From: Bacteroidales bacterium
GTDB taxonomy: Bacteria > Bacteroidota > Bacteroidia > Bacteroidales > UBA3663
Reading direction: 5' to 3'
Assembly: GCA_017618715.1 (NCBI GenBank)
Contig: JAFZTS010000078.1
Coordinates: 1-32,349 of the forward strand
Length of the DNA: 32,349 nucleotides
This document shows positions 1 through 32,349 of the stretch, in pieces. The translations under genes and the position numbers were made by a program. Positions within the stretch are counted from its first letter, which is position 1, and each line of letters starts with the position of its first letter. A model generated the notes under the pieces. The model had not been told where the DNA came from. It made no database searches and worked only from the letters and a program-made list of their open reading frames with translations.

Positions 1-761
1 TCAATATATCCAAAACCATAGCCTATGTCATCACCCAGGCCACAGATGTAAGCGAATTCCTGAAGAACCGGAGACATCGCGAGTCTGAACTTGAGCATAT
101 ATCCCACCACTTTCTGCCGATGAGGAGTATCGGTAAAGATACTTACTGCCTTACGACGGGGAGCTGCAAGCAAAGTGAACTGAAAAGACCTGTCTCCATC
201 GTACGAACGATGATAGAAAGATTCCCAGCGTTCAATCAGTTCTTCGACCATAAACTGCGAATAATACTGATTATCGGGAGACAGATAATCGAGGGTATTG
301 TTCGGACGAAGGGCTTTGACTACCACAGGCGAGATGGATTGATACTCCATCACATCCGTGAAATGAACTGGAGAAATGTCGTCAATGGCAGAAATTCTGA
401 ATGCAACAGCCGATTTGCAATCACCGATGGAGAACTGCTTGTCAAGCAATTGTTGATTGAGGAAATTGCGCGTTTCGACTTCTGGCAAGAACGATATCCA
501 AAATTGGATATAGGGCACATTTACATAAAGTCGATCCGTCTCGACAAACACTTTAGGCACATAAAGGTTACTCAATGAATAAACCTTCTGACGAATGTTG
601 TCAATGGGTTTGAGTCCATTGTCCGACAACCATTTCTCGTAAGCTGTCTTGTTGGACGTAATAAGCCGATGAAACGCCGCAGCAAGCTCAAACTGATAGC
701 TAATTGGAAGTACATTACCACTAACCTGTGGTAAAACTTCGAGTGTTATTTTTAGTCTCAA
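1..761 (-). CDS. cas6: CRISPR endoribonuclease Cas6, 3' end cut by window edge
   Basis: Cas6 cuts CRISPR precursor RNA within its repeats. I translated this frame from the minus strand; it stays open for 253 codons to the window edge. The N-terminus (RLKITLEVLP, then LPISYQFELAAAFHRLI) fits the first ferredoxin-like fold of Cas6. The C-terminus has the family signature: GYMLKFRLAMSP, then the glycine-rich loop GLGDDIGYGFGYI, and the next partial codon is Glu or Asp, as expected after GFG in this family. It should end within a few codons beyond the edge. I see no ATG; the likely start is TTG at 761, since an in-frame stop lies 12 codons... or fewer upstream (TAA at 776-774). It begins 21 bases after rsmE on the same strand. 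Whether the rest of a CRISPR-Cas system lies to the left cannot be seen. Family assignment is confident; the exact start is not. Confidence 0.85.
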   Translation of the reverse strand, partial: MRLKITLEVLPQVSGNVLPISYQFELAAAFHRLITSNKTAYEKWLSDNGLKPIDNIRQKVYSLSNLYVPKVFVETDRLYVNVPYIQFWISFLPEVETRNFLNQQLLDKQFSIGDCKSAVAFRISAIDDISPVHFTDVMEYQSISPVVVKALRPNNTLDYLSPDNQYYSQFMVEELIERWESFYHRSYDGDRSFQFTLLAAPRRKAVSIFTDTPHRQKVVGYMLKFRLAMSPVLQEFAYICGLGDDIGYGFGYI

Positions 762-782
762 AATACAAAAGATTTAGGAAAG

Positions 783-1490
783 TTAGTAATAAATTGAATT
801 TATAAGGTGGACTGTGTGAACCGAAGCCAAAGCAGCTGTTTCAGTACGCAGTCTTTGTTCTCCCAGTGAAACGGGAATATAACCATTTTGAATGGCAATG
901 GAAACCTCATCAGGACTGAAATCGCCTTCCGGTCCGATAAGGATTCTGACATCGCTTCCCTTGTTGACCGTACGTGCCAACAAAAGTCGCTCTTGTTCTT
1001 CAATACAATGGGCAATGAACTTCTGGCCATTGAAAGGTTCTGAAACGAAACGCTTGAAATCAGTCATCTCGTCAATTTGCGGAAGCGTAGCCTTCAGACT
1101 CTGTTTCATTGCCGAAATGGCAATCTTGCGTAATCGTTCGGTCTTCAATTCCTTGCGTTCAGAAAAACGGCATCTTAGCGGAGTAAAACGATCAAGACCT
1201 AATTCAACCGACTTTTCAAGACACCATTCCATTCGATCAAGATTCTTGGTGGGGCCAATAGCCACCTCTACCTTGTAGGGCCAATGCTGGTCTGCTCGAA
1301 CAGATAAAACCTCAACAGCGCAATGTTTAGGATGGGCGGATGTGATTCGGCAATGATACCACGAGCCCTTGCCATCGACAACATCTATTTCATCACCTTC
1401 CGCATGTCGAAGAACACGCACGACATGTCCCGACTCTTCTTCGGGAAGTTCGGAACATGTCAGTATATCAGGTGCAAAGAAGATAATCAT
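783..1490 (-). CDS. rsmE: 16S rRNA (uracil1498-N3)-methyltransferase
   Basis: RsmE methylates N3 of U1498 in 16S rRNA using S-adenosylmethionine. The 235 residues match the family length. The N-terminal part is the PUA-like RNA-binding domain (HVVRVLRHAEGDEIDVVDGKG). The C-terminal SPOUT methyltransferase domain has its marks in order: IGPTKNLDRMEWCLEKSVELG, then the trefoil-knot SAM site LIGPEGDFSPDEV, and SLGEQRLRTETAAL near the end. It lies 45 bases downstream of the MFS transporter gene and 21 bases upstream of cas6, all on the minus strand, so read-through into cas6 is possible. No promoter of its own was evident. Confidence 0.95.
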   Translation of the reverse strand: MIIFFAPDILTCSELPEEESGHVVRVLRHAEGDEIDVVDGKGSWYHCRITSAHPKHCAVEVLSVRADQHWPYKVEVAIGPTKNLDRMEWCLEKSVELGLDRFTPLRCRFSERKELKTERLRKIAISAMKQSLKATLPQIDEMTDFKRFVSEPFNGQKFIAHCIEEQERLLLARTVNKGSDVRILIGPEGDFSPDEVSIAIQNGYIPVSLGEQRLRTETAALASVHTVHLINSIYY

Positions 1491-1535
1491 TTAAGTGAAT
1501 AACAATCGTTATAGGATTTAGAAACGATTGATAAA

Positions 1536-2861
1536 CTAACGTGGCTCGGGTTGGTGCTTATACTTGAAGAGCACAGCAAACAATACTGCGACAGTCAAAG
1601 CAAAGCCCGCGAAAACGAACCAGCAGGTCGGCCAATCGCCTAAAAGATAATCACCTTGCCATGTGCAAAAATGATTGACTACTTCACCAGCTGCCAATGT
1701 TCCAACAGTTGCTCCGATACCGTTGGTCATCATCATGAACAGACCCTGCGCTGATGCCTTGATCGAAGGTTCGCATTCCTGGTCAACAAAAATGCCACCC
1801 GAGACATTGAAGAAATCAAACGCAACGCCATAGACGACGCACGACAGTATGAAGAGAAGGACACCAGGCATAGCAGGATTGCCAAGTCCAAAGAAGCCGA
1901 AACGGAATACCCACGCAAACATCGACATCAGCATGACAACCTTGATGCCGAAACGCTTGAGGAAGAATGGTATCATCAAGATGCAGAGGGCTTCGCTAAT
2001 CTGGGAAATGGAGGTGAGCAGCGTTGCATTGTTAGCTGCAAACGAGGAAGCGATAACAGGATCGGCACTTCCCTTGAAACTCGTGATGAAGGGACCGGCA
2101 TAGCCATTGGTCACCTGCAAGCTCATACCCAACAATGCGGAGAAGATGAAGAACAACGCCATCTTCTTTGTCTTGAACAGTTTGAAGGCATTCAAACCCA
2201 AAGCCTCCATAAGAGATGTTCTTTCCTTCTTGCCACCAATCTTGCATTCCGGCAATGACAAAGTATATACGAACAGCACCAAGCTCAGGATTCCCGAAAC
2301 AAAGAACTGCATATACGTATATTGGAACTTGTGTGCATTGTCAGCGAATGTGAACGTGAATGAACCATCTTCCCACACTGCACAGTTCACAAACCACATG
2401 GTCATGATAAAACCGATGGTTCCCAACACGCGAATGGGCGGGAAATCCTTGACGGTATCCATCCCGTTGTCTTTCAAGATGGTGAATGCAGTGGTGTTGG
2501 CCAATGCGATGGTTGGCATGAAGAAAGCGACACTCAAGGTATATAAAGCGATGAACAAGCCCTTGTTGGAAAGCTCGTTGCCGAATCCTGCCTGTACGCC
2601 CATCCACCAGCAACCGAGCATAAAGGCACCGGCAAACAGATGGCAGATACCAAGGAGTCGCTGCGGCTGGATATACTTGTCAGCCACAATACCCATCAGT
2701 GTGGGCATAAATATGGAAACAATACCCTGGATAGCGTAGAACCAGGCGATATTCTCGCCCAATCCTGCCTTGCCAAGATAATTGCCCATGCAAGTCAGAT
2801 AGGCGCCCCAGACAGCGAACTCCAAGAAGTTCATCACTGCCAAACGCAATTTCGTGTTCAT
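1536..2861 (-). CDS. MFS nucleoside permease-like transporter (NHS family)
   Basis: Inner-membrane transporter, probably a nucleoside:proton symporter of the NupG/XapB type in the major facilitator superfamily. The 441-residue protein is hydrophobic throughout, with about 12 predicted membrane segments. Its N-terminus (LRLAVMNFLEFAVWGAYLT) is typical of the NupG-like group, and VADKYIQPQRLLG sits in the loop between helices 2 and 3 where MFS proteins carry a conserved motif. A longer reading starts at GTG 2873 (MSYRMNTK); I chose the ATG at 2861 because homologues begin close to this point. The gene follows the DUF4301 gene after a short hairpin. Substrate is inferred from family resemblance only. 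Confidence 0.85.
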   Translation of the reverse strand: MNTKLRLAVMNFLEFAVWGAYLTCMGNYLGKAGLGENIAWFYAIQGIVSIFMPTLMGIVADKYIQPQRLLGICHLFAGAFMLGCWWMGVQAGFGNELSNKGLFIALYTLSVAFFMPTIALANTTAFTILKDNGMDTVKDFPPIRVLGTIGFIMTMWFVNCAVWEDGSFTFTFADNAHKFQYTYMQFFVSGILSLVLFVYTLSLPECKIGGKKERTSLMEALGLNAFKLFKTKKMALFFIFSALLGMSLQVTNGYAGPFITSFKGSADPVIASSFAANNATLLTSISQISEALCILMIPFFLKRFGIKVVMLMSMFAWVFRFGFFGLGNPAMPGVLLFILSCVVYGVAFDFFNVSGGIFVDQECEPSIKASAQGLFMMMTNGIGATVGTLAAGEVVNHFCTWQGDYLLGDWPTCWFVFAGFALTVAVLFAVLFKYKHQPEPR

Positions 2862-2881
2862 TCGATACGACACTTAAAGTA

Positions 2882-2903
2882 GGGCGTCGGGATGACGACG
2901 CCC
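2882..2903 (-). terminator. Intercistronic hairpin after the DUF4301 gene
   Basis: An 8-bp perfect inverted repeat (GGGCGTCG / CGACGCCC) with a 6-base loop lies between the DUF4301 stop and the transporter start. Read on the minus strand it is followed by CTACTTTAAG, which is only weakly U-rich, so it may be a leaky terminator or an mRNA-stabilising hairpin. Confidence 0.5.
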
Positions 2904-2912
2904 ATTGTCTGA

Positions 2913-4436
2913 TTAATACTGATGCATTGGACGAAGCAGATCGTTGACGGTCTTCACAGGATTGAAGGTCAACAAATCGACGTCAACGAATACGGTGTTC
3001 CAGTTGGACATAGCACCATTCCAAAGTCCAGGCAACTCAAGAGCCTTGAGTTCCTTGCCATTCTTCGACTTGTAGGAGATGAAGCCGGTCTGAGGATCCA
3101 CGAACTTGAGAAGATCAAACGGTTTGCCGTTCTTGTCCTTAACTGCACAAACGAGATCCACCGGATTGAAGTGGGTGCCTTCCTTGAACATGGTTACATA
3201 GTCGGCATTGTTCTTGTCAATCTGGCTGGACTCGAGAATCTGGAGCTGATAGGTTCCGTCAGGCGACTGTGCAATGAATGGACCACCACCTGGCTCACCC
3301 ACATTCTTCACCATACCGCAGACACGCAATGGACGGTTGAGCTTGCTCTTGATATACAGGGCAAGTTCGGTGTCGTCAAGCTGCTTGGTATCCGGATTCT
3401 TGATGAACAGATTCTTCTGGAGGAAATATAGCATGTCGATGAGGTTCTCATGCTGATACTTGCCACCTTCCAGCTGCTGGAGGTACGAGAAAATCTTCTG
3501 CTGCAGGCTTACCAGCACACCACCGAGAATCTGCTTGTAGGCGATGGTCGGGCTCTTCTTCTTCTCGGGAACGACGTTGTCGATATTCTTGATGAAGATG
3601 ACGTCAGCGTCCTGCTCGTTGAGGTTCTCGATGAGTGCGCCATGTCCACCGGGACGGAACAGGAGATTGCCCTTCTCGTCGCGGAATGGCGTATTGTCCA
3701 TGTTGGCAGCAAGCGTGTCGGTGCTGGCTTTCTGTACAGAGAACGAAATCTTGTATTTAACGCCATAGCGCTGCTCGTAAGCAGCTTGCTTCTCCTTCAC
3801 GAGCTCTTCGAACAGAGGCAGATGATCGGGGCTCACTGTGAAATGTAGCTTCACCTGGCCTTTTCCGTTGGCTGCATAAAGTGCACCTTCCTCAAGATGC
3901 TCCTCGAAGGCCTTGCGAACGCCCTGTGAAGAACGGTGGAAGGTAAGCAGACCCTTGGGCAGCTGTCCGTAGTTAAGGCCCTTGGCAAGGAGGAGATTGG
4001 CAACGACAGGCTTGTACTGGCCGTCAGCAACGAGTTCCTCGATACCCTTTCCTTCGTTCTTGACACAGGCGGCATCAAGTTCAGGATAGAATGCGAACTG
4101 CTTGATACCGGCAAAGAACTTCTTCTCGAAATCTGTAGTTGGCACATCGTAGTCTGCTTCAAGGAACTCGAAGAGATTCTTGAACATGCGGCTGGCTGCG
4201 CCAGAAGCTGGAACAAACTTCAAGATCTGGTTGTCAGCCTGCAGATATTTCTGCCAGAGGTCCTGATAATACTTGGCAGCATCGTCATCGATAACAAGGA
4301 TGCCATATTCCGGAGAGGCAGCTCCCTTAAGCTTCAGATAAGGGAAACCAGTTTCAAATGACTTGAGCTGGCCCTCTGCCTTCTCTAAACTAATGCCACG
4401 TTTGGCTAGAACTTCAAGGTCTTCTTGTGTAAACAT
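2913..4436 (-). CDS. DUF4301 family protein
   Basis: A 507-residue cytosolic protein of the DUF4301 family, common in Bacteroidetes and without a settled function. Near residue 77 it has VPASGAASRMFK, which resembles the glycine-rich nucleotide-binding loop of sugar-phosphate nucleotidyltransferases, and in the middle RPGGHGALIENLN, similar to the uridylyltransferase GGxG region. A nucleotidyltransferase-like fold is therefore a reasonable inference but not shown. It starts at ATG 4436 and is first in a minus-strand run with the MFS transporter, rsmE and cas6. A TAnnTTTG box lies about 45 bases upstream of the start. Confidence 0.85.
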   Translation of the reverse strand: MFTQEDLEVLAKRGISLEKAEGQLKSFETGFPYLKLKGAASPEYGILVIDDDAAKYYQDLWQKYLQADNQILKFVPASGAASRMFKNLFEFLEADYDVPTTDFEKKFFAGIKQFAFYPELDAACVKNEGKGIEELVADGQYKPVVANLLLAKGLNYGQLPKGLLTFHRSSQGVRKAFEEHLEEGALYAANGKGQVKLHFTVSPDHLPLFEELVKEKQAAYEQRYGVKYKISFSVQKASTDTLAANMDNTPFRDEKGNLLFRPGGHGALIENLNEQDADVIFIKNIDNVVPEKKKSPTIAYKQILGGVLVSLQQKIFSYLQQLEGGKYQHENLIDMLYFLQKNLFIKNPDTKQLDDTELALYIKSKLNRPLRVCGMVKNVGEPGGGPFIAQSPDGTYQLQILESSQIDKNNADYVTMFKEGTHFNPVDLVCAVKDKNGKPFDLLKFVDPQTGFISYKSKNGKELKALELPGLWNGAMSNWNTVFVDVDLLTFNPVKTVNDLLRPMHQY

Positions 4437-4480
4437 ACGTATTATGGGGGTTATATTTGTAGATTGCTACTTTTCGCGGG

Positions 4481-4488
4481 CAAATTTA
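4481..4488 (-). promoter_or_regulatory. Bacteroidetes -7 box for the DUF4301 gene
   Basis: Minus-strand TAAATTTG fits the TAnnTTTG -7 consensus and lies about 45 bases upstream of the DUF4301 start codon. A good -33 box at the usual spacing was not clear, so this is tentative. Confidence 0.4.
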
Positions 4489-4601
4489 ATAACTTTTTCG
4501 ATATGTTGTACTATTTTCGGCAAAATTTTGTGCATTTTTAGTCAAAATTGGGTAGAAAACACGATAAATAGCAAAAAAAAGAACGATTTTGAGCAATAAT
4601 A

Positions 4602-4632
4602 GTTTCGTTTATCAATAAATTTATTAACTTTG
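4602..4632 (+). promoter_or_regulatory. Bacteroidetes-type promoter for relA
   Basis: TAACTTTG at 4625-4632 fits the TAnnTTTG -7 consensus, with GTTTCG about 19 bases upstream as a loose -33 box. The TTG inside this box opens the relA frame in an over-long reading, which is why the downstream ATG is preferred as the start. Confidence 0.7.
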
Positions 4633-4674
4633 CACCGCAAGAGAATCTACAAAATAAATGCAAGACAAAGATAC

Positions 4675-6906
4675 ATGAAGATACCCAAGATCGAACAGTT
4701 TACCTCCGAAGAGATGACGCTCTTTCTGACCGACTACCGCAAATTATACGCCGTGGTCGGCGTTAAATTGTCGATCAACGATTGGCGGCTTATCAAATTA
4801 TATATATTAAAAGGTATAGAGGCTGGTTTCTACGGACGAGATGTCCATGGTATCCAGCAGCTCGTGCATACCCTTGAGACCTGTCGCGTCTTGCTCGAAC
4901 AAGTGGGACTAGGCCGTCGTTCCATTTTGATGGCTTTGCTCTACCCTCTTGCCGAGGGCATGGTGATCAGTCGGGAAGAAATGGATCGCAACTTCGGTGC
5001 CGAAGTGGTCAGCCTTGTCTCCAACATGGCCAAGGTACAGCATCTCTATGCCGATCACGACAGCCTGGAGGACGAGAACTTCAGCAAGCTCATGCTCTCG
5101 TTCGCACAAGATATTCGTGTCATCATCTGCATGATTTGCGACCGATACACCTTGATGAAGGCGCTTAATCATACGACTGACGTCGAGTATCGTCACAAGG
5201 TTACGCAAGAATGCCGCCTGCTCTACACCCCCATCGCCCATCGCCTCGGTCTTTATGTCATCAAGGGCGAACTGGAGGATATGGCTGTCAAGTATGATTT
5301 CCGCGAGGTCTATGACGACATCGCGCACCAACTGCAGCAAACGAAGCGTTCGCGTGAGGAGTATATCCAGCAGTTCATCACCCCATTGGAAGCTCGGCTT
5401 CGCGAAGTCCTTCCCGTCCCATTTCACATAAAGGGACGTACCAAGAGCATCTCATCGATCTGGTCGAAGATGAAGCGCCAACAGAACCGCCTCGACCAAA
5501 TCTATGACCTGTTCGCCATACGCATCATCATCGATGCGGAAGGGCCGAACGAGAAGGCACTCTGCTGGCAAGCATACAGCGTCGTCACAGACATGTACCA
5601 GCCCAATCCGAAAAGACTGCGCGACTGGCTCTCCATCCCCAAGTCCAACGGCTACGAGTCGTTGCATATCACCGTATATGGTCCTGGCAACAGATGGGTG
5701 GAGGTACAGATTCGAACAAAACGTATGGATGAGATCGCCGAACGTGGATTGGCGGCACACTGGAAATACAAAGGCATTAAAAGCGAAGGCAATTCGGCCG
5801 ATCAGCTCATCGCAGCCATTCGTGAAGTGCTCGAAAGCGGAGCACCGAAGGGCGAACTGATGAAGGACTTCTCCATGGGACTGTACGACGAGGAGGTCTT
5901 TGTCTTCACACCCAAGGGCGAAGTGCATAAGTTCCCCAAGGGTGCTACTGTACTTGACTTCGCCTTCAGCATCCACTCCAAACTGGGTATGCAATGTGTC
6001 GGTGCTCGCGTAGGTGGAAAGAATGTCAAGATCAATCACCAGCTGACCAGCGGTGAGACCGTGGAGATTCTCACATCCTCACAGCAGACACCGAAACTCG
6101 ACTGGTTGAACATCGTCAAGACATCGAAGGCACGTAGCCGTATCAAGGCAGGCATCAAGGAGATAGAGAACCGAGAGGCACAAACCGGCAAGGAAATGTT
6201 GCAACGTCGATTCAAGAATCGCAAGATTGAAATTGACGAAGCGGAAATCTCACGTGTAATCATCAAATTGGGTTACAAGACCCAGACGGCATTCTATCAT
6301 GACCTTTCCGTGGGCGAGATATCCGTCGATGAAGTATTGAAGGAATACGAGTCGATGCAGTCGCCGCAAATACAAGGCGAACCCGCGCCCCACTCGGCGG
6401 CAGATTTCATTGCAACACCCGAAACCGCCGTCGAAACCGACAAGAAACAGTCGGGTAACGACGTGCTTGTCATCGACCGTGACCTGAAGGGCATCGACTA
6501 CAAGCTGGCTAAATGCTGCCATCCCATCTACGGTGACGAAATCGTTGGTTTTGTATCCATCGCCCGTGGCATCACCATCCATCGTGCCGACTGCTCCAAC
6601 ATCAAGAGCCTCGAGAAGCAATACCCCTATCGCATTCAAAGGGCACGTTGGAGCGGAAAAAGCGCCGGACAATACTTCATTACGTTGCGCGTGGTCGGCA
6701 ATGATGATATCGGCATCGTAACCAATATCTCCTCGGTCATCAACAAGGAGCCCAACACCCTCCTCCGCTCCATCTCGATCGATACCGAAGGCGGATTATT
6801 CCAGGGACATCTCACCGTGAGTGTTTCCGACCTTTCTTCCCTCAATACGCTGATTCGAAAGATTCAATCAGTGAAAGGGGTAAAGAACGTATCGAGAACG
6901 AACTGA
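4675..6906 (+). CDS. relA: RelA/SpoT-family (p)ppGpp synthetase with degraded hydrolase site
   Basis: Makes the stringent-response alarmone (p)ppGpp. Domain order over 743 residues: HD domain region (about 1-185), synthetase domain (about 230-360, with DLFAIRIIID, RLRDWLSIPKSNGYESLH and EVQIRT), TGS domain (VFVFTPKGEVHKFPKGATVLDFAF), a CC-containing zinc-finger-like region (KCCHPIYGDEIVGF) and a C-terminal ACT domain. The hydrolase site is broken: the usual HDxxED reads YPLAEG at residues 90-95, and the usual DRLHN reads DRYTL. The synthetase is intact and carries the basic RLRD form usually seen in bifunctional Rel enzymes. It is therefore probably synthesis-only, with a separate SpoT/Rel elsewhere. 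The ATG at 4675 is chosen because the upstream TTG at 4630 lies in the promoter. Confidence 0.93.
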   Translation: MKIPKIEQFTSEEMTLFLTDYRKLYAVVGVKLSINDWRLIKLYILKGIEAGFYGRDVHGIQQLVHTLETCRVLLEQVGLGRRSILMALLYPLAEGMVISREEMDRNFGAEVVSLVSNMAKVQHLYADHDSLEDENFSKLMLSFAQDIRVIICMICDRYTLMKALNHTTDVEYRHKVTQECRLLYTPIAHRLGLYVIKGELEDMAVKYDFREVYDDIAHQLQQTKRSREEYIQQFITPLEARLREVLPVPFHIKGRTKSISSIWSKMKRQQNRLDQIYDLFAIRIIIDAEGPNEKALCWQAYSVVTDMYQPNPKRLRDWLSIPKSNGYESLHITVYGPGNRWVEVQIRTKRMDEIAERGLAAHWKYKGIKSEGNSADQLIAAIREVLESGAPKGELMKDFSMGLYDEEVFVFTPKGEVHKFPKGATVLDFAFSIHSKLGMQCVGARVGGKNVKINHQLTSGETVEILTSSQQTPKLDWLNIVKTSKARSRIKAGIKEIENREAQTGKEMLQRRFKNRKIEIDEAEISRVIIKLGYKTQTAFYHDLSVGEISVDEVLKEYESMQSPQIQGEPAPHSAADFIATPETAVETDKKQSGNDVLVIDRDLKGIDYKLAKCCHPIYGDEIVGFVSIARGITIHRADCSNIKSLEKQYPYRIQRARWSGKSAGQYFITLRVVGNDDIGIVTNISSVINKEPNTLLRSISIDTEGGLFQGHLTVSVSDLSSLNTLIRKIQSVKGVKNVSRTN

Positions 6907-6956
6907 AGACATTTATTATGACAATCAAGAATAAATATAACAAAATCCTTTGCATT

Positions 6957-7769
6957 ATGAAATTCAACATTCTCTATCCAGTCCTCGCACTTGTAATGGT
7001 GTCATGCACAGGTTCACGTGGTCCTTCGGCCAAGGAGCGTCGTGCCGAACAATTGGAAAAATACCGGACGCAACTCCAGACCGAGCGTCAGACGCTGAAG
7101 GTCACCGATTCTATCATGATTGCGCTGATACCCGAAATCAATACAGCAAAAGCCAAAGGCTTCGAGTATGAGAAGACGAAATACGACGACTTGGGACGTT
7201 TTCGTCCGGAAGGGATGGATCCGAGCAAGAACCTGTTTAAAACCTATCTTCGCTGTGCCGTCGATGATTATGGTCGCACACAACTCATTGCCACCTATTG
7301 CGGAGCCAAGTCATTCGTCGTCCACCAGCTTCGATTAAAGGCAAGCGATGGCACAGAAATAACCACCAAGGTCGTCGAGCCTAACGATGGCACCAACTAC
7401 AGTTACGACATCAGCGGAACTCATTACCAGGCAGTCACCTTCATTTACGCCGGTAAGATTACCGAAGGAATGACGAACGATAGCACAATGCTTGCCAACG
7501 CCGACACCGACAATGGTGCCTTGGGGTTCATCGCCCAGCATGTCGATGACAACAAACTGACGGCTTGTTTCATATCCACCACAGGAAAGGAACTGCCTAT
7601 TGTCATTGGTCCAAAGACGCGCGAACGCATGGCTGCAACCTATGAGCTCGGCGTTCTTCTGCGCGATTTCACGCGTCTCCAGCAGGAAAACAAGACCGCA
7701 GGGCTGAAGATCCAATACCTTGAGCAGATGATTTTGCGCAAGGAGATTGAGGAAGAAGCAGAGAAATAA
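6957..7769 (+). CDS. Putative lipoprotein of unknown function
   Basis: I do not recognise the family. From ATG 6957 the protein has 270 residues and begins with a lipoprotein signal peptide (MKFNILYPVLALVMVSC), with Cys17 as the likely lipidated residue. An alternative ATG at 6918, in frame and only 11 bases after relA, would lengthen the basic n-region; the DNA between the two starts is AT-rich and looks like a leader. After the signal comes a charged helical stretch (KERRAEQLEKYRTQLQTERQ), a middle region rich in beta-type residues, and a second charged helix at the end (LQYLEQ-like, then LRKEIEEEAEK). It probably sits on the inner face of the outer membrane or in the periplasm. The close spacing suggests cotranscription with relA, but no functional link is evident. 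Confidence 0.8.
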   Translation: MKFNILYPVLALVMVSCTGSRGPSAKERRAEQLEKYRTQLQTERQTLKVTDSIMIALIPEINTAKAKGFEYEKTKYDDLGRFRPEGMDPSKNLFKTYLRCAVDDYGRTQLIATYCGAKSFVVHQLRLKASDGTEITTKVVEPNDGTNYSYDISGTHYQAVTFIYAGKITEGMTNDSTMLANADTDNGALGFIAQHVDDNKLTACFISTTGKELPIVIGPKTRERMAATYELGVLLRDFTRLQQENKTAGLKIQYLEQMILRKEIEEEAEK

Positions 7770-7771
7770 TC

Positions 7772-7790
7772 AATTAACAATTAACAATTG
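7772..7790. repeat. AT-rich heptamer repeat (CAATTAA type)
   Basis: CAATTAACAATTAACAATTG follows the lipoprotein gene. It is the reverse complement of a longer tract of TTAATTG units between nqrC and nqrD. Role unknown. Confidence 0.6.
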
Positions 7791-7865
7791 TGGCAAAAAA
7801 CAATTGGTGATTGACAGACAAATACAATAATTCACAATAATATTAACCTCTAAAACTAAAACACA

Positions 7866-8702
7866 ATGGAAAAATTGTTCTCTAACTATGGAATGGTATC
7901 CGCAATGTTGACCGCCCTATTCTGGAAAATCATTGCAGCGATCGTTGTTTACATCATCGGCAAGTGGGTTATCAACAAGGTTTGTAAGATCAGCACGAAG
8001 ATGATGGACAAGAAGGGCATTGAGAATTCCCTGCAAGGCTTCCTGGAGAGCATCATCAAGGTGGTTCTCTGGCTCTGCCTGATCATCGCCATCATCAACA
8101 TCCTTGGTGTTGATACCGCTGCCTTCGTCGGTCTCTTTGCCGGTGCAGGCGTAGCCATCGGTATGGCCATGTCGGGAACACTTGGCAATTTTGCCGGTGG
8201 TGTGATGATTCTCCTCTTCAAGCCATTCAAGGTAGGCGACTATATCGCTGCTCAAGGATATGAAGGTGTAGTGAAAGACATTCAGATCTTCAACACCGTA
8301 CTTGTAACCACCGACAACAAGACCATCATCATTCCCAATGGCGGACTTTCAACCGGCTCGATGGTCAACTACTCGAAGCAGCCTTATCGCCGTGCCGATG
8401 TCAACTTCGATTTCTGCTACGGCGCCGACTACGAGAAGGTACGCGAAGCCATCGAAAAGATACAGAACGCTTGTCCGCTCATTCTGAAAGAGCCTATCGA
8501 GGGAGAACCCGTTGCAGGTCCATGGCAAGGTCTGGCCAATATGGGAGAAAGCGGATGTACCATCGCTACGCGTTCCTGGTGCAAGAGTGCCGACTATTGG
8601 GCTGTCGTAGGATATATGAACCATGAAGTATATCAGCAGCTCCGCGAATCCGGCTTCATGTTCCCGTTCAACAAACTCGATGTCAAAATCATTAAGGATT
8701 AA
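7866..8702 (+). CDS. mscS: MscS-family small-conductance mechanosensitive channel
   Basis: Inner-membrane channel that opens under membrane tension to release solutes during hypo-osmotic shock. The 278 residues match the short MscS class. Three N-terminal membrane segments are visible; the pore-lining third helix is the glycine/alanine-rich stretch FVGLFAGAGVAIGMAMSGTL. It is followed by the conserved FAGGVMILLFKPFKVGDYI and the beta domain (IFNTVLVTTDNKTIIIPN). The start ATG at 7866 is preceded by an A-rich leader. The gene ends three bases before the M18 aminopeptidase, so the two are very likely cotranscribed. Confidence 0.95.
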   Translation: MEKLFSNYGMVSAMLTALFWKIIAAIVVYIIGKWVINKVCKISTKMMDKKGIENSLQGFLESIIKVVLWLCLIIAIINILGVDTAAFVGLFAGAGVAIGMAMSGTLGNFAGGVMILLFKPFKVGDYIAAQGYEGVVKDIQIFNTVLVTTDNKTIIIPNGGLSTGSMVNYSKQPYRRADVNFDFCYGADYEKVREAIEKIQNACPLILKEPIEGEPVAGPWQGLANMGESGCTIATRSWCKSADYWAVVGYMNHEVYQQLRESGFMFPFNKLDVKIIKD

Positions 8703-8705
8703 TCC

Positions 8706-10031
8706 ATGAATCTGATACAATTCCTGAATTCAAGTCCTGTCAATTATCTTGCAGTCGCAACGCTCGAAGAGCAGTTGCAGGCTGCAGGATTCCGCAAGAT
8801 CGATCCTACGATGCCCATGCCGGACGTTCGACCGGGCGACAAGCTTTATTTCACAAAGAACGATTCTTCTCTCTATGCCATCCGTCTGGGTTCAAAGCCA
8901 TTGGGCGAGAGTGGAATTCGTATCATCTGTGCCCACTGTGATTCTCCAACATTCCGAATCAAGCCCAATCCCGAAATCTTGATGGAAAAGGGCTTCGTGA
9001 AGCTGAATACCGAAATCTATGGTGGAGCCATCATGAGCACATGGTTCGATCGACCGCTATCCTTGGCAGGACGTGTAATGCTCCGCACCAGCGACCCGCT
9101 GCACCCGCAGACACGCTTGCTCCACATCAAGGAGCCCATCCTCATCATCCCGAATCTGGCTATTCACTTCAATCGTCAGGTCAACGATGGCGTGAAGCTG
9201 TCGAAGCAGAAGGATATGCTGCCTGTACTGGGCATCATCGACGAAGAATTGTGTGCCGACAATCTCCTCCTCAACGAGATTGCCAAGAACCTCGACGTAG
9301 CTCCCGAAGACATTCTCGATTTCGATCTCTATCTCTACGACACCACACCGGCTTGCGAGGTAGGACTGAACAAGGAATTCATCTCGGCAGGACGACTTGA
9401 TGACCTGTCGATGGTACATGCCGGCTTGCAGGCGATGTTGGGCAGTGTAGCTGATAACAAAAAGAAGAATCAGAACCAGGAACAGACAATGGTTCTGGCT
9501 ATCTTCGACAACGAGGAAACCGGCAGCGGTACCAAGCAGGGAGCTGGCTCACCCTTCCTTGCACAGGTGCTCCAACGTCTCGTTCTTGCACAGAGCAAGG
9601 CTCTCGGCCTCACGACCAATCCATTCGACGACTTCTATCGGATGATTGAGAACAGTTTCATGGTAAGTGCCGACAATGCTCACGCATGGCATCCCAACTA
9701 CGGGGAGAAGATGGATCCGACCAATCATCCCGTACTGGGCGGAGGACCAATCATCAAGGTCAATGCTGCTCAGAAATATGCGTCCGACGCTGACGGTGCC
9801 GCCGTATTCAGCGAAATTTGTCGTCGTGCCGGCGTTCCTTATCAGCGTTTCGTCAACCACAGCGACATAGCCGGCGGAAGCACATTGGGCAACATCCTCA
9901 CCAGCTCACTCCCCTTCCGTGGCGTAGATATGGGCAATGGCGTTTGGGGTATGCATTCCATCCGCGAAACAGGCAGCGTCAAGGACCAGGAGTATGTCAT
10001 CAAGGCCTTCACCGAGTTCTTCTGGGGCTAA
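8706..10031 (+). CDS. apeB: M18 family metalloaminopeptidase
   Basis: Cytosolic zinc aminopeptidase of the M18 (aspartyl/ApeB) family; it removes N-terminal residues from peptides and usually forms a dodecamer. The 441 residues are normal for the family. Metal-binding and catalytic landmarks are seen in order: ICAHCDSP (ligand His), SAGRLDDL (bridging Asp), FDNEETGSGTKQGA (catalytic and ligand Glu pair), SADNAHAWHPNY, and near the C-terminus NHSDIAGGSTLGN and GMHSIRETG (last His ligand). The start ATG lies three bases after mscS. It is followed by GC-rich twin hairpins and a terminator that serves the opposite strand. Confidence 0.95.
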   Translation: MNLIQFLNSSPVNYLAVATLEEQLQAAGFRKIDPTMPMPDVRPGDKLYFTKNDSSLYAIRLGSKPLGESGIRIICAHCDSPTFRIKPNPEILMEKGFVKLNTEIYGGAIMSTWFDRPLSLAGRVMLRTSDPLHPQTRLLHIKEPILIIPNLAIHFNRQVNDGVKLSKQKDMLPVLGIIDEELCADNLLLNEIAKNLDVAPEDILDFDLYLYDTTPACEVGLNKEFISAGRLDDLSMVHAGLQAMLGSVADNKKKNQNQEQTMVLAIFDNEETGSGTKQGAGSPFLAQVLQRLVLAQSKALGLTTNPFDDFYRMIENSFMVSADNAHAWHPNYGEKMDPTNHPVLGGGPIIKVNAAQKYASDADGAAVFSEICRRAGVPYQRFVNHSDIAGGSTLGNILTSSLPFRGVDMGNGVWGMHSIRETGSVKDQEYVIKAFTEFFWG

Positions 10032-10039
10032 TAATAGGC

Positions 10040-10093
10040 ACGGCCGTTCTTGGCCGTCCCCCTGTGTCCTCGCGGCGGCCGTTCATGGCCGCC
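10040..10093. repeat. Twin GGCC-GTTCNT-GGCC hairpins
   Basis: Two near-identical hairpins lie side by side just after the aminopeptidase gene: ACGGCC-GTTCTT-GGCCGT (10040-10057) and GGCGGCC-GTTCAT-GGCCGCC (10074-10093). Neither is followed by a U tract on the plus strand. They could be a REP-like intergenic repeat or a Rho-independent stop of weak type for the plus-strand operon. Confidence 0.55.
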
Positions 10094-10095
10094 TC

Positions 10096-10131
10096 AAAAA
10101 AAGGAGGTAAGCGCAACCAGCGCTTACCTCC
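10096..10131 (-). terminator. Strong Rho-independent terminator
   Basis: A perfect 12-bp stem (GGAGGTAAGCGC / GCGCTTACCTCC, 5-base loop) is followed on the minus strand by a run of seven U residues. It ends the minus-strand operon that finishes with the 59-residue membrane protein. There is no U tract on the plus side. Confidence 0.9.
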
Positions 10132-10139
10132 TGATCGTT

Positions 10140-10319
10140 TCAAACAAATCGGAGAAAGAAACGGACCAACGAAGCACCGATGGCTCCCAATCCGCACCAT
10201 ATCCAATAGGTGTTTGGGCTACCGAACCAATGGTCTTGGGCGAAGCCGATCAACGCTGCAACAACCAACACATAGAAAAGGATGCGCAGCACCTTCTGCA
10301 TAATCTCAATAGGATCCAT
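10140..10319 (-). CDS. Small membrane protein, 59 residues
   Basis: This short frame starts at ATG 10319 (MDPIEIMQKVLRILFYVL) and ends at TGA 10140. It has two hydrophobic helices, VLRILFYVLVVAALIGFA and, after a polar loop (QDHWFGSPNTYW), IWCGLGAIGASLVRFFLRF, so a small two-pass inner-membrane protein is likely. It starts 35 bases after the M23 peptidase gene and ends eight bases before a strong terminator on the same strand, which supports it as a real last gene of the operon. I do not recognise a named family. Confidence 0.7.
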   Translation of the reverse strand: MDPIEIMQKVLRILFYVLVVAALIGFAQDHWFGSPNTYWIWCGLGAIGASLVRFFLRFV

Positions 10320-10354
10320 AATGTTGTATATTATGCTGCGAGGAATGCAGCAAG

Positions 10355-11308
10355 TTATTTAATCCTTATTCGTTTGCCCAATTGAAGTTTGGTGTTGGCT
10401 CTGATGCCATTCAGCTTGCAGAGGCGATTGACGGTCGTGCCATAACGACGAGCAATGCCTCCAAGCGTATCACCCTTTCTGACCACATGGACTGATGGCG
10501 ATGTTCTTCTATTGGCATTTTTCCTGCTCGTCGAAGTCCTGCTAGCACTTGCCGTAGCACCTCTCCTGCCCTTGTTGTTCTGATCCCATTGTGCCTGTTT
10601 GCGATCAAGCTTGTAGATTTGGGAACGGGGCTGGAAGGTAACGAAATCAATCAGGTCAGCCGGATCGAGGGCGATACCCATGTAGCGCATTTCGAAATGC
10701 AGATGAGGACCCGTGCTGCGTCCTGTGCTGCCACCAAGTCCGATGGCCTGTCCAGCTTTCACATATTCATCCTGCTTGACGATATGTTTCGAAAGGTGGC
10801 CGTAGATGGTCTCAAGTCCATTGTCATGACGAATGACATAAAAGTTACCGTAACCGCGTCGATCGCTTCGACAGATTCTTACTCGCCCGTCAAATGCGGC
10901 ACGCACCGTATCGCCGGTATATAACTTGATGTCTTCGCCTTTATGCATTCTTTCCTTTCGCCAACCGAAAGGGGAAGTAACCATTCCCTTGATGGGAGGA
11001 TACCATCCGGACAGATCAATCTCGACATTATTGGGAATATTGGCAGGTATCTTGCCGTTCATCGGGTCGAACTTGTCGTTCCAATCGCTATAGAGGTCAA
11101 GCACCGGATGAAGCTCGAAAGGCTCTTCACCCTCCAGGGTATTGACCGAATCGGACATCGTGTGGAAGAATCGTGCCACATCTTGCTGTTCCTGCAGCGT
11201 GCGATGAATATCACGATGTACCTGCGGTATCACATCTCCTTTTGCCCAAATGCTGTCTGTCAAAATAAATGTCGCTGCGAGCGACAATAATAAATATCCA
11301 AATTTCAT
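10355..11308 (-). CDS. M23 metallopeptidase with C-terminal LysM domain
   Basis: A murein hydrolase-like exported protein of 317 residues. It begins with a signal peptide (MKFGYLLLSLAATFILTDS, cleavage near IWAKG). The middle holds an M23 endopeptidase domain: GWRKERMHKGEDI carries the HxxxD zinc motif, followed by YGHLSKH and the GPHLHFEM motif with the other histidines. An Arg/Ser/Thr-rich linker leads to a C-terminal LysM domain (VVRKGDTLGGIARRYGTTVNRLCKLNGI) that binds peptidoglycan. The M23 active-site residues are present, so it is probably an active DD-endopeptidase rather than an EnvC-like activator. It is the first gene of a two-gene unit with the small membrane protein. Confidence 0.93.
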   Translation of the reverse strand: MKFGYLLLSLAATFILTDSIWAKGDVIPQVHRDIHRTLQEQQDVARFFHTMSDSVNTLEGEEPFELHPVLDLYSDWNDKFDPMNGKIPANIPNNVEIDLSGWYPPIKGMVTSPFGWRKERMHKGEDIKLYTGDTVRAAFDGRVRICRSDRRGYGNFYVIRHDNGLETIYGHLSKHIVKQDEYVKAGQAIGLGGSTGRSTGPHLHFEMRYMGIALDPADLIDFVTFQPRSQIYKLDRKQAQWDQNNKGRRGATASASRTSTSRKNANRRTSPSVHVVRKGDTLGGIARRYGTTVNRLCKLNGIRANTKLQLGKRIRIK

Positions 11309-11312
11309 GATG

Positions 11313-11344
11313 CAAAAATACGTAATCTTTTTGGAAAAACCAAG
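11313..11344 (-). promoter_or_regulatory. Bacteroidetes-type promoter for the M23 peptidase gene
   Basis: On the minus strand TATTTTTG (11320-11313) fits TAnnTTTG, only a few bases upstream of the ATG, with CTTG about 20 bases further up. The very short leader makes this tentative. Confidence 0.45.
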
Positions 11345-11376
11345 AAGATTGCGTAGTTTTTAACGAAATTTGTCAA

Positions 11377-11643
11377 TTAAAGTGCTGATTCTATGGCTTT
11401 GACAAGTGCTTTTGACAATTGATCGGGGCAAGAAGTGGGTTTATCACCGCATCTTATTCCCCTGACTTTGCCGATTACATCTTCGGCTTTCTGGCCTTTG
11501 ATGAGCGAACAAATGCCTTGCAGGTTGCCACTGCATCCACCCATGAACTGCACATCCTCGATGACGTTGTCGTCATTCAGCACCACATGGATATACTTCG
11601 AACACGTTCCCTGCGTCTGATACCAAACATCTTTCATACTCAT
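11377..11643 (-). CDS. TSCPD domain protein (TIGR03905 family)
   Basis: An 88-residue protein of the TSCPD family. It shows the cysteine-containing pattern of the family: [43 protein letters not shown], the last giving the family its name. The same domain occurs at the C-terminus of some vitamin B12-dependent ribonucleotide reductases, where the cysteines may act in metal or redox roles; the free-standing form has no settled function. The chosen start ATG at 11643 overlaps the dnaJ stop codon (ATGA), so translation is probably coupled to dnaJ. A longer frame into dnaJ exists but is a shadow. Confidence 0.85.
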
Positions 11644-12722
11644 TCCTGTTTTGTGAAGAAATACTTGATTCTGCTGAACAGCGACTGGCGATTTTCCTCC
11701 GTAGGCGTGCAATTCTTGCTGTTCGTCAATTTCTCGATAGCCTTGCGTTCATCCGAATTGAGTTTCTCGGGCACATAGACAAGGATATTGACAATCAGGT
11801 CGCCAATCAATCCTGTATCCTTCGAAGGAAGACCCTTGCCCTTCAGACGAAGCATCTTGCCGGGCTGTGTGCCGGCAGGCACGTTGATTCTCACACGACC
11901 GTTGAGTGTAGGGATCTCTACAGGTCCGCCAAGAGTAGCCGTCGGGAAGGAAATGAGGCAATTATATACCAGATCCTCATGATCACGCAGCAGTTCGGGA
12001 TGAGGAATCTCCTCGATATTCACCACGAGGTCGCCAGGCACGCCACGTCCGCCAGGGGCAGCATTGCCCTTGCCTTTCGACATGAACTTCTGTCCTTCCA
12101 TCACGCCTTTTGGTAGGCGAATGGTAATTACATCCTCGGTCTGACGAACGGTGCCTGTCGAATCGGCAACCGAATGCTTGTACTTCACCTTCTTCTCGAT
12201 ACCATTCATCACGTCATCGAGCGATACTCGCAAAGTGATGTTGATATCCTGTCCCTTGACTTCCTGTTGGAAGGGATTGAAACCACCGCCGCTTCCACCC
12301 GCTTGGGTAAAGCCCTCGAAGATGTCGAAGGGAGAACGACCACCCGTAGTATATGACCAGCCACCAGCACCACGGCCACCGGCAGCTCCACCAAAGAACT
12401 GCCTGAAGATCTCGAACGGATCGATATCCATTCCATTGAAGTCAAAGCCTCCAGTACTTCCGCCGCCTCCGCCGAAGCCTCCGTTCATGCCGGCATGTCC
12501 GAACTGGTCATAGCGCGCACGTTTCTGGTCATCGCTGAGCACGGCATAAGCCTCGCCGATCTCCTTGAAGTTCTGCTCAGCGGTCTTCTTCTCAGCCTCA
12601 CTCGCCTGCTGCCATTTGTCAGGATGCCATTTGAGCGCAAGCTTGCGATAGGCCTTCTTTATATCTTCGGCTGAAGCCCCTTTCTGGAGGCCCAGCACCT
12701 CATAGTAATCTCTCTTTGCCAT
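11640..12722 (-). CDS. dnaJ: DnaJ-type co-chaperone lacking the zinc-finger domain
   Basis: J-protein that passes clients to DnaK and stimulates its ATPase. Over 360 residues: J domain 1-76 with HPD at 33-35; long Gly/Phe-rich region about 77-150; C-terminal substrate-binding domains from about 157 ([56 protein letters not shown]). The cysteine-rich domain with four CxxCxGxG repeats, standard in DnaJ of this phylum, is absent: residues 183-197 form only a short linker ([10 protein letters not shown]). Only two cysteines remain in the protein. It is thus class B (CbpA-like) in form but sits right after grpE, where class A dnaJ normally lies. It overlaps the next gene by four bases. Confidence 0.93.
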
Positions 12723-12749
12723 AGTCTTTCATTTTCTCCTAATGATAAA

Positions 12750-13355
12750 TTACTGTCCGACGACTACTTTCGCATAGCGAATAACCTTGTCAATGAGTTT
12801 GTAGCCCTTCGTAGGACAATCGACAATCTTTCCCTTAAGCGATGGATCGGGTGCAGGAAACATGGTGATGGCTTCGTGGATCTTGTCGTCGAAGTCATCT
12901 CCTGGATTAGCGGGAATAACGGTGACCTGCTGTTGTTTAAGGTAGCCTTGAAACTTCTGCATGATCAACGCGACTCCTTCCTTCACGCTTTCGATGTCAT
13001 CTGCCTTGTCAATATGCTGCATGGCACGTTCCAGGTCGTCAATCACCGGAAGCAAAGCCTCTACGGCCTTCTGGCTGCCATATTTGATCAGGTCGGCCTT
13101 CTCCATGACGGTACGTTTGCGGAAATTGTCAAACTCTGCGGCACGATAAAGGGCATCCTTCTGAAGTTGCTCGATCTGAGCCTCCAGTTCAGCGATACGC
13201 TCTTCCTGAGTCTTCTCGGCAGGAGCTTCTTCCTTAGGCTGCTCTTCGTCAGTTTGTGCAGTCTCCTCAGTCTCTTGGACAACAGTCTCGTCGTCCACTA
13301 TCTGTTCGTTATCGATCGGTTGTTCGTTATCGATCTTTTCTTTGTTATTTTCCAT
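12750..13355 (-). CDS. grpE: Nucleotide exchange factor GrpE
   Basis: Promotes ADP release from DnaK in the heat-shock chaperone cycle. The 201-residue form from ATG 13355 has the expected plan: an acidic, disordered N-terminus (many Glu/Asp, EETAQTDEEQPKEEAPAEK), a long dimerising coiled coil (ERIAELEAQIEQLQKDALYR), then the conserved AAEFDNFRKRT and the C-terminal beta domain (VCDCPTKGY-like, read here as IVDCPTKGYKLIDKVIRYAKVVVG). A longer frame to 13436 is rejected because the extra residues lack family similarity and overlap the promoter. It is followed 27 bases later by dnaJ. Confidence 0.95.
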   Translation of the reverse strand: MENNKEKIDNEQPIDNEQIVDDETVVQETEETAQTDEEQPKEEAPAEKTQEERIAELEAQIEQLQKDALYRAAEFDNFRKRTVMEKADLIKYGSQKAVEALLPVIDDLERAMQHIDKADDIESVKEGVALIMQKFQGYLKQQQVTVIPANPGDDFDDKIHEAITMFPAPDPSLKGKIVDCPTKGYKLIDKVIRYAKVVVGQ

Positions 13356-13433
13356 AACGTTATGTTGTTTTATAATATTCGTATATAATTTCAATGCAAA
13401 TACTATGCCACGACAAATTGACGCAGATATGGA

Positions 13434-13441
13434 CAAAAGTA
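13434..13441 (-). promoter_or_regulatory. -7 box for grpE-dnaJ
   Basis: Minus-strand TACTTTTG matches TAnnTTTG, about 80 bases upstream of the grpE start. It is divergent from the ispE promoter next to it. No clear -33 box or heat-shock operator (CIRCE) was seen. Confidence 0.45.
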
Positions 13442-13461
13442 AATATTTTTAACGGTTCAGA

Positions 13462-13493
13462 TTTCGTATTCTCAAAAAGAATCATTATATTTG
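13462..13493 (+). promoter_or_regulatory. Bacteroidetes-type promoter for ispE
   Basis: TATATTTG at 13486-13493 is an exact TAnnTTTG -7 box, with TTTCG about 20 bases upstream as a loose -33 box. The ispE ATG follows about 44 bases later. Confidence 0.7.
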
Positions 13494-13536
13494 CCCCGCA
13501 AATTTGTCATACGTTTACACATTATATATAATATAT

Positions 13537-14436
13537 ATGTTACTTTTTCCACATGCCAAGATCAACATAGGCCTTTTCGTGACACGTCGTCGCGAAGATG
13601 GCTACCACATTCTCCAGACGCTTTTCTATCCCATCGATTGGCGCGATGGCCTTGAGATATTGCCGCAGTCCGAAACTCTTGCACCGAACTGCATCAGCAC
13701 CCTCGACAATCGCATACATTGGCATCAAACGGGCATCACCGTCGATTGCGACCCCGAACAAAACCTCTGCGTGAAAGCCTACAGGCTCTTGCAGAATCGG
13801 TTTCCCGACCTGCCTTCCGTGGATATGTTTCTCGAAAAGCAGATTCCTTTCGGTGCCGGTTTGGGGGGCGGTTCTTCCGATGGTGCCCATGCCCTGCTGA
13901 TGCTTCGCGAAATGTTCAAGCTCGAGGTCTCCGACGCCGATCTCGAAAGCATGGCCGCACGTCTGGGTGCCGACTGTGCCTTCTTCTGCCGATGCGGCAA
14001 TCGGTACAACACCGCCGGCAATGGCGGTAAGATGATTGCACAGTATTGCGAAGGCATCGGTCACGAACTTGTGCCTCATTCCCTATCCCTGCAGGGGAAA
14101 TATATCGTTATCGTAAAACCTCCATTCGGCGTCAGCACGCGTGAAGCCTACAGCGGTGTGCATCCGAACATTCCTGCCGTCTCGCTCGACCGGTTGTTGA
14201 AGCGTCCGTTGAATGAATGGAAGGAATTCATACATAACGATTTCGAGGATTCCGTCTTCCCTCTCCACCCCCAGTTGGCCGAAGCAAAACAGATACTTTA
14301 CGACCATGGAGCCGTCTATGCAAGCATGTCGGGTTCAGGCTCCGCATTGTTCGGAATCTTCGACAATGAGCAATCGTGTTGCACAACTTGGTTCGATGAC
14401 AATTATTTGGCCAGAGGACACTGGGCATTAGTGTAA
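13537..14436 (+). CDS. ispE: 4-diphosphocytidyl-2-C-methyl-D-erythritol kinase
   Basis: IspE phosphorylates 4-diphosphocytidyl-2-C-methylerythritol with ATP in the non-mevalonate isoprenoid pathway. It is a GHMP kinase of 299 residues. The N-terminus shows PHAKINIGLFVTRRREDGYH (substrate Lys and conserved DGYH), the ATP loop is PFGAGLGGGSSDGA, and the C-terminal GHMP motif reads ASMSGSGSALFGIF. The chosen start is ATG 13537; an upstream TTG at 13504 would add residues not seen in the family and lies just after the promoter. It is divergent from grpE. Confidence 0.95.
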   Translation: MLLFPHAKINIGLFVTRRREDGYHILQTLFYPIDWRDGLEILPQSETLAPNCISTLDNRIHWHQTGITVDCDPEQNLCVKAYRLLQNRFPDLPSVDMFLEKQIPFGAGLGGGSSDGAHALLMLREMFKLEVSDADLESMAARLGADCAFFCRCGNRYNTAGNGGKMIAQYCEGIGHELVPHSLSLQGKYIVIVKPPFGVSTREAYSGVHPNIPAVSLDRLLKRPLNEWKEFIHNDFEDSVFPLHPQLAEAKQILYDHGAVYASMSGSGSALFGIFDNEQSCCTTWFDDNYLARGHWALV

Positions 14437-14514
14437 ACGATTGTCTGAATTTGCACAAATATCACTGTATTTATGCAATTTTTTCATCGATTGCACATTT
14501 TTTACTCAAAATAT

Positions 14515-14545
14515 TTGGAGTATATTGCGAAATAGACTATCTTTG
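14515..14545 (+). promoter_or_regulatory. Bacteroidetes-type promoter for the LacI-family gene
   Basis: TATCTTTG at 14538-14545 fits the -7 consensus; TTG at 14515-14517 lies 20 bases upstream in the -33 position. The leader to the ATG at 14602 is about 50 bases. Confidence 0.7.
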
Positions 14546-14601
14546 CACCCGTTCAGATTCTTGTAATACTATAAACGCACGTATCACTTATTACATATAA
14601 C

Positions 14602-15624
14602 ATGGGCGAAAAAGGTAAAGTTACAATTTACGACCTTGCACTAAGACTCCAAACAACCGCTTCGACTGTTTCACGAGCCTTGCAGAACAACCCGCGCATA
14701 AGCAAGAAAACCCGCGATGCAGTACAAAAGTTGGCGAGGGAGCTCAACTATATCCCCGACCCGGTCGCTCACCATCTGCGAACCGGCAAGGGTAATGTCC
14801 TTGGCATCGTCGTACCGCGTATCGACCGCAATTTCTTTGCAACCATCATCTCCTCCTTCCAGAATCAGGCGCAGAAGCACGGATACCAGGTCATCATCGC
14901 CGCCAGTGGCGAGAGTGAGGAACAAGAGGCCAATGCCATCAAGGCCATGATCGCCAAGAAAGTGGATGGCGTGGCTATTTCCCTATCGACCGAGACACAG
15001 AATCCCGTCTATGACGAGATGCTTGCCCAGCACAAGGTTCCGCTGGTCTATTTCGACCGTCTGCCCAACAGGGTAGCCGATTGCGATTCGGTATGCAACG
15101 ACAATTTCCAAATCGGCTACGATGCTGTCGTGCAACTGCATAAGTTAGGATGCCGTAAGATCTGCCATTTTGCAGGACCCTTCGTGCAAACCTCCTACGT
15201 CGATCGCTTCAACGGCTATCGCAAAGCCCTTGCCGACTACGGTCTGCCCTTCCGTGACGAATGGCTGTTCCAAAGCTCCATTACCATCGAAACCGGCACT
15301 GAAGCCGCCCAACGCATCCTCCAGATGGAGGATCGTCCCGACGGCATCTTCTCGGCAGGTGATTTCCCGGCCATCACCGCCCTCGACATCTTCCGTCGAA
15401 AAGGCATCAAGGTGCCCGACGAAATAGCCATCATCGGCGTAGCCAACGAGCCTTTCGACAACTATCTTTCCACCCCTTTGGCATCGTTCGACCTGCATCA
15501 GCAGCGCATCGGCGAAATGGCTGCCAAACTGCTCCTCTCCCACCTTGGAGAGATACCTGAGATGAGCCATCCTTCCCATCTCATCGTCAACCATAACCTG
15601 ATTCTTCGCGAATCAGCAATATAA
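14602..15624 (+). CDS. LacI-family transcriptional regulator
   Basis: DNA-binding sugar-responsive regulator of 340 residues. The N-terminal LacI helix-turn-helix is clear (VTIYDLALRLQTTASTVSRAL, then the hinge region RELNYIPDPVAHHLRTG). The rest is a periplasmic-binding-protein-like ligand domain (LGIVVPRIDRNFFATIISSF; KKVDGVAISLS; VPLVYFDRLP; PDGIFSAGDFPAITAL). It lies 75 bases upstream of a gluconate 5-dehydrogenase-like gene on the same strand, so it may control sugar-acid use. The ligand is not known from sequence. Confidence 0.93.
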   Translation: MGEKGKVTIYDLALRLQTTASTVSRALQNNPRISKKTRDAVQKLARELNYIPDPVAHHLRTGKGNVLGIVVPRIDRNFFATIISSFQNQAQKHGYQVIIAASGESEEQEANAIKAMIAKKVDGVAISLSTETQNPVYDEMLAQHKVPLVYFDRLPNRVADCDSVCNDNFQIGYDAVVQLHKLGCRKICHFAGPFVQTSYVDRFNGYRKALADYGLPFRDEWLFQSSITIETGTEAAQRILQMEDRPDGIFSAGDFPAITALDIFRRKGIKVPDEIAIIGVANEPFDNYLSTPLASFDLHQQRIGEMAAKLLLSHLGEIPEMSHPSHLIVNHNLILRESAI

Positions 15625-15699
15625 ACCAGTATTCGATAAGGCTCAATCGATATAAACACAACAACTATCCTCTAACCATAAATTTAAATTTTTAACAAC

Positions 15700-16509
15700 A
15701 TGACAAGTTTGAAAGATTTCTCACTGGAAGGTAAGAACGCATGGATCACCGGCGCATCTTACGGTATCGGATTCAACATCGCCAAGGCCTTCGTTGCTGC
15801 TGGCGTTAAGACCATCATTTTCAACGACATCAACGAAGGTGCTCTCGAACGTGGTCTCAACAATTACAAGGAAGCAGGTATCACCAACGTGAAGGGTTAC
15901 GTCTGCAACGTCACCGACGAAGTGGCTGTAGCCGAGCTCGTTAAGAAGATTCATGAGGAGGTGGGCCAGATCGATATTCTCGTCAACAATGCAGGTATCA
16001 TCAAGCGTATCCCTATGCACGAAATGAAGCGCAGCGAATTCCAGGCAGTCATCGACGTTGATCTGGTGGCTCCCTATATCTGTGCAGCAGCCGTTATCCC
16101 CGAGATGATGGAGCGCAAGGAAGGCAAAATCATCAACATCTGCTCGATGATGTCCGAGCTCGGCCGTGAAACCGTCAGCGCTTATGCAGCTGCCAAGGGC
16201 GGTCTGAAGATGCTCACCCGCAACATCTGCTCCGAGTACGGCGAGTACAATATCCAGTGCAACGGCATTGGCCCAGGCTACATCGCTACCCCGCAGACTG
16301 CACCGCTTCGCGAGCGCCAGCCCGACGGCAGCCGTCACCCATTCGACAGCTTCATTTGCGCAAAGACTCCCGCTGGTCGTTGGCTCGATCCTGAGGAGTT
16401 GGGCGGCCCCGCTGTCTTCCTCGCTTCACATGCTTCCGACGCTGTCAACGGACACGTCCTCTATGTCGATGGCGGCATCCTCGCATACATTGGCAAGCAG
16501 CCTAAATAA
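15700..16509 (+). CDS. SDR oxidoreductase, gluconate 5-dehydrogenase-like
   Basis: NAD(P)-dependent short-chain dehydrogenase of 269 residues, closest by eye to gluconate 5-dehydrogenase (IdnO/Gno) and 2-deoxy-D-gluconate 3-dehydrogenase (KduD). It has the Rossmann motif TGASYGIG, the NNAG motif (LVNNAGIIKR), the catalytic serine region (NICSMMSELG) and the YxxxK pair in SAYAAAKGGLK. The C-terminus ends VNGHVLYVDGGILAYIGKQP, typical of the group. It probably interconverts a sugar acid and its keto form in hexonate or hexuronate breakdown. The LacI-type regulator just upstream is the likely controller. A good terminator follows. Confidence 0.88.
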   Translation: MTSLKDFSLEGKNAWITGASYGIGFNIAKAFVAAGVKTIIFNDINEGALERGLNNYKEAGITNVKGYVCNVTDEVAVAELVKKIHEEVGQIDILVNNAGIIKRIPMHEMKRSEFQAVIDVDLVAPYICAAAVIPEMMERKEGKIINICSMMSELGRETVSAYAAAKGGLKMLTRNICSEYGEYNIQCNGIGPGYIATPQTAPLRERQPDGSRHPFDSFICAKTPAGRWLDPEELGGPAVFLASHASDAVNGHVLYVDGGILAYIGKQPK

Positions 16510-16535
16510 ACCAATTTTGCCAAGTAAACGTATCA

Positions 16536-16570
16536 AACCCCACTGCAACCTTTCAGCAGTGGGGTTCTTT
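16536..16570 (+). terminator. Rho-independent terminator after the SDR gene
   Basis: An 11-bp perfect stem (AACCCCACTGC / GCAGTGGGGTT) with a 9-base loop is followed by CTTTTATT. It separates the SDR gene from the nqr promoter. Confidence 0.9.
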
Positions 16571-16593
16571 TATTCAAATAAAACAGTTCAGAT

Positions 16594-16623
16594 TTTGTAT
16601 TTAGGATTTTTTCACTATCTTTG
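16594..16623 (+). promoter_or_regulatory. Promoter of the nqr operon
   Basis: TTTG at 16594-16597 and TATCTTTG at 16616-16623 match the Bacteroidetes -33 and -7 boxes with 18 bases between them. It lies just after a terminator and about 65 bases before nqrA. Confidence 0.8.
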
Positions 16624-16689
16624 CAAGCGTATATATAATAAAAATTGAAAAACATTACACAACCAACAATCAAATAAACATCATTTTTA

Positions 16690-18045
16690 ATGGCAAATGT
16701 TATTAAGCTCAAAAAAGGCTTGAACATCAACCTGGAGGGCACACCCGAAGAGAAATTCGTGAGTGTCAAGGAGGCCAAGAAGGTCACCCTTGTTCCCGAT
16801 GACTTCGTGATGTGTACCCCTAAGATTGTGCTCAAAGCCGGTGATGCTGTCAAGGCTGGAGACGAAGTTTTCCATGACAAGCAGTATCCAGAGATTAAGT
16901 TCGTGAGCCCTGTGAGCGGCACCCTTGAGGAAGTCGTTCGCGGTGACCGACGCAAAGTGCTTGGCATCGTCATTTCGAACGATGGCAAGGGCACCAGTGC
17001 AAAACTGCCTGTCGTTGATCCCAAGACTGCTACAGTCGATGAGGTCAAGCAAGCGATGCTCGATGGTGGCGTATGGCCTTTCCTCACACAGCGTCCCTAC
17101 GGCGTTCTCGCCAATCCTTCCCTGCGTCCACGCGACATCTTCGTGACCGCACTCAACACCGCTCCCCTTACCCCCAGCTTCGATCTCATCGTCAAGGGAC
17201 AGGAGGCCGACTTTGAGACAGGTCTCGCCGCACTCGCCAAGCTCAGCGCAGGCAAGGTTTATGTAGGTGCAGCTGCATCCACCGCTATTCCCGCCGTAGC
17301 CGGCGTGGAGAAGGTGACAGTGGAAGGTCCGCATCCTGCCGGCAATGTCGGCGTCCAGATCAACAACTTCAAGCCCATCAACAAGGGCGAGATCGTTTGG
17401 ACCGCCAATGCCCAGGACGTGATCGTCATCGGACGTATCCTCAATGGCAAATGCGACTTCTCGCGCATCATCACCATTGCAGGTTCCGAGGTCGTTGCTC
17501 CCGCTTATGCCAAGGTACAGGCAGGCGATTCGCTGGCCAACATCCTTGACGGCAAGGTGAAGCATGTCGAGTACAAGCAGCGTGTCATCAACGGTGACGT
17601 CCTGACCGGCGTAGCCACGGGACTTGCAGGTTCGCTCAATTTCAAGGGACAGACCGTAACCGTCATTCCCGAAGGCGACACCACCGACGAGATTTTCGGC
17701 TGGATCACTCCGGGTCTCACCCGTTACTCCACTTCCAACACCGGTCTTGCCGGCCTGTTCGGACTCTTCAAGTCGAAGAAGTGGAAGCTCGACGCCCGCC
17801 TGAAGGGTGGCCCGCGTGCCCTCATCGTCAGCGGTGACTGGGAGCGTGTATTCCCGATGGACATCTATCCAGAGCACCTCTACAAGGCTGTCCTGGCCTA
17901 CGACATCGACAAGATGGAGCAGCTTGGCATTTACGAGGTACTGCCTGAGGACTTCGCTCTTTGTGAGTTTGTTGACGTCTCGAAGAATCCTGTGCAGCAG
18001 GTCATCGCCGACGGTCTGGTTAAGCTTCGCAAGGAGATGGAATAA
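16690..18045 (+). CDS. nqrA: Na+-translocating NADH:quinone reductase subunit A
   Basis: Peripheral cytoplasmic subunit of the sodium-pumping NADH:quinone oxidoreductase. The 451 residues match the family. The N-terminus (VIKLKKGLNINLEGTPEEK), the barrel-sandwich region (GDAVKAGDEVFHDKQYPEIKF, VSPVSGTLEEVVRGDRR), the RPYGVLANPSLRPRDIFV segment and the C-terminal DFALCEFVDVSKNPVQQVI region are typical. No membrane segment is seen. First gene of a complete nqrABCDEF operon. Confidence 0.97.
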   Translation: MANVIKLKKGLNINLEGTPEEKFVSVKEAKKVTLVPDDFVMCTPKIVLKAGDAVKAGDEVFHDKQYPEIKFVSPVSGTLEEVVRGDRRKVLGIVISNDGKGTSAKLPVVDPKTATVDEVKQAMLDGGVWPFLTQRPYGVLANPSLRPRDIFVTALNTAPLTPSFDLIVKGQEADFETGLAALAKLSAGKVYVGAAASTAIPAVAGVEKVTVEGPHPAGNVGVQINNFKPINKGEIVWTANAQDVIVIGRILNGKCDFSRIITIAGSEVVAPAYAKVQAGDSLANILDGKVKHVEYKQRVINGDVLTGVATGLAGSLNFKGQTVTVIPEGDTTDEIFGWITPGLTRYSTSNTGLAGLFGLFKSKKWKLDARLKGGPRALIVSGDWERVFPMDIYPEHLYKAVLAYDIDKMEQLGIYEVLPEDFALCEFVDVSKNPVQQVIADGLVKLRKEME

Positions 18046-18075
18046 TTGTCAAACTGTAAATTATCCGATTGTCCA

Positions 18076-19248
18076 ATGAAACTGAACGATTATATCAACG
18101 AAAAGATTGACCCCCTGTTCCAAAAGGGTGGCAAGTATGAGAAGTTCTGGTCAATCTATGACAGCTTCCATACCTTCCTCTTCGTTCCACGCCACACCGC
18201 TGCCCGCAAGGGTGTGCAGGTTCACGACTCGGTCGATTCCAAGCGTGTCATCATGATGGTGATCCTTGCCCTGATGCCCGCTCTGCTCGTCGGCATGTGG
18301 AACGTAGGTTATCAGCACGACCTGGCCCTCGGCATCAACGACGGCTGGTTCATGCAGTTCCTCTATGGCCTCGTAGCTTTCCTGCCCAAGGTTGTCGTTA
18401 GCTATGTGGTTGGTCTGGGTATCGAAATGACCGTTGCCTGCATCAAGCGCGAAGAGGTGGCCGAAGGCTTCCTTGCCACCGGTCTTCTCATCCCGATGAT
18501 CGTGCCCGTCAACACTCCTCTCTGGATGATTGCCGTAGCTACCGCTTTCTCGGTAATCTTCGCCAAGGAGATCTTCGGCGGCACAGGCATGAACATCTTC
18601 AACCCCGCATTGATCACCCGCGCCTTCCTGTTCTTCGCTTATCCGAAGGCTATGTCGGGCGACGAGGTGTTTGTACGCACCGGTTCTGCACTCTGCAACT
18701 CTCCCATCGAGGGCACCGCAGTGGTTGATGGCTTCTCGGGCGCTACCCCATTGGCAGCTGTTGCCGATGGTACGTTCGATCCTGCCACCTATTCCACGCT
18801 CGATGCGTTCCTCGGTTGCATCCCCGGTTCGATTGCCGAAACCTCTACCCTCGCAATCCTCCTCGGTGCATGTCTGCTCCTGCTGACCCGCGTGGCCTCC
18901 TGGCGCATCATGCTCTCCGTATTCGTCGGTGGTGCTGTGATGTCAGCCATCATCGCTGCCTTCTCCGAGTCCGCACCCACTGTTGCCCAGCAGCTCTGCC
19001 TCGGTGGCTTTGCCTTTGCAGCAGTCTTCATGGCTACCGACCCGGTTACAGGTTGCCGCACCAATACCGGCAAGTACATCTACGGCTTGTTCATTGGTGT
19101 GATGGCCATTCTGATCCGAATGTTCAATACGGGCTATCCCGAAGGCGCTATGATGGCTGTCCTCCTCGGCAATGCCTGTGCTCCTCTCATCGATTACTGT
19201 GTTGTCAATTCTAATATTTCAAAGCGTGCAAAACGCGTAAATGCATAA
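18076..19248 (+). CDS. nqrB: Na+-NQR subunit B
   Basis: Integral membrane subunit of Na+-NQR with about ten membrane helices, part of the sodium channel path; carries covalent FMN and riboflavin. The FMN-linked threonine motif is visible as GFSGATPLAAV. The family N-terminus MKLNDYINEKIDPLF at 18076 is preferred over a longer frame beginning at TTG 18046 directly after the nqrA stop. Homologous in overall plan to RnfD. The product is 390 residues. Confidence 0.96.
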   Translation: MKLNDYINEKIDPLFQKGGKYEKFWSIYDSFHTFLFVPRHTAARKGVQVHDSVDSKRVIMMVILALMPALLVGMWNVGYQHDLALGINDGWFMQFLYGLVAFLPKVVVSYVVGLGIEMTVACIKREEVAEGFLATGLLIPMIVPVNTPLWMIAVATAFSVIFAKEIFGGTGMNIFNPALITRAFLFFAYPKAMSGDEVFVRTGSALCNSPIEGTAVVDGFSGATPLAAVADGTFDPATYSTLDAFLGCIPGSIAETSTLAILLGACLLLLTRVASWRIMLSVFVGGAVMSAIIAAFSESAPTVAQQLCLGGFAFAAVFMATDPVTGCRTNTGKYIYGLFIGVMAILIRMFNTGYPEGAMMAVLLGNACAPLIDYCVVNSNISKRAKRVNA

Positions 19249-19252
19249 GACT

Positions 19253-20206
19253 ATGAATCGTAATTCAAATGTTTATACTGTCATCTACGCAACCGTTTTG
19301 ACAGTATTGGTAGCCATCCTGCTTTCTGCAGCCGCCTTGGGTCTCAAGGACAAGCAGAAAGCCAACATGGACAACGAGAAGAAGCAGCAGATCCTGCAGT
19401 CCGTAGCCTCCAAGTTGGGCAAGACTGTAACGTTCGAGAATGCTGCCGACCTCTGGAAGGAGCTCAACATGGACGACGCCATGTTCTGCGTCAACACCAA
19501 GGGTGAGAAGGTCGAAGGACAGACCGCTTTCGACATTGCTTCCAAGATTCTCTTCGACAAGGGCAAGATCAAGGAAGATGCTACGCTTCCCGTCTATGTA
19601 GCCAACATCGAAGGCATACCCTACCGCATCGTGAGCCTCTATGGTGCAGGTCTGTGGGGACCCATCTGGGGTTATCTTTCAGTCGATCCCGAAGGCAAGG
19701 TGGCCGGCGTATCGTTCGACCACGAGTCTGAGACCGCTGGCCTCGGTGCCAAGATCAAGGACGATCCCGCCTTCGCTGAGGCCTTCATCGGCAAGAGCCT
19801 CTTCACCGATGGCAAGTTCACTTCCGTCTCCGTCACCAAGGCCGGCAAGCCTGCCAACCATGGCGGCGAGAAGGTCGATGCCATCACGGGTGCCACCAAG
19901 ACATCCGACTACGTAGGCGACATGATTTGGGAATCCTTGCTGGGCTATGTTCCATTCCTCCAGGGCGCTACCTCTCCTGCCGGCGGCTGCAAGAAGCACG
20001 AAGGCTGCCAAAAGCATGAAGGCTGCGAGAAGCATGAAGGCTGCGAGAAGCATGAAGGCTGCGAGAAGCCCTGTGATATGGAAGGTTGCCAGAAGGAAGC
20101 CTGCACCCCCGAAGCCTGTGGCAAGCCGGAGTGCAAGGCCCAATGTGGCGAAAAGGCCGAATGCGCCGACAAAGCTGAGTGTGATGCCTGCAAAAAGGCT
20201 GAGTAA
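19253..20206 (+). CDS. nqrC: Na+-NQR subunit C with extra Cys-rich repeat tail
   Basis: NqrC has one N-terminal membrane helix (YTVIYATVLTVLVAILLSAA) and a periplasmic FMN-binding domain; the FMN-linked threonine lies in VDAITGATKTSDYV. ATG 19253 fits the family N-terminus; ATG 19241 overlaps nqrB. The standard domain ends near LLGYVPFLQG, but the frame runs on for about 75 more residues: a tail rich in Cys, Lys, Glu and His, with four KHEGC units coded by 18-base tandem repeats, then further cysteines spaced 4-6 apart (14 Cys in all). The total of 317 residues exceeds the usual 210-260. The tail keeps the same frame and codon style, so it is not an obvious frameshift. A metal-binding or redox role is possible but only inferred. 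Confidence 0.95.
   Translation: MNRNSNVYTVIYATVLTVLVAILLSAAALGLKDKQKANMDNEKKQQILQSVASKLGKTVTFENAADLWKELNMDDAMFCVNTKGEKVEGQTAFDIASKILFDKGKIKEDATLPVYVANIEGIPYRIVSLYGAGLWGPIWGYLSVDPEGKVAGVSFDHESETAGLGAKIKDDPAFAEAFIGKSLFTDGKFTSVSVTKAGKPANHGGEKVDAITGATKTSDYVGDMIWESLLGYVPFLQGATSPAGGCKKHEGCQKHEGCEKHEGCEKHEGCEKPCDMEGCQKEACTPEACGKPECKAQCGEKAECADKAECDACKKAE
19994..20065 (+). repeat. 18-bp tandem repeat inside nqrC (four units)
   Basis: Four consecutive 18-base units encode K-H-E-G-C-(E/Q). Units three and four are identical; the first differs at a few bases. The unit length keeps the frame, so copy-number change would lengthen or shorten the tail without breaking the gene. Confidence 0.9.
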
Positions 20207-20268
20207 TTGTCAATTGTTAGTTATCGATTGTCAATTGTAAAAAATTAATTGTTAATTGTTAATTGTAA
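20205..20268. repeat. TTAATTG/CAATTG repeat tract between nqrC and nqrD
   Basis: Repeated AATTGT units, including three TTAATTG heptamers in a row, fill the space between nqrC and nqrD. The same repeat occurs in reverse orientation after the lipoprotein gene at 7772. It may be an intergenic repeat spread within this genome. Confidence 0.65.
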
Positions 20269-20273
20269 CAGTT

Positions 20274-20906
20274 ATGGCAAATGAAAAGAAACCCGGTGTT
20301 TTCACCGGACCGCTCTGGACCAATAACCCTGTGGTTGTCCAGGTGCTTGGTATCTGCTCGGCCCTTGCGGTTACTACGCAGATGAAGCCCGCACTTGTCA
20401 TGGGTATCTCACTGACCTGTGTGCTCGCTTTCGCCAACGTGATCATTTCTGTGCTCCGCAACACCATACCCAACCGAATCCGTATCATCGTTCAGTTGGT
20501 AGTCGTTGCCGCCCTTGTAATTATCGTCAACCAGATTCTGAAAGCCTACGTCTATGATGTCAGCAAGGCCCTCTCGGTATATGTCGGTCTGATTATCACC
20601 AACTGTATTCTGATGGGACGTCTTGAGGCATTTGCCCTCGGCAACAAGCCCTTCCCCGCCCTCCTCGACGGACTCGGCAATGGTATCGGCTATGCCCTCA
20701 TCCTGTTCATCACCGCCACCCTGCGCGAGCTCTTCGGCAGCGGCACACTCTTTGGCTATGACGTGCTTGCACGTTTCGTCAACGAGGCAGGATACGATGG
20801 CTATCAGAACTGCGGCTTCTTCACGATGCCCGCAGCAGCCCTCATCATCATCGGCTGCATCATCTGGTATCAGCGTGCTAAGAACCCTGATCTTCAGGAC
20901 AAGTAA
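20274..20906 (+). CDS. nqrD: Na+-NQR subunit D
   Basis: Integral membrane subunit with six helices, paired with NqrE around the iron centre in the membrane core. The 210-residue form starts at ATG 20274 (MANEKKPGVF); an upstream in-frame TTG lies in the repeat tract and is rejected. Family marks: PLWTNNPVVVQVLGICSALA, the conserved cysteine in ITNCILMGRLEAFA, and GNGIGYALILFITATLREL. Confidence 0.96.
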   Translation: MANEKKPGVFTGPLWTNNPVVVQVLGICSALAVTTQMKPALVMGISLTCVLAFANVIISVLRNTIPNRIRIIVQLVVVAALVIIVNQILKAYVYDVSKALSVYVGLIITNCILMGRLEAFALGNKPFPALLDGLGNGIGYALILFITATLRELFGSGTLFGYDVLARFVNEAGYDGYQNCGFFTMPAAALIIIGCIIWYQRAKNPDLQDK

Positions 20907-20927
20907 TACCCTTAAAACAACTGCAAA

Positions 20928-21527
20928 ATGGAATATCTGAATCTATTCATCAAGTCAATCTTCATTGACAACATGATCTTTGCACTGTTCCTGGGTATGT
21001 GTTCTTACCTGGCAGTGTCGAAGACTGTGAAGACGTCGGTAGGTCTTGGCTGTGCAGTAACCTTCGTGTTGCTCATCACCCTTCCTATCAACTACTTGCT
21101 CGACAAGTACGTGCTTCAGCCCAATGCGCTCGTCGAAGGCGTTGACCTCAGCTACCTGAGCTTCATCATCTTCATCGCCAACATCGCCGCTATCGTGCAG
21201 ATTGTCGAGATGGTGGTCGAGAAGTTCTTCCCCGCGCTCTATGGCTCTCTCGGTATCTTCCTCCCGCTCATCGCCGTGAACTGCGCCATCCTCGGTGGCT
21301 CGCTCTTCATGCAGCAGAAGGAGTTCGAGAACGTAGGCTTCGCCATCACTTACGCCCTTGGCGACGGTATCGGCTGGCTCTTCGCCATCGCATGTATCGC
21401 AGCCATTCGTGAGAAGCTGTCCTACAGCAACATTCCCGCTCCTCTGAAGGGCCTCGGCATCACGTTCATCGTGACCGGCCTCATGGCCATCGCCTTCATG
21501 AGCTTCTCTGGTATTCAACTTGGTTAA
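20928..21527 (+). CDS. nqrE: Na+-NQR subunit E
   Basis: Integral membrane subunit, six helices, homologous to NqrD in inverted topology and to RnfA. The 199 residues include [20 protein letters not shown] with the conserved cysteine near the N-terminus, [13 protein letters not shown] with the second conserved cysteine, and [11 protein letters not shown]. It starts 21 bases after nqrD. Confidence 0.96.
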
Positions 21528-21530
21528 AAG

Positions 21531-21538
21531 AAAGGAGG
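21531..21538 (+). promoter_or_regulatory. Strong Shine-Dalgarno site before nqrF
   Basis: AAAGGAGG lies seven bases before the nqrF ATG. Near-perfect Shine-Dalgarno sequences are uncommon in this phylum and no other gene in the window has one this good; it may set a high NqrF level. Confidence 0.6.
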
Positions 21539-21545
21539 CTGCAAT

Positions 21546-22835
21546 ATGTTAACAACTTATATTTATGCAATAGTAGTATTCCTCATCGTAATACTCTTAC
21601 TCGTAGCGCTCCTGCTCATCGTCAAGGCCAAGCTCGTTCCGTCGGGCAACATCAGCATCGATGTCAACGGCAAGAAGAATATCGAAGCCGGCATTGGCAC
21701 CACAGCCCTTGCAGCCCTGCAGCAGGGTGGCATCTTCCTGTCCTCCGCTTGCGGTGGTGGTGGTAAGTGCGGCCAGTGCAAGTGTATCATCGAATCGGGT
21801 GCCGGCAATATCCTGCCCACCGAGGTTGGTTTCTTCACCCGCAAGGAAATCAAGAAGAACTACCGTCTGGCCTGCCAGTCGAAGATCAAGGAGAATGCCA
21901 AGATTGTCGTTCCTGATGACGTATTCGGCGTAAAGGAATGGGAATGCACCGTTATTGGCAACAAGAACGTGGCAACCTTCATCAAGGAGTACAAGGTGGC
22001 TCTGCCTCCTGGAGAGCACATGAACTTCGAGCCCGGTTCCTATGCACAGATCAAGATCCCGACCTTCGAGATCGATTACAAGGACTTCGACCGCGACCTC
22101 ATCGGCGAGACCTATCTGCCCGCATGGGAGAACTTCCACATGTTCGAACTGCATTGCTCCAACACCGAGCCTACCGTTCGTGCATACTCGATGGCCAACT
22201 ATCCCGACGAGGGCGATATCATCACGCTCAACGTACGTATCGCTACCCCACCGTTCAAGCCGCGTGAGCAGCAGGTTAAGGGCGCCAACAACTTCATGCC
22301 CGTCAACCCGGGTATCGCATCGACCTACATCTTCAACCTCCGTCCAGGCGACAAGGTGATCATGTCTGGTCCTTACGGCGAGTTCCGCCCACAGTACGGC
22401 ACAGGTCGCGAAATGATTTGGGTAGGTGGTGGTGCCGGTATGGCTCCTCTCCGTGCACAGATCATGCACATGCTCAAAGGCAACGGCGTGAAGGACGAAG
22501 ATCGCAAGCGCCCGATGCACTACTTCTATGGTGCACGCGCTTTGGAGGAGATCCCGTTCCTCGACGACTTCCTCCAGCTCCAGAAGGACTTCCCCAACTT
22601 CCACTTCCATCTTGCCCTCGACCGTCCCGATCCGAAGGCCGATGCAGCTGGAATTGCCTACACCCCAGGCTTCGTAGCTCCTGTGATGGGCGACACCTAT
22701 CTGAAGGCACACGAAGCCCCCGAAGATTGCGAATATTATCTTTGCGGACCTCCAATGATGGCTAAGACCGTCCTTGACCTCCTCCACTCCCTCGGAGTTG
22801 AGGATGACATGATCCGCTTCGATAACTTCGGATAA
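21546..22835 (+). CDS. nqrF: Na+-NQR subunit F (NADH dehydrogenase, FAD and 2Fe-2S)
   Basis: Electron entry subunit: NADH to FAD to 2Fe-2S. It has 429 residues. One N-terminal helix anchors it (IYAIVVFLIVILLLVALLLI), then a ferredoxin domain with cluster cysteines in SACGGGGKCGQCKC and a fourth in RLACQSK, an FAD domain with RAYSMANYP, and an NADH domain with GGGAGMAPLRAQI and YLCGPPMM. It ends in the family-typical FDNFG. Last gene of the operon, followed by a terminator. Confidence 0.97.
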   Translation: MLTTYIYAIVVFLIVILLLVALLLIVKAKLVPSGNISIDVNGKKNIEAGIGTTALAALQQGGIFLSSACGGGGKCGQCKCIIESGAGNILPTEVGFFTRKEIKKNYRLACQSKIKENAKIVVPDDVFGVKEWECTVIGNKNVATFIKEYKVALPPGEHMNFEPGSYAQIKIPTFEIDYKDFDRDLIGETYLPAWENFHMFELHCSNTEPTVRAYSMANYPDEGDIITLNVRIATPPFKPREQQVKGANNFMPVNPGIASTYIFNLRPGDKVIMSGPYGEFRPQYGTGREMIWVGGGAGMAPLRAQIMHMLKGNGVKDEDRKRPMHYFYGARALEEIPFLDDFLQLQKDFPNFHFHLALDRPDPKADAAGIAYTPGFVAPVMGDTYLKAHEAPEDCEYYLCGPPMMAKTVLDLLHSLGVEDDMIRFDNFG

Positions 22836-22860
22836 TTTTCTTAGCTTAACAACTACTCCT

Positions 22861-22897
22861 CTCCCCGCCGGAAATTTCTTCCGACGGGGAGTTTATT
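22861..22897 (+). terminator. Terminator of the nqr operon
   Basis: A GC-rich inverted repeat (CTCCCCG-CCGGA / TCCG-A-CGGGGAG, with a small bulge) is followed by TTTATTT. Confidence 0.85.
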
Positions 22898-22928
22898 TAC
22901 ATAAACAAAAATTGATAATAACAAAAGT

Positions 22929-23062
22929 GGTCGCATAGCTCAAAATTATAGCAAAATTAAATCAAAAAATTATAAGAAAAACGGGAAGGTATTTTGATTT
23001 CAGACATTCATCTTATGATAATTTTATAAATCAATTTTCTTATAATTTTGAGTGAAACGACC
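22929..23062. other. AT-rich palindromic element downstream of umuD1
   Basis: This stretch lies between nqrF and umuD1, in a 310-base gap. Outer arms pair as GGTCG/CGACC, then a 5x5 internal loop, then CTCAAAATTATA/TATAATTTTGAG (22939-22950 with 23041-23052). A competing 15-bp pair joins 22966-22980 with 23035-23049, and AAATCAAAA at 22959 pairs with TTTTGATTT at 22992. It takes the same place relative to umuD1 as the palindromic hairpin has to umuD2. No coding frame is credible here. Confidence 0.5.
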
Positions 23063-23085
23063 CCTAAAACATATTTGTTATATAG

Positions 23086-23130
23086 AAGGCGATTTTCGCC
23101 TTTACGGAAATCCTTTAATTCTCAAATTCG
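23086..23130 (-). terminator. umuD-tail motif and hairpin after umuD1
   Basis: On the minus strand, 15 bases after the umuD1 stop, comes CGAATTTGAGAATT (23130-23117), then a 7-bp hairpin AAGGCGA/TCGCCTT (23102-23086) and CTATATAAC. It may act as a weak terminator. The same motif pair follows umuD2 and also precedes it. Confidence 0.55.
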
Positions 23131-23145
23131 TAAAAAAAACAAGAG

Positions 23146-23580
23146 TCATTTCCACTTCTTGATCGTCCAGACCACCACCCCCCAAACTTCAAAATTATCA
23201 TCCGCATCAATACGTATAGGCTTGAACTGGCTATTAGCGGGACGAAGCTCGATGTAACCCTCCTGGCGATGCGTGAGATCAAGGTATTTGATCGTGAACT
23301 CCTCGTTGACGAAAGCGACAATCACGTCTCCGTTCCTCGGCTGAACTGAACGGTCGATGACAGCGATGTCGCCATCGCTGATACCGGCATCCATCATCGA
23401 ATCGCCCTCCACTCGTCCGTAGAACGTGGCTTCAGGATGAGCGATAAGGTCACGGTTGAAGTCGAGAGAATCATGCCTGTAGTCTTCGGCAGGCGAAGGG
23501 AAGCCAGCCTTGATGGCTTCTGCGAACTGGAGCTCAAGCATCTCCTTGAAGTCTCCATTTATGATGTGTATTTTGGACAT
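23146..23580 (-). CDS. UmuD-like S24 autopeptidase, catalytic serine intact
   Basis: A 144-residue protein of the LexA/UmuD S24 family. In UmuD, self-cleavage yields UmuD', the partner of translesion polymerase UmuC. The cleavage region AIKAGFPSPAEDY is typical (expected cut Ala25-Gly26). The catalytic dyad is present: Ser61 in VEGDSMMDAG and Lys98 in FTIKYLD. There is no DNA-binding domain, so it is not LexA, and no umuC lies beside it. It follows the HAD-like gene by 22 bases on the same strand. A second, diverged copy lies at 31486. The family is sure; its role without an adjacent polymerase is open. Confidence 0.9.
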   Translation of the reverse strand: MSKIHIINGDFKEMLELQFAEAIKAGFPSPAEDYRHDSLDFNRDLIAHPEATFYGRVEGDSMMDAGISDGDIAVIDRSVQPRNGDVIVAFVNEEFTIKYLDLTHRQEGYIELRPANSQFKPIRIDADDNFEVWGVVVWTIKKWK

Positions 23581-23602
23581 ATTATCGAATCATTTTGGTC
23601 AA

Positions 23603-24016
23603 TTATCGCGCCAAAGATGAAATCACCTTCAACCAATCCGTTTCGGGCTCGAAGCCGAACTTGTCATCGATACCCACGTTGAAATAGAGTTTCACCTCAA
23701 AGTTCTGGAAGCTCGTGTTGCCCACCTCCGGATTCTCGTTGGCGTAGTCGAAATGTATGCCCTCCTCCGCAAAATGGGCCATGTATTCATCCATTTTCTC
23801 CTTGTAGCATCCGCTCCAGAGAATCAGGCAGATGTCCTCACGATTCGTCATCAGTTGCAGGGCCTCCCTCGCATACGGATAATAATCGTAAGTCTCCTCA
23901 TTCTCATAGCATGCACGAAGAATCGTGTCGTGTATATCCACAACGACATAGATCTTCTCCCAGTTCTTCGCAATCTTGCGGTTGAACGCCACCTCAAATG
24001 CCTTGGTAATATCCAT
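23603..24016 (-). CDS. Small HAD-like hydrolase
   Basis: A 137-residue protein with HAD superfamily features: motif I at VVVDIHDTIL (residues 24-33), motif II Ser in CLILWSGC, and motif IV GIDDKFG near the end. The usual general acid (second Asp of DxD) is His29 here, so catalysis may differ from normal phosphatases, though this could be a feature of its subfamily. There is no room for a large cap domain. It lies 22 bases upstream of umuD1 on the same strand, with a good promoter in front, so the two form an operon. Substrate unknown. Confidence 0.75.
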   Translation of the reverse strand: MDITKAFEVAFNRKIAKNWEKIYVVVDIHDTILRACYENEETYDYYPYAREALQLMTNREDICLILWSGCYKEKMDEYMAHFAEEGIHFDYANENPEVGNTSFQNFEVKLYFNVGIDDKFGFEPETDWLKVISSLAR

Positions 24017-24148
24017 ATTCTTAATTCAATATTCATTTATTTCAACTAATCGAAAAGATGCTACTATATAACAAACAACGTTATATTTTCATCTTACTTT
24101 CAATGTTTATGTGTCGCTTGTGTTTTCGATTTGTCGAAATGGATGCTG

Positions 24149-24180
24149 CAAATATAGTGTGTTTTAAATAAATGTCCAAA
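24149..24180 (-). promoter_or_regulatory. Promoter of the HAD-umuD1 operon
   Basis: Read on the minus strand: TTTG at 24180-24177 and TATATTTG at 24156-24149, with 20 bases between. Both boxes match consensus. The 24017-24291 gap between divergent operons holds this and the facing promoter and little else. Confidence 0.8.
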
Positions 24181-24229
24181 TCAATTGGAATCTTTTGTAA
24201 ATATCAATAGCATTTTTCTCGTAAATAAT

Positions 24230-24260
24230 TTTGTTCTTTCATTTTTTTCAACTATATTTG
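24230..24260 (+). promoter_or_regulatory. Promoter of the DUF4062 operon
   Basis: TTTG at 24230-24233 and TATATTTG at 24253-24260, 19 bases apart, fit both consensus boxes. The first ATG follows at 24292. The match is as good as for housekeeping genes in the window, so basal expression is likely. Confidence 0.8.
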
Positions 24261-24291
24261 CCCCACAATATTACAACATAAAACTAAAAAC

Positions 24292-24981
24292 ATGGATACT
24301 ACGACAATTCTTCGCCAGGCAGAAAACCTGGCTTCTGACGAGGAGAAGTTGATGCTGTTGGGTGACTTCCTTGGAGAAAACATGAACAGCCTGGAGACAA
24401 TGGATCTAATCCGGTTGCTGACTCCCCTGGTGGATATCACCAGGCGGATTTACGAGCAGAATCCTGATCATGAGACAATTTCCGACTATGTGACAGCTTT
24501 GATAAAACTGGCTGATAACTATATCCGTGATGAGCGAGGTTGGTTGGCGATGCCTCTTCTGGTCAAGGCCGAAGAGCTCCTCGACAACCAGCCGGATACC
24601 GAAGAGAATGCCCAGTGGAAGTGTCACTCTTATTTTGACATAGGCGAATGCTACACGATGAATACGCGTCGCCTGATGGCGAAGAAAGCCCTTCAGAAGG
24701 CTCTCCATTACGCCATTTCCGAGGAAGACAAGGAGAACTGTGAGTACAGTCTTGACCGGCTGGAGAATCCCATGCTGAAATACGACCCTGTTGAGGACAG
24801 CGATGCTTATCTGTCGGTGATTGACGAAGTAGAGCGTCGTCTCTATGAAGAGCTTAAGGATGTGCCACGCCACATGGGCTTCTGTTTCCGCTATTGGTCG
24901 GCTAAACGTGAACTGTTAGCTAAATATGGTATAGAATGGCGTTCGCCAGGAATAATGAACCCAAGAGTAATGTTTGACTAA
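24292..24981 (+). CDS. Helical (TPR-like) protein of unknown function
   Basis: I do not recognise a named family. The 229 residues look almost wholly helical, with TPR-like pairs in the middle (WKCHSYFDIGECYTMNTRRLM, KKALQKALHYAISEEDKENC). The C-terminal stretch (RRLYEELKDVPRHMGFCFRY, then KYGIEWRSPGIMNP and VMFD) has the look of a conserved family motif rather than a generic repeat. No signal peptide or membrane helix. First gene of a four-gene operon; 11 bases separate it from the DUF1963 gene. It could be an adaptor for the large NTPase, which is inference from position. Confidence 0.8.
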   Translation: MDTTTILRQAENLASDEEKLMLLGDFLGENMNSLETMDLIRLLTPLVDITRRIYEQNPDHETISDYVTALIKLADNYIRDERGWLAMPLLVKAEELLDNQPDTEENAQWKCHSYFDIGECYTMNTRRLMAKKALQKALHYAISEEDKENCEYSLDRLENPMLKYDPVEDSDAYLSVIDEVERRLYEELKDVPRHMGFCFRYWSAKRELLAKYGIEWRSPGIMNPRVMFD

Positions 24982-24992
24982 ACGATACGACG

Positions 24993-25937
24993 ATGTCTTC
25001 AGTATGTTACATCAACATCTATGATATTCCCCACGACCGTGGTGTCAAGATGGGCAGGAGCCTCATGCAGCAGTACGAAATTCCTGAAGAGGAACTTGTC
25101 GTAGGTCAGGAACTGCCTCATTGGAACAATCATAAGGGGGATAATCCCGTCGTGACATTCTACGACGGGCGACAGCTCGGCTTGGAGTTCAGAGGCTTGG
25201 AGTTCACTATCAAGACTGGTGAGGAGGTGATGCTGAGTGAAGGAATACAAGCAGATTCGGAAGCTGCCATGTGGGGGATTCAATCCGAGATTCAGCATTG
25301 TGTCAAGTTGGCAAGACCCCATGGTATTGATATGGAACTGACTCCATCCGACGTTCCAGCGCAACCGGGCAGCAGCTATTTCTGGGATGCCCCACAGTTG
25401 CCGTCCGAGGATATGTATCCCTTCACAACCGATGAAGACGGCAATAGATATCCCATGCAGTTCATTTGTCAGATCAACTGCGGGGATCTTCCCGATAATG
25501 ACTGGTTACCCAGAAAAGGGATGCTTTGGTTCTTCGGCGAGATAGACTATTTTCTCGGCTATGACGTGAAGCAGCCCTATGGACTGGGCAAGTGGCCGGA
25601 ATATGCAGTCAAGGTCATCTATGCCGATGTGCCCTCCGACAAATTGCAACGCGTCAATCCTTTCCAGGAGGACGACATGATACCGCCTCACGACATCACC
25701 TTCTCCGAAGGTCCGGTGCGTGCTGATGGTTTCCGACTTTTAGGCAAGCCCTACGAGGAAGATGTAGATAACGAGTTTGGAACGGGGTGGGTACAGCTGT
25801 TGCAGTTGGATACTGATGCCAACGACTATTTCGACCTTCGTTTCTACGACATGGGGTTGCTCTATCTGATGATCAATGTCGATCAGTTGCAGGAGGGCAT
25901 ATTCTCCCACATACAACCCTATATGACATCATTATAA
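24993..25937 (+). CDS. DUF1963 (YwqG-like) family protein
   Basis: A 314-residue cytosolic protein of the DUF1963/YwqG family. Typical stretches are PMQFICQINCGDLPDNDWLP, KGMLWFFGEIDYFLGYD and, near the end, GWVQLLQLDTDANDYFDLRF with YDMGLLYLMI. Biochemical function of this family is unsettled; members are common near toxin-immunity and other conflict genes, which I recall only in general terms. It lies 11 bases after the helical gene and eight bases before the DUF4062 gene, so tight cotranscription is likely. Confidence 0.85.
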   Translation: MSSVCYINIYDIPHDRGVKMGRSLMQQYEIPEEELVVGQELPHWNNHKGDNPVVTFYDGRQLGLEFRGLEFTIKTGEEVMLSEGIQADSEAAMWGIQSEIQHCVKLARPHGIDMELTPSDVPAQPGSSYFWDAPQLPSEDMYPFTTDEDGNRYPMQFICQINCGDLPDNDWLPRKGMLWFFGEIDYFLGYDVKQPYGLGKWPEYAVKVIYADVPSDKLQRVNPFQEDDMIPPHDITFSEGPVRADGFRLLGKPYEEDVDNEFGTGWVQLLQLDTDANDYFDLRFYDMGLLYLMINVDQLQEGIFSHIQPYMTSL

Positions 25938-25945
25938 ATATTGCT

Positions 25946-28900
25946 ATGCAGAACGGGAAGAACATCAAGGTGTTCCTGAGCAGTACCTTCAAGGACATGG
26001 ACGCTGAGCGCGATCTGATCATGAACAGAGTCGCGCCCACTCTTCAGCAGCTGCTGGCACCACAGGGCTTCACGCTGCAGTTTATCGACTTGCGCTGGGG
26101 AGTAAACACCCAGGACGCCGATGAGAATGAACGGGAGAATATTGTGCTTCGTGAGTGTATCTCTGAAATACGCCAGTCACGTCCATTCTTTATCGGTCTG
26201 CTGGGTGACCGTTATGGCTGGATCCCTTCGGTCGAAAGTTGGCAGGTGATGCTGGATGAGATGACCGAGGAGGAAAGAGAGTACATCCGTAGGGAATCCA
26301 GGGAGCAGAAGAGTGTAACAGAGCTTGAGATGCTTTTCGGTGCCCTGATGGATGCCAACTCTTTGCGCCGTTGTCTGTTCTGTTTCCGCGATCCGGCTGT
26401 CTATGGGCAGATGGACGATGTCGCTCGCCGTAAGTTCTGCAACCTGAATGACGAGGCCGACCGCAAACTATCATCATTGAAGCAGAAGATTGTCGATGGT
26501 TGCCGAAATGCCTTCTGTAGCAATAATATATATGAGTACAATTGCCGATGGGATGGCCGATCGCTCACCGGTCTCGACGACCTGGGATCGTTCCTCACCA
26601 AGACCCTGCATGCTCAGATTATGTTGTATGAGGGTAGTAATGCGGTGGAGAATCCTGTGAATGAGTTCCAGCAGATGGCGGATGCCGACCTCATGAAGAT
26701 TGCAAAAGAAGGTGAGCACTACGTGAACTGCGATTCGCGCAAGAATTTCTTGAACGAGATCGCGAAAGGCTATGATGAAGACCAGAAACCCCGACTGATC
26801 TATGCCCGCTATGGCTATGGAAAAACCGCTTTCCTCTGTGAAACATACCGAAGGTTTGGAGAGGTCGATGATCTATTGGTGTTCATCCACTTTACCCATT
26901 ATGGCGACACTCCCGCCATGGCGCTGAAAAAATGGCTTGCCGATCCCCGAATCCATCCACAGCGCCGCTACAGTCTTGACGAGGATGTGGAGTTCGGTGA
27001 ACTGGCCGAGGAGTTCTATCATGCTACCAAGGACCTTGAAATGCCGCCACTCCTTCTCATCGACGATCTTCATCTGATGCAGAATGTGTATGAGTTCATG
27101 TTCGGTGGACTTCAGAACTTCTGTATGCTGATTGCTACTGCCGAAAGCGAGAAGATGAAGCTTTTCTCCGAATGGGATGTCGCGAAGGTTCTCTTGCCTC
27201 CTGTCGATGCCGATGAGGGTGGGCAGATTGTTCGCGAATTGATGAAAGCGAAAGGAAAGAGCCTTCCGCAGAATGTCCTCAATCACCTGATGGATGCCCG
27301 CTCCGAGCATGACGAACTCTGTTGCGGCTGCCCGTTATGGGATGTGCTGATGGTACGCAAACTGACAAGTCTGACAGCCTACGATTATGAGCAAATCAGA
27401 ATGCGTGGCGACGGAGATGCCGCCATCGAGAACTACCTGACGGAGATCACCGACGAGATGGGCCGGATTGCACCTTATCCGGAACAGTTATTCATCGTAT
27501 TTCTCCACGACGCCGCTCGTTTCATGAATTTCGGTTTCCTATGGACTTCCATCCGCCTGTTGGCTGCTACCGGCTTCGGCTTGCGTGAACAGGATTTCCA
27601 GGCATTTGCGGGAGATTATTGGAACCAGTTGGAGTTTTCTTCAATGAAACGATGGTTGGGCGACCTTTTGACGATCGATTCCCGTACAGGCGTCATTGAC
27701 TTTTCCTATCAGAGCTATCGCCAGATTGTGAGGTATGTACACCATGAGGATGACGAGCCGTTCGGCAACTTCTATGCAAATATCACGGCCAGAATGGGCA
27801 ATCTGCTTTATCAGAATCCGAATGATGAGTTTGCTTGCCGCGAGATGGGAGCCATTGCCATCAACAATCCTACCGAAGAGGTTCTAAAAGCTGTTCTTTC
27901 CAGTACATCCTCTCTCGTATGGCCCCATTTGGTGAATGCCGCCATCGCTCTTTCCTATCACCGTCATGACTTCATCCAGTGGTTCCAGAAAGTCCTGGAT
28001 ATCGGGAATGACAACGTGGTTGTGCTTGCCAGGGATATTGCAATATTCCTCAGCTATACTGGCGATAAGAAGACAGCAGCCGAGATAGTGGGCATCTTCA
28101 ATACAGAAACTGCCGAGCAGATCAGGAAGGGTGAGGCCTATGTTTACGATTCCTTCAGTTGGGTGAACAGCAAATATACTATGTCCTTGCTGTTGCACCA
28201 GGGCTCAGGTCTTATGTTCGAGGCCGGTGATGAATTCATGGGACGTCTAATGCTCAGTATGGCCGATGAGTGTTCGGCAGTTCTCAGTGCAGCCATACCC
28301 GACTATGATGACTATCGGCAATGGCAACATCTTCCTGATGATGAGGTTGCATCGGCTGCTTCCCTGTCCTCGATGTTGCAGAACGTCTTATGCACCAACG
28401 GCTCAAGTCATACCGATATGCCAAGGCGGGTGGCCGAGGCTCTCCACACTTTCCGTACAATACTGGATATTAACAGGAATGGGAACGCAGCATCCGAATT
28501 GTACTTGCAGCTCAGTTTCTACAACCTGTGCAGTGCCAGCGAATACTGCAACGAGTTGTACCTGTATCATGGCGATCACAAGTCGGCTGAAAATCTGGTA
28601 TCAATGCTACGCGATGCCATCAATGATATGAAACATGCTCATAACAATACGGCGATCACCACTACGGCCTATTCGTTGGCCTATTCGGTTATCAGCAAAT
28701 ACTATGAGCAGTATGGCGACTACAATAGCGCGTTCTACTTTCAGAAGCAGCAAGAGTATGCCGTCTTCAACAACTACCGGCGTTTCCGTGAAGGCAATCC
28801 CGAGGTTGTCCGTCGTTATGCGGCGGCACTGGATGGCACGGGCAGAATGTTGTTCCAGTTCTTCCATGAATACGACCAGGCCCAGCAGAGTGCCGGGCAG

Positions 28901-29719
28901 GCTATCACGCTCTTCGAAGAGTTGTTCGACAACAATCCTACCTCCCTTCATGCCGACGATTTGCTGGTGGCAGCCTATTATCAAATGATGCGGCTGAAGG
29001 TGAGCGGCAAGATCGACGAGGCAGTAGCACTTGGACTTCAGGTATTGGAAAAGGTTGGTCAGAAGCCTGATGCTGAGCCCGACCCGATGAATAAGGCATT
29101 GATTTTCGATGAGCTGGGCGAGATGTTCGACAAGCAGGGAAAAACCGACGATGCGCTGGCAAGCCTGCAGGCTGCATCGGACATTCTGACAATGAAGCTT
29201 GATGCTGATCCTGATAACGACGACAAGATGCGCAGTTTTGTGATCAATAAGGTTCGTCAGGCACGTGTGTCAGCAATGAGTGCAGGTGATGGCGCGAAGG
29301 CACTTCTTTTCCTAGAATACGCTGGTGAGGTGGTCGGTAAGATGACAACCATGATGCCCGACTCGCTCAAGGTGCGTAACGTGGCCCTGCACTATTATGC
29401 AGCTCATGCGCAGGTGGATATGGTGAATAATGATATGGATTCGGCCGATGAGTATCGCGAGAAGATAGCCTCGATACTCAATGAATCCGTTTTCGAGAAA
29501 GGTCGAGTCGAAGATTTCCAACTGTTGATCGAGTTCTTGCGCATGCTTTATCAGACAGCTATCAACTATGGTCGTCTTGAGATGGCAGAGATCTGTGTGG
29601 GATTGGAATATCTCTTCAAACAGAGGGCTTTGCAGGAACGTATCGTTGCTCTCGAACAGGCCGACATGGCTTCTACCATGCAACTGCTCCAACAGATTGA
29701 TGGACTGAAAAACCAATGA
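25946..29719 (+). CDS. DUF4062 - STAND-like NTPase - TPR protein
   Basis: A large 1257-residue protein. Residues 1 to about 110 are a DUF4062 domain (IKVFLSSTFKDMDAERDLI, FIDLRWGVN, RPFFIGLLGDRYGWIP), a fold thought to be TIR-like. About 255-560 is a P-loop NTPase of NACHT/STAND type: Walker A in YARYGYGKTAFL near 289 and Walker B in PPLLLIDDLHLM near 370. From about 600 to the end are helical repeats, several TPR-like (e.g. around FDELGEMFDKQGKTDDALAS). The plan of DUF4062 + NTPase + repeats resembles eukaryotic nephrocystin-3 and TEP1-type proteins. STAND proteins with sensor repeats often act in antiviral or programmed-death systems; that role here is inferred. The family Walker A glycine is Ala, but GKT is intact. 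Confidence 0.9.
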   Translation: MQNGKNIKVFLSSTFKDMDAERDLIMNRVAPTLQQLLAPQGFTLQFIDLRWGVNTQDADENERENIVLRECISEIRQSRPFFIGLLGDRYGWIPSVESWQVMLDEMTEEEREYIRRESREQKSVTELEMLFGALMDANSLRRCLFCFRDPAVYGQMDDVARRKFCNLNDEADRKLSSLKQKIVDGCRNAFCSNNIYEYNCRWDGRSLTGLDDLGSFLTKTLHAQIMLYEGSNAVENPVNEFQQMADADLMKIAKEGEHYVNCDSRKNFLNEIAKGYDEDQKPRLIYARYGYGKTAFLCETYRRFGEVDDLLVFIHFTHYGDTPAMALKKWLADPRIHPQRRYSLDEDVEFGELAEEFYHATKDLEMPPLLLIDDLHLMQNVYEFMFGGLQNFCMLIATAESEKMKLFSEWDVAKVLLPPVDADEGGQIVRELMKAKGKSLPQNVLNHLMDARSEHDELCCGCPLWDVLMVRKLTSLTAYDYEQIRMRGDGDAAIENYLTEITDEMGRIAPYPEQLFIVFLHDAARFMNFGFLWTSIRLLAATGFGLREQDFQAFAGDYWNQLEFSSMKRWLGDLLTIDSRTGVIDFSYQSYRQIVRYVHHEDDEPFGNFYANITARMGNLLYQNPNDEFACREMGAIAINNPTEEVLKAVLSSTSSLVWPHLVNAAIALSYHRHDFIQWFQKVLDIGNDNVVVLARDIAIFLSYTGDKKTAAEIVGIFNTETAEQIRKGEAYVYDSFSWVNSKYTMSLLLHQGSGLMFEAGDEFMGRLMLSMADECSAVLSAAIPDYDDYRQWQHLPDDEVASAASLSSMLQNVLCTNGSSHTDMPRRVAEALHTFRTILDINRNGNAASELYLQLSFYNLCSASEYCNELYLYHGDHKSAENLVSMLRDAINDMKHAHNNTAITTTAYSLAYSVISKYYEQYGDYNSAFYFQKQQEYAVFNNYRRFREGNPEVVRRYAAALDGTGRMLFQFFHEYDQAQQSAGQAITLFEELFDNNPTSLHADDLLVAAYYQMMRLKVSGKIDEAVALGLQVLEKVGQKPDAEPDPMNKALIFDELGEMFDKQGKTDDALASLQAASDILTMKLDADPDNDDKMRSFVINKVRQARVSAMSAGDGAKALLFLEYAGEVVGKMTTMMPDSLKVRNVALHYYAAHAQVDMVNNDMDSADEYREKIASILNESVFEKGRVEDFQLLIEFLRMLYQTAINYGRLEMAEICVGLEYLFKQRALQERIVALEQADMASTMQLLQQIDGLKNQ

Positions 29720-29738
29720 CAATAACGAATATAGATCT

Positions 29739-30761
29739 ATGAAAAAACTGGTTACAATTATCGTACTGTTACTGCTATGCATGGCGGGCTATGCAGCAGA
29801 AACCTATGTGGTGAATTCACCGAATCTGAACATGAGGGTAGCACCTAAAGGCTCGGCCGAAAAAATGGGTTCACTTACGAAAGGCGATGTCATCCTCGTG
29901 GATACAATCATCAATGGTTGGGCCACCTGCAGGAATGATGCTGGCGAGACATTCTATGTGGCTTCACGGTATTTGGAGAAAGGCAAATCACTCACTTCGG
30001 GTGATGTAGGTGGAAAACCCACGGCAGACGAGAAGGATCCCGCTGTGGTCGTTCAGAAACATTTCCTGAATGCATTGTCTTCCATTGGCATCCATATTGA
30101 GCAAAGCAAATCTACCCGATATTTCGAGTCTATGATTTTCTTGCCGCTTATCGTATTATTGGTATGCTGGATATTATCCAAGATTTTTGGCAGCTTCCGT
30201 TTGGGGAAATATGTCCCGCTGATGGGATTGGCCATTTTAGGCTATTATGAGTTGAAATGTATGCTGTGCTATAGTGGAAGTCCTGGATTCTTCGTTCACG
30301 ATGAGTTGTTCTCTATCGCGTTCTGGCTGGTCATGCTGTCCATCCTGTTCTTTGTCCAATCCATCTTTTTCGGATTAGCGGGAGAAGATGAAGCGCGATC
30401 GGCCGCAAAACATATCGGTACTCTTACAGTATTTGGGTGCGGAATCCTTTATCTGCTCACCTTTTTCTTCTTCTCATTCCTCCAGCCGTGGATCATTCTG
30501 CTACTCTTCGTCGGATTGGCACTCCATCTTTTCGCGATGTTTGTCGATGGCGATAAGGGTGTAATGGGAATAATCTTCTTTGTGATTTATGCCATCCTCT
30601 ATATGGTGAGTGCATTGGCCACTTTCCTGTTCCTGGTGATGTTCATTGGCCACATGGTCTATCTGATGGGATGGATTGGCAGCATTATTTTCATTCTTTT
30701 CCTCCTTGCTTGTGGTGGAGGAAGCGGACCTCGACTCATCGGGTTTATCATTAAAGAATGA
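29739..30761 (+). CDS. Signal peptide - SH3 - multi-pass membrane protein
   Basis: A 340-residue envelope protein. It starts with a signal peptide (MKKLVTIIVLLLLCMAGYAA), followed by a bacterial SH3 domain (VNSPNLNMRVAPKGSAEKMG, KGDVILVDTIINGWATCRND, TFYVASRYLE) and a linker. From about residue 130 there are six or seven hydrophobic helices, e.g. FLPLIVLLVCWILSKIF, AFWLVMLSILFFVQSIFFG and IGSIIFILFLLACGG. The SH3 part would sit outside, the helices in the inner membrane. It begins 19 bases after the DUF4062 gene and is last in the operon; it could be the membrane-acting partner or effector, which is inference. I know no named family with this exact layout. Confidence 0.85.
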   Translation: MKKLVTIIVLLLLCMAGYAAETYVVNSPNLNMRVAPKGSAEKMGSLTKGDVILVDTIINGWATCRNDAGETFYVASRYLEKGKSLTSGDVGGKPTADEKDPAVVVQKHFLNALSSIGIHIEQSKSTRYFESMIFLPLIVLLVCWILSKIFGSFRLGKYVPLMGLAILGYYELKCMLCYSGSPGFFVHDELFSIAFWLVMLSILFFVQSIFFGLAGEDEARSAAKHIGTLTVFGCGILYLLTFFFFSFLQPWIILLLFVGLALHLFAMFVDGDKGVMGIIFFVIYAILYMVSALATFLFLVMFIGHMVYLMGWIGSIIFILFLLACGGGSGPRLIGFIIKE

Positions 30762-30768
30762 AATTTTC

Positions 30769-31050
30769 TGTAAAGGGCGAAAAATGGATTCATATTTTTT
30801 TTAGAAGGCGAAAAATGGGCATGGAAGAATGAAGAGCTTCTGATGAAGCTCTGACGTATATGGTGAGCTCGACAATGGTAAGCGAGCTTTCCATTGCCAA
30901 CCTCACCACATCCGTCACCCTTCGGGTTTCTCATTCTTCCATGCCGAAAATCGCTCCGCAGGAAAATCAAAAAAATATCTGCTATCCCAATCTATATAAT
31001 ACTTATGTCCCAATCTATTATGGATAAAATTCTGTTTGTCCGAGGTATAT
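30769..31050 (+). repeat. Repeat block R1 (copy of the block after umuD2)
   Basis: This intergenic block shares several segments in the same order with R2 (31940-32135): two GCGAAAAATGG units about 35 bases apart, the GGCATGGAAGAATGA arm, its partner, CGAAAATCGCTYCGCAG, and a tail ATGGRTAAAATTCTG. R1 holds a full 128-nt internal element, R2 a shortened one. It lies in a 724-base stretch without a credible gene between the membrane protein and umuD2. Confidence 0.75.
30818..30945. other. Cloverleaf element E1 (128 nt, four-way junction)
   Basis: Stems in order: outer 15 bp (30818-30832 with 30931-30945, perfect); arm C, 8 bp, loop TGAT (30833-30852); arm B, in three parts of 4, 7 and 6 bp with small internal loops (30853-30916); arm A, 4 bp, ACCC-TTC-GGGT (30917-30927). 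Consecutive arms abut with only three unpaired bases at the junction. No coding frame fits. Might be a structured RNA, a MITE-like DNA element or a recombination site. Confidence 0.75.
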
Positions 31051-31145
31051 TATTAATGGTTATTAATGGCTAATTATACGGTCATTAATGTTAAAGAAAT
31101 ATGGACGAACAAAAATTTTTTTTATTTTTCTGTGAAACGATTTTT

Positions 31146-31273
31146 GATTTGCAATGATGATGACCCGAAGGGTTGGTGGGTGGCTTTCGGTCAGCATCGG
31201 GGAGCTTGCTCATCGATGGTGACAGGAAGACAGGCACCAAGGGGCTCATCAGAGCACCTCATCATTGCAAATC
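31146..31273. other. Cloverleaf element E2 (128 nt, reverse internal order)
   Basis: Same length and plan as E1 but internal arms in opposite order. Outer stem 15 bp perfect (31146-31160 with 31259-31273); arm A ACCC-GAA-GGGT (31163-31173); arm B (31174-31239) with stems TGGTG/CACCA, GTCA-g-CATCG/CGATG-g-TGAC and GAGC/GCTC; arm C with loop ATCA (31241-31258). Core motifs match the reverse complement of E1 (ACCCGAAGGGT, AGCTYGCT, GCTYCATCAGA). A 75-codon frame crossing it (31066-31293) is probably chance. Confidence 0.75.
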
Positions 31274-31380
31274 CATTTTCCTTCTTTTCTTAAAAATCAA
31301 TTCTATAATTCGATAATTCGTGATAGATGAAGGTCACAGAGATCTGCACAAATGGTCATGGATTAATGGTATTTTTGTCA

Positions 31381-31421
31381 CGAATTTGAGAATTATCTTT
31401 ATGAAGGCGAAAATGGCCTTC
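31381..31421 (+). repeat. umuD-tail motif and hairpin upstream of umuD2
   Basis: CGAATTTGAGAATT (31381-31394) followed by hairpin GAAGGC/GCCTTC (31403-31421). The same motif pair follows both umuD genes, so this may be the remnant tail of a lost upstream gene copy or part of a repeated intergenic unit. Confidence 0.6.
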
Positions 31422-31437
31422 GGGGCTCAGGAATACG

Positions 31438-31445
31438 TAAATTTG
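31438..31445 (+). promoter_or_regulatory. -7 box for umuD2
   Basis: TAAATTTG fits TAnnTTTG, 40 bases before the umuD2 start. The -33 region overlaps the preceding hairpin and is poor. Confidence 0.5.
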
Positions 31446-31485
31446 CGACCGTATAATCGGTAATTTGGAAATAATCTGCTAATAT

Positions 31486-31923
31486 ATGAACAGTATTGAA
31501 TTACTACCAAGCGACTTCAAGGAGAAACTGAAGCTTCATTATGCCAAAGCCATCAAGGCGGGACATCCATCGAGAGCCGATGACTACGAACATGAGTTCT
31601 TCGATTTCAACTTCGACCTCGTCAGTAATCCCGAAGCCACCTTCTACGGACGTGTGGAAGGGGATACGATGATCGAGGTTGGTATCCATCATGGAGACAT
31701 TGCGGTTATCGACAAGTCATTGGATCCTCAGGATGGCGATCTGATTGTCGCATACGTCAACAATGAGTTTGTCATCAAGTTCCTCGACCTGACCCATCTC
31801 AAGGATGGATACATTGAGCTTCAACCCGCCAATCGCAAATACAAACCCATACGAATCTATGATGTTAAAAACTTCGAGGTTTGGGGGGTGGTGGTTTGGA
31901 CGATCACGAATTGGAGGAAATGA
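31486..31923 (+). CDS. UmuD-like protein with catalytic Ser replaced by Thr
   Basis: A 145-residue paralogue of the 23146-23580 gene, about two-thirds identical by eye and alignable without gaps for most of its length. The cleavage region AIKAGHPSRADDY and Lys98 (FVIKFLD) are kept, but the nucleophile position 61 is threonine (VEGDTMIEVG, codon ACG) where S24 peptidases have serine. Self-cleavage should be weak or absent. The rest of the fold is well conserved (YGRVEGD, NFEVWGVVVWTI), so the gene is not simply decaying; it may act as an uncleavable partner or inhibitor. No umuC is adjacent. It is flanked by repeat blocks R1/E2 and R2. Confidence 0.88.
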   Translation: MNSIELLPSDFKEKLKLHYAKAIKAGHPSRADDYEHEFFDFNFDLVSNPEATFYGRVEGDTMIEVGIHHGDIAVIDKSLDPQDGDLIVAYVNNEFVIKFLDLTHLKDGYIELQPANRKYKPIRIYDVKNFEVWGVVVWTITNWRK

Positions 31924-31939
31924 ATCTTGGTTTTTATCT

Positions 31940-32135
31940 CGAATTTGAGAATTTTTAAAGAAGGCGAAAAATGGATTTCATGTTTTTTTAGAAGATGAAA
32001 AATGGGCATGGAAGAATGAAGAGCTTCATCAGAAGCTCTTCATTCTTCCATGCCGAAAATCGCTTCGCAGCAAAATACTTCAAAATTCGCCTATCCCCTA
32101 CTTTTATGGGTAAAATTCTGATTGACCGGATATAA
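31940..32135 (+). repeat. Repeat block R2 after umuD2
   Basis: Direct repeat of R1, with CGAATTTGAGAATT at 31940, GAAGGCGAAAA at 31960, the palindrome at 32005-32054, CGAAAATCGCTTCGCAG and a TTTTATGGGTAAAATTCTG tail. The 31924-32263 gap holds this block and two hairpins, no gene. Confidence 0.75.
32005..32054. other. Perfect 23-bp palindrome, collapsed form of the cloverleaf
   Basis: Arms 32005-32027 and 32032-32054 are perfectly complementary with loop ATCA. The outer 15 bases are identical to the outer stem of E1 and the inner part is arm C; arms A and B are missing. The loop reads as in E2, opposite to E1, although the flanks are oriented as in R1. Confidence 0.85.
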
Positions 32136-32149
32136 GCATTTATTCTTGC

Positions 32150-32170
32150 AGCCCCTATGGGGCTTTATTC
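32150..32170 (+). terminator. Possible terminator for umuD2
   Basis: Stem AGCCCC/GGGGCT with a three-base loop, followed by TTATTC. The U tract is short. Confidence 0.5.
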
Positions 32171-32172
32171 AT

Positions 32173-32219
32173 GATAAAAGAAAATTGTGGCATGTCCCGA
32201 AATAATGGGGACATGCCAC
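32173..32219 (-). terminator. Terminator for the minus-strand gene at the right edge
   Basis: A 12-bp perfect stem (GTGGCATGTCCC/GGGACATGCCAC, 32187-32219) is followed on the minus strand by AATTTTCTTTTATC. It lies 45 bases after the stop of the gene cut by the right edge. Confidence 0.8.
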
Positions 32220-32263
32220 GATTGTTGTAGGTTTGGGGATGTTCGTTGTGGAACAGCGAGGGG

Positions 32264-32349
32264 TTATTTGTTTGCTGCCAAGACAAGGAACATATAATGC
32301 GAAGAGCCGCCACCGAGGACGTATTCGGTCTGCTGCCAGAGGAAGGGGA
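32264..32349 (-). CDS. C-terminal end of a gene running in from the right
   Basis: The last 27 codons and the TAA stop of a minus-strand frame are visible (ending YVLGGGSSHYMFLVLAANK). Its position before a good minus-strand terminator supports it being a real gene end. Too little is present to name a family. Confidence 0.55.
   Translation of the reverse strand, partial: PFLWQQTEYVLGGGSSHYMFLVLAANK

Follow-up and report, generated by a model that had tools for sequence, protein, structure and literature searches.

The two 128-nt elements E1 and E2 of the window (the whole stretch of 32,349 nt analysed here) are members of one family, family I, read in opposite directions. They are interpreted as the inverted halves of one repeat, likely a non-autonomous mobile element with folded ends that would be moved in trans by an enzyme recognising the folded single strand, a reading to which we give an even chance of being correct. 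The moving unit would be a pair made of an alpha-type and a beta-type copy, with the cloverleaves as its ends, presumably recognised in the form of single-stranded DNA and not of RNA. The best reading is thus a REPIN/MITE-like non-autonomous element with two cloverleaf ends, and the cloverleaf family is filed here as a new one among inverted-pair interspersed repeats, a kind already known. If the cloverleaf is the recognised end, the family represents a system of small repeats whose ends are much more complex than those of REPs; if it is an RNA instead, it represents a new high-copy structured RNA family.

In their common sense (E1 on the minus and E2 on the plus strand), both elements show the same order of parts, namely the outer stem, arm A, the long arm B, arm C, and the outer stem again (Table 1). 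An inverted-repeat scan finds the outer-stem repeats of E1 and E2 to be 15 nt long and 100% complementary, with the two repeat arms 98 nt apart. When folded as single-stranded DNA, each element forms the outer stem and three arms, with z-scores of -8.5 and -8.8, and none of 200 shuffles is as stable as the E1 or E2 fold. Arm A reads ACCC-GAA-GGGT in both, and the sequence outside the stems is also alike on both sides. An earlier note on this DNA, which had described two 128-nt elements with perfect 15-bp outer stems and common motifs visible only after reverse-complementing one of them, proves exact in coordinates and lengths, and the three inner arms that it proposed are recovered in both folds. 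E3, a reduced copy that the earlier note does not mention, retains the outer stem and arm C, which together form a single perfect 23-bp hairpin; its two flanks resemble those of E1.

Table 1. Parts of the divergent cloverleaf pair and of the reduced copy, in window coordinates.
Feature	Position	Strand	Basis or remark
E1, alpha-side cloverleaf unit, 128 nt	30818-30945	-	fold, inverted-repeat scan and covariation
E1 outer stem	30931-30945 paired with 30818-30832	-	
E1 arms	A 30917-30927; B 30853-30916; C 30833-30852	-	
E2, beta-side cloverleaf unit, 128 nt	31146-31273	+	fold, inverted-repeat scan and covariation
E2 outer stem	31146-31160 paired with 31259-31273	+	
E2 arms	A 31163-31173; B about 31174-31239; C 31240-31258	+	
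Spacer of the E1/E2 divergent pair, 184 bp between model matches	30954-31137	no strand	
Spacer ends	conserved 5' flank of E1 towards 30954, of E2 towards 31137		
E1 conserved 5' flank, TTTGATTTTCCTGCGGAGCGATTTTC, with ATTTTC at the foot	30946-30971	- (E1's own sense)	
E1 conserved 3' foot, CATTTTTCGCCTTCT	30803-30817	- (E1's own sense)	
Second foot beyond E1, ATGAATCCATTTTTCGCC, resembling the 3' end of another subtype's stem	30776-30793	-	second foot at +19
E2 3' foot and flank, CATTTTCCTTCTTTTCTTAA	31274-31293	+	
E3, reduced copy of the E1 subtype	32005-32054	-	outer stem and arm C only

Some other features were noted in the window. Beyond E3, the window carries a 16-bp inverted repeat of unrelated sequence (GTGGCATGTCCC, 32183-32223). 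Two genes for S24 peptidases (UmuD-like) are found at 23146-23580 (minus strand) and 31486-31923 (plus strand), with further relatives in the genus. Motifs AATTCGTGA and CGAATTTGAGAATT are repeated between cloverleaves and genes at several loci, at 31305-31396 and 31931-31953 of the window and in many 3' flanks.

A BLAST search with E1 reveals a further copy, 95% identical, in its own genome. Matches are found in 4 of the 15 genomes examined from this GTDB genus, the genome of origin being one of the four. A covariance model built from six copies (R1) has matches in six of the 15, and a model built from 50 copies (R2) gives at least 52 strong copies (E below 1e-13). These lie in the six genomes already matched by R1, and 50 of them are the copies that R1 had found and that served to build R2. 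The strong copies number at least 11 in G000, 10 in G003, 8 in G005, 4 in G006, 13 in G010, and 6 in G013, all lower bounds since the best 150 candidates per genome were scored; a seventh genome of the genus has one weak R2 match (E 9e-4). The earlier note had suggested a covariance-model search and would have been undermined by a lack of copies in related genomes; the search finds them in six of the 15 genomes. At the order level, R1 has matches in 3 of 393 genomes (206 genera) among the matches listed, all of this genus. This sample was drawn evenly and holds five genomes of the genus; the order searches, with R1 and with the family II model R3 (see below), scored the best eight candidates per genome under stricter filters, with weak copies elsewhere possible.

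The named relatives that carry one of the subtypes are MAGs with the isolate names RUG and RGIG, three of them with titles from water-buffalo omasum. Their titles read ‘Bacteroidales bacterium’ or ‘uncultured Prevotellaceae bacterium’, so that the ‘Prevotella’ host assumed in the earlier note was not confirmed. The RUG names are taken by us to mean a rumen origin, and the host is presumably a rumen-type Bacteroidales genus. Searches in plasmid and phage collections gave no match to window positions 30740-31300, and three patterns applied to viral contigs gave 0, 0, and 1 match, the single matching contig having no cloverleaf. Nothing in the window matches Rfam at the gathering score, the low-threshold matches being miRNA and snoRNA families below the cut-off, and in 15 related loci Rfam recognises only a piece of a group II intron, outside the cloverleaves. 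In the open-licence literature, searched by kind of element and by three isolate names, no description of this cloverleaf element was found.

The cloverleaf fold is maintained, because on 50 copies two-sided changes are seen in 48 of 52 pairs, compared with 41.5 in column shuffles; the underlying alignment (A8) was fitted to the R1 structure and hence leans towards it. On the same 50 copies, the covariation score is 0.671 against 0.217 after shuffling and at most 0.126 in slid controls, while standard pairs make up 88.9% of the pair cells versus 63.8% in column shuffles. In the outer stem, 97.0% of cells are paired even though subtypes differ in its sequence, and the core is 127-131 nt long in all 50 copies. 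A8 leaves out L049:1542-1671, E3, L060, the truncated L070:1-82, family II matches, and antisense matches. Six copies aligned with MAFFT, with a structure drawn by hand from the fold of E1 and in the very alignment from which R1 was built, show two-sided changes in 33 of 53 pairs. Column shuffles give 11.7 such pairs, and no slid control gives more than 12. Both alignments bear out the proposal of the earlier note that the fold is kept in spite of differing stems.

Close copies are arranged as divergent pairs. Among the 53 copies examined, pairs closer than 400 bp are divergent in 11 cases, and neither convergent nor tandem in any, with 90-279 bp between the matches; 31 of the 53 belong to no pair under 400 bp, some of them lying at contig ends or beside decayed partners. 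As read by eye, the spacer of each pair is asymmetric, with one kind of 5' flank per side. In a tree of the 50 copies, which cluster by subtype across species and not by genome, nine of the ten pairs with both members present consist of one copy from a clade of 21 rows (alpha) and one from a clade of 17 rows (beta). The branch that separates the alpha clade from the other copies is supported at 88/99, under the strict cut-off. The tenth pair is the window's own and breaks this rule, E1 falling in a 4-row and E2 in an 8-row clade, with a 5' flank of E1 that by eye resembles the alpha flank. A twelfth divergent pair, L070:1-82 with L070:172-314, was left uncounted, one half being cut by the contig end; the cut half looks E2-like and the other belongs to the 17-row clade, and therefore the alpha/beta rule has exceptions.

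Two further kinds of repeat were seen next to some cloverleaves. A palindrome-rich repeat of about 200-300 bp (GCCCTGAAAGGGC, GGGGG..CCCCC, CCCCTTCGGGG) lies upstream of several of them, where a partner would be expected (L008, L054, L056, L065, L068, L072, and others). In G010, four alpha-type cloverleaves at contig ends (L050, L052, L053, and L057, on C11, C8, C39, and C17) border on one and the same stretch of about 85 nt, TTACCTTTGCACCTG...CAGGTGCAAAG..., which runs to the contig end. It is possible that a multicopy unit, for example an rrn operon or an IS, stands beside each of these four; rRNA motifs were not found in the 85-nt repeat, and elsewhere in the 15 genomes it was seen solely as a 26-nt piece in G003.

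One strand of the cloverleaf is favoured. On the sense strand of the 50 copies, 86 G-U cells are opposed to 17 A-C cells, a bias strongest in arm B (63 versus 7), whereas the outer stem is nearly all Watson-Crick (G-U 5, A-C 2). The RNA folding energy, which offers a comparison independent of A8, is lower on the sense (outward) strand in 48 of 50 copies, and among 23 representatives, one for each 80%-identity group, G-U cells number 47 and A-C cells 13. Exceptions are E2 itself (2 of each), four of the 23 representatives, in which A-C exceeds G-U, and the L009 copy, whose RNA fold is better on the opposite strand. In each of the 11 close pairs, both halves have their favoured strand directed away from the spacer. 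The favoured strands of an inverted pair are thus found on different DNA strands, so that no one single strand can offer both halves in the favoured orientation, and this placement suits two outward transcripts better.

These properties argue for a pair of divergent noncoding RNA genes, whose cloverleaf RNAs of about 150 nt would run outward from the spacer and end at the T-rich 3' foot, dispersal being secondary; we consider this explanation possible but doubtful. It also agrees with the loop of arm B, which reads CUCG or CUUG in 47 of 50 copies and could equally be an RNA loop, and with the terminator-like T8-T9 that follows the stems of family II. It is opposed by the high copy number, the mixing of subtypes, and the upstream sequence, in which TAnnTTTG, taken here for the Bacteroidales-type promoter (-7) motif, is not enriched, being found before 1 of 50 copies in the outward sense versus 3.9 in base shuffles (5 of 50 in the opposite sense). 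The gene neighbourhood of E1 speaks against divergent RNA genes as well. The gene preceding E1 (29739-30761) has relatives of 89-93% identity at five places in G003, G005 (two contigs), G006, and G010, and at all five the similarity stops 2 nt past the stop codon and other sequence follows. No model match is found beside these relatives among the matches listed; they have other neighbours, and therefore the placement is not shared. None of the five places yielded a clean empty site.

A recognised single-stranded DNA is preferred to an RNA product on account of the lack of promoter-motif enrichment, the arm A triloop, the REPIN-like pairing, the high copy number, and the dispersal. The triloop C(GAA)G occurs in 32 of 50 copies by motif scan, and GAA in 38 of 50 by alignment column. 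GNA loops are described in PMC4686876 as producing extraordinarily stable DNA mini-hairpins; the triloop is hence a hint at single-stranded DNA, not proof of it. By analogy with a REPIN or with an IS200/IS605 end, one strand would be exposed during replication or repair, and the exposed end would fold into the cloverleaf. A putative enzyme would then bind the cloverleaf together with the T-rich feet seen in family I (5' ATTTTCGA, 3' TCCATTTTTC) and would cut beside it.

Traces of replaced copies are found in the 3' flanks. At four places (L062 twice, L068, and L073), a 26-31 nt piece of another subtype's 3' end, comprising arm C and the outer stem, sits in the same sense as the full copy, about 15-18 nt past the 3' end of the match. 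The pieces start at core positions 97, 98, 100, and 103, all in arm C. In L062, both halves are scarred, with exact matches to E1 (31 nt) and E2 (26 nt), the same combination as in the window. A motif scan finds second feet also after E1, E3, L008, and three G013 copies, which brings the total to 10 of 53, and the one beyond E1 is likely a remnant. Some resident units seem to have given way to a different subtype, with about 30 nt of the old 3' end left behind. Such swaps may represent exchange by recombination through the shared 5' flanks, joined beside arm C; an insertion followed by a deletion is another possible origin of the scars. A retro-copy reading of the 5'-truncated neighbours was dropped, as the same-side pattern fits recombination better. 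Other fragments include the copy L070 at a contig end, short matches of 16-20 nt, and, in L068:3060, a 5' piece covering positions 1-46. A different kind of change is seen in L110 (1247-1407, G000:C45), a beta-type copy that retains the outer stem and the 3' side of arm C but has another long hairpin in place of arms A and B.

It may be, though we would not count on it, that the family stands for a new class of mobile elements. Such elements would carry a large covarying four-way cloverleaf at each end, the cloverleaves being of two types; an enzyme unlike the Y1 transposases of REPINs would recognise them on one strand, and resident units would be exchanged for other subtypes when the DNA breaks next to one of the junction arms.

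The copies are essentially intergenic, since 1 of 50 overlaps an ORF of 100 aa or more. With genes called crudely as the longest ORF, a gene was found on the 3' side of 40 copies; 25 of them face a gene pointing at the copy, 19 of these within 100 bp of the gene end, and 15 have a gene in the same sense. Facing genes of this kind would suit repeats that serve, or are tolerated, as structures of DNA or mRNA at 3' ends (stabilisers like REPs, or attenuators) and that spread only through recombination between copies, with no transposase, and the same-side scars of subtype swaps likewise look like recombination through shared flanks. Recombination alone, however, brings no copies to new sites, a 3'-end role has no need of divergent alpha/beta pairing, and the strand transcribed from the facing gene has the weaker fold in 48 of 50 copies. 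Such an explanation is therefore judged unlikely.

As to the enzyme that a mobile element with cloverleaf ends would need, the Y1_Tnp domain (PF01797) was not found in four of the six carriers (G000, G005, G010, and G013). The carrier genomes are 77-90% complete, so the absence of a gene from a single one means little, and four absences together mean more. The Y1 ORFs of the other two, G003 and G006, read YIRKQEEHH and differ from the motifs of RAYTs, which are listed as being of the NP type in PMC6006769, that of subclass 2.6 being YIH[QN]NP. A tie to the subclass 2.6 RAYTs (Y1) of Bacteroidetes would agree with the inverted pairs and with the Bacteroidetes host, and PMC6006769 mentions copied ‘atypical secondary structures’ beside Bacteroidetes subclass 2.6 genes. 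Against it stand the undetected or deviating Y1 genes, the feet, in which GT[AG]G was not seen by eye, and the statement in that source that the subclass 2.6 structures are weaker, and we regard the tie as very unlikely. Of the candidate readings left open in the earlier note, support hence extends to a fold that is maintained, to dispersal, and to inverted pairing like that of REPs, and not to the RAYT version.

REPINs, as presented in PMC3116915, are intergenic, dispersed inverted doublets of REPs, thought to be non-autonomous, with singlets as remnants. Measured against that description, family I is similar in being intergenic and dispersed and in forming inverted doublets with a short spacer, and it differs in that each half is a 128-nt four-way cloverleaf and not a short hairpin. 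The halves here are, moreover, mostly of two distinct types, the feet of the 50 copies are by eye ATTTTCGA-like with no GT[AG]G, and a Y1 transposase was not found in the four carriers named above. Membership among REPINs is not claimed, because two of their defining features failed to appear. With IS200/IS605, an element that has a TnpA of its own and whose ends are small hairpins (PMC6006769), the family shares folded ends beside short conserved feet; it departs from them in the large cloverleaf, the opposite orientation of the ends, and the Y1 gene not found in those same four carriers. MITEs resemble the family in small size, lack of an ORF of note, and two inverted ends. In contrast to them, no IS ends were recognised here, and the ends are structured, covarying, and mostly of two types; no parent element was found, the plasmid and phage collections being without a match.

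ERIC/RU-1 and BOX are intergenic repeats of similar size with no known transposase. To our knowledge, they belong to other hosts and have not been described as cloverleaves or as alpha/beta pairs. The length of RU-1 is 127 bp in the abstract of PMC2759123. The structured RNAs of Rfam are comparable in their covarying multi-arm fold and one favoured strand, with the difference that no gathering-score match to a cloverleaf was found.

Reverse transcriptases (RVT_1) were found in five of the six carriers and not in G013, so a common RT-driven origin is not supported. A retron ncRNA was rejected too, given G013 and the fact that an RT and a strong copy share a contig only in G005:C104, 1.4 kb apart, where the RT lies in a group II intron. 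Two decayed cloverleaves of G005 (L060, L159 on C104; L105 on C99) also have group II introns nearby, at about 0.9 kb and 0.2 kb, possibly by chance. Because the family is confined to one genus among the genomes searched, with six strong carriers of 15, the putative enzyme should be findable by comparing carriers with non-carriers.

Weak R2 matches led to a second, related family (family II), which has the outer stem, the three arms, and the motif of arm B in common with family I. It is flanked by TTTTTCTC and by T8-T9 after the stem, which resembles an intrinsic terminator. Six copies, chosen from eight after two alignments with shifted stems, show two-sided changes in 26 of 52 pairs and were used to build R3. 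This model detects at least ten strong copies (E below 1e-19) in G000, G003, G005, and G010, six of the ten being those from which it was built, and cross-matches family I copies. In the order search, R3 has matches in 3 of 393 genomes among the matches listed, only in this genus. A divergent pair of family II copies is present in G010:C19, and in L047 and L059 a family II copy stands in tandem with a family I copy within 100 bp. Finally, in G014, a genome without strong family I copies, R3 has two weak, unusual, divergent matches with T-rich feet (L128 and L134), which are perhaps a third family.
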